From contig CP112982.1 of assembly GCA_041875495.1 (NCBI GenBank), positions 124,001 through 188,000 on the forward strand: 64,000 nucleotides of DNA, read 5' to 3'. The translations under genes and the position numbers were made by a program. Under the pieces are notes generated by a model. That model was not told the origin of the DNA. It was given only the letters and a program-made list of their open reading frames with translations, and did no database searches. Positions 1 through 64,000 of the stretch are shown piece after piece. The stretch comes from Halomonas sp. CH40 (GTDB taxonomy: Bacteria; Pseudomonadota; Gammaproteobacteria; Pseudomonadales; Halomonadaceae). How positions within the stretch are numbered: position 1 is the first letter of the stretch; every line of letters begins with the position of its first letter.

Positions 1-563
<563 letters not shown>

Positions 564-624
564 TGATCACTTGCCATTTACCGGGCCGCTGATAACCCAC
601 GCCTGCTGACCAAGGAAACACGCT

Positions 625-2343
625 ATGAGCCGCCTACTGCGCAACGTATCGCTGAACGTCTCCATTCTCGTCGCGCTTGTTCTACTGACCCTGGCGATTG
701 CTGCCAACGTGGTGATTTTTACCCTTGCCGACAGGGCAACAAACCGCACACTGCACACCTTGGAAGCGATCAACGTTGACCAGCTCAACGAAATCAACCG
801 CGCCGATGCCCTGTGGAGCGGCGCCATGGTGGAACTGGAAGCCGCCTCCAACGATTTCATGCTAGGCCGCCGCGAGCAGGCAGACCAGCGTCTAGATGCC
901 GCCTCCAATCAGCTGGAGCGTGCGCAAGAACGCTTTGATAACTTTGCCTCAGTGGCGCGCACCGAGCAAGGCGAAGCGCTTGGCGCCCGGATTGAGACAA
1001 CCTTTGCGGCGGGTATGGAGATTGCGCGTCAGCAGCTTGCGGCATTGAACGAGCTGCGCACTACCCAGTTCAACGAGTTGCGCGACGAGCTTGCCACTGT
1101 GGGCGCCCAGCAAGAGGCTGCGCTGGATGAGTTTGTTGACTATGCCACCCTGCGTGGCCAACAGCTACAGCAGGAACTCAATGACATCAGCCGTTTTTAT
1201 TCGATTATCGAGTGGGTCATCCTGGGGCTGTCGATCCTGTTGGTAATCCTTATCTATGCCAGCCTGAGGGCGATTGTATTGCGACCGTTGAATCAGGTCG
1301 CTGTAGCGCTGGATGCGATTGCCAATGCCGACCTGACCCAAACCTTGCCCGAAGGCGGCAAGAACGAGATAGGCCGCTTGCTGACCTCAATGAGGCGTAT
1401 GCAGCTGAGCCTGAACGATATTGTCGCCAAAGTACGTGAAGGCAGCCAGGAGATCTATCACGGCACCCGTGAAATCGCCAGCGGCAACGCTGACCTTTCA
1501 TCGCGTACCGAGCAACAGGCCGCCTCTATCCAGGAAACCGCCGCCAGCATGGAAGAGATGACCGCCACGGTGAAGCAGAATGCCGACAACGCCCGCCAGG
1601 CCAGCACTCTGGCAGCGGATGCCTCAAGTACCGCGGAGCGTGGTGGTGAGGTGGTTGAGCAGGTGGTCAGCACCATGCACGGCATTTCCACCAGCTCGCA
1701 GAAAGTGGCGGATATTACCGGGGTGATCGACTCGATTGCCTTCCAGACCAATATTCTCGCCCTGAACGCTTCGGTGGAAGCCGCGCGTGCGGGAGAGCAG
1801 GGCCGTGGCTTTGCCGTGGTCGCGGGTGAAGTACGCAACCTGGCCAGCCGTAGCGCGGACGCGGCCAAAGAGATCAAAGGGCTGATTGAAAGTTCGGTGG
1901 CACAGATCAACGAAGGCTCTGTTCTGGTGGAGCAGGCGGGCGCCACCATGACAGAGGTCGTGACTTCGGTGCGCCGAGTCACCGACATCATGGATGAAAT
2001 TTCGGCCGCCTCCCAAGAACAGAGTGACGGTATTGAGCAGGTCAGCCAAGCGGTAGGCCAGATGGATCAGGTCACCCAGCAGAATGCCTCTCTGGTGCAA
2101 CAGGCCTCGGCGGCAGCGGCCTCGCTGGAAGAGCAGGCGAACCGTCTGGAGCAGGCGGTTGCGGTCTTCCAGCTGTTGGGTGCCAAACAGGCAGCGCCTG
2201 CCTTGGCGTCGCCGACACCAGCGCCTTCTGCCGCCCGCTCTGCAGCCCACTCCTCGCAGGAAGCAGCGCCGCTGCGGCGTCCTGCCAGCCAGACCCGTAG
2301 TACCCGGGAGACACCCGCTCAGGATGACTGGGAGGAATTTTGA
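625..2343 (+). CDS. methyl-accepting chemotaxis protein, transmembrane, with C-terminal tether
   Basis: A 572-residue chemoreceptor. It has an N-terminal membrane helix (about 8-32), a helical periplasmic sensor region of about 155 residues, a second membrane helix (about 188-212), a HAMP domain, and a long cytoplasmic coiled coil with the kinase-control hairpin tip ([20 protein letters not shown]). It ends in DDWEEF, an xWxxF-type pentapeptide that in this family tethers CheR and CheB. Receptors lacking it depend on tethered neighbours. The ligand cannot be read; the sensor resembles four-helix-bundle domains. It sits between cheB and cheY, close to the enteric tar/tap position. Confidence 0.95.
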
Positions 2344-2520
2344 TGTGTGCGCACTTTCTGGCTCGGGTGTCCTTTGAAAAGCAGGCTTAACTGGCTGCTT
2401 TACAATGTTTTAAAATAAGATGATGGCGATATACTTGTTGGCTGGTCGTGATAAAGCGTCGCCATCATCAAACGAACCGTTAATAACACCGCAAGATCAA
2501 GATCTGAGTGAGGATAACCA

Positions 2521-2910
2521 ATGGCAGACAAGAACATGAGCTTTCTGGTGGTTGACGACTTTCCGACCATGCGCCGGATTGTCCGCAGCCTGCTCAAAGA
2601 GCTCGGTTTTACCAATGTAGAAGAGGCCGAAGACGGCCAGGATGCGCTGAACAAGCTACGCGCGGGCAAGTTTGAATTCGTGGTATCGGATTGGAACATG
2701 CCCAACCTGGATGGCTTGGAGATGCTCAAGGAAATTCGTCAGGACGATGCGCTGAAAGAATTGCCAGTGCTGATGGTGACGGCAGAAGCCAAGAAGGAAA
2801 ACATCATTGCCGCCGCGCAAGCGGGCGCCAGTGGTTACGTCGTCAAGCCGTTCACGGCCGCCACCCTCGAAGAAAAGCTGAACAAGATCTTCGACAAGAT
2901 GGGCAAATAA
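2521..2910 (+). CDS. cheY: CheY chemotaxis response regulator
   Basis: A single-domain receiver of 129 residues that carries phosphate from CheA to the flagellar switch. All key residues sit at the standard E. coli positions: D12 and D13 (acidic pocket), D57 (phosphorylation site, in SDWNMP), T87, Y106 and K109. The start is an ATG shortly after GAGTGAGGATAACC, which holds a ribosome site. It is separated from the receptor by about 180 bases, so it may have its own promoter, and is followed 45 bases later by cheZ. Confidence 0.98.
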
Positions 2911-2955
2911 AGCGGTGAGGGTGCTAAGGCGCCTGAATAATGAGGAGATAACATA

Positions 2956-3651
2956 ATGCGTCAGAATGAGCAGGATGATTCTGCCCAGCTGTCCGAAGAG
3001 GCCGCCGAAGACCTGATCCAACGTATTGGCAAGCTGACACGCATGCTGCGTGAAAACATGCGGGAGCTGGGCCTCGATAAAGAAATTGAGAAGGCCGCGG
3101 AAGCAATTCCCGACGCCCGTGACCGTCTGCATTACGTCGCGGCCATGACCGAGCAGGCAGCCGAACGTGCCCTCAACGCGATTGACCGGGCCCAGCCCAT
3201 GCAGGACCAGCTGACCGAACGCGCCGAAGCGCTGGACAAGCGCTGGACGGAGTGGTTTGAGGCTCCTCAGGAGCTGGATGACGCCAAGCTGCTGGTCAAG
3301 GAGACCCGCCAGTATCTCAGTGACGTACCGGATATGACCTCCGCGACCAGCAAGGAACTGCTGGAAATCATGATGGCCCAGGACTTTCAGGATCTGACCG
3401 GCCAGGTGATCAAGAAGATGATGGATGTGATCCGCGAGATCGAACATCAGCTGGTACAGGTGCTGATTGATAACGTGCCGGAAGCGCAGGCACGACAATC
3501 CATGCAGCGTAAGGCCGAAGATCAGTGGAAGAATGACAACGCACGGCGTAACGAAGAATTGCTCAATGGCCCACAGGTTAAGGAGGATGAACCTGATGTG
3601 GTCTCCGGGCAGGATCAGGTTGATGATCTGCTGGATGAGCTGGGTTTCTGA
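2956..3651 (+). CDS. cheZ: CheZ, CheY-phosphate phosphatase
   Basis: A 231-residue, mostly helical protein that dephosphorylates CheY-P. The catalytic segment [16 protein letters not shown] is intact, with D146 and Q150 matching the E. coli catalytic Asp143 and Gln147. The C-terminus ends in [10 protein letters not shown], the short amphipathic CheY-binding peptide of CheZ. A ribosome site (TGAGGAGATAAC) precedes the ATG. Immediate linkage to cheY is the usual beta/gammaproteobacterial arrangement. Confidence 0.97.
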
Positions 3652-3686
3652 TTGCCAGTAAGGTACGGATTTAATGGTTGTCCGGC

Positions 3687-3712
3687 TTCAACCGCCCAAC
3701 AGGGCGGTTGAA
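3687..3712 (+). terminator. perfect hairpin between cheZ and flhB
   Basis: An 11-base perfect stem (TTCAACCGCCC with its complement) closes an AACA loop. Only a weak T-rich stretch follows, so it could be a terminator of the che operon, an attenuator, or an mRNA-end stabiliser before flhB. Confidence 0.55.
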
Positions 3713-3774
3713 TGCGTCTTGAACAAGCATTGAAACCTTGACGAGACCATTGCAGCAAGCTGAGCAGAGAGTTT

Positions 3775-4935
3775 ATGGCTGAAAGCGATAGCGACGACGA
3801 AAAAACCGAAGAGGCTACGCCGCGACGTGAGGAAAAAGCCCGAGAAGAAGGTCAGGTACCCCGATCACGGGAGCTGACCACCTTCCTGATGCTTCTGGGC
3901 GGCGTTATCGGGCTTTGGGGGATGGGCATGATGATCTATGACCAGCTTGGGCTGGTGATGGAGCAGGCCTTTGGGTTTGAGCGTCGTGAAGCCATGGAAA
4001 CTCTGCCCATGCTGGTGAATGCGCTGGATATTGGTGAACGCACTCTCTACGCCATCATGCCGCTGTTTTTGCTGTTGACGGTGATTGCCATGGTCTCTCC
4101 GGCGCTGTTGGGTGGCTGGCTGATTTCAGCCAAATCCATGCAGCCAAAGCTTTCCAAGCTTAATCCGTTTAAGGGTCTGAAGCGGATGTTTTCCAGCCAG
4201 GCCCTGATCGAATTGTCCAAGGCGCTGGCCAAGTCAGTCCTGATAGGCGGCGTGAGTGCGGCTTTTTTGTATCTCAATATTGGTAAGTTTCTGGCCCTGA
4301 TGACCCAGCCCATCCAGCAGGCCCTGGCCAATACCCTGACCATGGCCGCCCAGGCGGCAGGCCTGATGGTGTTGACGCTGATTGTGGTCATCCTGATTGA
4401 TGTGCCTTTCCAGCTTTACAGCCATGCCAAAAAGCTGCGCATGAGCAAGGAAGAAGTCAAACGTGAGCACAAGGAATCCGAAGGTGACCCTCAGCTCAAG
4501 GCGCGCATCCGCCAACAGCAACAGGCAATGTCGCGGGGGCGGATGATGAGCAAGGTACCGGATGCCGATGTGATTATTACCAACCCGACCCACTACGCCA
4601 TTGCCCTGGAATATCAGGAAGGCAGCATGGGCGCCCCCCGGGTAGTTGCCAAAGGCGCCGATGCGGTGGCGATGCGCATCCGCGAAGTAGCGCAGGAAGC
4701 GGGCGTGCCGCACCTTGAAGCCCCACCGCTGGCGCGGGCGCTGTATTACCACGTTGATCTGGACGCTGAAGTACCTGCCCAGCTCTACACTGCCGTGGCC
4801 GAGGTCATGGCCTGGGCCTATCGCCTGAAGAATATTGCAAAAGAGGGAGGCGATGTGCCCCCGACGCCCGATAACCTACCGGTGCCACCGGAAATGGAGA
4901 GCCGCGATTCACGCGGCAATGAGACACCGTTATGA
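3775..4935 (+). CDS. flhB: FlhB, flagellar export switch protein
   Basis: A 386-residue inner-membrane protein of the flagellar type III export gate. It switches export from rod/hook to filament substrates. A charged N-terminus (EKTEEATPRREEKAREEGQ) leads into four membrane helices, then the cytoplasmic domain with the autocleavage motif NPTH (N270-H273). The stop overlaps the flhA start in ATGA, indicating translational coupling. The order cheZ-flhB-flhA matches the enteric flhBAE operon. Confidence 0.98.
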   Translation: MAESDSDDEKTEEATPRREEKAREEGQVPRSRELTTFLMLLGGVIGLWGMGMMIYDQLGLVMEQAFGFERREAMETLPMLVNALDIGERTLYAIMPLFLLLTVIAMVSPALLGGWLISAKSMQPKLSKLNPFKGLKRMFSSQALIELSKALAKSVLIGGVSAAFLYLNIGKFLALMTQPIQQALANTLTMAAQAAGLMVLTLIVVILIDVPFQLYSHAKKLRMSKEEVKREHKESEGDPQLKARIRQQQQAMSRGRMMSKVPDADVIITNPTHYAIALEYQEGSMGAPRVVAKGADAVAMRIREVAQEAGVPHLEAPPLARALYYHVDLDAEVPAQLYTAVAEVMAWAYRLKNIAKEGGDVPPTPDNLPVPPEMESRDSRGNETPL

Positions 4936-7013
4936 AAGGCTTAGGCCAACTGATCAACCAGCGTGACTGGATGGGCGATGTGCGCATGAAGCTGCTCGCC
5001 GGCCCCATCCTGATCATGATGATCCTGGGCATGATGATTCTGCCGCTGCCGCCTTTCGTCCTGGATCTGTTATTCACGTTTAATATCGCCCTGGCGATCA
5101 TGGTGCTGCTGGTCAGCATGTTTACCCAGAAACCGCTGGATTTCGCCGCGTTTCCAGCGGTACTGCTGTTTACCACCTTGTTGCGCCTCTCGCTGAACGT
5201 TGCCTCTACTCGAGTGGTGTTGATGAATGGCCATGAAGGCGGCGACGCAGCGGGCAAGGTGATCGAGGCCTTTGGTACCTTCCTGGTCGGCGGTAACTTC
5301 GCCGTTGGCCTGGTGGTGTTTCTGATTCTGGTGGTGATCAACTTTATGGTCATCACCAAAGGCGCCGGGCGTATCGCCGAAGTCGGCGCCCGCTTCACGC
5401 TTGATGCCATGCCAGGCAAGCAGATGGCGATTGACGCTGATCTCAACGCCGGGCTGATCGGAGAAGAAGACGCCAAGCAGCGGCGCGCCGAAGTGGCCCA
5501 GGAAGCCGATTTCTACGGCTCCATGGACGGTGCCAGCAAGTTCGTGCGCGGAGATGCCATGGCCGGGCTGGTGATCATGGTGGTCAACATCATTGGTGGC
5601 CTCTTGATCGGCATGCTGCAGCACGGCATGAGCTTTGCCGATGCGGGCGAGACTTACACACTGCTGACCATTGGTGATGGCCTGGTCGCGCAGATTCCGG
5701 CCCTGGTGATTTCAACCGCTGCCGGTGTCACGGTATCACGGGTCAATACCGATCAGGATGTTGGCCAGCAGATGATCAGCCAGCTGTTTATCAACCCTCA
5801 GGTGTTGATTCTGGCAGCCGCAGTGATGGGCCTTCTGGGCATGGTGCCAGGGATGCCCAACCTGGTCTTCCTGATCTTCACTACTCTGCTGGGCGGGCTG
5901 GCCTGGTACCTGATTCGCCAGAAGAACCAGCAGCTGGTGCGCCAGGAGATTGCCGACGTCCCGGCGCCGGTTCAGGAAGCGCCGGAGGCCAGCTGGGAGG
6001 ATGTCCAGCTGGTGGATACCCTAGGCCTTGAAGTGGGCCATCGGTTGATTCCGCTGGTGGATTCACGCCAGAAAGGCGAGCTGTTAGGGCGGATCAAGAG
6101 CGTTCGCAAGAAGTTTGCCCAGGAAGTCGGCTTTTTGCCGCCCGTCGTGCATATCCGCGATAACCTGGAGCTTGCGCCCAACAGCTATGTGCTGACCATG
6201 AAAGGCGCTGAAATCGGCCGCGCCGAAGCTCATCCTGGCAAATGGCTGGCCATCGACCCCGGCCAGGTCTCGGGTGAGCTGCAAGGCTCGCCGACCAAGG
6301 ACCCGGCCTTTGGCCTGCCAGCGGTATGGATCGACAGCAACCAGCGCGAGCATGCCCAGGTGTATGGCTATACGGTCGTGGATGCCAGTACGGTCATTGC
6401 CACCCATCTGAACCACCTGTTGCATCGTCATTCACCGGAAATGCTTGGCCGTGCCGAAGTGCAGAAGTTGCTCGACAAGCTGAGCGGCGACCAGAAATCC
6501 CTGGTGGAAGAAGTGGTGCCCAAGGCGATTTCACTGACGGTATTGCAACGCATTATGCAGAACCTGTTGGATGAAGACGTCTCGATTCGCGACTTGCGTA
6601 CCATTCTGGATACCCTGGCCGAATACGCTCCTCAACAGCAGGATGCCAACGAGCTATCGGCGCTGGTGCGGATTGCGTTGGGGCGTGCGATTACCCAGCA
6701 ATGGTTTGCCGGCCAGGACGTGCTTAATGTAATGGGCCTGGATGCCCAGCTGGAACAGGTGCTGTTGCAGGCTATGAACGGTAACGGTGCCATGGAGCCT
6801 GGCCTGGCGGATACCCTGATGACCCAGGCCGAACAGGCACTGGAGCGCCAGGAAGCTGCCGGTGAGCCGCCGGTACTGGTGGTGCAACACAGCCTGCGTG
6901 CGGTATTGGCGCGCTTTTTACGCCGCCGGATGCGCCACCTGGTGGTGATGTCCCAGGCCGAGATTCCCGACGACCGCACCCTGCGTGTTGTCACGCTGGT
7001 CGGTGGGCGATAG
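4932..7013 (+). CDS. flhA: FlhA, flagellar export gate protein
   Basis: A 693-residue export-gate subunit of normal length. The N-terminal half carries about eight membrane helices and the family signature around RLSLNVASTRVVLM. The C-terminal half is the large cytoplasmic domain that forms the nonameric ring and docks chaperone-substrate complexes. The ATG overlaps the end of flhB by four bases. The next gene, flhF, starts 70 bases after the stop. Confidence 0.98.
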   Translation: MKGLGQLINQRDWMGDVRMKLLAGPILIMMILGMMILPLPPFVLDLLFTFNIALAIMVLLVSMFTQKPLDFAAFPAVLLFTTLLRLSLNVASTRVVLMNGHEGGDAAGKVIEAFGTFLVGGNFAVGLVVFLILVVINFMVITKGAGRIAEVGARFTLDAMPGKQMAIDADLNAGLIGEEDAKQRRAEVAQEADFYGSMDGASKFVRGDAMAGLVIMVVNIIGGLLIGMLQHGMSFADAGETYTLLTIGDGLVAQIPALVISTAAGVTVSRVNTDQDVGQQMISQLFINPQVLILAAAVMGLLGMVPGMPNLVFLIFTTLLGGLAWYLIRQKNQQLVRQEIADVPAPVQEAPEASWEDVQLVDTLGLEVGHRLIPLVDSRQKGELLGRIKSVRKKFAQEVGFLPPVVHIRDNLELAPNSYVLTMKGAEIGRAEAHPGKWLAIDPGQVSGELQGSPTKDPAFGLPAVWIDSNQREHAQVYGYTVVDASTVIATHLNHLLHRHSPEMLGRAEVQKLLDKLSGDQKSLVEEVVPKAISLTVLQRIMQNLLDEDVSIRDLRTILDTLAEYAPQQQDANELSALVRIALGRAITQQWFAGQDVLNVMGLDAQLEQVLLQAMNGNGAMEPGLADTLMTQAEQALERQEAAGEPPVLVVQHSLRAVLARFLRRRMRHLVVMSQAEIPDDRTLRVVTLVGGR

Positions 7014-7083
7014 CCATGCTGCCAGCAGCCTGCACGAGTGAACACGTATCTCCACTTTTGAACCAAAGGGCAGAGGGTGAAAC

Positions 7084-9372
7084 ATGAGCGTAAGACGTTT
7101 CGTTGGCACCAATAGCCGCGATGTAATGCGCCAGGTGCGCGAGGCGCTGGGAGATGATGCGCTGATCGTTGCCAACCGCCGCACAGAAGGGGGAGTCGAG
7201 ATTCTGGCCATGGCCGACGCGGCGGCGGATCACTTTGACCCTGCGCCCGAGGACCCGATTCCCCCTGAGCCACCTGTGGCGCAACCAGCGCCCGCGGCGG
7301 GGTTTGAATCAGCGCTGGCGGCGGCATCATCCCGGCCAGTACCTGCAAAAGCACAGCCTGCCAACCTCGAACAGGCCAAGCCAGACCCCTTGCAGGCGAT
7401 GAGCGAACGCCTGCTCAAGGAAATGCAGGATATGCGCGCCCTGCTGGCCAGCACCGGGCAGCCGCTGGAAACCACACCGCCGCCCAGAGGCTGGGCGCAG
7501 CGTCTGCACCAGTTGCTGTTTGAAGTAGGGTTCAGCGTTGAAATTGCCAATGAGCTGCTGGCCGGCATGCCGGAGGATTTCAACCAGCTGGCCGATGAAA
7601 GCGAGCAACCGCTGGCCTGGCTGCGTACCCGGCTGGCCAGTCGGCTGACCGTCCTCAAGGATGAAAACAGCTTTTTTGATCAGGCCGGCATTGTCGCTCT
7701 GGTCGGGCCCACGGGGGTGGGCAAGACCACCACCACTGCCAAGCTGGCGGCACGCTTTGTGATGCGTCATGGCACCCGGCCAGTGGCGCTGGTGACCACT
7801 GACAGCTTCCGTATCGGCGCCCATGAGCAGCTGCGTATCTATGCTCGCCTGCTGGATATTCCCATGTACGCACTGGACGCCGAGCAGCCGATTGATTCCC
7901 TGCTGGGGCGTTTGCAGGGCAAACAGTGGGTGATTATCGATACGGTGGGCATGAGTCAGCGGGATCAAAGGGTGATCGAGCAGATTGCCCAGCTGCAGGG
8001 CGGTCATTCCAAGGTACGGCTGGTGTTATTGCTGAACGCTGCTAGCCAGCCGGAAACTCTGGAAGAAGTGGTGCTGCGCTATCGCCAGGCAGCCCGTGCC
8101 GCAGGCGCAGAGCTTGACGACTGCATCATCACCAAGCAGGACGAAGCCGGGCGGCTGGCGCCGGTGCTGGATATTGTCATGCGCCATGGCCTGCGTGTGC
8201 TGTTTGGCTCTCATGGCCAGCAGGTGCCTGAAGACATGAGCCTGGCGGCCGCCGCCCCGCTGGTGGAACAGGCGCTGAAAACCCGCACCCCGCGCTCGGC
8301 CCAGGCGGAACCTGACGGAGCGCCATCACTCAGCCTGCCGCGCTGGTCGCGAGATGTACTCGGTCAGGGGCGGCGGCTGTCCTCGCTGCTAAGCCGCCTG
8401 CGTGAACGGGTAGGTGGTTTTGCGCACCTGGAAGCCTGTTGGGATTTAGCCGCTCTGCCAATCCGCGTTCAGGCTGAGCGTCTGGACAAACTGCTGCAGG
8501 ATTACCCGCCCGCCGGGGCGACCCTGGGCATGCACTGGGCGCCACGGCGTAACGAGCGCGGCTGTGACTGGGCCATGCCGGATACTGGCCTCGACCCCGA
8601 CGGCGCCTGGCTGGCGCTGCCCTGGCTGCAGCATCGCCAGCCTGCCGGGTGGCAGCCACGCCTGGAAGCGCTGACTGAACAAAGCGGCGTGGCCGTGCAT
8701 TTACTGCCTCAACTGCCTGATACCCCCAGCCGTTCCTGGCTTAACGCCCAGCAGCTTACCTGGGTCAGCCAGGTGCGCGGTACTCAACGCGTAGTCGCGG
8801 ATGGCGAGCGGGTGACCCTTAAACAGGTGTTTGCGCAAAGCACCTTGACCCATAGCGTTGAGGTGCGTTTTCGTGGCCAGCCCATGCAGCTGTGGAACGC
8901 CTATGCCGAAGTTGACAGTGTTGAGCGCGATGCCCATGGCCAGAGCGAAACCTTACTGGCCTGGTATGCCGAGGTGCGTGACCCGGAAAGCGCCCGGGTG
9001 GTTACCCGTCGCTACTGGCTGACGCCGCGCCGCCTGGGGGCAGATGTTCTCTCCCTGCTGGTCATTCAACTGCAGGCTGAAGGCTTGGCCACCCTGACGC
9101 GGCGCGCCTGGCAACAGCTCAAGCAGGATGACGGTGGCGAAGTGAACGCCGAGGTGCGCCTGTTGATGGCCAGCGGCACGGCAGCGGTTGCCGGGCATCT
9201 GGATAATGCCGATGACGAAGCAGCGGTGGCGTTACACAGTGATCTGATGGGGCTTTTGGGGGCGCGCCGGAAACGCCGCGATACCGCCTTGCTGGATGCC
9301 CTGCTGTACGCCCTGATGGCCCGCGATGCGATCCGCCAGTTGGGCAGCGTTAACCGGGAGGGTGTGGTGTGA
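7084..9372 (+). CDS. flhF: FlhF, SRP-type GTPase, with large C-terminal extension
   Basis: FlhF is an SRP-family GTPase that sets flagellar position and number. Residues 1-70 hold the FlhF N-terminal region (MSVRRFVGTNSRDVMRQVRE). A proline/alanine-rich linker follows, then the N and G domains with P-loop GPTGVGKT (208-215), TTDSFRIGAHEQL and IIDTVGMSQRDQR. The GTPase core ends near residue 400, where known FlhF proteins stop or nearly stop. Here about 360 more residues continue in the same frame without a recognised motif. No frame break is visible, so the fusion looks real. The stop overlaps the next gene in GTGA. Confidence 0.93.
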   Translation: MSVRRFVGTNSRDVMRQVREALGDDALIVANRRTEGGVEILAMADAAADHFDPAPEDPIPPEPPVAQPAPAAGFESALAAASSRPVPAKAQPANLEQAKPDPLQAMSERLLKEMQDMRALLASTGQPLETTPPPRGWAQRLHQLLFEVGFSVEIANELLAGMPEDFNQLADESEQPLAWLRTRLASRLTVLKDENSFFDQAGIVALVGPTGVGKTTTTAKLAARFVMRHGTRPVALVTTDSFRIGAHEQLRIYARLLDIPMYALDAEQPIDSLLGRLQGKQWVIIDTVGMSQRDQRVIEQIAQLQGGHSKVRLVLLLNAASQPETLEEVVLRYRQAARAAGAELDDCIITKQDEAGRLAPVLDIVMRHGLRVLFGSHGQQVPEDMSLAAAAPLVEQALKTRTPRSAQAEPDGAPSLSLPRWSRDVLGQGRRLSSLLSRLRERVGGFAHLEACWDLAALPIRVQAERLDKLLQDYPPAGATLGMHWAPRRNERGCDWAMPDTGLDPDGAWLALPWLQHRQPAGWQPRLEALTEQSGVAVHLLPQLPDTPSRSWLNAQQLTWVSQVRGTQRVVADGERVTLKQVFAQSTLTHSVEVRFRGQPMQLWNAYAEVDSVERDAHGQSETLLAWYAEVRDPESARVVTRRYWLTPRRLGADVLSLLVIQLQAEGLATLTRRAWQQLKQDDGGEVNAEVRLLMASGTAAVAGHLDNADDEAAVALHSDLMGLLGARRKRRDTALLDALLYALMARDAIRQLGSVNREGVV

Positions 9373-9950
9373 GCGAGCAGGATCAGGCATCAGGGTTACG
9401 CAAATGGGCCAACCTGCAGCGTCAGCAGCAGGGTCAGCAAGATCAGGCCGAGGAGGAAGGTGATGCAGACTCCCCAACCACTGAGCAGCCGTCAGCGCCC
9501 GAACCCGCTGAACCAACGCCAGCGTCTGAGCCAGCACCAGCACCCACCCCCGCGCCGCCCGCGCCGAAGAAAAGACTGATGGTGGTGGGTCTGCCTTCGA
9601 CCGCCAATAGCCAGGCCAATCGGGTACGTGAGCGTCTTGAACAGTGGTCAGCGTTAGGGCGATGCTGGGCGGGAAAGCCGGAAAACTGGGATATTCATGT
9701 GGTAATGGCAGATGACCCCGCACTTCATGACTATGCGCGCCGCTACTCGCGCTGGGCGCTTTGGGTCAACAGCCACGCCGACAGTTTTGTGGATACCTTT
9801 CGCACCCTGCGTCAGCTGAGGGAATCCGGCGGCCCGCAGCGCTTGCTGGCGCTGCATGAACCTAATCTGCCACGGGCCGGTCTGTTGAGCAATTTGCAAG
9901 CGGCGGCACAGACTTACCTGGATATTGAACTGTTGATTTTAGCCAGATAG
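9369..9950 (+). CDS. unknown protein in the flhG position, no P-loop
   Basis: A 193-residue protein with a GTG start overlapping the flhF stop. Residues 1-38 are Gln/Glu-rich, 39-68 form a Pro/Ala/Glu-rich linker, and 69-193 form a folded-looking domain starting KKRLMVVGLPST. In many bacteria with flhF the next gene is flhG/fleN, a MinD-type ATPase with GKGGVGKT. That motif is absent. The segment RRYSRWALWVNSHADSFVDT is weakly reminiscent of the middle of MinD/FlhG proteins, so it may be a highly degenerate relative. This is only inference. Tight coupling with flhF suggests a joint role. Confidence 0.75.
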   Translation: MSEQDQASGLRKWANLQRQQQGQQDQAEEEGDADSPTTEQPSAPEPAEPTPASEPAPAPTPAPPAPKKRLMVVGLPSTANSQANRVRERLEQWSALGRCWAGKPENWDIHVVMADDPALHDYARRYSRWALWVNSHADSFVDTFRTLRQLRESGGPQRLLALHEPNLPRAGLLSNLQAAAQTYLDIELLILAR

Positions 9951-10128
9951 ATGCCTTTGCGAGCGCTTTGCATTAAGCTAATTGTTAAGGTGTTTTTAAC
10001 AAATAGGTATTAGTCGTCTGTTTGGTCATCAGAGCGGTTAAGAACAACCCCTTAAACAGGGAGGAAGCCTCAGGGAAGATAACTGTCAACGTCAGCACGG
10101 CCAGGCGTTACTGGCAACGGATGAAACC

Positions 10129-10569
10129 TTGTTTCCAAAACCATCAGATACCAGATTATTGTGCAATACCCTCCAACGCCGGGTAGGCATTGGAGTGTTG
10201 GCTTTGTTATGGCTGCCCGCCGCTGCCCTGGCAGCAAGCGGCAGCTGGGTGGCCAGCGTACCGGGCACCCTGGTCGCCATGAGTGACCGCCCCAGCGAGA
10301 CGCGCCGCGCGACGCCACCGCCGGGTACACCAGTGGGCGAAGGGGTGATAAGCCAGGTGCAATGGCGCTGGGAGCCTCCTCCGGGGCAGTCGGTGAATGC
10401 CTGGCTTTGCCACCCCCAAAGCTGCCTGGCCTTGCCGATGCAGCGTGGCAGTACCCGGGCATTTGCAGGGGTAAGTGCGCAGACGCCGCTGCATTTTCGC
10501 TTTACCTTGCCGCAAGGACACAGGCCGGTACGCGTTCAGGGCATGCAGATCATCGTTAATTATCAGTAA
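10129..10569 (+). CDS. flhE: FlhE-like periplasmic flagellar protein
   Basis: A small exported protein of up to 146 residues. A hydrophobic signal region (GIGVLALLWLPAAALA) is followed by GSWVASVPGTLVAMSDR. It also has VQWRW, a conserved cysteine pair LCHPQSC, and the ending IIVNY, the same landmarks as enterobacterial FlhE. FlhE is thought to guard the flagellar export channel in the periplasm. In enterics it lies directly after flhA; here flhF and one other gene intervene. The first possible start is a TTG at 10129; a TTG at 10159 would also give a good signal peptide and no strong ribosome site decides between them. Confidence 0.8.
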   Translation: MFPKPSDTRLLCNTLQRRVGIGVLALLWLPAAALAASGSWVASVPGTLVAMSDRPSETRRATPPPGTPVGEGVISQVQWRWEPPPGQSVNAWLCHPQSCLALPMQRGSTRAFAGVSAQTPLHFRFTLPQGHRPVRVQGMQIIVNYQ

Positions 10570-10595
10570 CGCGAGTCCAGCCGCGAGGCGAAAAG

Positions 10596-11297
10596 ATGTA
10601 CACAGCACAGGGCAGATTCGAACAGCAGGACCAGTTGACGCAATACATGCCTCTGGTGCGGCGTCAGGCGCTCTCGCTACAGGTGCGCCTGCCGGCCAGT
10701 ATCGAGCTGGATGATTTGATTCAGGCCGGCACGGTCGGGCTGCTTGAGGCACTCAGCCGCTTTGATGCCAGCCAGGGGGCCACTTTTGCCACCTTTGCCA
10801 GCCAGCGTATTCGCGGGGCGATGATGGACGAGCTGCGTACCCGGGACTGGCTGCCACGCAGCGTGCGACGTTCCGCTCGGGCGATTGATGAAACCGTCAG
10901 GCAGCTGGAGCAGCAGCTTGGCCGAGCGCCGGAGGAAAGCGAGATCGCCGCCGGGCTGGATATGTCGCTGAGCGATTATCATCAGGTATTGCAGGACACC
11001 AACAGCGGGCAGCTGTTGCCCTATGAGACCCTGGTGGAAGATGGTGGCGAGCCGGATAACCAGAGTGCTCAGAGCCGCCCCTTCGAACAGCTTCTCGACA
11101 GCCAGCAGCGTCAGCACCTGGTCGCCGGTATTGAAGCGTTACCCGAGCGCGAAAAGCTGTTAATGGCGCTGTATTACCAGGAAGAGCTCAACCTGAAGGA
11201 AATCGGCGCTGTACTCGGCGTTACCGAATCCCGGGTTTCCCAGCTGCACAGCCAGGCTATCAGCCGCTTGCGAGCAAAGCTCAACGACTCTGCCTGA
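10596..11297 (+). CDS. fliA: FliA, flagellar sigma factor (sigma-28)
   Basis: A 233-residue sigma-70-family factor that directs RNA polymerase to late flagellar and chemotaxis genes. It has region 2 (DLIQAGTVGLLEALSRFD, then GAMMDELRTRDWLPRSVRR), region 3 and region 4 with a helix-turn-helix (LKEIGAVLGVTESRVSQLHS). Length and motifs match FliA rather than RpoD or RpoS. It follows flhE by 26 bases and precedes the stator genes. Confidence 0.96.
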   Translation: MYTAQGRFEQQDQLTQYMPLVRRQALSLQVRLPASIELDDLIQAGTVGLLEALSRFDASQGATFATFASQRIRGAMMDELRTRDWLPRSVRRSARAIDETVRQLEQQLGRAPEESEIAAGLDMSLSDYHQVLQDTNSGQLLPYETLVEDGGEPDNQSAQSRPFEQLLDSQQRQHLVAGIEALPEREKLLMALYYQEELNLKEIGAVLGVTESRVSQLHSQAISRLRAKLNDSA

Positions 11298-11366
11298 TGC
11301 AGGGCCAATCTCTGACGCTTGAGCGTCTGTTTTCCACTTGATCAAAAGACCGGCAAGGAGCCGTTG

Positions 11367-12161
11367 ATGAACCCCTCAACGCTAATCGGTATGTTTGCCA
11401 GCATTGTACTGCTGGTCAGTGTTCTATTTTTTACGGCTGAATCGCCGGAAAGTTTTCTCAACCTGCCGGGGCTGGCGATCGTGGTGACCGGCACCCTGGC
11501 CGCTACCTTTATCAGCTATCCGCTGCGCGAGGTGCTGAGAGTGGTTCGCCTGGTGGGTGTGGTGTTCCGGCGTGAAAATACCTACGTGCGCGATGACATC
11601 AAAGAACTGGTGGACATGTCGCGACTATGGTTCAAAGGCGACGTTCGTGCAGTCGAGGACGCCCTGCAGTACACTCGCAACCCGTTTTTGCGCTCTGGTA
11701 TTCAGCTGGTGATTGCCAATACCAAGGAAGATGAGATCTTCGATATGCTGCGCTGGCGGATTGCCCGCCTCAAAGCCCGCGAGCACGCGGAAGCGCAGAT
11801 TTTCCGCACCATGGCCACCTATGCGCCGGCCTTTGGCATGATTGGCACCCTGGTGGGGTTGGTGAATATGCTGGAAGTGATGGACGCCGGTGATCTTGAA
11901 GTCATCGGCCCACGCATGGCGGTGGCGCTATTGACCACTTTCTATGGGATTCTACTGGCCAACCTGATCTTCAAGCCGATCGCCGTCAAGCTGGAGCGCC
12001 GCACTGAAGAACGCCTGATCACCATGAACATGGTGCTCGAAGGTATTTCGCTGATTACCAAGCGCCGCCTGCCGTCGTTTATTGAGGAAACGCTTAACTC
12101 CTTCGTGGCCAACTACCACGATGAAATCCGCGATCCTAATGTCAAACCACGCAAGGGGTAA
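11367..12161 (+). CDS. motA: flagellar stator subunit A (MotA/PomA family)
   Basis: A 264-residue membrane protein forming the ion channel of the flagellar motor with the next gene product. It has four predicted membrane helices: two at the N-terminus and two after the cytoplasmic loop (APAFGMIGTLVGLVNMLE, then VALLTTFYGILLANLIF). The ATG at 11367 is preferred because AAGGAG lies nine bases upstream; a longer frame from 11319 lacks such a site and adds non-membrane residues. Length and motifs are closer to PomA/MotC than to E. coli MotA, but the coupling ion cannot be decided. Confidence 0.92.
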   Translation: MNPSTLIGMFASIVLLVSVLFFTAESPESFLNLPGLAIVVTGTLAATFISYPLREVLRVVRLVGVVFRRENTYVRDDIKELVDMSRLWFKGDVRAVEDALQYTRNPFLRSGIQLVIANTKEDEIFDMLRWRIARLKAREHAEAQIFRTMATYAPAFGMIGTLVGLVNMLEVMDAGDLEVIGPRMAVALLTTFYGILLANLIFKPIAVKLERRTEERLITMNMVLEGISLITKRRLPSFIEETLNSFVANYHDEIRDPNVKPRKG

Positions 12162-12167
12162 TTGGCC

Positions 12168-12827
12168 ATGTTGGATCGTGATACCCGGCGCACACTGGAA
12201 CCGGTTGCCGTTGACAGTGGTGATGACGAAAGCTGGCTAACTAGCTACCTGGATGTACTGACGCTGCTGATCACGCTCTTTGTACTGCTGCTGGCGCTGA
12301 CACCAGTAGGAAACGGCGAGGCTAGAGAGGCCATGCGTCCACCTGGTGCCGTGCCGTCTTTCCCGTTGGCCACCTTGGCGACCGGGATCATGCCGCGTAG
12401 CGATGGCCTGCAGCCAAAGTTCTCGGGTCTGAGTATTCCTGGGGTGAATGTCGAGCAGGGGCGTGAAGGTGTCACACTACGCATTGATGACAGCCTATTA
12501 TTTGCCAGCGGCCAGGCAGAGCTGACCGCCCAGGGGCGGGGTGTGATTGAAAGCCTGGTAGAGGTGCTGGAATCCTTTGACGGCCAGATTTCGGTGGAAG
12601 GGCATACTGACAATATTCCGATTGCCACGGCACGCTTTCCGTCCAACTGGGAGTTGTCGGCCGCCCGTGCGATTGCCGTGGTTCGTCATCTGGAAAGTGA
12701 AGGGTTGGATATCTATCGGATGCGTGCCGTGGGCTATGCGGATACCCAGCCGATGGAAAATAACACAACACCAGAGGGGCGGGCCGCCAACCGACGGGTA
12801 GAACTGATCCTGCGTCAGCAACTCTGA
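12168..12827 (+). CDS. motB: flagellar stator subunit B (MotB/PomB family)
   Basis: A 219-residue stator partner. A single membrane helix carries the ion-conducting aspartate in SYLDVLTLLITLFVLLLAL. A plug/linker segment follows, then an OmpA-like peptidoglycan-binding domain (VEGHTDNIPIATARFPSNWELSAARA cut short here, ending RAANRRVELIL). The ATG at 12168 is preferred to a TTG at 12162 because AGGGG is correctly spaced only for the ATG. It follows motA with a six-base gap. Confidence 0.93.
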   Translation: MLDRDTRRTLEPVAVDSGDDESWLTSYLDVLTLLITLFVLLLALTPVGNGEAREAMRPPGAVPSFPLATLATGIMPRSDGLQPKFSGLSIPGVNVEQGREGVTLRIDDSLLFASGQAELTAQGRGVIESLVEVLESFDGQISVEGHTDNIPIATARFPSNWELSAARAIAVVRHLESEGLDIYRMRAVGYADTQPMENNTTPEGRAANRRVELILRQQL

Positions 12828-12934
12828 ACGCTGGCCAGCCATTACCATAAGCCACCATTCTTAATCATTTATAGTCAATCATTGTCATAGACTGTGATGG
12901 GTATCAATAAAATACGACCCGTGAAAAATAGTTC

Positions 12935-14989
12935 ATGAATAGCGCATCCACTCTACCGCTATGGCAGATACAGCCCTTTGGTGCTCTGGTGGTGGCAGAC
13001 AGTGCATGCCGCCAGGTACATGCGGTTAGCGATAACCTGATTGGCCTGCTGGGGGCGGATGCTGCAATAACGTCTCGCCCATCGCTTGCCTGTCTGCTCG
13101 GCAAGCGGCTTTGCCAACGCTTGCGCCATGACTTGCAAGGCCGCGAGCGCCTGCCAGCGCCGCTGACGTTTGTGCGCCATACTGATGGGCGACAAGTGCG
13201 CTATCAGCTACATGCCGTGCGCAGCGCCCACTGCGTACTGATAGAAATTGAGGCGCTACAGTCGCTGGGCAAGCAACGCCTTCTCGGGGCCGTGAATGAG
13301 TGGCTGATGCACCTGGCTGACGCCACCCACCAGCAAGTGTTGCTGGACTATCTGGTCGATGCCATTCAACAACTGACCGGGCACGACCGGGTTGTGGTAT
13401 GCCATTTTGATAGCGACTGGAATGGCCTGATACGGGCGGAATCCCGGGGTGGAAAACTGCCCACTCTGCTTGGTCAATACTTTCCTGCCAGCGATTTTCC
13501 GCTGTTATTGCGGCGCAGCTACGAACGCCATCCAGTGCGTTATATTCCCAATGTTCAGGTGCCGCCGGTTCAGATGACTTTTTTCACGCCTGCCGAACGC
13601 CTGCAAAGCAGCGCGCAGCAGGTTTGTTCACTGGATACCACCCTGGTGCGCGCGCCTAGCCCCGCGCGGGTAGATTATTTAAAGCAGCTGGGGGTATGTG
13701 GTGCCTTGAACATTGCCATACAGGGAGATAACGACCTCTGGGGGATGGTGATCTGTCATTCAGCCGATGCCCACCCAACGCCGCCCCCCGTGCGCGATGC
13801 GGTACGTGCCCTGGTGCAGATGACCACTCAGCGGCTGTTGTTGCTGCGAGCACGTCAGGAGGCCCGCTTCCTGCAGCGTGTTCAGGATAGCCTGGTGCTG
13901 GCCAGCACCGCCCGCAAGGAGCCGCGCAGCCCGCAACAGCTGCTTGAAGCGCAGGCCAATACCTGGATGGAGCTGTTCCGCGCCGATGGTATAACGCTAT
14001 GGATAAACGGCAACGTCTGTTCAGCAGGCAAAACGCCCCAGGTCAGGGTCATTAATCAGTGGGTCAAGCGTCTGGCACGCACCCATGGTTATAGCGGCCC
14101 CTGGTGTACTCGCCAGCTGGCAGAAAATCCGCTGACCCGCTCCCTGGCGATGGGAGATCGCTGTGGTGCCCTGGCCATGGCACTACCCTTCAGCCAGCAG
14201 CAAAATGGCTGGATGCTGTTATTCCGCCCCGAACAGTCAGAAACCCGCTATTGGGCAATACGCCCCCTTGATCCGCTAACGGCTTTACTGACCGCGCCAC
14301 CCAACGCGGCCGGGCGGCAAGCGGCCACCACCCGGCGCAGTGAGGCGTGGCAGCGGGTTGAACGTCTGGCAGCAGTGGATCTGGGCGAAGACCTGACCCT
14401 GGCAATTTCCAGCTATGAGATCAGCCAGCTCAATGACCACCTGGAGCGCGAGCGCAAGGCGCTTGCCAGCGCCAATCAGCGCCTTGAACAGTTGGCCCAT
14501 TTTGACCCGCTGACCCAGGTGTGGAACCGCTACCGGATTGAACAGGCCATTGACGCCGAGCTGGTGGCGGCCCAACGCTATGGGGCCCAGTTTGGGGTAC
14601 TGCTGTTCGATGTGGATCACTTCAAGGCCATCAACGATACCTACGGCCATGCGCTGGGTGATGATGTGCTGGTCGCCCTGGCGCATCAGGTCGAAGCGTC
14701 TCTGCGTGGCTGCGACCATCTGGGACGCTGGGGCGGCGAGGAATTTGTGGTGCTGGCCCGCCACGCAGACTTCACCGCCCTGGCAGGTCTGGCGGAGCGT
14801 CTGCGCGTGCTGGTCACCACCTTGCATGTTGAAGGCCTGGATACATCGCTGACGGTCAGCGTGGGGGTGGCCGCCTGGCAGCCGGAAGACAGCTGCAAAA
14901 CCCTGGTAGCTCGGGCTGATCAGGCTATGTACCGTGCCAAACATGCCGGGCGTAACCGGATAGAAGTGGCTGAAGGAGGGCAAGCCTGA
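12935..14989 (+). CDS. phytochrome-like diguanylate cyclase (PAS-GAF-PHY-GGDEF)
   Basis: A 684-residue protein with a phytochrome photosensory core fused to a diguanylate cyclase. The N-terminal PAS part starts near IQPFGALVV; the GAF part has PASDFP (D187) and SPARVDYLKQLGV; PHY follows (GWMLLFRPE). A helix leads to an intact GGDEF domain (FDVDHFKAIND, WGGEEF). Three photochemical residues of bacteriophytochromes look changed: no cysteine precedes IQPFG, the histidine of the SPxH motif is arginine (R245), and the PHY tongue PRxSF motif reads TRRSE. H275 of the CHH motif remains. Chromophore binding is therefore doubtful. It is coupled to the next gene by a TGATG overlap. Confidence 0.9.
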   Translation: MNSASTLPLWQIQPFGALVVADSACRQVHAVSDNLIGLLGADAAITSRPSLACLLGKRLCQRLRHDLQGRERLPAPLTFVRHTDGRQVRYQLHAVRSAHCVLIEIEALQSLGKQRLLGAVNEWLMHLADATHQQVLLDYLVDAIQQLTGHDRVVVCHFDSDWNGLIRAESRGGKLPTLLGQYFPASDFPLLLRRSYERHPVRYIPNVQVPPVQMTFFTPAERLQSSAQQVCSLDTTLVRAPSPARVDYLKQLGVCGALNIAIQGDNDLWGMVICHSADAHPTPPPVRDAVRALVQMTTQRLLLLRARQEARFLQRVQDSLVLASTARKEPRSPQQLLEAQANTWMELFRADGITLWINGNVCSAGKTPQVRVINQWVKRLARTHGYSGPWCTRQLAENPLTRSLAMGDRCGALAMALPFSQQQNGWMLLFRPEQSETRYWAIRPLDPLTALLTAPPNAAGRQAATTRRSEAWQRVERLAAVDLGEDLTLAISSYEISQLNDHLERERKALASANQRLEQLAHFDPLTQVWNRYRIEQAIDAELVAAQRYGAQFGVLLFDVDHFKAINDTYGHALGDDVLVALAHQVEASLRGCDHLGRWGGEEFVVLARHADFTALAGLAERLRVLVTTLHVEGLDTSLTVSVGVAAWQPEDSCKTLVARADQAMYRAKHAGRNRIEVAEGGQA

Positions 14990-17691
14990 TGCTACGCGCA
15001 CTGCTAAGCCGCTGGATGTCACCGCGCCGCGCCACCTGGAGCGCCTGCGCACTGCTGGTTGGGCTACTAGGGCTAGTGGCCTGGGAGATGCGCCATTACT
15101 ATTTTAACCAGCAGCAGCTGGCACAGGCGCGTACCGAAACCAGCGCTCAAATGGTGGCTCAATGGTTGGAGAGCGCTCTGGAGACCTCACGGCAATCGCT
15201 GCGCGGGGTAACTGAGCTGTACCAACTGATGACCACCGGCCATCTCTCCACCTCTGAGCTGAGCGAGCTGCTTGACAGCCGCCGCGATAGCCTGCCGGTC
15301 TGGGACGAGGTGACCGTTCTCACGCCAGACGGCAGCGTGATAGCAGGCACCTATACTTCATCCTTGTCAGCACAAGACTGGACGCTGCTTTTGACGTTGA
15401 CCGCCGACAATGGCCAGAAAAGCGGGGTGTCCAAGGTTTTTCATGCCAACGACGCCGAGCGGACGCCTTATCTGCTGCACGCCTTACAGATTGAAAATAG
15501 CCAGGGGCAACTGGAAGCGCTGGCGGTAGCCTGGCTGTCGCCCACCCATCTGGTGACGCTGGTCAATCAATTACCCTTACGCGAGGGCGACAGCATAGCG
15601 CTGTTGGACGTTGCCCAGCAGCTGATGGTGCAACGTAGCGGCGAAGATAGCCAGGCGACCACCTTGATTGATAAAAGGGTGGATACGCCGCAGCTGGCGA
15701 GGTTTCTGGATTCCCACCACCACAACAACAGCTGGATACGCCCGTCGCCGCTGGATGGCGACCAGCGTCTGTTTACCGGCTATAAGCTGGAAATGGCGCC
15801 TTGGCTGGTGATTGTGGGAGAAGATACCACCGTCTACCTGTATGACTGGTGGCGGCGCTTCTGGGCGCTGCTGATTGGGTGCTGTTTGTTGGTTGGGATG
15901 GGCATCGTGGCATTGCGTCACTATCGCCAGCTGTATGTGGCCGAACAGGCTCTGCGTGAGCATCGCAATCAGCTGGCCAAGGAAGTGGCCGCCCGCACCC
16001 GTGCCCAGCAGGCCACCGAGCTTGAAGCGGCCCAGCTCAAGATTGCCGCCATGGCGTTCGAAACCCATCTGGGCATGTTTATCGCCGATGCCCATAATCG
16101 CATTATTCAGGTTAACCACACCTTTAGCGATATCACTGGCTACCGTGAAGACGAGGTGATTGGCAAAACCCCGGCGGTACTCAGCTCCGGTCGCCATGAC
16201 AAGGCCTTCTACCGCGCCATGTGGCAAGACCTGAACCGGTATAACCGTTGGCAGGGCGAGGTGTGGAACCGGCGCAGGAGTGGTGAGGTTTACCCGCAAT
16301 GGCTGACTATCAGTGTGGTGCGTAATGACCAGCAGGAGATTACCCACTACGTGGCAACGCTGAGTGATATTACCCAGCGCAAAGCTGCCGAGCAGGAGAT
16401 TCACCAGCTGGCCTTCTATGATTCGCTGACCCTGTTACCCAACCGCCGCCTGCTGATTGATCGCCTGGAAACCGCCCTCAAGGAAACTCAGCGGGAAGGC
16501 CTCTATAGCGGGCTGATGTTTATTGATCTGGATAACTTCAAGACCATCAACGACAGCCTCGGCCATTACCTGGGAGATGGCCTGTTGAAAGGGGTAGCCG
16601 AGCGGCTGGCAGGCGTGGTCAGAGACAGCGATACCGTGGCGCGCCTGGGCGGCGATGAGTTTGTGGTCATGCTGCATGAACTGGGCGAAAGTGAAACGGC
16701 CGCCATGCAGGGCGCCGAGGCCACTGCCCGTAAATTGCTGAGTGCCCTGCTGGAACCAATAGAGGTGGAAGGCCACGCCTTGCAGATCAGCGGCAGTATC
16801 GGGATTACCCTTTTTCATGGCGATAATGTCGGGGTCAGTGCGATTCTCCAGCAGGCTGACCTGGCCATGTATCAGGCCAAGGCCGCCGGGCGCAACGCGC
16901 TGCGCTTCTTCGACCCCTCGATGCATGCGGCGGTGGTCGAACGTGCCCAGCTGGAAGGTGATCTGCGCTATGCCATAGAGCGCCAAGAGCTGGTGCTGTT
17001 CTACCAGACCCAGGTCAACGCCGAAGGCGATGTGATTGGCGTTGAGGCACTGGTGCGCTGGCATCACCCTGTTCGCGGCCTGGTGTCGCCGGGGATTTTC
17101 ATTCCGGTCGCAGAAGAGAGCCACCTGATTGGTGAGATCGGGGAGTGGGTGCTTGAAACGGCTTGCCAGCAGCTGGCCCAATGGGCCCGCTCACCGGCAA
17201 CCGAAGGGTTGACGATTGCGGTCAACGTCAGCCCCAACCAGTTCCGCCAGCCGCGCTTTGTGGCCCAGGTGGAAGCGGTGCTGGCGCGCACCGCGGCTAA
17301 TCCTCACCGGCTCAAACTGGAAGTCACCGAAAACCTGCTGATGGAAGATCTGGGCGTGATTCGCACCCGGATGGAGCAGTTGCGCCAACTGGGCGTGCGC
17401 TTCTCGCTGGATGATTTCGGTACCGGCTATTCCTCCCTGGCGTATCTCAAACGCCTGCCGCTGGATCAGCTCAAGATTGATCAGTCCTTTGTACGCGACG
17501 TGCTGGAAGACCCGGCGGACGCGGCGATTGTGCGCACCGTCATCGCCCTGGCCCACAGCCTGGAGCTTGAGGTCATCGCTGAGGGCGTGGAAACCGGCGC
17601 CCATCGTGACTGGCTGTATGCCGAAGGCTGCCGAGCCTATCAGGGTTACTGGTTCTCCCGGCCGTCGCCTGTTGAGACGCTTTCGCTGTAA
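14989..17691 (+). CDS. membrane sensor GGDEF-EAL cyclic-di-GMP enzyme
   Basis: A 900-residue protein. Two membrane helices (about 18-36 and 288-310) flank a periplasmic CACHE-like sensor. A PAS domain (FIADAHNRIIQVNHTFSDIT) leads to GGDEF (RLGGDEFVVM, intact) and EAL (EALVRWHHP, with DDFGTGYSSLAYLKRLP). Both active-site motifs are intact, so it may both make and hydrolyse cyclic-di-GMP; the net activity cannot be read. The ATG overlaps the upstream stop by one base, with GGAGGG as ribosome site, so both cyclic-di-GMP genes form one operon. Its last 46 bases overlap the convergent gene. Confidence 0.94.
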   Translation: MLRALLSRWMSPRRATWSACALLVGLLGLVAWEMRHYYFNQQQLAQARTETSAQMVAQWLESALETSRQSLRGVTELYQLMTTGHLSTSELSELLDSRRDSLPVWDEVTVLTPDGSVIAGTYTSSLSAQDWTLLLTLTADNGQKSGVSKVFHANDAERTPYLLHALQIENSQGQLEALAVAWLSPTHLVTLVNQLPLREGDSIALLDVAQQLMVQRSGEDSQATTLIDKRVDTPQLARFLDSHHHNNSWIRPSPLDGDQRLFTGYKLEMAPWLVIVGEDTTVYLYDWWRRFWALLIGCCLLVGMGIVALRHYRQLYVAEQALREHRNQLAKEVAARTRAQQATELEAAQLKIAAMAFETHLGMFIADAHNRIIQVNHTFSDITGYREDEVIGKTPAVLSSGRHDKAFYRAMWQDLNRYNRWQGEVWNRRRSGEVYPQWLTISVVRNDQQEITHYVATLSDITQRKAAEQEIHQLAFYDSLTLLPNRRLLIDRLETALKETQREGLYSGLMFIDLDNFKTINDSLGHYLGDGLLKGVAERLAGVVRDSDTVARLGGDEFVVMLHELGESETAAMQGAEATARKLLSALLEPIEVEGHALQISGSIGITLFHGDNVGVSAILQQADLAMYQAKAAGRNALRFFDPSMHAAVVERAQLEGDLRYAIERQELVLFYQTQVNAEGDVIGVEALVRWHHPVRGLVSPGIFIPVAEESHLIGEIGEWVLETACQQLAQWARSPATEGLTIAVNVSPNQFRQPRFVAQVEAVLARTAANPHRLKLEVTENLLMEDLGVIRTRMEQLRQLGVRFSLDDFGTGYSSLAYLKRLPLDQLKIDQSFVRDVLEDPADAAIVRTVIALAHSLELEVIAEGVETGAHRDWLYAEGCRAYQGYWFSRPSPVETLSL

Positions 17692-18287
17692 AGTGACACC
17701 GCCGGGCGTAACTCATCGTCTCGCTCGTCTTCACTACCACCGTTTGAGCAGCTTGCCTGCAGGCGAGCCAGAGCGGCGTCGGCGCCCGCTAGGCTGAAGG
17801 TCATATGCCAGGGGTCGCGCTCACCCTGTTCAAAGGCAACAAACAGCTGATCACCCGCCGGCATTTCCTCCAGCAGGGTCTCCAGGCCGTTCAGGTAGAA
17901 ATGGGCATAAAAGCCATCATCGCCGCGCTGGGTGATAAATTCCGCGACGCCCTGATGAATTGGCCGATCATCCACACGCACCAGGGTTGGCACCATATTC
18001 AGGGTGGTGTCCTCGCCTTGCAGGGTTTCCAGGGTGACGCGCATTTCAAGCCAGGGCAGGTCACAAATGCCCTGGGTAGCATTGACGCTGAAGGTGGCAT
18101 CCGAATAGCTATGGGCTTCTACCGCGCGAAAATGCCGCTCATCCCCAAGCGACAGCGCCATCGACTGCCAGTGCTGATGGCGCTGGGCATCGCTGATGTT
18201 ATAGGGCGTGGCCAGCGCCAGGGTGGGTAAACAGCCAATAGCCAAGAGGGTAAAGGATAAGTTCTTACAAAAGGTGCGCGTACCCAT
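17646..18287 (-). CDS. secreted protein of unknown function
   Basis: A 213-residue protein with a clear signal peptide (positively charged start, then LSFTLLAIGCLPTLALA, cleavage near residue 26). The mature part has two cysteines and no recognised motif, and its C-terminus is acidic and Ser-rich. Its end overlaps the end of the convergent GGDEF-EAL gene by 46 bases. It faces away from nrdJa. It may be periplasmic; I do not recognise the family. Confidence 0.75.
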   Translation of the reverse strand: MGTRTFCKNLSFTLLAIGCLPTLALATPYNISDAQRHQHWQSMALSLGDERHFRAVEAHSYSDATFSVNATQGICDLPWLEMRVTLETLQGEDTTLNMVPTLVRVDDRPIHQGVAEFITQRGDDGFYAHFYLNGLETLLEEMPAGDQLFVAFEQGERDPWHMTFSLAGADAALARLQASCSNGGSEDERDDELRPAVSLYSESVSTGDGRENQ

Positions 18288-18359
18288 GGCAGGCTCTTCT
18301 CAGGCAAAAATGCAAGCCTACAACGACATTGACCAAGGCAAAAGGCTAAGGTGCTGATT

Positions 18360-18375
18360 TTTCTATATCTAGTAT
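18360..18375. promoter_or_regulatory. NrdR box 1 (candidate)
   Basis: TTTCTATATCTAGTAT matches the core of the NrdR box (CwAtATaTwGt) without a core mismatch. NrdR represses ribonucleotide reductase genes. It lies 120 bases before nrdJa. Confidence 0.65.
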
Positions 18376-18392
18376 TTTTTTACAAAAAAATT

Positions 18393-18408
18393 AGCCTATA
18401 TGGTGTCT
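18393..18408. promoter_or_regulatory. NrdR box 2 (candidate)
   Basis: AGCCTATATGGTGTCT matches the NrdR core with one mismatch. It is 33 bases (about three helical turns) from box 1, the spacing typical of paired NrdR boxes. Confidence 0.6.
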
Positions 18409-18438
18409 GTCAAGACTATACTTGCTACTTTCAGACCG

Positions 18439-18444
18439 TATAAT
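18439..18444 (+). promoter_or_regulatory. -10 element before nrdJa
   Basis: A perfect TATAAT lies 50 bases before the nrdJa ATG and just downstream of both NrdR boxes. No good -35 element is visible at the right distance. Confidence 0.45.
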
Positions 18445-18494
18445 GCCTTGCGTTTTGGGCCGAGAATAACCCGTTGATGAAGGAGTTTTGCCAC

Positions 18495-20606
18495 ATGAGT
18501 ACTGCTGCCAAAGCCGTAAAGACATCCAATGCTGTTCCGTTGCAGGCGCCTTCACAGGAAATCTGGGACTCCAAGTATCGGCTCAAGGATCGCCACAGCC
18601 AACCGGTGGATCAGGATGTCAGCGCCACCTATGAGCGGGTGGCCCGCGCCCTGGCAGCGGTAGAAGGTGACAAGGCAGACGAATGGCTGCCGCGCTTTCA
18701 GTGGGCGCTGGAGCACGGTGCCATTCCGGCTGGGCGGATTCTGTCCAACGCTGGCGCTGAAGAGTACAAACCTGCCGTCAGCCTGATCAACTGCACCGTG
18801 TCGCGCACCATCCGCGATTCCATGCGCGATATTCTTGATTCTGTGGTCGATGCCGGTATGACCCTGAAATCCGGGGCGGGTATTGGCTATGATTTCTCGA
18901 CCCTGCGCCACAAGGGTGCCTTCGTGTTTGGCGCTGGTGCTGGCACCAATGGCCCGCTGGCGTTCATGGATATCTACGACAAGATGTGCTTCACCGTGGC
19001 TTCCGCCGGTGGCCGTCGTGGCGCCCAGATGGGCACCTTTGATGTGGGCCACCCGGATGTGCGTGAGTTTATCCAGGCCAAGCGCGAGTCCGGGCGTCTG
19101 CGCCAGTTCAACCTCAGCCTGTTGATCACCGATGAATTCATGGAAGCGGTCAAGGACAATGCCGACTGGCCGCTGGCTTTCCCGCTGCATCCGGGCGAGA
19201 AGGACGACGTCAAGCCGGAAGACCTTATCTACCGCGACTGGCCAGTGGTGGAAGACGGCTACACGGTTGATGAGGAAGGCCGCGTGGCCTGCCGTATCGT
19301 GGAAGTTATCAAGGCCCGCGAGCTGTGGGATACCATCATGTCCTCCACCTACGATTACGCAGAGCCGGGCTTTATCCTGATTGATCAGGTCAACCGCATG
19401 AACAACAACTGGTTCTGCGAGGATATCCGCGCCACCAACCCCTGCGGTGAGCAGCCGTTGCCGCCAGAAGGCGCGTGCCTTTTGGGCTCGGTCAACCTGA
19501 CCAAGTTCGTGATTGACCCCTTCGGCAACAAGCCGCGCTTTGACTGGGAGCGCTACCGCAAGGTCGTTGCGGTGTTCACCCGTATGCTCGACAACGTGGT
19601 GGAAATTGCTGGCCTGCCGCTGCCCCAGCAGCAGCGTGAAATCGAAAACAAGCGCCGCCACGGCATGGGTTTTCTGGGTTTGGGTTCGACCATGACCATG
19701 CTCAAGATTCCCTATGGTTCCAAGGAATCACTGGCCTTCACCGAGGAAGTCAGCCGCCACCTGGCGCTGGAAGGCTGGAAGCAGGCGCTGGAGCTGTCCA
19801 AGGAAAAAGGCATGGCGCCGGTACTGGCAGAAGAGCACACCATTACCGCCAAGATGATGCGTGAGCGCCCCCAGCTGAAAAAAGACGGCTACGAAATCGG
19901 CGATAAAGTGCCGGGGCGCATTCTGCATGCCCGTTACAGCCAGTATATGGCCAAGGTCGCTGAGCTTGAGCCGGAACTGGTTGCCCAGCTGGCAGAGCAC
20001 GGCGCGCGCTTTACCCACCATAGCTCGATTGCCCCGACCGGCACCATTTCGCTGTCGATGGGTAACAACGCCTCTAACGGTATCGAGCCTTCGTTCTCGC
20101 ACCGCTATTTCCGCAATATTATCCAGTCGGGCAAAAAGACCAAGGAGCAGGTCGAGGTTGTCTCGTTTGAGCTGGCCGCCTACCGTCACTTTATTGCCTC
20201 AGACGCGGTAGAAAGCGATCTGCCGGATTACTTTATTACCGCTGATGCGGTGACCCCCGAGCAGCACGTTGCGGTTCAGGCGGCTGCCCAGCAGTGGGTG
20301 GATTCAGCGATTTCAAAAACCGTTAACGTGCCCACCGAGTTCCCGTTCGAGAAGTTCCAGGATCTTTACCTGCAAGCCTATGAAAGCCGCCTGAAAGGCT
20401 GCACAACCTTCCGCTTCAACCCGGAAGCCTTCCAGGGCGTACTGGTACGTGAAGATGACCTGAAAAACACCACCTATGTGTTTGAGCTGGAAAACGGTGA
20501 AACCGTTGAGCTGAGCGGTGATGAAAAAGTCATTTACGATGGTGAAGAGCACAACGCCGCCAACCTGTTTGATGGCTTGAAAGAAGGCACTTACGGCAAA
20601 TGGTAA
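18495..20606 (+). CDS. nrdJa: B12-dependent (class II) ribonucleotide reductase, large part
   Basis: A 703-residue catalytic part of an adenosylcobalamin-dependent reductase that makes deoxyribonucleotides with or without oxygen. It has the first active-site cysteine (SLINCTVSRT), the glycine-rich AGGRRGAQMGTFDVGHPD segment, the finger-loop motif NPCGEQPL and the phosphate-binding APTGTISLSMGNN. The ATG at 18495 is chosen because AAGGAG lies just upstream; a TTG at 18474 would sit before that site. The C-terminal cysteine tail is missing here and is encoded by the next gene, the split arrangement known from Pseudomonas NrdJa/NrdJb. Probably repressed by NrdR. Confidence 0.93.
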   Translation: MSTAAKAVKTSNAVPLQAPSQEIWDSKYRLKDRHSQPVDQDVSATYERVARALAAVEGDKADEWLPRFQWALEHGAIPAGRILSNAGAEEYKPAVSLINCTVSRTIRDSMRDILDSVVDAGMTLKSGAGIGYDFSTLRHKGAFVFGAGAGTNGPLAFMDIYDKMCFTVASAGGRRGAQMGTFDVGHPDVREFIQAKRESGRLRQFNLSLLITDEFMEAVKDNADWPLAFPLHPGEKDDVKPEDLIYRDWPVVEDGYTVDEEGRVACRIVEVIKARELWDTIMSSTYDYAEPGFILIDQVNRMNNNWFCEDIRATNPCGEQPLPPEGACLLGSVNLTKFVIDPFGNKPRFDWERYRKVVAVFTRMLDNVVEIAGLPLPQQQREIENKRRHGMGFLGLGSTMTMLKIPYGSKESLAFTEEVSRHLALEGWKQALELSKEKGMAPVLAEEHTITAKMMRERPQLKKDGYEIGDKVPGRILHARYSQYMAKVAELEPELVAQLAEHGARFTHHSSIAPTGTISLSMGNNASNGIEPSFSHRYFRNIIQSGKKTKEQVEVVSFELAAYRHFIASDAVESDLPDYFITADAVTPEQHVAVQAAAQQWVDSAISKTVNVPTEFPFEKFQDLYLQAYESRLKGCTTFRFNPEAFQGVLVREDDLKNTTYVFELENGETVELSGDEKVIYDGEEHNAANLFDGLKEGTYGKW

Positions 20607-20685
20607 GGGCCGCCCGCTGCGCCGCCGGGCGAAGCGGATACCCTATACTGCTACCATCACTTGCTTGGTTTTGTGGAGAACACAC

Positions 20686-21483
20686 ATGACGGTTGAAATT
20701 ACCTCGAAGATTGTCGGTTATCGCATCAAACAGGACGAGCCCGCCCCCCAGGCGGCGGCGCTGTTGGAAGAAGACCCACTGACGGTGCGCATTCCGTCGC
20801 GCCCGGAAGGCACCCTGGAAGCGGTGTCTGAAAAAATCTCCTATGTGGGCGCTGAAGGGCGCAAGAAAGTCTACCTGCTGGTGTCCTTCATGCCGGTAGA
20901 AGGCGTGGTAGGCGGTAAGCGGGTGGTGATCGAGCGCCCGGTGGAGTTCTTCTTCCCCTCAGGCCAGCTTTCCAGCGAGCACCAGTGGATCACCGCCACC
21001 ATGCGTAGCCTGTCACTGGCGGCGCGCGGCGGTTACGTGACGCAGGCTGTGGCCGACTTGCGTAAAGTGGCCTGGGACAAGGGCCTGGTGCGCTGCGGCT
21101 GGAACCGCTGGGGCAAGCCGATGTTCCATGATTCGGAAGTCTCGGCGATTGCCTGGTCAATCCAGCAGATTCTTTACCGTCGCGGGTTTCTTGATCAGGA
21201 CGGCAACCAGGTACCGGTGGAAACCCTGGTGGAGCGCTATCATCACCGCATGCAGCACGGCCACGCCTGGCAGCCGCCAGCGGGTGAGCCAGAAGCGGAG
21301 GCTGCAAGCGGTGCCGTCGAGCCGATCGGTGGCGCGGCCAATGAGGCAGATAGCAGCGCAAAAAAGCCTGAAGGCAGTGGCCCCGCAGTGGTTGGCCATT
21401 GCCCGGAATGCCGTGGTGAGCTGATTATGATGGACGGCTGCCCAACCTGTTACGCCGGTTGCGGCTGGTCCAAATGCGGTTGA
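20686..21483 (+). CDS. nrdJb: class II ribonucleotide reductase, C-terminal part
   Basis: A 265-residue partner of the preceding gene. It contains the conserved VAWDKGLVRCGWNRWGKPMFHDSEVSA region (quoted here only as landmarks VAWDKG and CGWNRWG), a low-complexity linker, and a cysteine-rich tail HCPECRG with CPTCYAGCGWSKCG that re-reduces the active site. The ATG at 20686 is preferred (GTGGAGAAC upstream). The separation from nrdJa is 79 bases with no sign that both were one frame recently. A terminator follows. Confidence 0.9.
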   Translation: MTVEITSKIVGYRIKQDEPAPQAAALLEEDPLTVRIPSRPEGTLEAVSEKISYVGAEGRKKVYLLVSFMPVEGVVGGKRVVIERPVEFFFPSGQLSSEHQWITATMRSLSLAARGGYVTQAVADLRKVAWDKGLVRCGWNRWGKPMFHDSEVSAIAWSIQQILYRRGFLDQDGNQVPVETLVERYHHRMQHGHAWQPPAGEPEAEAASGAVEPIGGAANEADSSAKKPEGSGPAVVGHCPECRGELIMMDGCPTCYAGCGWSKCG

Positions 21484-21511
21484 AGTCTGGCTAAATAGCT
21501 CGTCTGAAAAT

Positions 21512-21541
21512 CCGGAAGCGTTTCTCGCCTCCGGGTTTTTT
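21512..21541 (+). terminator. rho-independent terminator after nrdJb
   Basis: CCGGAAGCG pairs with CGCCTCCGG (one mismatch) around a short loop, followed by six T in a T-rich stretch. It ends the nrdJ operon before the convergent transporter gene. Confidence 0.8.
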
Positions 21542-21561
21542 CTATTTAAAGCACAGCAGAG

Positions 21562-22503
21562 CTAGCCCAGCAGATGTTCGATCAGCCGATGATAAAGCGG
21601 TATGCCGAGCATGACGTTGAGCGGGAAGGTAACCCCCAGCGACGCCAGCATGGCCAGGCCGATATTGGCTTGGGGAACCGCCGCGCGCATAGCAGCGGGG
21701 GCGGCAATGTAGGAGGCACTGGCGGCCAGGGCGGCCAGAATCACCACCGAGCCGATGGGTAAGCCGACCAGGGCACCGACCAGAATCCCCAGCAGTGACA
21801 ACACCATCGGCGTGACCAGGGCAAAGGTAACCAGCCGCCAGTGATGCCAGGGGATGGGGCGCAGGGTCTGTGCGGCAGTCAGGCCCATTTCCAGCAGGAA
21901 GAGCGCCAGGACGCCTTTGAAGGCATTGGTGAACAGGGCGGTGACTTCTTCACCTTGAACGGGGCCGTAAAGCGCACCAATCAGCACACCGCCGGTCAGC
22001 AGGATAACCCCCCGGTTGGTCAGGGTTTCATGCCATAGCTTGCTGGTGCTTTCCTTGACGGCAGCGCCCTGGTGGCGCCGGAACAAAGCAATCGCCACCA
22101 TGATGGCCGGCAGCTCCATGGCCACCAGATACAGCGTCACTTCACTGCCGACCGCCAGCTCACGGGCTTCCACATAGGCAAGTCCCACTGCAAAGGTACC
22201 GGCGCTGACCGAGCCGTAGTGGGCCGCTATGCTGGCGCTGTCTGCCGATGACAGGCGCACCAGACGGCGCAGTATCGGCATCAGCATCAGTGGAATGAAC
22301 GCCGAGAGCAGGGCGACACCCAGCAGTTCGGGCACCAGCCCCCAGTGGATGTTGCCGTAAAGTGCCATGCCGCCTTTCAGGCCGATGGTCAGCATTAACA
22401 GCAGGCTCAGGGTGTCGTAAGTGGCCTTGGGTACTTCAAGATCGGATTTCACCGCTCCGGCAACCAGCCCCAGCAAGAAAAACATCACCACAATATCGGG
22501 CAT
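21562..22503 (-). CDS. SbtA-type sodium-dependent bicarbonate transporter family protein
   Basis: A 313-residue membrane protein with about ten hydrophobic segments. N-terminal MFFLLGLVAGAVKSDLEVP, LLLMLTIGLKGG and the repeated second half near GVLALFLLEMGLTAAQ are typical of the SbtA (DUF897) family, which imports bicarbonate with sodium in cyanobacteria. Heterotroph homologues are common but mostly untested, so the substrate is uncertain. AAGGAG precedes the ATG. It is divergent from a LysR gene, its likely regulator. Confidence 0.85.
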   Translation of the reverse strand: MPDIVVMFFLLGLVAGAVKSDLEVPKATYDTLSLLLMLTIGLKGGMALYGNIHWGLVPELLGVALLSAFIPLMLMPILRRLVRLSSADSASIAAHYGSVSAGTFAVGLAYVEARELAVGSEVTLYLVAMELPAIMVAIALFRRHQGAAVKESTSKLWHETLTNRGVILLTGGVLIGALYGPVQGEEVTALFTNAFKGVLALFLLEMGLTAAQTLRPIPWHHWRLVTFALVTPMVLSLLGILVGALVGLPIGSVVILAALAASASYIAAPAAMRAAVPQANIGLAMLASLGVTFPLNVMLGIPLYHRLIEHLLG

Positions 22504-22641
22504 ACAAGGCGCTCCTTAACGTCAGCAAAGCTTGAATCACAAAAAAGAAGCTGCATTTTGCGAGCGAGGACGTGAGATAACTAATAATATATTCAAAGAA
22601 AAGTATAGATAATTATCTATGTAAACCAAGGAAGCTTTGCT

Positions 22642-23610
22642 GTGAACATTCGCCATCTGACGTTTCGGCTGCTGCAAGTCTACGTCACCGTTGTCCGCTG
22701 TGGCTCGGTCAGCGCCGCAGCGCGCCAGCTGCATCTTACCCAGCCTACCGTGTCGCAGCAGCTCAAGCGGCTGAGTGAGGCGGTCGGCAGCCCGCTGTTT
22801 GAACAGCATGCCCAAGGGCTGACCATGACGGCAACCGGCCAGGCGCTGTATCAAGCCAGCCGGGATGTGCTGGGGCGTTTTGATGACTTTGCCGATCAGC
22901 TAAGCGATTTGCAGTATGGCCGTAAAGGGCGTTTCAGCATTGTGCTGGTGAACACCGCCCAGTATGTGCTGCCGAGGCTTTTAGGGCCGTTCAGCCAGGC
23001 GTTTCCCGATGTGGATGTCACTGTGCATATCGGCAATCGTCGCCAGGTGCTGGCGCGTTTTGACCGCCATGAAGACGATCTCTATGTGTTCAGCCATCCG
23101 CCCGCATTGGCCCACGCGGTAGCGGCGCGTTTCATGCGTAACCCCCTGGTGGCGATAGCGGCCGCTGACCATCCGCTGGCACAGCAATCGTCGATCAGCC
23201 TGGAGCAGCTATTAAGTGAACGCTTACTACTGCGAGAGCCCGGTTCAGCGACCCGCATGCTGCTGGATAGCTGGCTGCAGGAGCAGGGCGTGAGCATGCA
23301 AAAGACCCTGCAGATGGCCAGCAATGAGGCCATCCGCGTGGGCGTCGCCGCCCGCATGGGCGTGGCGGTGCTATCAGAGCACGTGCTGCCCAAGGAACAC
23401 CCCGAGCTTGCCGTGCTGCCAGTGGCAGGCCTGCCGATTGAAAGCCACTGGCAGTTTATCGTGCGCAGCGACCAGCGCCTGCCGCAATCGGCGCAGCGCT
23501 TTCTGCATTATGTCCATGAGCACCTTGGCCACTGGATCGAACCACACTTTGTCTGTAACGAGCTGGACGGCCTGCTGGCTGCTTACCCGACCTTTCCTCT
23601 GCGCAGCTGA
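22642..23610 (+). CDS. LysR-family regulator divergent from the SbtA-type transporter
   Basis: A 322-residue LysR-type activator with GTG start. The N-terminal winged helix-turn-helix ([23 protein letters not shown]) is of the CbbR/CmpR-like kind, followed by the periplasmic-binding-protein-like effector domain. The 138-base divergent spacer is AT-rich and would hold its operators. By position it should control the transporter, perhaps in response to inorganic carbon status; this is inference. Its 3' end overlaps uvrA by 28 bases on the opposite strand. Confidence 0.88.
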
Positions 23611-26432
23611 CGCTCAAGCAGCGGCTGGAGAAAGCGCCCGGTGTGGGACACTTTCATCTTGGCCACCTGCTCTGGCGTCCCTTCGGCGATGATCTGCCCG
23701 CCGCCGGAACCCCCTTCCGGGCCAAGGTCAATCAGCCAGTCAGCAGTCTTGATCACATCTAGGTTGTGCTCGATCACCACGATGCTGTTGCCATGGTCAC
23801 GCAGGCGGTGCAGGACAGTCAGCAGCTGGCGGATATCCTCGAAGTGCAGCCCGGTGGTGGGCTCATCGAGAATATACAATGTCTTGCCGGTATCGCGCTT
23901 GGCCAGCTCGCGAGCCAGCTTGACTCGCTGGGCTTCGCCGCCGGATAGCGTGGTCGCGCTCTGCCCCAGGCGAATGTAGGAAAGCCCCACATCGAGCAGG
24001 GTCTGCAGGCGCCGGGCAATGGCAGGCACCGGGCTGAAGAACTCAAGGGCGTCTTCCACGGTCATTTCCAGCACCTGATGGATGGTTTTGCCCTTGTAAT
24101 GAATATCCAGGGTCTCGCGGTTATAGCGCTTGCCCTTGCACACATCACAAGGCACATAGATATCCGGCAGAAAGTGCATCTCCACCTTGATCATGCCTTC
24201 GCCCTGGCAGGCCTCGCAGCGCCCACCCTTGACGTTGAACGAGAAACGCCCTGGCTTGTAGCCCCGTGAGCGGGCTTCCTGGGTGCCCGCAAACAGCTCA
24301 CGAATAGGCGTGAAAATGCCGGTATAGGTGGCCGGATTGGAGCGCGGCGTGCGGCCGATTGGGCTCTGGTCGATATCAATGACCTTGTCGAGCTGCTCCA
24401 GCCCCTCGATCTTGCGGTAGGGTGCGGCCTTCAGGGTGGTGGCCCGGTTCAGCTCTCGGGCGGCAATCGGCATCAGAGTGCCGTTGATCAGCGTCGATTT
24501 GCCCGAGCCGGACACCCCGGTAATGCACACAAAGCAGCCCAGTGGCAGGCTCAGGGTGACATCCTGCAGGTTGTTGCCGGTGGCCCCGCTTAACACCAGC
24601 TGCTTTTCCGGGTTAGCGGGAATGCGGTAGGGAGGCACGGCAATCTCGCGGCTGCCACAAAGATACTGGCCGGTGAGAGAATCCGGGTTATCCATGATCT
24701 GCTGGGGCGTGCCTTGGGCAACGATCTGACCACCATGTACCCCGGCGCCGGGGCCGATATCCAGCACGTGGTCAGCGGCGCGAATGGCATCTTCATCGTG
24801 CTCGACCACAATCACGGTATTGCCCAGATCGCGCAGGCGCTCCAGGGTTTTCAGCAGGCGGTCGTTGTCGCGCTGGTGCAGGCCGATGGACGGCTCATCG
24901 AGAATATACATGACCCCGACCAGCCCCGCGCCAATCTGGCTGGCCAGGCGGATGCGCTGGGCCTCGCCGCCGGAAAGGGTATCAGCGCTGCGCTCGAGGT
25001 TGAGGTAATCCAGCCCGACGTTGACCAGAAACTCCAGCCGCGCATGGATTTCATTGACGATCTTTTCGGCGATTTCACCCTTGCGCCCCGGCAGCGTCAG
25101 GGAAGCAAAATAGCGCCAGGCCTCGCCGATGGGGAAGTGGACAATATCGGCAATGGTATGGTCATCGACAAACACATGGCGGGATTCCTTGCGCAGCCGC
25201 GAGCCGCTACAGGTCGCGCAGGGCTGCACGGCAATGTACTTGACCAGATCATCGCGCACCATGTTGGATTCGGTTTCCCGGTAGCGGCGCTGCAGGTTGG
25301 GCAAGACCCCTTCAAACGGGTGTTCACGGATGACCTTACGGCCACGGTCGCTGACGTAGCTGAACGGCACCGGCTCGTCGCCGCTGCCGTTGAGAATCAG
25401 GTCCTGGTCGTACTGAGTAAGCTCCTGCCAGGGGGTTTCCAACTTAAATCCATAGTGCTTGGCCAGCGCCTGTAGCTGGCTGAAGTAATAGACGCTGCGC
25501 CTGTCCCAGCCCTTGATCACCCCTTCGGCCAGGGAAAGCTCCGGATGGCTGATCAGCTTTTCAGGGTCGAAATACTGCTGCACCCCCAGGCCATCACAGG
25601 TCGGGCAGGCACCCGCCGGGTTATTGAACGAGAACATGCGCGGTTCAAGCTCGGCTAGGGAGTAGCCGCACACCGGGCAGGCAAAGCGCGATGAAAAGGC
25701 CAGGTCTTCCTGATCGCCGTCCATAAAGTGGATCATGGCGGTGCCGTCGGCCAGATTGATGGCGGTCTCGAAGGATTCTGCCAGGCGCTGGGCAATATCA
25801 TCGCGCACCTTGAAGCGGTCAACTACCACGCTGATATCGTGTTTCTTGCGCTTGTCCAGCGGCGCGATATCATCCAGTTCCAACACCTGACCGTCGATCA
25901 GCACGCGCACAAACCCCTGGGCGCGCAGCTCCGCTAACAGCTGCAGGTGTTCACCCTTGCGGCCCTTGACCACAGGCGCCAGCAGCATCAGCTTGGTGCC
26001 TTCGGCGAGGTTCATGACCTGATCGACCATCTGGGAAATCGTCTGGGCTTCCAGATCCTCGCCGTGTTCCGGGCAGCGCGGCGTACCGGCGCGGGCAAAC
26101 AGCAGGCGCAGATAGTCGTAGATCTCGGTGATGGTCCCCACGGTGGAACGCGGGTTGTGGGAGGTCGATTTCTGCTCGATGGAAATCGCCGGTGACAGGC
26201 CTTCAATATGGTCAACGTCGGGCTTTTCCATCATCGACAGGAACTGGCGCGCATAGGTCGAGAGCGATTCCACATAGCGCCGCTGGCCTTCCGCATACAG
26301 GGTATCAAACGCCAGCGATGACTTGCCGGAGCCGGAAAGCCCGGTAATCACGATCAGCCTGTCGCGGGGAAGCTCAACATCGATCTCTTTGAGGTTATGG
26401 GTGCGGGCACCCCTGACCAGAATGCTGTCCAT
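23583..26432 (-). CDS. uvrA: UvrA, excinuclease subunit A
   Basis: A 949-residue DNA-damage sensor of nucleotide excision repair. It has two ABC-type ATPase modules ([14 protein letters not shown] and [14 protein letters not shown]), two ABC signatures ([16 protein letters not shown] and [14 protein letters not shown]) and zinc-finger cysteines ([10 protein letters not shown] to [16 protein letters not shown] to CDVCKGKRY). The ATG at 26432 gives the standard [15 protein letters not shown] start; a GTG six bases earlier is less likely. No LexA box (CTGT-N8-ACAG) is visible upstream. The order uvrA-MFS-ssb is the same as in Pseudomonas. Confidence 0.98.
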
Positions 26433-26623
26433 CAACACCTCGTGGTGTACGGCAAAAGGATAATTATACGTTTCTTATACCTTATGGGGCAAAAAGGATG
26501 CGTAAACAAACCACGTCTTTGCCGCGTGGATAATGTCAACGTTGCCCGCAAAGCGTTAGAATAGCGGGCTGCCTTGTGCGCTTGTGCTGTGTCTTTTGAT
26601 TCGCGCGGTTGTCGGATCAAGCC

Positions 26624-26691
26624 TGTTTTCATCGAGACTGTTTTCAAGAACCGTTTTCAAGGACTGTTTTCAAAGACCGTTTTCAAGGACT
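26624..26691 (+). repeat. 13-base tandem repeat in the leader of the MFS gene
   Basis: GTTTTCAA begins at 26640, 26653, 26666 and 26679, an exact 13-base period, with a related copy at 26624. The unit is about GTTTTCAAGGACC/T. It lies in the untranslated region between uvrA and the MFS start. Confidence 0.85.
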
Positions 26692-26709
26692 CTGTCAATC
26701 AAGGACCTT

Positions 26710-28089
26710 ATGCGACACGTTTTTGCACTTTTGCTGACGTCTGAGCGCCGCGCGATCAGTGGCCTGGCCGGGCTTTATGCCTCGCGTATGCTGGGGCTTT
26801 TCATGGTGCTGCCGGTGCTGGCGCTCTACGCCGATGAGCTGGCTGGTGCCACTCCGCTGTTGATCGGCCTGGCACTGGGCATTTACGGCTTGACCCAGGC
26901 TTGCCTGCAGATTCCGTTTGGCTGGTTGTCGGATCGTTTCGGCCGCAAACGCATGATTGTGATTGGCCTTTTGCTGTTCGGGCTGGGCAGTGTGGTGGCG
27001 GCGCTGGCGGACTCGATTAGCGGTATTATCATCGGCCGTGCCCTGCAGGGCAGCGGTGCTGTGGCCGCGGTGATCATGGCGCTGCTGGCTGACCAGACCC
27101 GCGAGCAGGTGCGTACTCTGGCCATGGCGGCCATTGGTTTGTCGATCGGCCTTTCCTTTGCGTTGGCCATGGTGCTTGGCCCCTGGCTGGCCGCACGCAC
27201 CGGGCTTGCCAGCGTTTTCTGGTTTACCGCCCTGCTGACGTTGGTAGGCATTGTGGTGCTATGGCGCTGGGTGCCGGCCGCTCCCCGGCGGCTCAAGCAC
27301 CGCGATGTGGGTATGGATCGTCGCCAGCTGCGCCATGTCATCACCCGGCCTGACCTGTGGCGCCTGGATGTCTCGATCTTTGCCCTGCATCTGGTGCTGA
27401 TGGCGATTTTTGTCGCGGTGCCGTTTCGTCTGCTGGAGGCGGGGATTGGCGTGGAGCGCCACGGCATGACCTATCTGGCCATCATGGGCGCGGCCTTTGT
27501 GCTAATGCTGCCTCTGGTGATCATTGCCGAGAAGTATCAGCATATGAAGCTGATCTGCCTGTTGGCAGTGGGCGCCATCACTCTGAGCCTGGCGGCGCTG
27601 GGCCTGCCGGTAGCGGATGGCAGGGGGCTTTTTGTCTGGCTGCTGGTGTTTTTTACCGGTTTTAACTTGCTTGAAGCCACCTTGCCTTCCATGCTCAGTA
27701 AACTGGCGCCAGCGGGGGCAAAAGGCACGGCCATGGGAGTTTATTCCACTGGGCAGTTTCTAGGCGCCTTTTTAGGCGGCACCCTGGGTGGTTTTCTGGC
27801 TCATCACTGGGGCCTGGATGCGGTATTTTTCGGCAGTGCTGGCCTGGCCCTGCTGTGGTGGGTGGTCATGTGGTCGATGCCTGCACCGCCGCCACTTTCC
27901 AGTGAGGTGGTTGCCCTTGGCGATAACCATGGTGATACCCTCGACACCCTGATGGAGCGCCTGGCCGATGTGGCCGGTGTGGAAGACGTAATGGTAGTGC
28001 CGGAAGAACGTCTGGCTTACCTCAAGGTGAATCGGCAGCAGTTGGATCAGGACGCATTAACGCGCCTTCTGACACCCCCACGGCGGTAA
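26710..28089 (+). CDS. MFS transporter of the uvrA-ssb locus
   Basis: A 459-residue major facilitator with about twelve membrane segments. The DHA1 signature GWLSDRFGRKRMIVIG lies between helices 2 and 3. After the last helix is a soluble tail of about 60 residues (VMVVPEERLAYLKVNRQQLD) resembling a small ferredoxin-like extension. The ATG at 26710 is preferred: AAGGA is just upstream, it starts at conserved MRHVFALL, and the earlier frame reads through the tandem repeat. Substrate unknown; efflux is likely. Confidence 0.9.
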   Translation: MRHVFALLLTSERRAISGLAGLYASRMLGLFMVLPVLALYADELAGATPLLIGLALGIYGLTQACLQIPFGWLSDRFGRKRMIVIGLLLFGLGSVVAALADSISGIIIGRALQGSGAVAAVIMALLADQTREQVRTLAMAAIGLSIGLSFALAMVLGPWLAARTGLASVFWFTALLTLVGIVVLWRWVPAAPRRLKHRDVGMDRRQLRHVITRPDLWRLDVSIFALHLVLMAIFVAVPFRLLEAGIGVERHGMTYLAIMGAAFVLMLPLVIIAEKYQHMKLICLLAVGAITLSLAALGLPVADGRGLFVWLLVFFTGFNLLEATLPSMLSKLAPAGAKGTAMGVYSTGQFLGAFLGGTLGGFLAHHWGLDAVFFGSAGLALLWWVVMWSMPAPPPLSSEVVALGDNHGDTLDTLMERLADVAGVEDVMVVPEERLAYLKVNRQQLDQDALTRLLTPPRR

Positions 28090-28149
28090 GGCGGCCAAGC
28101 GAGCGGGCGGCCCTCAAATTATTATGAATGGTATCAAGGAGCATCTTTT

Positions 28150-28755
28150 ATGGCGCGCGGAATCAATAAAGTCATCCTGATCGGTAACCTCGGTCAGGAC
28201 CCTGAAGTACGTTTCACCCCCTCCGGTACGGCCGTGGCCAACCTCAACCTGGCCACCAGCGATACCTGGATGGACAAGCAGACCGGCCAGCGTCAGGAAC
28301 GCACCGAGTGGCACCGCATCGTGCTGTTCAATAAGACGGCAGAGATCGCCCAGCAGTACCTGAAGAAAGGCTCCAAGGTCTACATTGAAGGTCGCCTGCA
28401 GACACGCAAATGGCAGGATCAGAACGGCCAGGATAAATACAGCACGGAAATTGTCGCCAACGACATGCAGATGCTCGACTCGCGCGGCGGCGGTGATTTT
28501 CAGGGCGGCGGTGGCTACCCGAACGCTCAGCCCCAGCAGGGTGGCAGCTACCCACCGCAGGGTAATAACCAGTTCCAGGGCAATAACCCGCCCCCACAGC
28601 AGCAGCAACCACAACGCCCGCCTCAGCAGCAGCCAGCACCCCAGCCACCTCAGCAGGGCGGCCAACCGAACCACCAGCAGAATAATCAAAATAACCAGTA
28701 CGGCGCTCCGGACCCGGGCAGCTTTGATGATTTTGATGACGAGATTCCCTTCTGA
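28150..28755 (+). CDS. ssb: single-stranded DNA-binding protein SSB
   Basis: A 201-residue SSB. Residues 1-110 form the OB fold ([40 protein letters not shown]). A long Gln/Pro/Asn/Gly-rich disordered linker follows, ending in the acidic tip DFDDEIPF that recruits repair and replication partners. AAGGAG precedes the ATG. The linker is slightly longer and more Gln-rich than in E. coli. Confidence 0.98.
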
Positions 28756-28801
28756 GACTGAGTACCTGTAATCTGTAACGATTAGAAAATGAAAGTCCTT
28801 G

Positions 28802-28835
28802 ATAAAGCCTCACATAAGTGGGGCTTTATGTTTCT
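28802..28835 (+). terminator. terminator after ssb
   Basis: A 12-base stem (ATAAAGCCTCAC with GTGGGGCTTTAT, one G-T pair) and an ATAA loop, followed by GTTTCTGT. It lies between convergent ssb and gntR and may serve both. Confidence 0.75.
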
Positions 28836-28882
28836 GTCATAGGTAAAAGCAATAACGGGCTACCGGAAAAGGTGTTGCCGTG

Positions 28883-29542
28883 TCACTGGAAGCTGACCAG
28901 TGCGATTTCATAGGAGCGCTGTATGTGGTCATCCAGCAACTCTCGGGCTTCCACTGCCTTGCGTTCAAGGGTCAGCGAGACCAGTTCGCCGTGTTGGGTA
29001 TCCAGTAAGCGGCGTGTCTCGGGCGCTTCAGGGGCCAGGCGACGGTAACGGTCAAACTGGTCGTGTAGCTGTTCTATAAAACGTAGCAGCCATGCTGACT
29101 CGCAAGGTGCGACCAAGGTTCGGTGGAACTGGGCATGCAGGCGTTCCCATTCCTCAATATGCTCAGGCGTATCATTGGCACGCTTCAAACGGTGGGCAGC
29201 GGCAAGCAATTCTGATTCCCACATGGTATCTCCGCGTTCGATGGCACGTTGTAATGCCATTCCCTCCAGTTCGCGCCGCATGGTGGCAATATCATCCAGT
29301 TCAGCACGCTCCAGGCGAGGAACGCGAAAACCGCGCTGGTTTTCCTGTTCCAGAAGCCCATACGCGGCTAAGCGGTTCAAGGCCTCACGTAACGGGCTTA
29401 GCCCCACGTTATAACGTACCTTCAGTGCGCTGATGGCAATCTTTTCGCCCGCCTTGAAGCGCCCGCTTACCAGGTCTCGACGCAGGGTTTCATAGAGCTT
29501 GCTCGATGTGTTGATCAACTCCTTTCGTTTCAGTGCAGCCAT
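28883..29542 (-). CDS. GntR-family regulator, FadR/FCD subfamily
   Basis: A 219-residue regulator. The N-terminal winged helix has the GntR pattern (LYETLRRDLVSGRFKAGEKI, VGLSPLREALNRLAAYGLL); the C-terminal helical FCD domain has likely metal/effector residues (ERLHAQFHRTL, LLDTQHGELV). A strong AGGAGG-type ribosome site precedes the ATG. It is divergent from the chromate-type transporter genes and probably represses them and the following TRAP operon. FCD regulators usually sense small organic acids. Confidence 0.9.
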   Translation of the reverse strand: MAALKRKELINTSSKLYETLRRDLVSGRFKAGEKIAISALKVRYNVGLSPLREALNRLAAYGLLEQENQRGFRVPRLERAELDDIATMRRELEGMALQRAIERGDTMWESELLAAAHRLKRANDTPEHIEEWERLHAQFHRTLVAPCESAWLLRFIEQLHDQFDRYRRLAPEAPETRRLLDTQHGELVSLTLERKAVEARELLDDHIQRSYEIALVSFQ

Positions 29543-29614
29543 TCTCCCTTTCCTCCTGAAATAACGGGATGTCAGACGCCTTTCTGCGCCGGCTAATACA
29601 TAATAATGTCAGAT

Positions 29615-29626
29615 AATCGATTTTTT
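29615..29626. promoter_or_regulatory. AATCGATTTTTT motif, candidate GntR operator
   Basis: The same 12 bases recur at 30967-30978 before the TRAP operon. The site lies in the divergent spacer between the GntR gene and the first chr gene. Confidence 0.4.
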
Positions 29627-29681
29627 AACTAAAATACGATAATAATTAGAATGATCAATCTTAAACCCTTATCTTACTTTC

Positions 29682-30266
29682 ATGAGGCTTATCTTGCGTA
29701 CTATTAATACTGTCAATTTACGTTCCCTGTTCTGGTCATTCACCCGAATTGGCCTGCTGGGTTTTGGTGGTGGCCCAGCCATGATTCCACTGATACAACA
29801 CGAGGTCGTCAAGCGTCACGCTTGGATGAGCGATGATGATTTTGCAGACATGCTGGCAATTGGTAATACGCTTCCAGGGCCTATTGCGACCAAGCTACCG
29901 GGGTATATCGGTTATCGCGTCAGTGGCGTCATGGGCTGCTGCATCGCCGTTGTCGCCACTATCCTGCCGATGATCCTGGCAATGATTCTGTTGCTTGGCG
30001 TGCTGAATCACTATCAGGAGGTAGGCTGGATTCAGGGTATGGGGTCGGCGATGCTGCCAGTGGTCATGGTTATGATGCTCCAGTTGATGCTTGATTTCGG
30101 TAACAAGTCACGCCTGGCGCTGGGCATGTCGCCGAGTATTGCCATTGCTTTGTGTGCCGGCGGGCTGATCTATGGGCTTGGTCTGCATCCGGGGTGGGTG
30201 GTGGGTGGCCTGTTGGCGGCGGCTTTGCTACTGCCAGCGCCTGGGCGTAGGGAGGAAAGGTCATGA
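29682..30266 (+). CDS. chromate-transporter (CHR) family protein, first half
   Basis: A 194-residue membrane protein with one CHR domain. FTRIGLLGFGGGPAMIPLIQ and IGNTLPGPIATKLPGYIGY are the conserved CHR motifs. Full-length ChrA has two such domains; here two short genes encode one each, the known split form. ATG used as start, without a good ribosome site. Stop and next start overlap in ATGA. Chromate export is not assured: many CHR proteins have unknown substrates, and this pair sits with an uptake operon. Confidence 0.87.
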   Translation: MRLILRTINTVNLRSLFWSFTRIGLLGFGGGPAMIPLIQHEVVKRHAWMSDDDFADMLAIGNTLPGPIATKLPGYIGYRVSGVMGCCIAVVATILPMILAMILLLGVLNHYQEVGWIQGMGSAMLPVVMVMMLQLMLDFGNKSRLALGMSPSIAIALCAGGLIYGLGLHPGWVVGGLLAAALLLPAPGRREERS

Positions 30267-30793
30267 TCTATTGGCAAGTGTTCCTGGCTTTTTTTATCCC
30301 CAACATGGTCGGCTACGGGGGTGGTCCCGCGATCATCCCCCTCATCGAAGCACAGGTTGTGACTCATTACGGGTGGATGAATGCGCAACAGTTTGCTGAA
30401 ATTCTGGCCATCGGCAATGCCTTGCCTAGCCCCATTGCCACCAAGATGGCGGGGTATATCGGTTTTGAAGTAGCAGGCGTTCTGGGGGCTATCATTGCCA
30501 TACTGGCGAGTGTGGTTCCTTCAATTCTGCTCATGCTTGCCGCACTGGGTTTGATTTATCGCCATCGCCACTCACCTAAAGTGCAGCGAATGAGCCAATG
30601 GGTACGTCCGGTCATCGCCATGATGATGGGATGGCTGGCGTTCAGCTTTTTAAATGAGGGCCTGCAGCAAATCGGTACTCTCCATACGGTGGTGATTGGC
30701 GTGGCGGCGGCTATCTCACTCCTGCATTTCCGTATTCATCCCGCCTTTGTTGTCCTGGCGTCCTTGTGTTACGGCGCTGTATTTCTCGGTTGA
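30263..30793 (+). CDS. chromate-transporter (CHR) family protein, second half
   Basis: A 176-residue partner of the preceding protein. It repeats the CHR motifs (FFIPNMVGYGGGPAIIPLIE, IGNALPSPIATKMAGYIGF) with opposite predicted membrane orientation expected for the second half. It is translationally coupled by the ATGA overlap, with GGAGGAAAGGTC as ribosome site inside the first gene. Confidence 0.87.
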   Translation: MIYWQVFLAFFIPNMVGYGGGPAIIPLIEAQVVTHYGWMNAQQFAEILAIGNALPSPIATKMAGYIGFEVAGVLGAIIAILASVVPSILLMLAALGLIYRHRHSPKVQRMSQWVRPVIAMMMGWLAFSFLNEGLQQIGTLHTVVIGVAAAISLLHFRIHPAFVVLASLCYGAVFLG

Positions 30794-30962
30794 GCTGATC
30801 GACGGCAATCGTGCAAGAAAAAACATGGTGCCGCACTCAAAAGCGGCATTGTGTGGCCTGCAAGGCCCTGAATTGGTGCAGTCTTTATCAGGCAAGCAGA
30901 TCAGGCGAGGTGCTGCACAATGCATATTCACCGATAAATGATTGCTAAATCTTTTATAAATA

Positions 30963-30978
30963 AAAAAATCGATTTTTT
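30963..30978. promoter_or_regulatory. perfect 16-base palindrome before the TRAP operon
   Basis: AAAAAATCGATTTTTT is a perfect inverted repeat, 64 bases before the first TRAP gene ATG. Its right 12 bases equal those at 29615-29626 upstream of chr, so it is a candidate shared operator of the nearby GntR regulator. Confidence 0.45.
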
Positions 30979-31041
30979 GGCATGGCCTTTGCAAGTTCCT
31001 CGCCGTTGCTGTTATCCATTGATCAGATGAGGTTAGATGCC

Positions 31042-32145
31042 ATGTCGCTTTCACGTCGTCAGTTTGTTACGACCGCTGCTGTCTCTTCCACCGCCGGGCT
31101 TGTCCTTGGTGCCCCCGGTATTGCCGCGGCGCAGTCGCCGTCTACCTTCAATTGGCGCATGACGAATGCGTACGGTCCGGGCTCGCCGTTTTATGTTGAG
31201 GGCCCTGGTAGCCCGACCGACATGATTCAAAAGATCAACACCATGTCGGGAGGACGACTCAACATCCAGCACTTTGCCGCCGGTGAACTCATTCCTGCCC
31301 TTGAAGGCTTTGAAGCGGTTCAGTCCGGGGTAATCGAAATGAACGCGGCCAACAGCTACTTCTGGTCTGGCACCACGTTCGCGGCGCAGTATTTTACCAC
31401 CGTGCCGTTCGGGATGAGCTTCCTGGGCCATATGGCCTGGCTGTTCCATGGCGGCGGGCTGGAGTTGTGGCATGAAGTGTATGAACCCTATGGCATGGTC
31501 GCTTTCCCTCTGAATAACACGGGTGTGCAGATGACCGGGTGGTTCCGTGAGCCCATCGAGGATATCGGTCAGTTAAATGGGTTGCGCATGCGTATCCCTG
31601 GCTTGGCAGGCAAGGTTTATGCCGCCTTGGGAGTCGATGCCAGAGTGTTGCCAGGTGGCGAAATCTTCCCCGCACTGGAACGTGGTGTGATCGATGCGGC
31701 AGAGTTTGTAGGCCCTTATCAGGACAGGCGCCTGGGGCTACAGAACGCTGCCAGTTATTACCACACGACCGGATGGCACGAACCTGCCACCACCGGCGAG
31801 CTTTTGATCGGCAAGGCACAGTGGGACAGCCTGCCGGAAGATCTGCAGATGATAGTGCGTTCTGCCTGTATGGCCTCCTGTCTGGAAAGCGTCACCTGGT
31901 CGGAGGCGGTGAATGGCGAAGCCTTGACTGATCTGGTCGAGAATCATGGTGTCAACGCCCAGGTATTGCCGGCGCCTGTTGTTGAAGCATTGCGCGAGGC
32001 CACTCGGGATACGCTAGCCACCGAGGCGAATGCTGATCCCTTGGTGCGCAAGGTGCATGACAGCTATATGGCCTTTAAAGCCAAGCATGACCGCTGGGCC
32101 GGCATCAGTGAAGGCCCATGGCATACATCTATTCTGGGAGTGTGA
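31042..32145 (+). CDS. TRAP transporter substrate-binding protein, Tat-exported
   Basis: A 367-residue DctP-family solute receptor. A twin-arginine signal (SRRQFVTTAAVSSTAG, cleavage after AIAAAQ-like AAAQ) is followed by the mature binding fold. NGLRMRIPGLAGKVYAALGV carries the family arginine that contacts carboxylate ligands. The ATG at 31042 places the RR pair five residues from the start with GAGG upstream; earlier ATGs at 30982 and 31027 are in frame but less likely. The ligand is probably a small carboxylate or acid amide; unknown. Confidence 0.9.
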   Translation: MSLSRRQFVTTAAVSSTAGLVLGAPGIAAAQSPSTFNWRMTNAYGPGSPFYVEGPGSPTDMIQKINTMSGGRLNIQHFAAGELIPALEGFEAVQSGVIEMNAANSYFWSGTTFAAQYFTTVPFGMSFLGHMAWLFHGGGLELWHEVYEPYGMVAFPLNNTGVQMTGWFREPIEDIGQLNGLRMRIPGLAGKVYAALGVDARVLPGGEIFPALERGVIDAAEFVGPYQDRRLGLQNAASYYHTTGWHEPATTGELLIGKAQWDSLPEDLQMIVRSACMASCLESVTWSEAVNGEALTDLVENHGVNAQVLPAPVVEALREATRDTLATEANADPLVRKVHDSYMAFKAKHDRWAGISEGPWHTSILGV

Positions 32146-32146
32146 G

Positions 32147-32659
32147 ATGAGAGCCGTGGAGCGTATGGTCCACGGACTCGAGGCGGCGGTTCGTCTATTT
32201 GGCGGGCTGGCCGCCTGTGTCTGCGTGGTCCTGGTATTGCTGGTCACCGGTGATGTGATGATGCGCTATTTTTTCCGGGTAGGCGCCGTATGGTTGCAGG
32301 AGCTGCAATGGCACCTGATTTCACCGATTGCCCTATTTGGCATTTCCTATGCGCTTTATCGCGGTGAGCAGGTACGTGTCGATGTTTTTTTTGAGCACTT
32401 TCCAGAGGGAGTGAAGCGCGTCATTGAAGTTATGGGGGGCTTGATGCTGATGGCGATAGCCCTCTACTCCATGTGGCTCTGCCTGCCCTGGGTAGAGCAA
32501 TCCTGGCTGCGTAACGAAGCATCGCCCAATCCGGGTGGTTTACCCTGGCGTTGGGTGCTGAAGGCCTTTCTTCCGCTTGGTTTCCTGCTCCTGGCCATGC
32601 AAAGCCTGGCGCATGTATTACGTCATGGTTTTGCACTCAGCAAGAAGGAGGGAGCCTAA
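32147..32659 (+). CDS. TRAP transporter small permease (DctQ type)
   Basis: A 170-residue four-helix membrane protein. GDVMMRYFFRVGAVWLQELQ is the typical DctQ motif. The ATG at 32147 follows the upstream stop by one base and has GGGAG before it; earlier in-frame starts would lie inside the receptor gene. The stop overlaps the large permease start (TAATG). Confidence 0.92.
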   Translation: MRAVERMVHGLEAAVRLFGGLAACVCVVLVLLVTGDVMMRYFFRVGAVWLQELQWHLISPIALFGISYALYRGEQVRVDVFFEHFPEGVKRVIEVMGGLMLMAIALYSMWLCLPWVEQSWLRNEASPNPGGLPWRWVLKAFLPLGFLLLAMQSLAHVLRHGFALSKKEGA

Positions 32660-33984
32660 TGTCTCCGAATGAATGGCTGGCGATTGGAATGATTGTCGCA
32701 TTTTTTGTGTTGCTGCTGATTGGTTTGCCTGTGGGCATTGCGATCGCCAGCAGTGCCTTTGTGTTTGGCTATATCGGTTTTGGCCCCATGCTGTTCAATC
32801 TCCTGCCTTCGCGTATCTATGGGGTGGTCACCAACTACACCTTCATGGCCATTCCATTGTTCGTCTTTATGGGCGTCATGTTGGAAAAATCCAAGCTGGC
32901 GGAAGAGCTGATTGATATTGTGGGCCATCTGTTTGGCCGTGTTGCGGGCGGTATGGGTGTGGCGATTATTGCCATCGGCGTCTTGTTAGGCGCTGCGACG
33001 GGAATTGTAGGCGCCACCATCGTCACGTTGGGCCTGTTGACCTTGCCGACGCTTCTTCAGCGTGGCTACCCAAAGCCCTTAGCTACCGGCATGATCTGTG
33101 CCTCTGGCACGCTGGGGCAAATCATTCCGCCCAGTCTTGTGCTGATTCTGCTGGCCGAAATTCTGGGGGAATCCGTGGGCACAATGTTTGCAGCGGCCAT
33201 GATACCCGGGCTGACCCTGGCGGCTGTTTATATCCTTGCCATTTTGCTGTTGGCTGCCTTTAAGCCAGGGTTAATGCCGCCAATTCCTGTGGAGGAACGC
33301 AATGCCATGGGGCGTGGTGAATTGATCCGCAAGGTGTTTTATGTGGTTGCTCCTCCTGTGGGGTTGGTGTTGGCGGTGCTTGGGTCGATTATCGGTGGGG
33401 TTGCCGCTCCCACTGAAGCGGCCGGAATGGGAGCGATTGGCGCCTTATTGTTTGTAGCGCTCTCTGGGCGTCTACGTTTTCCGCTCTTAGTGGAGGTTGC
33501 CAAGTCAACGCTGCTTATTTCAGCGATGGTGTTCTTTATCCTGATTTGTGCGCAAGTATTCGGGCTAGCGTTTCGTGGCTTGGGAGGAGAGCATCTTGTA
33601 GAGCGCATGTTTGAATGGGTACCCGGCGGTGTGACAGGGGCCATGCTGTTCATGTTGCTACTGATGTTCGTGTTGGGCCTGTTCCTTGAATGGATTGAAA
33701 TCACTTATGTGGCCTTGCCACTATTTTTACCCTTTTTTGTGCAGATGGGGGTCGATATGGTGTGGCTGGGCATTCTGATCGGGTTGATCCTGCAAACTTC
33801 TTTTTTGACACCGCCCTTTGGTTGGTCACTGTTTTTCCTGAAAGGCGTTGCACCTGATGAGGTGACCACCGTTGATATCTACAAAGGCGTATTACCGTTT
33901 ATTGCGCTGCAATTCCTGGCCGTTGCTCTCGTCTTTGCCTATCCCTCCATTGCCACCTGGTTGCCTGATGCTATTGGTTGGTAG
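32659..33984 (+). CDS. TRAP transporter large permease (DctM type)
   Basis: A 441-residue membrane protein with about twelve helices that forms the sodium-driven transport channel. Conserved segments include FMAIPLFVFMGVMLEKSKLA, GAATGIVGATIVTLGLLTLP and the C-terminal LQTSFLTPPFGWSLFFLKG. The ATG at 32659 overlaps the upstream stop and follows GGAGGGAGCC. Together with the two previous genes it forms a complete TRAP system. Confidence 0.94.
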   Translation: MSPNEWLAIGMIVAFFVLLLIGLPVGIAIASSAFVFGYIGFGPMLFNLLPSRIYGVVTNYTFMAIPLFVFMGVMLEKSKLAEELIDIVGHLFGRVAGGMGVAIIAIGVLLGAATGIVGATIVTLGLLTLPTLLQRGYPKPLATGMICASGTLGQIIPPSLVLILLAEILGESVGTMFAAAMIPGLTLAAVYILAILLLAAFKPGLMPPIPVEERNAMGRGELIRKVFYVVAPPVGLVLAVLGSIIGGVAAPTEAAGMGAIGALLFVALSGRLRFPLLVEVAKSTLLISAMVFFILICAQVFGLAFRGLGGEHLVERMFEWVPGGVTGAMLFMLLLMFVLGLFLEWIEITYVALPLFLPFFVQMGVDMVWLGILIGLILQTSFLTPPFGWSLFFLKGVAPDEVTTVDIYKGVLPFIALQFLAVALVFAYPSIATWLPDAIGW

Positions 33985-34025
33985 GCCCTGAGCAGAACAT
34001 TTCACTATCAGTTGGACGTATTTTT

Positions 34026-35612
34026 ATGATTCATACCCGACGCAGTTACGGCGGCATGTGTGTAGCCCCTCACCACCTGGCAGCAGAGGCTGGGCGCGAT
34101 ATTCTGAAAGCTGGTGGCAATGCGGTTGAGGCGATGGTGGCTGCTGCGGCCAGCATTGCCGTTGTTTACCCGCATATGAATGCTATTGGGGGGGATGGTT
34201 TTTGGCTGATTCACGAACCGGGTAAAGACCCGGTGGCCATTGATGCCTGCGGTGGAGCAGCCAATCTGGCAACACCAGGGTTTTACGCGCAGCATCAGCA
34301 GATTCCCGAGCGAGGACCTCTGGCAGCACTCACCATGGCAGGCACCCTCAATGGTTGGGAAAAGGCCCTGGAAGTTGCCAAAGGCTGGGGGGCTTCCATG
34401 CCACTAGAGGACCTGCTGGCGGATGCCATTCATCATGCGCGTACGGGCGTTGCGGTCACGCAAAGTCAGCATGCATTAACCGCCAAGCACCAGAAGCGGC
34501 TCAGCCAAAGCCCGGGTTTCAAGGAAACCTTCCTGCAAGGCGGTAAACCGCCACCGCAAGGTAGCCGGTTGTGTCAGCCCAGGCTGGCGGCAACCCTGGC
34601 GCATTTGGCAAAACGCGGGCTGAGCGACTTCTATCGCGGTGAGCTGGCGGGCAGCATGGCTCACGACCTGACGGAAGCTGGTAGCCCACTGCGTCTGGAT
34701 GATTTTCATGGTTACCAGGCGCAACGGGTCAAACCCTTACAGGTTGAACTGGCGGAGGCGACGCTTTTTAATCTGCCAGCCCCCACCCAGGGTGTTGCAT
34801 CCTTGATGATCTTGGCGCTGTTCGAGCGGCTCAAGGTCGCTGAAGGGGAGAGCTATGAGCACCTGCACGGGCTAATTGAAGCGACCAAGCGCGCTTTCAT
34901 GCTGCGAGATCGTGTCGTGACAGACCCGGAACATTTACCTGTAGCCTTGTCATCACTGCTGGAAAAACATCACCTGGATCAGGAAGCTGAGCAGATTGAC
35001 ATGCAGCGGGCTTTACCCTGGCCGCATGTTCCTGCTGAAGGAGACACCATCTGGATGGGCTGTGTGGATAGCGAAGGGCGCGCCGTCAGTTTTATTCAGA
35101 GCATTTACTGGGAATTCGGAAGTGGCGTCGTACTGCCAGAAAGCGGTGTCCTGTGGCAGAACCGTGGTATCAGCTTTTCACTTGACCCTTCTGCATTACG
35201 GGCATTGAGTCCGGGCCGAAAGCCATTTCATACCCTTAACCCGGCACTTGCACAGTTCAAGGATGGGCGAACCATGGTTTACGGTACCATGGGCGGTGAA
35301 GGTCAGCCACAGACCCAGGCCGCCGTCTTTTCGCGTTATGCCTTTTATAATATGCCGTTGCAAGCGGCTGTCAGTGCACCGCGTTGGCTACTGGGCAGAA
35401 CCTGGGGAGAAGAAAGCACCAACCTTAAGATGGAGTCACGCTTCGCTGCTGATACGGTCGCCCAGCTGAGCACGGCAGGCCATGATGTCAGTGTGTTACC
35501 CGAGGCATACAGCGATACCATGGGACATGCAGGAGGTATCGTACACCACCCTGATGGCCTACTTGAAGGCGCTCATGACCCCCGTAGTGACGGTGGTGCG
35601 GCGAGTGTTTGA
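34026..35612 (+). CDS. gamma-glutamyltransferase-family Ntn hydrolase
   Basis: A 528-residue member of the GGT family, which mature by self-cleavage before a catalytic threonine. GGNAVEAMVAAAASIAVVYP and GGDGFWLIHEPG are the N-terminal landmarks. The cleavage site aligns with T341 in GDTIWMGCVD; true GGTs usually read TTH there. Later motifs GTMGGEGQPQTQAAVF are conserved. The divergent T-I-W sequence recalls amidohydrolase branches of the family (for example oxamate amidohydrolase-like proteins) rather than glutathione hydrolase. No signal peptide is seen, so it is probably cytoplasmic. Position after a TRAP operon suggests it attacks the imported compound. Confidence 0.85.
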   Translation: MIHTRRSYGGMCVAPHHLAAEAGRDILKAGGNAVEAMVAAAASIAVVYPHMNAIGGDGFWLIHEPGKDPVAIDACGGAANLATPGFYAQHQQIPERGPLAALTMAGTLNGWEKALEVAKGWGASMPLEDLLADAIHHARTGVAVTQSQHALTAKHQKRLSQSPGFKETFLQGGKPPPQGSRLCQPRLAATLAHLAKRGLSDFYRGELAGSMAHDLTEAGSPLRLDDFHGYQAQRVKPLQVELAEATLFNLPAPTQGVASLMILALFERLKVAEGESYEHLHGLIEATKRAFMLRDRVVTDPEHLPVALSSLLEKHHLDQEAEQIDMQRALPWPHVPAEGDTIWMGCVDSEGRAVSFIQSIYWEFGSGVVLPESGVLWQNRGISFSLDPSALRALSPGRKPFHTLNPALAQFKDGRTMVYGTMGGEGQPQTQAAVFSRYAFYNMPLQAAVSAPRWLLGRTWGEESTNLKMESRFAADTVAQLSTAGHDVSVLPEAYSDTMGHAGGIVHHPDGLLEGAHDPRSDGGAASV

Positions 35613-35618
35613 TTGCTC

Positions 35619-35654
35619 TATTCACCATTGGCGGGCTACCGCCAATGGTGAATA
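35619..35654. terminator. 16-base perfect hairpin after the GGT-family gene
   Basis: TATTCACCATTGGCGG pairs with its exact complement around a GCTA loop. It starts seven bases after the stop. No T run follows, so it may be a factor-assisted terminator or mRNA stabiliser. Confidence 0.6.
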
Positions 35655-35827
35655 TCGCTGGTTACCACTAGTGGCCTATAGCTCTTTCGGTCGGCCATTT
35701 CAGGCGGTTAAAGACGTGCTCAACCGTCATGGCACGGGTAAAACAACAACTTTGCATAGCCACTTACTTACAAGAGGCTGGTTTTATTTTTGCTCTTTTC
35801 CTACACTTAAAATGTTAATTTCGATAT
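35655..35827. other. rest of the spacer before cfa
   Basis: No gene is supported here. Short frames lack ribosome sites and similarity to anything recognised. Base composition turns AT-rich toward cfa. Confidence 0.5.
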
Positions 35828-35853
35828 ATAAGTAAACTGTATAGTTTACTTAT
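35828..35853. promoter_or_regulatory. perfect palindrome upstream of cfa, candidate operator
   Basis: ATAAGTAAACT and AGTTTACTTAT are exact complements separated by GTAT. It lies 75 bases before the cfa start, within the probable promoter. The form (11-base arms, short spacer) suits a TetR-like dimer. No such regulator gene is adjacent. Confidence 0.5.
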
Positions 35854-35928
35854 TCGCTTATTCTGATACGACGAGACCTCCTATGAACTCAGTTCTCCCT
35901 TCCGGAGAGGACGGTAAGGAGTTATCTA

Positions 35929-37077
35929 GTGGATAGCAGTACTTGTACCTTTTACGACGAGACATCCACCTCGCAGCGCTTCGTTGCCGAGCTGCTGGCA
36001 AAAGCTGATATATGCATCAACGGTGATCGCCCCTGGGATATTCAACTCAATGCCCATGGTGTTATTGATGATGCCTTGGTGCGCGGCAATCTCGGCCTGG
36101 GTGAGTCCTACATGAACGGTGACTGGGACGCAGAGCAACTTGATGAGTTCTTCTATCATCTTATGCGTGCCCGGCTTCCTTGCGAGATTAATCCGCGCAA
36201 GCTGGCGCTTCATCATCTACGCAGCAGGCTGCTGAATTTGCAGACGCCTGCGCGGGCCTTTGAGGTCGGCGAGGTTCATTATGATCTCGGTAATGACCTT
36301 TATGCGGCCATGCTTGATCCGCGTATGACGTACACCTGCGGCTACTGGAAAGAGGCAGATAACCTGGCGGATGCGCAGGAAGCCAAGCTGGATCTGATCT
36401 GTCGCAAACTGGAGCTGAAACCCGGTATGCGAGTGCTCGATATAGGCTGCGGCTGGGGCAGTTTCATGGCCTATGCGGCCGAGCATTATGGCGTGGAATG
36501 CGTAGGGCTGACGATTTCCCGTGAGCAGGCCAGTTATGGCAAATCCTTGATCGAAAAAGAGTTACCGGTTGAGTTTCGTTTGCAGGACTACCGTAATGAA
36601 ACCGAGAAGTTTGATCGCGTCGTCAGTCTTGGCATGTTCGAACATGTGGGGCGCAAGAACTACCGAACCTATATGGAAGTCGCCGCACGTTGCCTGAAGG
36701 ATGAAGGGCTGTTTGTGCTGCACACCATTGGTAAAAACGTGCGTGGCACTCCGCCTGACCCTTGGATTGACAGGTATATCTTTCCTAACGGTGAGCTTCC
36801 AGCGCTTAGCCATGTTACCGACGCTGCTGAAAGCCTGTTTGTGGTTGAAGATCTGCACAATTTTGGCGCCGACTACGACAAAACGCTGATGGCTTGGCAT
36901 GCCAACTTTGAGGCGGCCTGGCCCAGGCTTGCTGAGGCCTACGGTGAGCGCTTTTACCGTATGTGGCGCTACTACCTGCTCAGCTGTGCCGGGGCATTCC
37001 GTGCCCGTGATATCCATCTCTGGCAGTTTGTGTTGAGCAAGAGAGGGGTCTTGGGTGGCTATCAGCGGGTCAGTTGA
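35929..37077 (+). CDS. cfa: cyclopropane-fatty-acyl-phospholipid synthase
   Basis: A 382-residue enzyme, same length as E. coli Cfa. It transfers methylene from S-adenosylmethionine to double bonds of membrane lipids. FEVGEVHYDLGNDLYAAMLD, YTCGYWKEADNL (active-site cysteine of the family) and the SAM site VLDIGCGWGSFMAYAAEHYG are intact, as is SLGMFEHVGRKNY. The start is GTG with TAAGGAG eight bases upstream. Cyclopropane lipids protect against acid, drying and salt stress, in keeping with a halophile. Confidence 0.96.
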   Translation: MDSSTCTFYDETSTSQRFVAELLAKADICINGDRPWDIQLNAHGVIDDALVRGNLGLGESYMNGDWDAEQLDEFFYHLMRARLPCEINPRKLALHHLRSRLLNLQTPARAFEVGEVHYDLGNDLYAAMLDPRMTYTCGYWKEADNLADAQEAKLDLICRKLELKPGMRVLDIGCGWGSFMAYAAEHYGVECVGLTISREQASYGKSLIEKELPVEFRLQDYRNETEKFDRVVSLGMFEHVGRKNYRTYMEVAARCLKDEGLFVLHTIGKNVRGTPPDPWIDRYIFPNGELPALSHVTDAAESLFVVEDLHNFGADYDKTLMAWHANFEAAWPRLAEAYGERFYRMWRYYLLSCAGAFRARDIHLWQFVLSKRGVLGGYQRVS

Positions 37078-37187
37078 TGCACATCAGAGTTTGCTTGAAT
37101 TTATTTAATAATCTTTAACCATTGAACACTCGGTATGGCACGTGCATGATCCTCTCGGAAGTCTGACCATTTCCAGAGGGTAACATC

Positions 37188-39317
37188 ATGCGCAATAACC
37201 AACCTGTCACCCAGCGTGAATACCCACTGACCGACAAACATCTGCTGATTTCACGCACCGATCTCAAGGGGCACATCACCTACGTCAACGATGACTTCAT
37301 CAGCACCAGCGGCTATGAGCGGGATGAGTTGATCGGTCAGCCACACAACCTGATTCGCCATCCTGATATGCCGGAAGCGGCATATGCCGATTTCTGGGCC
37401 ACCATTCAGCGTGGAGAAACCTGGCGCGGTCTGGTCAAGAATCGCTGCAAGAACGGTGATCACTACTGGGTAGAAGCCAACGTAACGCCGATCTTGGAAG
37501 ACGACCAGTGCCAAGGCTATACGTCAGTACGCGTGAAACCCTCAGACGAAGACATCCAGCGCGCCGAGACCTACTACCGCCAGCTGCGCGAAGGCAAGCG
37601 TACCTCCTTTACCCTGGATCACGGGGCTATCGTCCGACGCGGTGTGACAGGTTGGCTTTTACGCCTCAACCTGAGAACGGTGCGCGCCAAGCTGGTGATG
37701 ATGATCCTGGTACCGGTGCTGTTGTTACTGCTTTCCGGCGTTGTCAGTATTTATGGGCTAACGTCTTCCAGCGACAGGATCAGCGAGATCAATACCGTAA
37801 GCGTTCAGGATATTGCGGAACTTCAGCGCATCGACCAGTTACTTGCTGATCTGATTATTGATCTTGAACAGCCCGTGCGTAACCCGCGTGCCATGCGCTT
37901 ATCCGAGATTGAAGCCCTGGCCGATGAAACCACCGCTATGGCAGAGCAGATTGATGCCGCCCGCGAGCGTTTCCTGGCGGGCAAGGCCATTGACGCCAAC
38001 CCTGAAGGTGACCCTGCACGCTTTGATGACCAATTGACCACCGTGATTGAGCAAGGCATCGAACCCACCATGGCAGCGCTGTTGGACGGTAATGGCTTTG
38101 ATGCGGATGACGCCTTCAATCAGGTGCTGCGCCCGCAAGCTGACGCGCTCGGCCAGATTACCCGCAGCATGGTCGAAGACAAGCTGGTATTTGCCAACAC
38201 ACTGGCAGAGAAAAGCCTTGAGCAGGAGCGTAACCTGTTGATCACTCAAGGTACCATCCTATTGGCGAGCATTGGGGGGCTGGTGGTGCTCGGCCTGCTG
38301 GTGATCCGTGCGATTACCACCCCCTTGCGCCAAGCCACCGATGCCACCCTGCAGATTGCCTCGGGCAACCTGGCGGCGCGCCTGCCCAGAATCACCCGGG
38401 ATGAGGTGGGTAAGCTTGCGAAAGCGCTTTCGATCATGCACCACAGCCTGACGGCTACCACCCGTACGATCAAAAGCGGCGTTGACGTGGTGGCCCCCGC
38501 CAGCGCTTCGATTGCACAAGGTAATGAAGAGCTGTCAGCGCGCACCGAGCAGCAGGCCGCGTCTCTGCAGCAGACCGCATCCAGCATGGAGGAAATGACC
38601 GCGACCGTTCAGCAGAACACTGACAACGCACGCCAGGCCAATGGGCTGGCCGGAGAAAATGCCGGCAGCATGGATAAGACCGGCGATCTGATGCAATCCG
38701 TGGTGCAGAGTATGGAGCGCATTACCCAAAGCGCTCAGCGTATGAAAGAGATGGTTGATGCGATCGACAACATTGCCTTCCAGACCAATATCCTGGCCTT
38801 GAACGCCTCGGTGGAAGCCGCCCGTGCCGGTGAGCAGGGCCGTGGTTTCGCGGTGGTGGCCGAAGAGGTGCGCAGGCTGGCAGGGCGTAGCGGCGAGGCT
38901 GCCAAGGAAATTCGCACTCTGATTGCTTCTTCCAGTCAGGATATCGACAGCGGTGCCCAGGAAGTACGCAAGGCCGAAGCGGCGATGAATGAGGCGTTGG
39001 ACGCCTCGCGCCGGGTCAAGGACATCATGGGCGAGATCAGCGCGGCGTCTGAGCAGCAAAGCGGCGGAATCACTGAAATCAATCAGGCCATCAATGAAAT
39101 GGATCAGATGACCCAGCAAAATGCGGCCCGGGTTCAGGAGACCGCCCATGCTGCCGTCCAGCTTGAACGTCAGGCGGAGCACCTGGCACTGCAGATGGGT
39201 ATTTACCGCATGCCGGGGGCTGGGCTGGAAACGCTGCAGGAATCACAACAGCAACAAGGGGCAGCCCTATCGCTTCCAGGCACAGCAAAAGCGGTGCATG
39301 ACAAGCGAGATTTCTGA
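37188..39317 (+). CDS. Aer-like PAS-containing chemoreceptor (aerotaxis)
   Basis: A 709-residue receptor. The N-terminal PAS domain has the Aer pattern ([49 protein letters not shown]) that binds FAD in Aer. A membrane helix follows at about 167-187, then a region long enough for a periplasmic or second sensor, a second hydrophobic helix (about 350-370), HAMP, and the signalling hairpin ([20 protein letters not shown]). The C-terminus (KAVHDKRDF) lacks the CheR-tether motif of the first receptor. Likely senses redox or oxygen state. Confidence 0.92.
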
Positions 39318-39356
39318 TCTGGTCACGCCAGCCGTGATGCTGGATCTTGCATGTTT

Positions 39357-39388
39357 CCATAAAAGCCTCTTTTCAGAGGCTTTTATGG
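39357..39388. terminator. bidirectional terminator, Aer-like receptor / pncB
   Basis: A 13-base perfect stem (CCATAAAAGCCTC and complement) with a six-base loop. A and T runs on either side allow termination in both directions. Confidence 0.85.
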
Positions 39389-39431
39389 TTTAGGCGCCGT
39401 TGATGCAGTTCAGATGTTTGAAACAGCGCAC

Positions 39432-40784
39432 TCAACTTTCTGAACGCAGTCGTTCCAGCTCAGGGCTCAGCCTTACGGAATAACCGCTTTCGCCGTCATC
39501 AAGCGCAAGGGCATCGGGCGGCAGCTGTGTCAGTGCCTGGGCAACTCGCTCCTTGGCGCTATCGGCGCGGGCCATCTCGTCTGCGTCGAGCTTGCCTGCC
39601 ACCACCAGGGGGCGAAGTAAGGGCTCACATCGCTCAGCGCTGTCAGCCAAGGCTTCATCGCGCAGGGCGATAACGTCACCGAGATAGCCGCCGTCCTCCG
39701 CGTAGCGGCGGTAGACCTGCTTGGCACAGGGCAGGTTGATTTTACCGGTGGAGTGCTTGACGCGCGGCTGGCCAGCGTAAGCCACCAGCTTGTAGGAAAG
39801 GTCAATCACGGGCGCATCCGCCGAAACGCCCATCTGGGTGCCCACGCCAAACGCATCAATGGGGGCGCCGTCTTCCAGCAGGGCGCTGATAGCATGTTCA
39901 TCAAGACCGCTGCTGGCGATGATACGCACCTTGCTGAGCCCGGCGCTATCCAACAGCTGGCGGGCCTGTTTGGCCAGGTCGCCAAGGTCGCCGGAATCCA
40001 GGCGAATGGCCTGCACCCGTATGTCGGGCTCCTCACGCATCAGCTCAATCACCTTGCGGACGCCTTCCAGGGTGTCGTGGGTATCGACCAGCAGGGTGGT
40101 GTTCGGGTAATGGCGAGCGAACAATCGGAAGGCCTCGTATTCGTCGTCATGGGCGAGCACATAGCTGTGGGCCATGGTGCCATTGATGGCAAGGCCGTGG
40201 CGCAAGCCGCCCAGCACATTGCTGGTGCCCGCCAGCCCGGCGTTGCGGTAGGCCCGCACGCCGCGCACGGCGGCATCGATTCCGTGCATGCGGCGCATGC
40301 CGAAATCCACCACCGGGTGGCCCTGGGCGGCCATCACCAGGCGCACGGCCTTGGAGGCGAGCACGGTTTCCAGCTGCACCAGGTTCATCAGCAGGCTTTC
40401 CAGCAGCTGGGCATGGGCAATCGGCGCATCGACTTCAAGCAGGGGCTCATTGGGAAACACCGGGGTGCCTTCAGGCAGGGTGTGAATATCTCCTTCAAAG
40501 CGCCAGTCGCGTAGCCAGTCCAGAAAGCCCGTCTCGAACAGGCCCGTCTCGGCAAGTTTTGCCAGCGCGGCCTCACTAAAGCGCAGCTCATTCACCAGGG
40601 CAGCGGCATGCTGCTGGCCGCAGGCAAGCATGAAGCGCCGCGCCGGTGGCAGTTTGCGAAAGAACAGGCTGAAGGTGGCGCGCTGGTCATAGGCTTCTTT
40701 CCAGTACGCCTGGGTCATGGTCAGCTGATAAAGATCAGTGAGCAGGGCCAGTTCGCTGTCGTCGACCATCGGGGAGCCCGTCAT
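39432..40784 (-). CDS. pncB: nicotinate phosphoribosyltransferase
   Basis: A 450-residue enzyme that makes nicotinate mononucleotide for NAD salvage. LLTDLYQLTMTQAYWKE is the family start; DFGMRRMHGIDAAVRG, GTSNVLGG, HSYVLAHDDE, DTHDTLEGVRK and LDSGDLGDLAKQAR form the active site. The ATG at 40784 overlaps the end of pncA in ATGA, so the two are translationally coupled; a longer frame from 40826 lies inside pncA. Closer to the PncB2-like branch than to E. coli PncB. Confidence 0.94.
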   Translation of the reverse strand: MTGSPMVDDSELALLTDLYQLTMTQAYWKEAYDQRATFSLFFRKLPPARRFMLACGQQHAAALVNELRFSEAALAKLAETGLFETGFLDWLRDWRFEGDIHTLPEGTPVFPNEPLLEVDAPIAHAQLLESLLMNLVQLETVLASKAVRLVMAAQGHPVVDFGMRRMHGIDAAVRGVRAYRNAGLAGTSNVLGGLRHGLAINGTMAHSYVLAHDDEYEAFRLFARHYPNTTLLVDTHDTLEGVRKVIELMREEPDIRVQAIRLDSGDLGDLAKQARQLLDSAGLSKVRIIASSGLDEHAISALLEDGAPIDAFGVGTQMGVSADAPVIDLSYKLVAYAGQPRVKHSTGKINLPCAKQVYRRYAEDGGYLGDVIALRDEALADSAERCEPLLRPLVVAGKLDADEMARADSAKERVAQALTQLPPDALALDDGESGYSVRLSPELERLRSES

Positions 40785-41347
40785 GCGCGCACCTCGGCAC
40801 CGGCGTCGTGAAATGCCTGACGACACTTGGGCACGGCTTGCGGGTCAACGGCGGCACTCAGGGGTTCCAGCAGCAGGGTGGCAAAGCCTTCCTGGCGGGC
40901 ATCCAGCACGGTGGCGTGAACGCACACATCGAGTGCCAGCCCGCACACGACCACGCTCTTGATGCCTTTTTCCTTGAGATAACCACCCAGGCCGGTGCCA
41001 TCGAAACCGGAATAGGCATCCGCATCAAAGGCGGTGGCCTTGCTGACGCGAATGGCCTCAGCGGGCAGTTGCAGATCCGGGTGGAAATCGGCACCCGGGG
41101 TATCCTGTACGCAGTGTACCGGCCAAGGGCCGCCGCGATGCTCAAAACTCACATGGTCAACCGGGTGCCAATCGCGGGTCGCCACCACCAGCGCACCTGC
41201 TGCCCGAGCGGCCTCAATTTCAGCGTTGATACCCGGCACCAGGGCAGCACCACCGGCCACCCCAAGGGCACCGCCTTCACAGAAATCGTTTTGCATGTCG
41301 ACCACGATTAGCGCAGTCGCCGGTGTGTAGTTAACCTTTATGCTCAT
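40781..41347 (-). CDS. pncA: nicotinamidase
   Basis: A 188-residue isochorismatase-fold amidase that converts nicotinamide to nicotinate. The nucleophile lies in CGLALDVCVHATVLDA, the catalytic aspartate in VVDMQNDFCEGG, and metal-site residues in ATRDWHPVDHVSFEH. GGAGG precedes the ATG. It feeds the coupled pncB gene, forming a complete nicotinamide-to-NaMN route. Confidence 0.95.
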   Translation of the reverse strand: MSIKVNYTPATALIVVDMQNDFCEGGALGVAGGAALVPGINAEIEAARAAGALVVATRDWHPVDHVSFEHRGGPWPVHCVQDTPGADFHPDLQLPAEAIRVSKATAFDADAYSGFDGTGLGGYLKEKGIKSVVVCGLALDVCVHATVLDARQEGFATLLLEPLSAAVDPQAVPKCRQAFHDAGAEVRA

Positions 41348-41604
41348 CAGGCACCTCCCGAAGGGGTTGTGGGTAAGTTACCAGAGTTTTTAGTCTCGCA
41401 GTGTGACGCCTGAGACTCAAGGGTGGCCTTGGAAGGCGTTAGATGATGTGCGCACATTGACGGCTGACCAAGCGAAACGTGATGTCGTCGGGCTGAAAAC
41501 CAGTGCACCAGAGGCTAATAAGGCCGGGGCATTCTTTTTATGGCTGCAGGCTCTGGGGCAGTTGCAAATTCACTATGAGCGGCTTATTATTTTCAGTAAC
41601 ACGG
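41348..41604. other. spacer between pncA start and the hairpin near the Abi gene
   Basis: A 257-base stretch holding the pncA promoter region. A 103-codon plus-strand frame crosses it, but it lacks a ribosome site and its end runs through the hairpin and into the Abi coding region, so I do not call it a gene. It could be the body of a plus-strand small RNA ending at the hairpin. Confidence 0.4.
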
Positions 41605-41655
41605 CCCCCGCCTCTTGGCTCCAACAGGAACCTACGCGGGGGTTCTTATTTTTAG
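41605..41655 (+). ncRNA. GC-rich structured hairpin with T-rich tail, possible small RNA end/terminator
   Basis: CCCCCGC (41605-41611) pairs with GCGGGGG (41636-41642). Inside, GGCTCC and GGAACC can form a second stem around AACA. A T-rich run (TTCTTATTTTTAG) follows on the plus strand, so it ends a transcript moving toward, and convergent with, the Abi_2 gene. It is either a plain terminator or the 3' part of a structured RNA partner of the Abi gene. Confidence 0.45.
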
Positions 41656-41663
41656 TTTTCGTG

Positions 41664-42632
41664 TTACCACCAACTACCCCAACCTTTCGGTATGCCCATA
41701 TCCATAATGGATAATGAACGTTGCGAGTGCTGCTCGGGAAACGACAGTATGTGGTTTGCCAGCCGCTTATGCCACTCGGTATCTGGGCATACGATTTTGA
41801 CCATGTGACGGCAAATGGCCAGCAGTAGAAACGGCTTGGCGATCAAGTCCTTTTTCCCTATAAAGCTGCAGCACCATGCAATAGTGTCTGTACCTGCCAA
41901 ACTGGGTTGGTCTGCTACGTTACGGTTCCAGAGGCGGCTATGGTGCGCGCACAGATTGCGTAGATAGTTCAGCGAACGTAGCCATGTCTGGAAAGTGTTC
42001 CAGTCGTTAACGCCGTAGCGATTGGCCAGTACCCGTTGATCCTTCACTTTCATCATGGCAAAAAATTGAGACAGTGCGCCGAAGTCCCAGGTCTCTACCG
42101 CTACCCATATTGGCAAAGACGGGCCGTGTTTCACTCGATAATGTTTAACGAAGTCTTCCTTTGAGCGACGTTGCAAGCCTCGGCATTTTTCTTCCCATTT
42201 CTCAAAGCGTGTTTGGCCACCGCTGAGTTTTTTGCGGATAAAAGATGGGTGTAACTGGTCTGAATCTAGGTGCGCAAACACAGAACGTTTTCCCAGCAGG
42301 TGAGCGATATCTACGCGTAGAGCAACTTCAATGCGTTCGAGCGCGTCCATGGCCAGCAGCCGCAACTGCTTGTCGAACAGGTACAGGCGCACCGCATCCA
42401 CAAACTGGGTGTCTGAGTGAAACTCATCCATCGCTTTTGTGGTTAGCTTGCCGGGTTCACTGCTTTGCACGACCTCGAACTTGCGAAACGGGTACCAGTA
42501 AGCGCTGAGGCGGTAGTAGCCTACCCGCTGCAGATAATCCAGAGCGGCGGTCTCGTCGCTGACTACCATGCCTCGGGATTTGAGCAGCGCCAGCTGATCT
42601 GGGAACGACGTCCATGGCCTGCTGTAAACCAT
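41664..42632 (-). CDS. Abi_2 family (AbiD/AbiF-like) HEPN protein, phage abortive infection
   Basis: A 322-residue protein of the Abi_2 family. The N-terminal signature GYYRLSAYWYPF is clear. The motif LRNLCAHHSRLWNR contains an R-N-x3-H pattern (R225, N226, H230), the RNase active site of HEPN domains. Family members stop phage growth, probably by RNA cleavage. The ATG overlaps the stop of the upstream hsdR remnant (TAATG), and GGAGGG gives a strong ribosome site inside that remnant. Abi_2 genes are often found in type I restriction loci, which fits. Appears intact. Confidence 0.88.
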   Translation of the reverse strand: MVYSRPWTSFPDQLALLKSRGMVVSDETAALDYLQRVGYYRLSAYWYPFRKFEVVQSSEPGKLTTKAMDEFHSDTQFVDAVRLYLFDKQLRLLAMDALERIEVALRVDIAHLLGKRSVFAHLDSDQLHPSFIRKKLSGGQTRFEKWEEKCRGLQRRSKEDFVKHYRVKHGPSLPIWVAVETWDFGALSQFFAMMKVKDQRVLANRYGVNDWNTFQTWLRSLNYLRNLCAHHSRLWNRNVADQPSLAGTDTIAWCCSFIGKKDLIAKPFLLLAICRHMVKIVCPDTEWHKRLANHILSFPEQHSQRSLSIMDMGIPKGWGSWW

Positions 42633-42993
42633 TAGTTCAGCCCTCCTTCCACTACAGTTCTGGCAACTGGCATTTTCTTATACTGGCAGTAGCCATCCAA
42701 TAATGCATCAGACGATGGAAACTCGGTCAGCGCCTGCTGCATGCCATCGCCCAGACTGTGCTTGTTATCCTTGGCTTCTATCACCGCTATCGGCTGGTTT
42801 TTCTGGAAGCTCAGCAGGTAATCCGCACGGCGCTTTTTACCCCGAGTATGCATCCGCCCCCGCACGATGATGCGCCCAGCGGTAAAGGTAACTTACTCAT
42901 GTACCTGGGTCTGGATATCCCACCCGCCTGCACCCAGGCAGGGGTAATGAACTAGGTGCAAATATCGCGTTCGCTGATAGCCTTCTTATCCAT
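42632..42993 (-). pseudogene. hsdR: remnant of type I restriction gene hsdR (N-terminal part)
   Basis: Reading from an ATG at 42993 gives MDKKAISERDICT, then a TAG (42954-42952), then FITPAWVQAGG. A lost base shifts the frame to WDIQTQVHE, a TAA follows (42895-42893), then VTFTAGRIIVRGRMHTRG, RRADYLLSFQKNQPIAVIEAK and GDGMQQAL. These are the start and the PD-(D/E)xK nuclease motifs (D and EAK) of HsdR. The rest jumps to EFPSSDALLDGYCQYKKMP, like a later HsdR segment, so about the middle of the gene is deleted. No hsdM or hsdS is in the window. Three lesions mean no active enzyme. Confidence 0.85.
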
Positions 42994-43126
42994 GGCAGCA
43001 TCCTGCTTATGCGGCGGAGTGGTAATTCATTACACAAGCTTACGATATTCAACTGATTGAAGCATCCTGTGCTAGGCTGAACTGAAAGGTGAGCGGATTT
43101 TGATGGGGTATCGCGATGAGAGGGAA

Positions 43127-43143
43127 GGCTGGTTTCGACCCAA
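43127..43143 (+). repeat. 17-base direct repeat, copy 1
   Basis: GGCTGGTTTCGACCCAA; matches copy 2 at 43508-43524 in 16 of 17 positions. Both lie in the non-coding spacer of the defence island. Confidence 0.55.
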
Positions 43144-43150
43144 CACTGTC

Positions 43151-43175
43151 ATTCCCGAGTGGGGTAATCGGGAAT
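43151..43175. repeat. short inverted repeat of the ATTCCC/GGGAAT type
   Basis: ATTCCCGA and TCGGGAAT are exact complements, nine bases apart. Similar ATTCCC...GGGAAT elements are dispersed repeats in several proteobacteria (for example the neisserial dRS3 type). Whether this one is repeated elsewhere cannot be seen. Confidence 0.5.
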
Positions 43176-43507
43176 CCATTTTGACTTTGCCAGGAGAGCC
43201 ACAAATCCAGGATGGCTTCGCAAAGCAAGCCGCCAACGCGCTACTGGCGAGGGGGGAGCAGGCATCAAACCCAGCTCAACGCCTTTGGAGACGGCGAAGA
43301 GGTGAACGACGACCAGAGCCACAAACCGTCAAATGTCAATTATAGAAACCTACTACATTAGCTGATATTGTGACTTAAAAGGCGCCAAGGAAGAGGCCGC
43401 ATGACGCAAAAATGCCAATCACCCAAACAACACCCAGCCGGCCCGGTTCAGCATGAGCAGGCCGACGTTTTTGTGGGTGAGGGTTGAAGGGGAATAGGTC
43501 AAGTGGT

Positions 43508-43524
43508 GGCTGCTTTCGACCCAA
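43508..43524 (+). repeat. 17-base direct repeat, copy 2
   Basis: GGCTGCTTTCGACCCAA; the partner of 43127-43143, 381 bases downstream in the same orientation. Confidence 0.55.
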
Positions 43525-43726
43525 AGCGGCCTAAGCTGGGAAATATAGCAGGCGATAGCCTAATGGTAATTAATAGTCAAAAGGATCATAAGCTTGGGAG
43601 AATCTAGTAGGCTGCATTTGCTGGAAAAAAGTGCCGGCACGTTCAATCATCCTAGAGCGCGCCGTCTAATACGCTGTTAACCGAAATACCCTAATGAAGT
43701 ATCGTTTCAAGCGAACCGGATAGATC

Positions 43727-45286
43727 ATGACTGATAAATATAGAGAAAGCAGCACGGACAAGAAGCTTCGACAATGGTTCGTAAACGATATGAGCAGAGG
43801 CCTTCTCCGGCAAATTGATTTAAGAAAAGGGAACTTGAGAGGGCTTGCTCCTTTCAAAATGCAAATAGATTATCCGATCACTGCAATTGCGGGCAGGAAT
43901 GGAGCTGGAAAATCCACGATACTAGCTATTGCTTGTTGCGCTTATCACAACAAGAGGTCCGGATTTAAGCTTAAGGGACGCAGGAACTCCTATTACACGT
44001 TTTCTGATTTCTTTGTGCAACATACTGAGGAAGTCCCACCTCAAGGGATCGAAATTTTCTATCTGCTCGCCCATGACAACTGGAAAAAGTCTAAAACATT
44101 GCCAGATGGCAAGGGACTGGCGTATCAAAAGCGTTGGAAAAGAAAAGGTGGAAAATGGAATGACTACGCCACACGAATAAATTCCAATGTTGTGTTTCTT
44201 GGGATAGACAGAATTGTTCCCCATAGTGAACGCAGTCAATCCAAGTCATACTCCAAGTCTTTTATGGATTCTGATCCTAAAGGGTGGGAGGGAAAAGTCG
44301 CAGATATTGTTGGATATATCCTTGGGAAAAAATATTGCGAGCTTAGGTACCTGGAACATTCCAAGTATGGTCTACCCATCGTAAAATGCGGTGAAAATAA
44401 ATATTCTGGACTTAATATGGGAGCGGGAGAGAATGCTCTTTTCGAGATATTTCGTATTATATACTCCTGTGAGGATGGGGCATTACTAGTTGTCGATGAA
44501 ATTGAGTTGGGCTTGCATATAGACGCACAGAGAAAGTTGTTAAGGAAGCTTAAAGAGAGCTGTCTCGAGAGAAGAATTCAGGTGATTTGTACGACCCATT
44601 CGAAGGAGATATTCGATAGCCTTCCGCCAGATGCTAGGAAATTTGTTGAGTCTGTACAAAATAAAACCCTTATTACCGAAGGTATTGCACCAGAGTTCGC
44701 TATGGCAAAAATGGGTGCAAGCGAAATAAAAGAATTGGATGTAATGCTTGAAGATGGCGTTGCTGCCGAGATTTTTACGTTTGCGCTACCTACAAACCTC
44801 CGACAACGTGTTAATCCCATATCGGTAGGTTCAGCTGCAGCACTAAGTAGACAGCTAGCAGCGGCCTACGCACGAAAAGAACCCCGTCCGATTTTGGCAA
44901 TATTTGATGGTGATCAGCGCAAGCTAGAGAATGATAACGCTGAACATGCAAAGAAGATGGCGGAGTTAACTGACCCAGGTTTCGATGAATGGTTCAAAGG
45001 GCGCGTTGCCTACCTTCCAGGTGAAGCTTGGCCAGAAGCTTGGCTTCTCCAAGCAAACGTCGAGTTTATCACTAGCCTTGCTAATATGCTGGGCACGGAT
45101 GAAGACTGGCTCGCGGAGGTAATTGAGTACGGTCTACAGGCGGGCAAGCATGATGAGTTTCATGAACTTTCTAAACATTTAGGGTTGGAAAAACATCATT
45201 GTATTCAGTATTTAATGATGAATATTCGTAACTGTCAGCCTGAAGCTTTCAGTGAAATTGAATCCGCTGTTGAGCGTGCACTCTGA
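43727..45286 (+). CDS. OLD-like ATPase with Toprim domain, probable anti-phage protein
   Basis: A 519-residue protein. An ABC/SMC-type ATPase has Walker A GRNGAGKST (56-64), a signature-like LNMGAGENALFEI, Walker B LLVVDEIELGLH and the switch histidine in CTTHSKEI. The C-terminal part looks like a Toprim nuclease: MLEDGVAAEIF gives the first acidic residue (E342) and ILAIFDGD the DxD pair (D394, D396). This order is that of OLD-family nucleases, several of which act in phage defence. Codons are much more AT-rich than in neighbours, a sign of transfer. A single-gene system or a cassette, since no partner gene is adjacent. An attC-like site follows its stop. Confidence 0.85.
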   Translation: MTDKYRESSTDKKLRQWFVNDMSRGLLRQIDLRKGNLRGLAPFKMQIDYPITAIAGRNGAGKSTILAIACCAYHNKRSGFKLKGRRNSYYTFSDFFVQHTEEVPPQGIEIFYLLAHDNWKKSKTLPDGKGLAYQKRWKRKGGKWNDYATRINSNVVFLGIDRIVPHSERSQSKSYSKSFMDSDPKGWEGKVADIVGYILGKKYCELRYLEHSKYGLPIVKCGENKYSGLNMGAGENALFEIFRIIYSCEDGALLVVDEIELGLHIDAQRKLLRKLKESCLERRIQVICTTHSKEIFDSLPPDARKFVESVQNKTLITEGIAPEFAMAKMGASEIKELDVMLEDGVAAEIFTFALPTNLRQRVNPISVGSAAALSRQLAAAYARKEPRPILAIFDGDQRKLENDNAEHAKKMAELTDPGFDEWFKGRVAYLPGEAWPEAWLLQANVEFITSLANMLGTDEDWLAEVIEYGLQAGKHDEFHELSKHLGLEKHHCIQYLMMNIRNCQPEAFSEIESAVERAL

Positions 45287-45291
45287 TTTTG

Positions 45292-45373
45292 GTTAACAAG
45301 GCCAGGCACGGCGACGCCTTTTACGTTGCGGCTTTGTCCTCACTACCAAGCCACACATGCTGGCGCGCGTTAC
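45292..45373 (+). other. attC-like recombination site (candidate integron cassette end)
   Basis: Five bases after the ATPase stop, GTTAACAAGGCCAGG starts an imperfect 82-base inverted repeat that ends TGCTGGCGCGCGTTAC. GCCAGGCA and TGCTGGC can pair, and GTTAAC/GCGTTAC mimic the outer R boxes. The centre (GACGCCTTTTACGTTGCGGC) resembles that of environmental attC sites. The core GTTRRRY is not perfect in either end and no integrase is in the window. Confidence 0.4.
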
Positions 45374-45476
45374 ATCAGAATTGCCTAAAATTCCTGACCG
45401 ACAGCGGCAACGCCACCGCTTCGGCGCTAGCGGTGATGCCAGCGCCTGTTTGAGTAAGTTAACCCCTTAGCCTATG
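45374..45476. other. spacer between attC-like site and gntR
   Basis: Contains a short inverted repeat, CACCGCT and AGCGGTG, eight bases apart near 45413-45434, with GGC/GCC able to extend it. It may be a terminator for either convergent gene or a further recombination-site remnant. No gene is seen. Confidence 0.4.
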
Positions 45477-46202
45477 TTACAGCTCGTTCAGGTAGCAGTG
45501 GTGTTGGGTGTTACAGCGTGAAACACGGTATTCAAGGGCTTCGCCTTGCAGGCCTCGGGCAATCCGGCGGACTTCAAGCAGCGGTGAGCCAATCTCTACG
45601 CCCAGGTGTTTCTGCTCCTGTTGGCCAGCGGCAACGGCTAGTAAGCGTTCCTCCGCCTTTGCAACACTCTGGCTGAATTTCTGCTGATACAGCTGATAAA
45701 GGGTGTTGGGCAATGTCTGTGGTTCATTTTCGAGCGCCGGGAAGCGCGCGGCATCCACCACCAGATCTTCCAGTAATGCCGGTACGTCGTCCAGCACCCT
45801 GATGCGTTGGATATGAACAACCACGGTGCCTTCCTCAAGTTCAAGCGCCTGGGCTTCTTCCGCCGTGGCCTGGCGGCATCTGCGCTGCAGCACCCGGGAA
45901 ACCGGAAGCGAGCGTGAGCCATCAAAGCGCACAAAATGGAAAAACTGAAACAGCGAACGATCACTGTCGTGGGTGGCAACGACGGTGCCTTTCCCCTGAT
46001 GACGAATAACCACGTGCTCGTTGGCCAGCGCATCAACGGCCTTGCGCAGCGTACCTACGCTGACACCGTATTCCTGTGAGAGGGCAGACTCGCTGGGGAT
46101 GTAAGTGCCCGGTGGCCAAATGCCCGAGACAATGCGTGATAGCAGGGCTTCCTTGATTTGCTGATACAGCGGGCGGTAGCTGGGTGTCGGCTGGTCGTTC
46201 AT
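45477..46202 (-). CDS. GntR-family regulator, HutC/UTRA subfamily, of the sulfonate cluster
   Basis: A 241-residue repressor. The winged helix domain (IKEALLSRIVSGIWPPGTYI, SALSQEYGVSVGTLRKAVDAL) is followed by a UTRA ligand domain (from about residue 90). It is divergent from suyA. The promoter between them carries a palindrome over the -10 element, and a near-identical site occurs before the TRAP operon at 50093. It therefore likely represses uptake and cleavage genes until a sulfonate ligand binds; this is inference. Confidence 0.9.
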   Translation of the reverse strand: MNDQPTPSYRPLYQQIKEALLSRIVSGIWPPGTYIPSESALSQEYGVSVGTLRKAVDALANEHVVIRHQGKGTVVATHDSDRSLFQFFHFVRFDGSRSLPVSRVLQRRCRQATAEEAQALELEEGTVVVHIQRIRVLDDVPALLEDLVVDAARFPALENEPQTLPNTLYQLYQQKFSQSVAKAEERLLAVAAGQQEQKHLGVEIGSPLLEVRRIARGLQGEALEYRVSRCNTQHHCYLNEL

Positions 46203-46316
46203 GTTCTGTTCCGTTCCTTGAAGTGTTGCTAAACAGGGCAGCCACTTCCATCAATGGTTTGCGCTCATAACGATCTTTGCATTAGAGCAATAATAACAAA
46301 AAAACATACAGAGGAC

Positions 46317-46350
46317 TTGCTATCATCTATCATATGTCATATATATGAGT
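46317..46350 (+). promoter_or_regulatory. suyA promoter with overlapping GntR-type operator
   Basis: TTGCTA (46317-46322) and TATATA (46340-46345) are separated by exactly 17 bases. TCATATATATGA (46337-46348) is a perfect palindrome covering the -10 element; with GT added it matches 50093-50106 in 13 of 14 positions. Confidence 0.6.
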
Positions 46351-46380
46351 TGTGGTTTCACAACGATGAGAGGAGACATC

Positions 46381-46665
46381 ATGAGTATCGACTTCGTAGT
46401 GCATGATGCCGACGACAGTGTCGGCGTCGCGGTGGTCGAGGGGATTCAGGCGGGTCAGGAACTGACAGGCTGGGTCATGCAAGGTGATCAGACAATTACG
46501 TGCACCGTCAGTGACCCTATCCCGATCGGGCACAAGCTGGCCGTTCGTGATCTGGCAGAAAGCGATGCGGTAATGAAGTACAGCGTCGATATCGGCCGCG
46601 CTATCAAGCCGATCAAGAAAGGCGAGCACCTGCACGTCCACAACGTTAAAACCAAGAGGTGGTAA
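46381..46665 (+). CDS. suyA: (2R)-sulfolactate sulfo-lyase, small subunit
   Basis: A 94-residue SAF-domain protein ([52 protein letters not shown]). This is the N-terminal domain of altronate/galactarate dehydratases. As a separate small gene followed by a 389-residue large subunit it matches SuyA rather than one-piece UxaA (about 495 residues). SuyAB splits 3-sulfolactate into pyruvate and sulfite. The ATG at 46381 follows GAGGAGAC. It ends two bases before suyB starts. Confidence 0.85.
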
Positions 46666-46667
46666 AG

Positions 46668-47837
46668 ATGGAAATCCAAGGTCGCAAATTTCTGGGTTAT
46701 CGTCGCAAGAACGGGCGTGTCGGTGTTCGCAATCACGTCATCGTGCTGCCGGTAGACGATATTTCCAACGCTGCCGCCGAAGCCGTTGCCAATAACATCA
46801 AGGGCACCATGGCGCTGCCGCATGCCTATGGCCGCCTGCAGTTTGGCCCGGATCTTGATCTGCACTTCCGTACCCTGATTGGTATTGGCAGCAACCCCAA
46901 TGTGGCGGCAGTGATCGTGATTGGCATTGAGCCGGGCTGGACCAACAAGGTGGTTGACGGCATCAAGGCAACCGGCAAGCCTGTTGAAGGCTTCTGGATC
47001 GAGCAGAATGGTGATCACAATACTATCTGTGCCGCGTCCAAAAAGGCGCGTGAGTTTGTTCAGTACGCCAGCGAGCAGCAGCGTGAAGAATGCGATATCA
47101 ACGAGCTGTGGGTCTCGACCAAGTGCGGTGAGTCTGACACGACCTCTGGTCTGGCCTCCTGCCCGACCACAGGTAACGCCTTCGATAAGCTCTATGATGC
47201 AGGCTGTACCCTGGTATTCGGCGAAACGTCCGAGCTGACTGGCGGTGAGCACCTGGTAGCAGAACGCTGCGCCACCCCTGAAGTGCGTGAGCAGTTCCAG
47301 GCGATGTTCGACAGCTACAGCGACATGATTGATCGCTACAAGACCAGCGATCTGTCCGAGTCACAGCCGACCAAGGGCAACATTGAAGGCGGCTTGACCA
47401 CTATCGAAGAAAAGGCGCTGGGTAATATCCAGAAGATCGGTAAGCGCTGTATGGTCGACGGGGTGCTGGATAAGGCCGAAACGCCTACCGGCTCGGGCCT
47501 GTGGTTCATGGATTCCTCTTCAGCGGCGGCCGAGATGGTCACCCTGTGTGCGGCAGCGGGTTATGTGGTGCATTTCTTCCCGACTGGCCAGGGCAACGTA
47601 ATCGGTAACCCGATTCTGCCGGTCATCAAGCTGTGTGCCAACCCGCGCACCCTGCGCACCATGAGCGAGCATATTGATGTGGATGTAACGCATCTGCTGC
47701 GCCGGGAAATGGATATGGATCAGGCCGGCGATACCCTGCTGGAAATGATGGTGCGTACTGCGAATGGTCGCCTGACAGCGGCTGAAGCGCTGGGCCATCG
47801 TGAGTTTGTCATGACGCGTCTTTACGAAAGCGCCTGA
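46668..47837 (+). CDS. suyB: (2R)-sulfolactate sulfo-lyase, large subunit
   Basis: A 389-residue catalytic subunit of the UxaA/GarD superfamily. [57 protein letters not shown] and [20 protein letters not shown] are the conserved landmarks; cysteines and histidine there bind the catalytic metal in the family. The ATG at 46668 has AAGAGG before it; a GTG at 46659 would overlap suyA. Sulfonate specificity is inferred from split architecture and from the hpsNOP and comC-like genes nearby. Confidence 0.87.
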
Positions 47838-47956
47838 GCTAAGCTGGCGCCTTGGCCGATGGCTGGGGTGTCAGCTGAGTAGGCTTCTGTTTTCAGATGT
47901 AATCCGCTGTTGGCTGATAGTGTGCATTTTGTTCTTGATAAAATGGAGCTGGCTAG

Positions 47957-48970
47957 ATGAGCGGTAGCATTGAACTTAATATAAGCCATGCGCGTGAGTT
48001 GGCAATGGCGGCCATGCATGGCCGCGGCTTTGGTGAGGCTGAAGCGGCGGCGACGGTCGAGGCCTTGCTGGGAGCAGAGCGTGATGGCTTGCCATCCCAT
48101 GGCCTTTCACGGCTGCCGTTCTATCTGGATCAGGCTGCCAGTGGCAAGGTGGATGCTTCCGCGGTTCCCCAGGTAGAAACTGACGGCGCCGTGGTGCGCG
48201 TAGACGCTCGGCATGGTCTGGCGTTTCCGGCGGTGGAGCGCGGCCTTGAGGCCGGCTATCAATGCGTGGCGCAAGCGGGTATAGCGGCGGTGTCCATTGC
48301 GCACTCTCATCATTTTGGGGTGGCCGGTGCGCCAGTGGAAGCCGCTGCTCGCCGTGGCTATCTGGCGCTGGCGTTCAGTAATGCGCCGTCTGCCATGGCG
48401 CCCTGGGGTGGCAAGCTGCCTCTGTTTGGCACTAACCCGATTGCCTTTGCCTGCCCGCGCCGTGACGGTGACCCGCTGCTGATTGATCTCTCTCTATCCA
48501 AGATCGCTCGCGGCAAGGTCATGCTGGCCAAGATCAAGGGCGAGCCAATCCCCGAAGGTTGGGCGCTGGATACCGAAGGGCGTGTTACCACCGACCCGGA
48601 TGCTGCCATTGCAGGCAGCATGGTGCCCGCTGGCGATGCCAAGGGAGCCGCGCTGGCGCTGATGGTGGAGTTACTGACAGCGGGCCTGACAGGCAGTAAT
48701 TTTGGCTTCCAGGCAAGCTCATTTTTTGAGGCTGAAGGCGAGCCGCCGGGGATTGCCCAGCTGATGTTACTGATTGACCCGCAGCGTTTTTCTCAAGGCT
48801 TTGTTGACCATGCCGAAAGCCTGTTTGCGGCAATGCTCGACCAGCCGGGTGTGCGGATTCCCGGTGAGCGGCGTTTTCAGTTGCGCCGTGAACAGGATGA
48901 CACGGTCACGCTGTCCACTGATCTGGTGGCGGCCCTTGAACAGCATGCTGCGTTTGCCGGGCAGAGCTAA
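47957..48970 (+). CDS. comC: (R)-sulfolactate dehydrogenase-like (malate/lactate dehydrogenase type 2 family)
   Basis: A 337-residue NAD(P)-dependent dehydrogenase of the MDH/LDH type 2 family. HGLSRLPFYLDQAASGKVD and the catalytic-histidine motif AHSHHFGVAG, plus LFGTNPIAFACPR, are conserved. In sulfolactate pathways ComC interconverts sulfopyruvate and (R)-sulfolactate, the substrate of SuyAB. Cluster position supports this role, but malate-like substrates cannot be excluded. Its usual partner for (S)-sulfolactate, slcC, is not in the window. It ends 12 bases from the convergent lacI-type gene. Confidence 0.78.
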   Translation: MSGSIELNISHARELAMAAMHGRGFGEAEAAATVEALLGAERDGLPSHGLSRLPFYLDQAASGKVDASAVPQVETDGAVVRVDARHGLAFPAVERGLEAGYQCVAQAGIAAVSIAHSHHFGVAGAPVEAAARRGYLALAFSNAPSAMAPWGGKLPLFGTNPIAFACPRRDGDPLLIDLSLSKIARGKVMLAKIKGEPIPEGWALDTEGRVTTDPDAAIAGSMVPAGDAKGAALALMVELLTAGLTGSNFGFQASSFFEAEGEPPGIAQLMLLIDPQRFSQGFVDHAESLFAAMLDQPGVRIPGERRFQLRREQDDTVTLSTDLVAALEQHAAFAGQS

Positions 48971-48982
48971 ACAGGGTTCAGG

Positions 48983-50011
48983 CTAGCCAGCAGGTGGCGC
49001 CGGGCCGGTAGATCCGCGCAGCACCAAGGGGGCATCAAGCAGTTGCTGGTGAGGCGGGGTTTCGCCATCAATACGGGCAATCAGTGCATCGGCAACGCCG
49101 TGCCCGATATCAATGGCGGGTACGGCCACCGTGGTGAGGGCGGGCGTCATGAAACGTGCCTGCGGCAGGTCATCAAAGCCGGTGACCGACAGCTGCTGGG
49201 GGACATTGATGCCGGCCGCCTGAGCCGCCAGCAGTACGCCAAACGCCAGGGTATCGTTGCCGCATAGTATGGCAGTTGGCCTGGGCTGCAGTTGCATCAG
49301 GGCATCAAAGGCCTGAAAGCCTTCAGCAATGCCATACTCGACGGTCATGACATGGCTGTCAGGAATCGGGCATCCGGCCTGTTCGGCGGCCTGAAGAAAG
49401 CCTTGCAGGCGTGCCCGGGCACGGTCATTGCTGGTGACGGGGGCGCTCAATACCGCTAGGCGGGAATGCCCAAGTGCCAGCAGATGTTCGGCCAGTGCCG
49501 TCGCGGGAGCCGTATTATCAAAGCCTATACATGGCCAGTCAGCGTCGTGAATGCCATGCCAGCAGGTCAGAAAAGGCATCTTGCGGCGTTTAAGCGTGGT
49601 CAGGACGGCAGGGCGATGGTCATGGCCGATCAGTACCATGCCATCGACGCCTTGTTGAATGAGAGTCCGCAGGGCATCGAATTCGTCATCCAGGTCATAG
49701 CGGTAGGTGGCAATCAGCAGACGACAATCATGGTGTTTAAGGCGCTGTTCGAGACTGTTGATGGCAATACTGAAAATCGGGTTATCCAGGGTGGGTACCA
49801 AAACGCCAATAGCCCCTATGCGTCGTGAGGCCAGGGCGCGCGCCGTGCCATGGGGAACATAGCCCAGCTTTGCGATGGCAGCCTCGACCCGTGCCTGGAG
49901 TGGCTTGCTGACATGCGGTGCCCGGTTAAGCACCCGTGATACGGAGGCTGTGGAAACGCCTGCTTCACGTGCTACATCTGCCAGTAAAGCATTTTGTAGT
50001 TTGTTGTTCAT
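48983..50011 (-). CDS. LacI-family regulator of the sulfonate cluster
   Basis: A 342-residue repressor with an N-terminal helix-turn-helix and hinge (LLADVAREAGVSTASVSRVLNR, ARALASRRIGAIGVLVP) and a sugar-binding-like effector domain ending near CGNDTLAFGVLLAAQAAGI and SVTGFDDLPQARFMTPALTT. LacI proteins bind palindromes centred on CG. Exactly such a palindrome (TGTAAGCGCTTACA) occurs before the TRAP genes (50127) and before hpsN (53650). It is divergent from the TRAP operon. The effector may be DHPS or sulfolactate. Confidence 0.92.
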   Translation of the reverse strand: MNNKLQNALLADVAREAGVSTASVSRVLNRAPHVSKPLQARVEAAIAKLGYVPHGTARALASRRIGAIGVLVPTLDNPIFSIAINSLEQRLKHHDCRLLIATYRYDLDDEFDALRTLIQQGVDGMVLIGHDHRPAVLTTLKRRKMPFLTCWHGIHDADWPCIGFDNTAPATALAEHLLALGHSRLAVLSAPVTSNDRARARLQGFLQAAEQAGCPIPDSHVMTVEYGIAEGFQAFDALMQLQPRPTAILCGNDTLAFGVLLAAQAAGINVPQQLSVTGFDDLPQARFMTPALTTVAVPAIDIGHGVADALIARIDGETPPHQQLLDAPLVLRGSTGPAPPAG

Positions 50012-50092
50012 AAAGCATTTTTTCCTTTGCTGCGGCTTTTCTGGGATGCTTTACCTTATAGTAAGAATAGGTGAAAATTTTTTCTGGACAAT

Positions 50093-50106
50093 TCATCTAT
50101 ATGAGT
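50093..50106. promoter_or_regulatory. candidate GntR operator before the TRAP operon
   Basis: TCATCTATATGAGT differs in one base from the site over the suyA promoter (46337-46350). It sits between a possible -35 (TGGACA, 50085) and -10 (TAACTT, 50108). Confidence 0.5.
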
Positions 50107-50126
50107 CTAACTTGAAGATACAGCTT

Positions 50127-50140
50127 TGTAAGCGCTTACA
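50127..50140. promoter_or_regulatory. LacI-type operator before the TRAP operon
   Basis: TGTAAGCGCTTACA is a perfect 14-base palindrome with a central CG, the classic LacI/GalR pattern. The same 14 bases occur at 53650-53663. Confidence 0.75.
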
Positions 50141-50259
50141 TAACAATTTGTACTGGATGTGGTGCAAAGATGCTAGTTGCAAAGGTGACCGACAAGGCTG
50201 GATAAGAAAATCTGACAGGCAAAAGATAATTACAAGAACAAGCGTTGAGGAGTCAATGT

Positions 50260-50487
50260 ATGTCTGATCCATCTCAAGAACCTTCTGGTAATAAGGGGTT
50301 AGGGGTACTCATGTGGGTAGCCTTTGGTCTCTTTGTCGTCTTTTTTCTGAATGTTGCCCTCCAGCGTTTCAGTCCCGGCCTGGTGGAGCTTTCCGCCGCC
50401 CAGGAAGCGATGTTGCTCGTGGCGGCCACCGGTGTCTTTATCTCTGCCTGTTTGAAACTGGAAGCCCGACATTCCCATAACGCATGA
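50260..50487 (+). CDS. small membrane protein in the sulfonate TRAP operon
   Basis: A 75-residue protein with two hydrophobic segments (LGVLMWVAFGLFVVFFLNVA and AMLLVAATGVFISACL). The ATG at 50260 lies after GAGGAG. It opens the TRAP operon, 59 bases before the receptor. I do not recognise the family. It is not a DctQ subunit, since a full DctQ gene follows. It may be an accessory membrane subunit of this transporter. Confidence 0.7.
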   Translation: MSDPSQEPSGNKGLGVLMWVAFGLFVVFFLNVALQRFSPGLVELSAAQEAMLLVAATGVFISACLKLEARHSHNA

Positions 50488-50546
50488 CGTGGCCTGTTAA
50501 AGGCTTAACAATAAGTACCTTAACAACAAGTACAAGGAGCACGCTG

Positions 50547-51731
50547 ATGTCTCTGTTCAACCGTTTCGATATGTCCAAGCCCGGTGTTTCTGGTGAGCCC
50601 AGCCTGCCAGAGCGCCGTCAGTTCATGTTGGCGGCGGGGCGCTATGGTTTTAGCGCCGCCGTGGTCGCTGCCGTGGGTGGGACGCTGTTCTCAGAACAGG
50701 CCCTGGCGCAAACCGCCCAAGAGGAAAGTGAGCTGCAGGCCGCTGCTGAAATGACCATAGTCATGGCAACTGGTTACCGGGTAGGCGCGACCCGTGCGTA
50801 CCCGATCATGCAGCTGAACTACAAGGAAAACCTGCAGAACTTTACCGGCGGCCGGGTCTATGTGCGGCTGGCACCTGCTGGCGAGCTGGGCGTAGGTGGT
50901 GCCCTGATCAGCAAGGTTCAGAACGGCTCAGTAGCGATTGCCCAGCACTCCATGGCCAACCTGGCGGCCTTTGCCCCGGAAGTGGATCTGGTCAATATTC
51001 CTTACTGGTGTGGCAATAACCAGCACCTGATTAATCTGGTGACATCGTCTGCCTGGCAGAATGTGGTGCATAACAAGATTGAGGAGCGTGGTTTCAAAGT
51101 ACTCAACTATATATGTATCGACCCGCGTACCGTGGCGGTTCGCGAGGGGCTACTGGATGGCCCTGCGAGAACGCCGGAAGATATTGAAGGTATCAAGTTC
51201 CGGGTTCCCAGCTCGCAGATTCTGCAGAAGGTTTACCGCCTGCTAGGGGCAAACCCGACACCAGTGGCATGGGGCGAAACCTCATCTGCCATGCAGCAGG
51301 GCGTGGCAGATGCACTCGATCCGAGTGTTCAGGCACTGCTGGTCTTCGGCTTTACGGATGTCCTGAAGAGTATCTCCACTATCCAGTCCGTCGCTGATGC
51401 CCAGGTATATACCTGCAACAAGGAATGGTTCGACTCCCTCTCAGCGCCTATTCAGGATGGCGTGATGCAGGCGGCTGAAACCACCTTCCGTGAAAACCTG
51501 GCCAAGGTGCCTGCAGCTCGGGCATACGCTTACAACCAGATGCGTCAGGCGGGTGTCGAGGTATATAACCCGACAGACGACGAAATTGCACAGTGGCGTG
51601 ACCGCTGTGGCCACCACCTGCCGGATTGGGACGAGACCAAGCTGGAACTGGCGGGGTCAATGGACGTCTTTGAGCAACTACTGGCGGCTACGGAGGAAAG
51701 CAATGGCTACTACGTCGACAGCAACAGCTAA
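50547..51731 (+). CDS. TRAP substrate-binding protein, sulfonate cluster, Tat-type signal
   Basis: A 394-residue DctP-family receptor. The long N-region has ERRQFMLAAGRYGFSAAVVA, a twin-arginine signal, with cleavage probable after EQALAQ. The binding fold includes IEGIKFRVPSSQILQKVYRL with the family arginine. The ATG at 50547 follows AAGGAG at good distance. By cluster context it binds DHPS or sulfolactate (the hpsKLM-type transporter). Its end overlaps the small permease start by 29 bases. Confidence 0.9.
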   Translation: MSLFNRFDMSKPGVSGEPSLPERRQFMLAAGRYGFSAAVVAAVGGTLFSEQALAQTAQEESELQAAAEMTIVMATGYRVGATRAYPIMQLNYKENLQNFTGGRVYVRLAPAGELGVGGALISKVQNGSVAIAQHSMANLAAFAPEVDLVNIPYWCGNNQHLINLVTSSAWQNVVHNKIEERGFKVLNYICIDPRTVAVREGLLDGPARTPEDIEGIKFRVPSSQILQKVYRLLGANPTPVAWGETSSAMQQGVADALDPSVQALLVFGFTDVLKSISTIQSVADAQVYTCNKEWFDSLSAPIQDGVMQAAETTFRENLAKVPAARAYAYNQMRQAGVEVYNPTDDEIAQWRDRCGHHLPDWDETKLELAGSMDVFEQLLAATEESNGYYVDSNS

Positions 51732-52266
51732 GATGTCCAAGTGGCGGGCTTTCCGGTTGCGTTGCGACAAGATCGACCGTAGCGCGGAGCGCTGGCTGCT
51801 ATTGACCTTTTATGCGCTCATTATCCTGACGATTGCCATTGAAGTCTTCCGGCGCTTTGTCATGAACTACTCCTCGTCCTGGGGCGAGGAGGTTGCCCGC
51901 TACGCCTTTATCTATCTGGCCTGGCTGGCGGCGGCGGCCGCCGTCAGGGATCGAGCGCATATCCGTATTGATGTGCTGGTCAATCTGGGTGGCCCCAAGA
52001 TGAAGCGCCTGGCCTGGTGGCTGGCAGATATTGCCACTCTGGTGCTGGCGGTCTGGGCGTTGTGGCTATCGATTGGTCCTATTCTTACCTCGATCAACTT
52101 TGGCTCAATCACACCGGGTTTACGCGTATCGCAGGCTTTCTTCCTGGCAGCAGTCCCCCTTGGCTTTACGCTAGTGGTGTTACGGGTGGTGCAGTCCATG
52201 CTGGCGGATGTTCGCCGCATGCGTCGCGGTGACCCCGTTTTTGATGGCCAGAAGCTGTTCGACTGA
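51703..52266 (+). CDS. TRAP small permease (DctQ type), sulfonate cluster
   Basis: A 187-residue four-helix membrane protein (EVFRRFVMNYSSSWGEEVAR is the DctQ motif). The ATG at 51703 is preferred to one at 51733 because GGAGGAAAG lies six bases upstream; it overlaps the receptor gene by 29 bases. It is followed 11 bases later by the large permease. Confidence 0.9.
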   Translation: MATTSTATAKMSKWRAFRLRCDKIDRSAERWLLLTFYALIILTIAIEVFRRFVMNYSSSWGEEVARYAFIYLAWLAAAAAVRDRAHIRIDVLVNLGGPKMKRLAWWLADIATLVLAVWALWLSIGPILTSINFGSITPGLRVSQAFFLAAVPLGFTLVVLRVVQSMLADVRRMRRGDPVFDGQKLFD

Positions 52267-52277
52267 GGGAATTCGTT

Positions 52278-53585
52278 ATGGAATTTATGACCTACCAACC
52301 CGCGGCAGCAGACCTAGGATGGAGCTTTTTTCTGCCCATGCTGGGGCTGGCCGTCATGATTGTGCTGGGTGTACCCATCTGGGTGGCGATTGGGCTGGGG
52401 ACATTGGCGGCAATGACGTTTACTGAAGCCTTGCCTTTGTCCGTATTTGGCGCGTCGCTTTTTGAAGGCATCAACGCCTTTGCACTGATTGCCGTACCAC
52501 TCTTTATTCTGACCGGGGATGCCCTGGTGCGCTCGGGTCTTTCGGATAAACTCTTGAACCTGGCGCAAGCCACTGTCGGCAGCTTTCGCAGTGGCTTGGG
52601 CAGCTCCACCACCCTGGGGTGTGGTTTCTTCGCGTGTATTTCCGGCTCTGATGCGGCCGGTGCAGCGGCTGTTGGGCGGATGACCATTCCCCGCCTGGTG
52701 GAAAGAGGCTATCCGCTGCCCGCTGCCTGTGCGCTGGTGGCAGCAGGTGCCTGTACGGGTATTCTGATTCCGCCTTCGATTGCCTATATCGTGATTGGGC
52801 TAGTGCTGGGTATGCCGGTTTCCACGTTATTTCTGGCCGCTATCATCCCCGGTATTCTGGTCATGCTGGCGATCATGCTGACTAACATGGTGCTCAACCG
52901 CATGCACGGCTTTGAAAAGGGCCATGAGCGTTTTTCGCTGCGTAATTGGCTAAATGCGGTCTGGGATGCGCGATGGGCGCTGTTTGTTCCCGTGGTGATT
53001 CTGGGCGGCATCTATTCAGGTATCTTCACGCCTACGGAAGCGGCATCCGTGGCCGTTGTGGTCGTTGTGTTGGTCGGTTTCAAGCAGGGCACCCTAAGGC
53101 TGAGCGATATTCCACGCATGCTGGAATCTTCGGCGCGGGTATGTGGGGTGATTGTTCCCATTATTGCGATTGCGCACCCGCTGGCCCAGATGCTTGCCAG
53201 CCTGTCTATTCCACAGACCATGGTAGGCAGCATCACCGGTATTACTGACTCTCCCGTGCTGATTATCCTGATGATGATTGGTGTGCTGGTATTGGCCGGC
53301 TGTGTGATGGAAGCCACCCCGAATATTGTCATTCTGGCGCCGCTTTTATTGCCCCTGGCGCAAACGGTCGGCATGGATCAGTTCCATTTTGCGATCCTGA
53401 TGATTACCACTCTGGGGCTTGGGTTTATAACACCGCCGTTAGGGCTGAACCTGTTCGTGGTGGCGGGGTTAACGCGATGTTCCGTGCTGGCCATCGCACG
53501 CTATGCGATTCCCTTTGTGCTGGCCATGCTCTCGGTCGCGCTGCTGGTGGCCTTTGTGCCCTGGCTGTCGCTGTGGTGGCGTTAA
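52278..53585 (+). CDS. TRAP large permease (DctM type), sulfonate cluster
   Basis: A 435-residue membrane protein with about twelve helices. FALIAVPLFILTGDALVRSG, GSDAAGAAAVGRMTIPRLVE and GFITPPLGLNLFVVAGLT are typical of DctM. It completes the transporter that should import the organosulfonate with sodium. Confidence 0.93.
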   Translation: MEFMTYQPAAADLGWSFFLPMLGLAVMIVLGVPIWVAIGLGTLAAMTFTEALPLSVFGASLFEGINAFALIAVPLFILTGDALVRSGLSDKLLNLAQATVGSFRSGLGSSTTLGCGFFACISGSDAAGAAAVGRMTIPRLVERGYPLPAACALVAAGACTGILIPPSIAYIVIGLVLGMPVSTLFLAAIIPGILVMLAIMLTNMVLNRMHGFEKGHERFSLRNWLNAVWDARWALFVPVVILGGIYSGIFTPTEAASVAVVVVVLVGFKQGTLRLSDIPRMLESSARVCGVIVPIIAIAHPLAQMLASLSIPQTMVGSITGITDSPVLIILMMIGVLVLAGCVMEATPNIVILAPLLLPLAQTVGMDQFHFAILMITTLGLGFITPPLGLNLFVVAGLTRCSVLAIARYAIPFVLAMLSVALLVAFVPWLSLWWR

Positions 53586-53648
53586 TATCCCTGATTTTTT
53601 CTGAATGAAGTGACTGAAAAAACGGCCGTAACTTGGCGCGAACATAAA

Positions 53649-53664
53649 TTGTAAGCGCTTACAA
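53649..53664. promoter_or_regulatory. LacI-type operator before hpsN
   Basis: TTGTAAGCGCTTACAA is a perfect 16-base palindrome whose inner 14 bases equal the site at 50127-50140. It lies 100 bases before the hpsN start. Confidence 0.78.
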
Positions 53665-53730
53665 AAACGCTGAGTGGTTAACCCTGAACGTGCCTTCGAG
53701 TCGCAGGCAGCACTCCTGGCACCTTGATGA

Positions 53731-55077
<1,347 letters not shown>

Positions 55078-55078
55078 T

Positions 55079-55840
55079 ATGCAGCCGGACTTCAGTCTCA
55101 AGGGTCAGGTAGCGTTGGTGACCGGCGGCAGCAGCGGGCTGGGTCGCGCCATGGCCGAAGCACTGGCAGCAGCAGGTGCCCAAGTGGTGGTGGCAGCTCG
55201 GCGGCGACAGGCGCTTGATGAGAGTGTAACGGCCATTGAAGCACAGGGCGGCCAGGCGGCCGCCCTTGTGGCCGATCTTGCAGCACCCGAGTCTGTTGAT
55301 GATATTGCCCACCGGGCGGCAGCGCCTTTTGGCGATATCACCATTCTGGTCAATGCGGCGGGTGTCAATTTGCGCCAGCCAGCGGAAGAGGTTGACCTGG
55401 CTTCCTGGCAGTTGACGTTACAACTGCATCTGGGCACGCCGTTTTTCCTGTCGCGTGCCCTGGTGCCCGGTATGCGCAAGAAAGGCTATGGGCGGATTAT
55501 CAATCTGGCCTCTTTGCAGTCGCAGCGGGCCTTCCCTAATAGCGCCCCTTACGGAGCAGGCAAGGGCGGGATCGTACAGCTGACCCGAGCCATGGCGGAA
55601 GCGTGGTCTCAGCATGGCATTAATGCCAATGCCATTGCACCGGGCTTTTTTCCAACCGAGCTGACGGCGCCGCTGTTTAACGACCCAACCGCCGCAGGGA
55701 ACCTGGCGGAGCGCACCGCGATAGGGCGCAATGGCCAAATGGCCGATATTGCGGGGCCGACCGTCTTCCTCGCGTCTCCGGCTGCTGGCTACGTTACCGG
55801 ACAGACGCTCTATGTCGACGGTGGTTTCACTGCCAAATAA
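55079..55840 (+). CDS. hpsO: short-chain dehydrogenase, probable DHPS 2-dehydrogenase (HpsO)
   Basis: A 253-residue SDR enzyme. The cofactor motif VTGGSSGLGRAMAEAL, NAAGVN and the catalytic YGAGKGG (Y-x3-K) are intact. In DHPS degraders HpsO and HpsP together oxidise and re-reduce carbon 2, turning (S)-DHPS into the (R)-form used by HpsN. Assigned by its place directly after hpsN and before a second dehydrogenase. Confidence 0.8.
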   Translation: MQPDFSLKGQVALVTGGSSGLGRAMAEALAAAGAQVVVAARRRQALDESVTAIEAQGGQAAALVADLAAPESVDDIAHRAAAPFGDITILVNAAGVNLRQPAEEVDLASWQLTLQLHLGTPFFLSRALVPGMRKKGYGRIINLASLQSQRAFPNSAPYGAGKGGIVQLTRAMAEAWSQHGINANAIAPGFFPTELTAPLFNDPTAAGNLAERTAIGRNGQMADIAGPTVFLASPAAGYVTGQTLYVDGGFTAK

Positions 55841-55865
55841 TCTCACCTAGTGAGGAGATCGTATC

Positions 55866-56858
55866 ATGCGAGCATTGTATTACGTTGGCCCGGAGCAGGT
55901 TGAAATGCGTGAGGCAGAGGAGCTGCCATTGGCGGAGGGCGAATCCCGGGTGCGCATTCAGGCGACGGGAATCTGTGGCTCTGATCTGCATGCCTTTCAT
56001 GGCCATGATCCGCGCCGCAAACCGCCCTTGATTCTGGGGCATGAGGCAGCGGGTGAAGTGATAGAAGGACCGCTGCTGGGTAAGCGGGTTACCATGAATC
56101 CGCTGATTATCTGCGGGCATTGTGATTACTGCATGGAAGGTCGTCAGAACCTGTGCGCCAATCGCACCATGATTGGTATGACCCGCCCCGGCAGCTTTGC
56201 CGAAACGCTGACCATTCCCAGTCATTGCCTGATTGAGCTGCCTGATTCCCTGTCTGCTGAAGCAGCAGCGCTTACCGAGCCTGCCGCGACGGCCTTGCAC
56301 GGTGTCAATCGTCTTGCCGCCTGCCTGCCAAGGCCGCTTTCTGAAGGGCGGGTGCTGGTAATTGGTGGTGGCGCGATTGGCTTGCTGACCGCGCTGATTC
56401 TGCGCCACAAGGGGGTGCGTCATCTACAGGTTGCTGAAACCAACCTGCCCAGGCGAAACACTGCAGAAAAAGCCGGATTGACTGCGTTTGATCCGCGCAG
56501 TGAGGCGCCAGAGGCCGATGCCTTTGACGCAGTTTTTGATTGCGTTGGTTCAGCACCGACACGCCAAATGGCGGTGCACTGTATACGGCCTGGGGGGGCG
56601 ATCATGCACCTTGGCTTACAGGATAACGAAGGAAGCCTGGATACTCGCGCGATTACGCTCAAGGAAGTTGCTTTCCTGGGCGCGTATACCTACACATCCG
56701 CCGATTTGAGGGCCACCGTTGACCTGTTGGATTCTCAGGCGCTGGGCGAGCTTTCCTGGGTAGAAGTACGCCATCTGGAAGACGGTGATAGCGCCTTTGC
56801 TGACCTAGTGGCAGGACGTACACCAGCGGCCAAGGTGATACTCAAGCCTCACGGTTGA
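55866..56858 (+). CDS. hpsP: zinc-type alcohol dehydrogenase, probable DHPS 2-dehydrogenase (HpsP)
   Basis: A 330-residue medium-chain dehydrogenase. GICGSDLHAFHGHDP and ILGHEAAGEV form the catalytic zinc site; CGHCDYCMEGRQNLCANR holds four cysteines for structural zinc; VLVIGGGAIGLLTAL binds NAD. GTGAGGAG lies before the ATG. It is the expected second enzyme of DHPS epimer conversion. Confidence 0.8.
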   Translation: MRALYYVGPEQVEMREAEELPLAEGESRVRIQATGICGSDLHAFHGHDPRRKPPLILGHEAAGEVIEGPLLGKRVTMNPLIICGHCDYCMEGRQNLCANRTMIGMTRPGSFAETLTIPSHCLIELPDSLSAEAAALTEPAATALHGVNRLAACLPRPLSEGRVLVIGGGAIGLLTALILRHKGVRHLQVAETNLPRRNTAEKAGLTAFDPRSEAPEADAFDAVFDCVGSAPTRQMAVHCIRPGGAIMHLGLQDNEGSLDTRAITLKEVAFLGAYTYTSADLRATVDLLDSQALGELSWVEVRHLEDGDSAFADLVAGRTPAAKVILKPHG

Positions 56859-56978
56859 ACCAGTAACGTGTGAGGTATCACGGATAACCACCCTCTGATG
56901 CAGCACTGACCGTCAGGTTGCAAGCCAACCGCGCATCAGGCACATGCATCCGCATGAAAAGATAAGGAGAGCTGGCAG

Positions 56979-58034
56979 ATGAAGCCACCTATATTGACCA
57001 CACCCAAGGAGGGTTGGTTGGCACGACTGATTCAGCGAACAGGCAATTACCGCAATATTGGCCGGGGCCTTCTGGTGTGCGTCACCATTGCACTGGCGAC
57101 CACTTTTATTGCGGACCATTACGGCGGCCCGACGCTTCTTTATGCGCTGCTGTTTGGTATGTCGCTGCATTTTTTGAGTGAGGAGGGGGCATGCCGAGAG
57201 GGCGTTGAATTTGCCGCGCGTACCGTGCTGCGCCTGGGTGTTGCTTTGTTAGGGGCGCGGATGACGTTCGAGCAGGTGGGGGAGCTGGGGATCGGACCCG
57301 TGTTGACGGTGATTGTTTCGGTGGCCTTTGTGATTCTGGCTGGCGCTGTGATGGCAAGGATGCTGGGACTTTCGCGTGACCTTGGGCTGCTAACCGGCGG
57401 TGCGGTGGGTATCTGCGGTGCCTCGGCGGCGCTGGCACTTTCGGCGGTGATGCCGCGCGACGAGAACAGTGAGCGCAATACCATTCTTACTGTGGTGGGG
57501 GTCACCACGCTATCAACGGTGGCGATGGTGATTTACCCCTTGATTGCCGGTGTGCTGTCATTGGCCAATGCCCAGGCAGGCATCTTTCTGGGCGGTACCA
57601 TTCACGATGTTGCCCAGGTTGTGGGCGCCGGTTACATGATTTCCGAGGAAACAGGCGATACCTCAACGCTCGTCAAACTGGTGCGGGTGGCCATGCTGGT
57701 ACCGGCGGTCATGGTGTTTATGTGGTTGTTTCGCGCATCACGCCATGCACAGAGCGGGGCGACTAAAGTGCCCATGCTGCCCAGTTTCCTGGTCGGCTTT
57801 GTGGTGCTGGTGGTGATCAACAGCCTGGGGCTGATTCCCGAGGCGGTCAACGAGGGCATGTCGACGCTGTCCCGCTGGTGTCTGGTGACGGCGATTGCCG
57901 CCCTGGGTATCAAGACCTCGTTCCAGAAGCTTGCCGTGGTGGGGTGGAAACCGGTGATCCTGATGGTGCTGGAAACCCTGCTTTTACTGGCCATTGTATT
58001 GGGTGTGGTGGTGTTTGCAGGATTGGGCACCTAA
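56979..58034 (+). CDS. suyZ: YeiH/SuyZ-type putative sulfate or sulfite exporter
   Basis: A 351-residue membrane protein of the UPF0324/YeiH family with about nine to ten helices (GVALLGARMTFEQVGELGIG, GGAVGICGASAALALSAVMP, GIFLGGTIHDVAQVVGAGYM). Homologues next to taurine and sulfolactate genes (TauZ, SuyZ) are thought to export the released sulfur oxyanion. Here the place after hpsP fits that. Function of the family is still mainly inferred from context. AAGGAGAGC precedes the ATG. Confidence 0.82.
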   Translation: MKPPILTTPKEGWLARLIQRTGNYRNIGRGLLVCVTIALATTFIADHYGGPTLLYALLFGMSLHFLSEEGACREGVEFAARTVLRLGVALLGARMTFEQVGELGIGPVLTVIVSVAFVILAGAVMARMLGLSRDLGLLTGGAVGICGASAALALSAVMPRDENSERNTILTVVGVTTLSTVAMVIYPLIAGVLSLANAQAGIFLGGTIHDVAQVVGAGYMISEETGDTSTLVKLVRVAMLVPAVMVFMWLFRASRHAQSGATKVPMLPSFLVGFVVLVVINSLGLIPEAVNEGMSTLSRWCLVTAIAALGIKTSFQKLAVVGWKPVILMVLETLLLLAIVLGVVVFAGLGT

Positions 58035-58191
58035 GCAGGTTGTTGGAGTACTCAGCGCGTTAGCCTTACCCATGCATCATGCTGGTTAGCACACGGCATG
58101 TGCCGATTCGTCCGTTAGGGTTTAGAATGGTCAGCCATAGACGAGATCGAATACAGCGTGGTGATCAACACGCCCAAGGGGAGAGGCTTTC

Positions 58192-59082
58192 GTGAAGCTG
58201 CTGATTCTGGATGCGGGACACTGTCTGAGCCTGGCGCTGGCGCGGGAAGCTGGCCGCCGCTCGGATACCGAGTTGGTAATAGAAGCAGGAACGGCGCTGA
58301 GTGCCGAGCGGGTGGCGGAAGTGGCGCCAGATGCCGTGATCATACCGCCGTTGGCGCATCCTCTGAACATGGTGCCTGCGGATGTCACCGCCCATGCTGA
58401 CGCTGTGGATGCCTGCCTTGATGCCTGCAAGGCGCAGCAGACGACGCTGGTATGGTGTGTGTCTGATCAGTTGTATGAGGACGGTTTTGAGGTACCAATT
58501 GATGAGCATCTGGTACCGGCACCCAGGGATGAAAGCCTGCGCCGTCTGGTCAAGACTGGAGATCGTATTCGCGCTGAATATGCCCAGCATCTGATTGTGC
58601 GCCTGGGGCCGCTGTTTGGGCTGGAAGGCAGCCATGCCTGGCTGAACGAGGTGATTGATAGCCTGATTATCGGGGAGAATGTCAGCGCCGCCGAGGATGT
58701 GGTTTTCTGCCCGACCAGTGCCGATGCGGTGGCGCTGGCGCTGGTGGGTATGCTCCAGCAGCTTGCCTGCGGGGTGCAGGCCTGGGGGGCCTATCATCTG
58801 GCGGGCACGGAACCGGTCAGTGCCTTCACCTTTACCTCTATGGTGCGCACCCAGCTGAGTACTCACCTGGAAGGGCGCGGTGAAGAGGTGGCGCTTGGCG
58901 AAGTACAGGCACAGAAGCACCATCACGACGCCAAATTGCGTCGGGTGTTGAACTGTCGGCGCGTACTGGAAACCTTTGGGGTTCACCAGAAGCCCTGGCG
59001 GCTGGAAGTCGGGCGTATGCTGGATGCCTGGTGTCTGATGCGCGATGACGATAATGCCAGCGCGGCGGAGGGCACCGCCTGA
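58192..59082 (+). CDS. RmlD-like sugar-nucleotide-binding protein
   Basis: A 296-residue protein similar in plan to dTDP-4-dehydrorhamnose reductase (RmlD). The middle and end match best (WCVSDQLYEDGFEVPIDE, VRLGPLFGLEGSHAWLNEVI, GAYHLAGTEPVSAFTFTSMV). The N-terminal nucleotide motif is altered: LLILDAGHCLSLALA replaces GxxGQLG, and the catalytic YxxxK is not clear. It may bind nucleotide sugar without reducing it. GTG start with GGGGAGAGG upstream. Its stop overlaps the acyltransferase start. Confidence 0.75.
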   Translation: MKLLILDAGHCLSLALAREAGRRSDTELVIEAGTALSAERVAEVAPDAVIIPPLAHPLNMVPADVTAHADAVDACLDACKAQQTTLVWCVSDQLYEDGFEVPIDEHLVPAPRDESLRRLVKTGDRIRAEYAQHLIVRLGPLFGLEGSHAWLNEVIDSLIIGENVSAAEDVVFCPTSADAVALALVGMLQQLACGVQAWGAYHLAGTEPVSAFTFTSMVRTQLSTHLEGRGEEVALGEVQAQKHHHDAKLRRVLNCRRVLETFGVHQKPWRLEVGRMLDAWCLMRDDDNASAAEGTA

Positions 59083-59816
59083 TGAATGTGCTGCGCAGTG
59101 TGATTTTTTACATCGGCTACTTTGGTGCCATGTTATTGATAGGCGTTTTCTGCTTGCCCATCGCGCCTTTCCTGCCGCTTTCAGGGCGCTACCGACTGCT
59201 TAATCTCTACAACCACTTTTTGATGGTCTGGTTTCGCGTCGCCTGCGGGGTGCGTTATGAAATTGAAGGGCGTGAAAATCTGCCTAGTGGCCCCTGTGTG
59301 ATTCAGGCCAACCATCAGTGCGAGTGGGAAACGGTGTTTTTGCAGGTCATGAAGCCGCCGGTATGTACGGTGCTGAAACAGGAGTTACTGCGTTTCCCGA
59401 TTTTCGGCTGGGCGCTGAGGCTGCTCCATCCGATTGCCCTTGATCGTTCACGGCCTGCCCGTGCCATGAAGCAGGTACTTACTCAAGGGGTCACTCGTCT
59501 GCAAGGCGGGCTATCAGTGCTGATTTTCCCTGAAGGAACTCGGGTAGAGCCTGGGGTACGCAAGCGCTATAACAAAAGTGGCAGCGTGATTGCCTGCCGC
59601 GCCGGCGTGCCGGTGCTGCCTGTGGCACACAACGCAGGGGAGCGCTGGCCGGGGCGTCACTGGGTTAAGCGCCCTGGGGTTCTGCGGGTACGCATTGGTG
59701 CACCGATCACCACAGACGGTAAAACATCCGATAACGTGAACGCCGAAGTGGAAGCCTGGATTGAAACCCAGCTACAGGAAATCTCAGACGTGCCACGTCC
59801 GCTGAAAGCGTCCTGA
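59082..59816 (+). CDS. plsC: 1-acyl-sn-glycerol-3-phosphate acyltransferase (PlsC family)
   Basis: A 244-residue membrane-bound acyltransferase that adds the second fatty acid in phospholipid synthesis. A hydrophobic N-terminus precedes block 1, NHQCEWE, where the usual H-x4-D is H-x4-E. Block 3, VLIFPEGTR, is normal, as is VPVLPVAHNAG. It could be PlsC or a related lysolipid acyltransferase. TGATG coupling to the upstream RmlD-like gene. Confidence 0.85.
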   Translation: MNVLRSVIFYIGYFGAMLLIGVFCLPIAPFLPLSGRYRLLNLYNHFLMVWFRVACGVRYEIEGRENLPSGPCVIQANHQCEWETVFLQVMKPPVCTVLKQELLRFPIFGWALRLLHPIALDRSRPARAMKQVLTQGVTRLQGGLSVLIFPEGTRVEPGVRKRYNKSGSVIACRAGVPVLPVAHNAGERWPGRHWVKRPGVLRVRIGAPITTDGKTSDNVNAEVEAWIETQLQEISDVPRPLKAS

Positions 59817-59848
59817 CCACAGACAAACCTGACAGTACCGAAGAAACT

Positions 59849-59883
59849 AAAACGGCGCCAACCTTGTGGGTTGGCGCCGTTTT
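59849..59883. terminator. bidirectional terminator, plsC / fabB
   Basis: A 15-base perfect stem (AAAACGGCGCCAACC and complement) around TTGTG. A and T runs at both feet support termination on both strands. Confidence 0.92.
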
Positions 59884-59915
59884 GTCAGTGCAGGCTTGTC
59901 TGGGGCGATAGCTGG

Positions 59916-61133
59916 TTAGCTGGCATAACGCTGGAACACCAGACAGGCATTGGTGCCACCAAAGCCGAAGCTGTTGGAGAGCACGCGCTGCAGGTTAACG
60001 CCATCACGGCGCTGGGTGACGATATCAAACCCATCCGCCTGTTCATCGAGTGTATCAATGTTCGCTGACGCAGAGACAAAGTCATGCTTCATCATCAGCA
60101 GCGAGTAGATGGCTTCCTGTACCCCGGTAGCACCCAGCGAATGGCCGGTAAGCGATTTGGTCGAGCTCATGGCCGGGGTGGTATCACCAAACAGTGCACG
60201 AACCGCCTGCAGCTCCGCGACATCCCCCACCGGCGTTGAAGTGCCGTGGGTGTTGATGTAGTCAATGTCGCCGTCGACGGTTGCCAAGGCCTGCTGCATG
60301 CAGCGCACGGCGCCTTCACCGGAAGGGGCAACCATGTCATAGCCATCAGACGTAGCGCCATAGCCCACCAGTTCAGCGTAGATGTGGGCACCCCGCGCCT
60401 TGGCATGCTCAAGCTCTTCCAATACCAGCATGCCGCCGCCACCGGCAATCACAAAGCCATCGCGGGCCTGGTCATAGGGGCGGGAAGCCTTGTCTGGGTC
60501 TTCATTGTATTGGGTGGATAGCGCACCCATGGCATCGAACAGGCAGGTAAGCGTCCAGTGTTCCTCTTCACCACCACCGGCAAACACCACATCCTGCTTG
60601 CCCAGCTGGATCTGCTCCATGGCACTGCCGATGCAGTGAGCCGAGGTGGCGCAGGCCGACGAAATTGAATAGTTGACGCCCTTGATCTTGAACGGCGTGG
60701 CCAGGCAGGCGGACACCGTGCTGCCCATGGTACGGGTAACGCGATAGGGGCCAACCCGGCGCAAGCCTTTCTCACGCAGCACATCAGCGGCTTCTACCTG
60801 GTTGGCGCTGGACGCGCCGCCCGAACCGGCAATCAGGCCGGTACGTTCGTTGGAAACCTGTTCTTCTGAAAGGCCAGCGTCTTCAATGGCTTGTGCCATG
60901 GAGATATAGGCATACGCGGCCGCATCGCCCATAAAGCGCAATAGTTTGCGATCAATCAACGCATTAAGATCAATATCGACGCTGCCAGCAACCTGGCTGC
61001 GTAGACCGCGTTCTGCATACTCTTCTTTGAAGCGAATGCCACTGCGCCCGTTTTTGAGCGCATCCAGGACCTGTTGCTGATCATTGCCGAGACAAGACAC
61101 GATGCCCAGGCCGGTGACTACCACTCGTCGCAT
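59916..61133 (-). CDS. fabB: FabB, beta-ketoacyl-ACP synthase I
   Basis: A 405-residue condensing enzyme that elongates fatty acids and is required for the unsaturated branch. The nucleophile lies in [10 protein letters not shown], and the two catalytic histidines in [11 protein letters not shown] and [17 protein letters not shown] precedes the ATG. It is 12 bases from fabA, in the same operon as in Pseudomonas. Confidence 0.97.
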
Positions 61134-61145
61134 GGGAGCCTCCTG

Positions 61146-61661
61146 TTAAAAATTCGCAGTGGAGGTAAATAGGCCAACGCGCAGGTCGTTTGCCTGATAG
61201 ATTTGACGCCCGTCGACGGTCACTGTGCCGTCGGCAATGCCCAATATCAGGCGACGGGTAATGATACGCTTGATATTGATGTTGTAGGTAACCTTTTGGG
61301 CGTCGGGCAGAATCTGACCGGTGAATTTGACATCACCACAGCCCAGCGCTCGCCCACGGCCCGGGTGGCCCAGCCAGCCCAGATAGAAACCTACCAGTTG
61401 CCACATGGCATCCAGGCCAAGGCAGCCAGGCATTACCGGGTCACCGGGGAAGTGGCAGTCAAAAAACCACAGATCCGGGGTGATATCCAGCTCGGCAATA
61501 AGCTCGCCTTTATTACTTTCACCGCCGTCTTCGGTAATGCTGGTAATGCGATCAAGCATCAGCATGTTGGGCGCTGGCAATTGTGCATTGCCGGGGCCAA
61601 AGAGCTCGCCGCGTGAGCAGGCCAGCAGTTCGTCGCGATCAAAAGAGTGTTGCTTGGTCAC
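61146..61661 (-). CDS. fabA: FabA, 3-hydroxydecanoyl-ACP dehydratase/isomerase
   Basis: A 171-residue enzyme that makes the cis double bond used for unsaturated fatty acids. The active-site histidine lies in [15 protein letters not shown], with the aspartate in [14 protein letters not shown] at 61661 gives [20 protein letters not shown] and the normal family length; the frame stays open to 61814 but those residues do not fit the family. It is first in the fabA-fabB operon. Confidence 0.97.
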
Positions 61662-62017
61662 TGAAACGTTCCGAATGTCGAGATTATTGTTGGCCGCGTG
61701 CGGCACCCGAGCCGAAGCGGAGTGCCAGTGCACAGGCCGCAAGGCCATCACTAGTCTACTTCCCGATGCTTGTGAATGCACGTCGCCTGTTCTGTCAAGG
61801 CTGTCATCATGCACCCCCGCAAAGCCGTAAAAAGCACTGTTGATCTTTCAGCGTGACACTTTCGGGCCGGTTGATGCAAATAGCGTTCAGGCCAGTTGAT
61901 TAGTCGCTACTGCGCAAATAATGCCCGATCAGCGCTCAGGAAGCGAGTATCGCTCGCTAAACCCTCGGTGGTGTCATGATGGTTTACAAAAACACCTTCA
62001 GTCTCTGCAATAATTTA
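61662..62017. other. spacer upstream of fabA
   Basis: Holds the fabA promoter region, with no gene seen. A short inverted repeat AGCGAG/CTCGCT occurs near 61938-61955. No FabR or FadR site could be matched with confidence. Confidence 0.5.
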
Positions 62018-62050
62018 GTGAGTCGTGAGTCGTGAGTCGTGAGTCGTGAC
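62018..62050 (+). repeat. 7-base tandem repeat
   Basis: GTGAGTC occurs four times in a row, followed by a partial copy (GTGAC). It lies nine bases beyond the stop of the GGDEF-EAL gene. Confidence 0.9.
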
Positions 62051-62058
62051 TTTGTGAT

Positions 62059-64000
62059 TCAAGGTGAGCCGTGGGTTGTTGTGCCCTCAGTCAGGGTGAA
62101 ATGTGTTTTCCATTCCAGCAATTGGCTGGCTGGCATGGGGCGCGCAAACGCATAGCCCTGGCCATACTCGCAGCCCATGGCCAGCAGGGACTGAGCGTGA
62201 GCACTGGTTTCCACCCCTTCGGCAATAACGCGGCGCTGAAAGGCTTCTGCAAGGCTCAAGACGCCTTTGAGCATGACCAGATCTTCTTCGTTATCCAGCA
62301 TATTGAGCACAAAGCTTCTATCGATCTTGAGTATTCCGGCTGGCAGATAACGCAGGTAGGCAAGGGTGGAGTAACCTGTGCCAAAGTCATCCAGAGCGAA
62401 GTTAACGCCGAGGGTCTGACATTGGCGCATAATATCAGCGACGCCTTGCATATCATCCAGGGCACTGCTTTCAAGGGCTTCAATTTCCAGGTCGCCGGGC
62501 GCGTAATCAGGAAAGGTATCCAGGGTGTCAGACAGCCACTGGGTAAAATGAGGGTGCTGCAGGTGAATGCCATCAATATTAACGCTGACAGGCCAATGAA
62601 TGCCGTTGGCTTTCCAGTCGCTGCACTGTTGCAGCGCGCTATTAACGACCCATTCACCCAGTGCGATGGCAAATGGATGCTGCTGGATTTCAGGCAGGAA
62701 CATGGCGGGTGGCAAGAGGCCCTGCTCTGGGTGTTGCCAGCGTATCAGCGCTTCAACACCGATGACATCACCGCTACGCATATTGATTTTGGGCTGATAG
62801 AACAGCATGAACTCATTGTTGGCTAATGCCTGCTGCATGCGGGCAATACTCTGATGATGACCGCGCACAGCACGCTCATGAGCCTGATCAAACAGGTGAT
62901 AACGGTTCTTGCCCAGCTGTTTGGCCTGATACATGGCATGATCAGCCTGACGAATGAATTGATCCGGGTCGATATCCTCATTGCCATCGTAGACCGCGAC
63001 GCCGACACTGGCGGATACCTGCAGCTCGCAATGAGTGAAGCGGATAGGCTGATTGACGCGCTGGATCAGTTGCTGGATGACCCGCTGCATTTCCAGGTCA
63101 CATGGCTGGTGAGGCAATACCATGACAAATTCATCGCCGCCCAGGCGGGCCACAATCTCATTGTTTTTCAAGGTACTGCGCAGGCGCTCAGCGACGACTC
63201 TCAGCACCTGGTCGCCAAGGCTATGATCGTAGCGGTCATTGATCTCTTTAAATCCATCGAGATCCAGGTAGGCCAGCATCACCGAATGTTGGCTTTCTCG
63301 TGCCTCTTGCATGATCCGGGTAAGCCGCTGGGTGAACCCTTCACGGTTGGGCAGGTCGGTTAAACGATCAAAATAAGCCAGGTGTTGAAGGCGGCTTTCA
63401 TATTCTTTCTGGCGGGAAATATCGGTAAAAACAATCACAAAATGAGTGCTGCGGGTCGCGGCATCCTTGACCAGCGAGAGCGTCAGCTGAATTGGGTAGT
63501 GCTCCCCATTTTTACGTTTTTCCCAGATTTCCCCTTGCCAGACGCCATCATTGGCCAGTGTGGCCTGCAGACTTTCATCACGCTGAATATCGAACAGGCG
63601 ATCCAACAGCGATGAGGGTTGGTTGAGTACTTCAGCGGCCTCATAGCCAGTGGTTCGTGTGAAAGCGGCGTTGACGTCCAGAGTATTGCCCTGCTCATCG
63701 GTCAGCATGATGGCATCGTGGGCGTTACGGAACACGCTGGCGGCCAGGCGAAGCTCGTCTGTTTTGCGGCGCACCAGTTGACGCAGGCGCAGGTTCCACG
63801 CCACCACCCATAGGGCGCCGATGATAATAATCAGGGCGTGAGGCCAGTATTCACGCCATTTGATCGGCGCCGATGGCAGCATTTCGCCCAGCCACTTGGC
63901 GTTAATGCGCTCAATGACTCCCTGTTCACGTGCATGAGCAATACCTTTGTCGAGAATATTCTGCAGCAGGTGCTCGCCTTCCTTGACCGCCATGCTGTTA
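62059..64000 (-). CDS. GGDEF-EAL cyclic-di-GMP protein with periplasmic binding domain, partial
   Basis: The gene enters from the right edge; codons before the first visible methionine are open, so the true start is outside. The first 40 visible residues (MAVKEGEHLLQNILDKGIAH) match the end of a type 3 solute-binding sensor domain. Then come a membrane helix (ALIIIIGALWVVAWNL), a PAS domain (AFTRTTGYEAAEVLNQP), GGDEF (RLGGDEFVMVLP) and EAL (EALIRWQHPEQG, DDFGTGYSTLAYLRYLP), both intact. It probably senses an amino-acid-like ligand in the periplasm and changes cyclic-di-GMP. Confidence 0.93.
   Translation of the reverse strand, partial: NSMAVKEGEHLLQNILDKGIAHAREQGVIERINAKWLGEMLPSAPIKWREYWPHALIIIIGALWVVAWNLRLRQLVRRKTDELRLAASVFRNAHDAIMLTDEQGNTLDVNAAFTRTTGYEAAEVLNQPSSLLDRLFDIQRDESLQATLANDGVWQGEIWEKRKNGEHYPIQLTLSLVKDAATRSTHFVIVFTDISRQKEYESRLQHLAYFDRLTDLPNREGFTQRLTRIMQEARESQHSVMLAYLDLDGFKEINDRYDHSLGDQVLRVVAERLRSTLKNNEIVARLGGDEFVMVLPHQPCDLEMQRVIQQLIQRVNQPIRFTHCELQVSASVGVAVYDGNEDIDPDQFIRQADHAMYQAKQLGKNRYHLFDQAHERAVRGHHQSIARMQQALANNEFMLFYQPKINMRSGDVIGVEALIRWQHPEQGLLPPAMFLPEIQQHPFAIALGEWVVNSALQQCSDWKANGIHWPVSVNIDGIHLQHPHFTQWLSDTLDTFPDYAPGDLEIEALESSALDDMQGVADIMRQCQTLGVNFALDDFGTGYSTLAYLRYLPAGILKIDRSFVLNMLDNEEDLVMLKGVLSLAEAFQRRVIAEGVETSAHAQSLLAMGCEYGQGYAFARPMPASQLLEWKTHFTLTEGTTTHGSP

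Follow-up and report, generated by a model that had tools for sequence, protein, structure and literature searches.

The 13 genes at positions 45477-58034 of the window, the 64,000-nucleotide stretch of Halomonas sp. CH40 DNA analysed here, very probably form a cluster that imports and degrades 2,3-dihydroxypropanesulfonate (DHPS). DHPS is an abundant sulfonate from algae and sulfoquinovose-degrading bacteria. What the DNA shows is which genes are present, their homology and key residues, and candidate operators together with how well these are conserved. The order is gntR, suyA, suyB, comC, lacI, a small gene, hpsK, hpsL, hpsM, hpsN, hpsO, hpsP and yeiH, with gntR and lacI on the reverse strand and all others on the forward strand. 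Every gene named in a preliminary description of this DNA is in place by ORF coordinates and Pfam domains. The DHPS pathway is already known; the set found here looks complete but trimmed, and has a clearly readable candidate control switch.

In the proposed scheme, DHPS would be taken up by the TRAP transporter HpsKLM. HpsN would oxidize (R)-DHPS to (R)-sulfolactate in two NAD+ steps, and SuyAB would then cleave (R)-sulfolactate to pyruvate and sulfite, the latter possibly exported by the YeiH-type protein. The (S)-enantiomer of DHPS would enter the pathway via HpsO and HpsP. LacI (HpsR), acting at two identical operators, would probably control two units, small-hpsKLM and hpsNOP(-yeiH), and suyAB(-comC) may be under GntR control. 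We infer the substrates, the direction, the regulator-operator pairing and sulfite export. DHPS degradation, also proposed in the preliminary description, agrees with the solved structures nearest by sequence to HpsN, HpsO, HpsP and the binding protein, which are DHPS proteins. SuyB occurs in 9/9 family genomes with an HpsN of at least 85% identity versus 8/142 others (Fisher p about 3e-10), in a sample of 151 genomes that come from one family and are hence not independent. A promoter and terminator scan returned fewer sites than shuffled sequences did.

HpsN (53764-55077, forward strand), the predicted (R)-DHPS 3-dehydrogenase, is 62% identical to HpsN of C. pinatubonensis. GRY(A/S)H is the HpsN-defining motif and includes the sulfonate-binding His126 (PMC11382572); the window protein carries GRYAH, with a histidine at the position aligned with His126. 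The catalytic residues are kept, and residues matching H126, E318, H319, D352, K353 and H359 of the Cupriavidus enzyme are present (roles from PMC11382572). The position of CpHpsN Ser226 is a threonine, which counts against the main reading. Among solved structures, CpHpsN (E 2e-183) and RpHpsN (2e-156) come closest in sequence, and HisD structures score 9e-75 or worse. Grouping of this HisD-like protein with true HisD, which by the preliminary description would speak against DHPS degradation, did not occur. In the tree it falls with characterized HpsN, in a group of 35 rows that includes the Cupriavidus and Ruegeria proteins and is split from HisD by a 100/100 branch. On the HisD side are the E. 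coli protein, one from the PDB and the one encoded by this genome; the program warned of long HisD branches, and the fork that holds only HpsN has 91/87 support.

SuyA and SuyB are the putative small and large subunits of (R)-sulfolactate sulfo-lyase. SuyA (46381-46665, forward) is a separate SAF-domain protein with 58% identity to the suyA neighbour in C. pinatubonensis. SuyB (46668-47837, forward; start checked, the ORF list having GTG 46659) contains GD_AH domains and is 78% identical to C. pinatubonensis SuyB. Among the plasmid matches listed, identity to SuyB falls from 64% to 41%. The following gene (47957-48970, forward) encodes a ComC-like Ldh_2 protein, probably an (R)-sulfolactate dehydrogenase, whose homologues adjoin slcC in relatives. 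Its best NCBIfam family is the sulfolactate dehydrogenase NF040650, at 180 bits versus a cut-off of 500. Among structures, a ureidoglycolate/piperideine-carboxylate reductase matches it better (1e-58) than sulfolactate dehydrogenase does (3e-36), a point against the main reading. The ComC name is backed by context, not by sequence score.

HpsO (55079-55840, forward) is a short-chain dehydrogenase (SDR) and a predicted (R)-DHPS dehydrogenase. Its best PDB match is 8wwf, RpHpsO, but only narrowly: 284 bits versus 279 and 273 for two other SDRs, a near tie that counts against the assignment. The SDR triad and the characteristic glutamine are present as S145, Y158, K162 and Q147; the role of Gln147 and the key residues of HpsO and HpsP are described in PMC11131964. 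HpsP (55866-56858, forward), the predicted (S)-DHPS dehydrogenase, is a zinc MDR protein. It best matches 8wwd (E 1e-80, next 4e-34), a zinc alcohol dehydrogenase structure that is presumably DsHpsP. Of the HpsP residues His59, Glu60 and Glu139, the first two occur at identical numbers and the third aligns with E138 of the window protein.

The TRAP transporter comprises the predicted DHPS-binding protein HpsK (DctP; 50547-51731) and the permeases HpsL (DctQ; 51733-52266, PF04290, start checked) and HpsM (DctM; 52278-53585, PF06808), all on the forward strand. By sequence, HpsK is closest to 24gc (E 2e-123, next 7e-21), which its depositors named "DHPS TRAP transporter"; the permeases are assigned by Pfam. 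Between lacI and hpsK lies a gene for a 75-aa protein with two hydrophobic segments (50260-50487, forward), absent from the earlier gene list. It has no Pfam or NCBIfam match, and a homologue is found in 15/19 relatives. The same slot holds small hydrophobic proteins in Rhodovulum sulfidophilum (L027), on the Rhodobacteraceae bacterium SC52 plasmid (L123) and in P. seriniphilus (L124).

The last gene, yeiH (56979-58034, forward), encodes a PF03601 (YeiH/SuyZ-type) transporter that is a probable sulfite exporter. The PF03601 domain is matched beside sulfo-lyase genes, but the protein reaches 164 bits versus an NCBIfam YeiH cut-off of 233, which counts against the main reading. A PF03601 gene likewise follows hpsP in relatives L003, L004, L006 and G149/L107. 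A Pfam profile search of the genome gave no match to the sulfite oxidation families PF03404 and PF04976. PF00384 has five matches in the genome; three were scanned against NCBIfam, a 1312-aa protein and a second 984-aa protein being left out, and the best model for each was formate dehydrogenase alpha, one over the cut-off. The genome may therefore encode a different kind of sulfite dehydrogenase.

The cluster encodes two regulators. The LacI-type protein (48983-50011, reverse; LacI and periplasmic-binding domains by Pfam), probably HpsR, is encoded divergently from the hps genes, and the gap contains the perfect palindrome TGTAAGCGCTTACA before hpsK (50127-50140, forward). A second, identical copy lies in the hpsM-hpsN gap (53650-53663, forward). 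Two exact copies are present in 18/18 covered family relatives, and the palindrome recurs with at most one mismatch in 5/5 alpha- and betaproteobacterial hps loci read. TGTAAGCGCTTACA is a probable HpsR operator, and its invariance makes it a simple, testable regulatory prediction. A LacI-type hpsR is also present in C. pinatubonensis (L026), Rhodovulum, SC52 and P. seriniphilus.

The GntR/UTRA regulator (45477-46202, reverse; Pfam GntR and UTRA), which is SuyR-like, is divergent from suyA, and its homologue adjoins suyAB or slc genes in relatives. The gntR-suyA gap contains a candidate operator, CAACTCATATATATGA, before suyA (46337-46352, reverse, 0 mismatches), for which 0.03 matches are expected by chance at up to two mismatches. 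Its core occurs in 10/10 gntR gaps examined and 4/4 further suyA upstream regions, and an exact copy precedes suyA in C. pinatubonensis. As a 16-mer, it is weak or absent in ten other plasmid suyAB loci. A tentative, weaker copy with 2 mismatches lies upstream of hpsK (50089-50104, forward) and is kept in some relatives only. GntR action at the hpsK promoter was considered and not adopted on these grounds.

Automatic labels would instead make the operon a histidinol dehydrogenase, an altronate/galactarate dehydratase and a malate dehydrogenase for sugar acids. The GD_AH and Ldh_2 domains fit those labels, and HpsN scores 433 bits against the TIGR00069 hisD cut-off of 244 (NCBIfam). The mislabelling as histidinol dehydrogenase that had been predicted is borne out: 30/32 plasmid homologues of at least 55% identity, and 37/40 overall, carry a hisD annotation among the matches listed. 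DHPS degraders are often masked by this label. A true HisD, however, is encoded separately in the genome (G000:C1:2224054-2225265), HpsN has the HpsN motif and tree position, and the binding protein matches a DHPS transporter. SuyB, so close to its Cupriavidus counterpart, is at most 41% identical to the plasmid matches listed below the 64% step. The sugar-acid reading is barely credible, and a sugar-acid or histidine function was rejected on the separate HisD, GRYAH, the tree and the SuyB identity step.

External sulfolactate, which the preliminary description had also offered as a substrate, is not supported. On this reading, sulfolactate from outside would be no less a target of the cluster than DHPS, and ComC would pair with a protein encoded elsewhere to make up a sulfolactate racemase like that of Chromohalobacter. 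In its favour, comC has stayed intact and constrained (dN 0.11, dS 1.4 versus V. andesensis), GntR-suyAB-comC resembles a sulfolactate unit, and 15/19 related loci carry slcC. Nonetheless, the genome has no SlcC ortholog (five matches at 32-38%, none over the survey threshold), so a complete SlcC/ComC racemase was rejected, and no slc-type TTT transporter was found there, its only TctA being 35% identical to slc TctA. With both absent, (S)-sulfolactate from outside is unlikely to be used, and this rival as a whole is improbable; (R)-sulfolactate alone may serve as a substrate, given some importer.

A further rival concerns (S)-DHPS. In the model of Liu et al. 2024, HpsO and HpsP do not racemize DHPS; each turns its own enantiomer, (R) or (S), into sulfolactaldehyde by oxidation at C3. 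The S-branch would here end at (S)-sulfolactate, and only (R)-DHPS would be fully used. This model is favoured by enzyme work with proteins from Ruegeria, Dinoroseobacter and Cupriavidus (PMC11131964) and by the missing SlcC. Against it, HpsP is intact and constrained (87% to V. andesensis; dN 0.09, dS near saturation) although the S-branch would then be unfinishable, and the Cupriavidus stretch read likewise lacks slcC. Against the main DHPS reading, no dedicated sulfolactaldehyde dehydrogenase was recognized, the three GabD-like proteins tested matching succinate-semialdehyde dehydrogenases best. C3 oxidation is a serious contender, if somewhat short of an even chance. Because SlcC is missing, such strains offer a natural test of two published (S)-DHPS models, racemization at DHPS versus direct oxidation to (S)-sulfolactaldehyde.

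Intact SlcC is missing in 4/9 hpsN genomes versus 0/8 others, which is not significant (p 0.08). V. andesensis DSM 19434 carries slcC beside its hps genes, and neither slcC nor comC was found in H. cerina CECT 7282. Tentatively, and with some doubt, the SlcC-less clusters (the window, H. cerina and G149, with a decayed copy in S. tamaricis) may be DHPS-only specialists. HpsO and HpsP would settle chirality at the DHPS level and make sulfolactate epimerization unneeded, ComC would be either a remnant or a side outlet towards sulfopyruvate, and one LacI operator code would run the whole set from alpha- to gammaproteobacteria. If so, this shared code could find DHPS degraders from DNA alone.

Among the nearest known systems is that of Ruegeria pomeroyi DSS-3, hpsR-hpsKLM-hpsNOP (SPO0590-0596), with hpsR adjoining hpsK (PMC4334477). 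The order lacI, TRAP K-L-M, N, O, P is shared by the window, R. pomeroyi and Rhodovulum; suyAB is not in the Rhodovulum stretch read. PMC10130141 uses an R. pomeroyi hpsKLM mutant as the positive control for a growth defect on DHPS. PMC11382572 assigns R. pomeroyi to the CuyA route, whereas the window has SuyAB next door and an operator before hpsN too.

In the suy/slc sulfolactate clusters of Chromohalobacter salexigens and Paracoccus (PMC12421959, citing Denger and Cook 2010), an SlcC/ComC racemase accompanies SuyAB; SuyAB, a ComC-like protein and a GntR-type regulator are common to the window, whose genome lacks a recognizable counterpart of their SlcC and TTT transporter. C. pinatubonensis has hpsRNOUP-suyAB (PMC11382572). 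Strain HN-2 shares LacI, HpsN, HpsO, HpsP, SuyA and SuyB with the window, and similar motifs before hpsN and suyA, but uses the MFS carrier HpsU in place of TRAP, and the 25 kb read from it lacks homologues of ComC, GntR and PF03601, all three of which the window has. The SC52 plasmid has lacI-small-TRAP-hpsNOP-suyAB-Ldh-PF03601, gene types that the window has too, in one continuous block where, unlike in the window, a GntR homologue was not found; nor was slcC in the 19 kb read. P. seriniphilus has a similar hps block with suyAB. To these systems the halophile adds a clean gammaproteobacterial DHPS case, with true HisD separate in the genome.

The predicted cluster for degradation of 2,3-dihydroxypropanesulfonate (DHPS) lies at 45477-58034 of the window (bases 124001-188000 of a single-contig genome of 3.67 Mb), and every ORF that the preliminary description had named in it was found where it had been placed. 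Pfam assigns, in order, GntR with UTRA, SAF (SuyA), GD_AH (SuyB), Ldh_2, LacI, DctP, DctQ, DctM, Histidinol_dh, a short-chain dehydrogenase, a zinc dehydrogenase, and PF03601. Between lacI and the TRAP genes, 50260-50487 encodes a protein of 75 aa that has two hydrophobic segments. It has positional counterparts in alphaproteobacterial hps clusters, with no link between them by tblastn, and is possibly a TRAP accessory protein. A gap of 178 bp precedes hpsN, and the spacing suggests the units suyA-suyB(-comC), small-hpsK-L-M, and hpsN-O-P(-yeiH). Just upstream, a GC-poor stretch (43727-45286) encodes an AAA-type ATPase that weakly matches the retron effector ATPase PtuA and is a possible defense gene.

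The Histidinol_dh protein exceeds the NCBIfam HisD cut-off (433 vs. 244 bits), bearing out the prediction that it would be mislabelled as histidinol dehydrogenase. The label is widespread: of the best 40 of 251 plasmid-collection records (46-62% identity; the lower ones may not be HpsN), 37 are named hisD, 1 hpsN, and 2 are unannotated, and at 55% or more, 30 of 32 among the matches listed are hisD. By sequence, Cupriavidus HpsN (E 2e-183) is the closest solved structure, followed by Ruegeria HpsN (2e-156), versus 9e-75 for the best HisD, and the nearest named HpsN is from Vreelandella andesensis (96%). The protein carries GRYAH, a motif of HpsN only according to the available text of PMC11382572, and retains the equivalents of His126, Glu318, His319, Asp352, Lys353, and His359 of the Cupriavidus strain HN-2 protein, with Thr in place of Ser226. 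The genome encodes a second, true HisD elsewhere.

The grouping of the HisD-like protein with HpsN also held in a tree of 51 proteins, where a 100/100 branch splits the HpsN group (35 rows) from three HisD rows. The group consists of 33 rows picked by the pattern GRY(A/S)H, plus Ruegeria HpsN and the window protein, both of which also carry the motif. The tree excludes loci whose genomes were already represented, as well as fragments with fewer than 380 aligned residues (L024, L025). Support is 91/87 at the fork holding the HpsN rows and locus L052 alone, and the program flagged the HisD rows for long branches. L052 falls within the HpsN clade yet does not match GRY(A/S)H.

A second HpsN-like group (L009:13146-20859; L042-L052; L128, L129, L130) is at 53-58% to the window protein within the family. 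Every family row except L052 has GRYAH, and L128-L130 have GRY(A/S)H. In L042-L052, the gene adjoins a DegT aminotransferase (11/11) and a CuyA-like PLP enzyme (6/11) within 1.5-kb flanks, where no HpsO or HpsP homologues were found. L128-L130, on three alphaproteobacterial plasmids, additionally encode an amino-acid racemase together with an exporter of PF03601 or TauE type. As a guess, this group would oxidize an amino-alcohol sulfonate, e.g., cysteinolic acid, to cysteate, followed by sulfite release; among the publications listed since 2019 that name cysteinolic acid, no title concerned such a pathway. A third HisD-like family group (L053-L062, 46-49%) is without GRYAH; PGG(K/A/V)(Y/F)P occurs there in 7/10 rows, the other three being outside the script's pattern. 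In the tree, it joins neither HisD nor the HpsN fork.

The best structure match of HpsO is RpHpsO (8wwf), with two other SDRs nearly tied, and Ser145, Gln147, Tyr158, and Lys162 are at identical numbers. HpsP best matches 8wwd (1e-80; runner-up 4e-34), which was deposited as a zinc-containing alcohol dehydrogenase and is taken for DsHpsP because the entry number and residues fit the accessible text of PMC11131964. The TRAP binding protein best matches 24gc, deposited as a DHPS TRAP transporter (2e-123; runner-up 7e-21). SuyB is at 78% to Cupriavidus SuyB; among 43 matching plasmid records, 13 fall at 60-80% and the other 30 under 60%, with a step from 64% to 41% among the matches listed. The Ldh_2 protein scores far under the NCBIfam sulfolactate dehydrogenase cut-off and is named ComC-like only because homologues adjoin SlcC in relatives.

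Sulfite is likely exported by the PF03601 protein or assimilated. No protein with PF03404 or PF04976 was found in the genome. Of five molybdopterin enzymes, three were scanned; formate dehydrogenase alpha was the best model of each, one being above cut-off. Two 984-aa reading frames (G000:C1:254644-255963 and 3421666-3422985) have equal scores, the first above the formate dehydrogenase alpha cut-off, and are perhaps a duplication.

Named genomes, when scanned, yielded 23 loci, of which 19 are at 81-96%. The slcC gene was found in 15 of the 19: in 11, slcC-comC lies past lacI, on the side of the window's suyAB-comC, and in four (L011-L014), TTT-slcC-comC lies past hpsP. It is split in two pieces in L019, and slcC and comC appear decayed in L014 (Salinicola tamaricis). 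Of the four loci without slcC, three (L010, L017, L020) end early at contig ends, and the fourth is Halomonas cerina (L006), with the order gntR-suyAB-lacI-small-hpsKLMNOP-yeiH. Across 151 family genomes, HpsN (at least 85%) occurs in 9, SuyB in 17, SlcC in 14, and ComC in 18, among them a 42% match and a copy interrupted by an inner stop. SuyB is present in all nine genomes with HpsN; four of them yielded no intact SlcC (the window's genome, H. cerina, G149, and S. tamaricis, where it is decayed). SlcC is present in 8/8 SuyB genomes without HpsN at 85% or more, a contrast without statistical significance (p 0.08). Within the genus, HpsN at 85% or more and SuyB are each confined to one of the 25 genomes sampled, the window's own, and the trait is therefore patchy.

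SlcC-like matches in the window's genome are at 32-38%, and its single TctA is at 35% to the slc TctA; judged by these identities, both the slc-type uptake route and the step by which SlcC acts on (S)-sulfolactate appear absent. This bears on two models of how (S)-DHPS is used. Mayer et al. 2010 proposed for C. pinatubonensis that HpsO and HpsP interconvert the DHPS enantiomers (as reported in PMC11382572 and PMC11131964). By contrast, Liu et al. 2024 (PMC11131964) found C3 oxidation to sulfolactaldehyde, of (R)-DHPS by HpsO and (S)-DHPS by HpsP; SuyAB is there termed R-sulfolactate sulfolyase. Under the latter model, (S)-DHPS ends up as (S)-sulfolactate, which should be unusable by SuyAB if SlcC is absent. 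A strain that combines HpsP and SuyAB but lacks SlcC is therefore a natural test.

The perfect palindrome TGTAAGCGCTTACA occurs twice, in the lacI/hpsK gap (50127) and in the hpsM/hpsN gap (53650); these are the only sites in the window at up to two mismatches (0.12 expected). Both are also the only genomic sites at up to one mismatch; a reversed control pattern likewise has two, so the count alone proves nothing, but the two palindrome sites are both exact and both fall within this cluster. All 18 Halomonadaceae loci (L003-L019, L021) have two exact copies, one per gap in 17; L010, which has no TRAP genes there, has both in its lacI-hpsN gap. The Azoarcus locus, starting within dctM, has a copy 5' of hpsN. 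Flanking bases are highly variable; the 14 themselves are invariant. Outside the family, a site with at most one mismatch lies by lacI in 5/5 hps loci examined (Cupriavidus, Rhodovulum, Rhodobacteraceae SC52, Paracoccus seriniphilus, and P. versutus), and P. versutus has a second such site 5' of an ABC transporter. No site at that threshold was found in seven plasmid loci with suyAB but no hps (L118-L122, L126, L127). Over 725,060 bases in all, there are 48 sites, every one in an hps cluster, versus none for the reversed pattern. The plasmid loci covered came from 11 of the 13 records in which SuyB exceeds 60%. Such palindromes are common among LacI-family operators, so assignment to the cluster's LacI rests on place, by which TGTAAGCGCTTACA is its candidate operator.

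A second motif, CAACTCATRTATATGA, lies 5' of suyA. Its core is present in 10/10 gntR gaps and 4/4 further suyA upstream regions examined, and the motif is exact 5' of suyA in Cupriavidus. The other ten suyAB loci on plasmids either lack the 16-mer or have it with at least two mismatches, and the exact 12-base core is in P. versutus only. A title-level literature search, with subscription papers largely outside it, found no published report of TGTAAGCGCTTACA or CAACTCATRTATATGA operators.

On sequence evidence, the prediction of a cluster for DHPS degradation is well supported; it belongs to the known hps-suy kind, in a trimmed arrangement. The pathway itself is ordinary, and the cluster's usefulness lies in its candidate operator and in serving as a test case.
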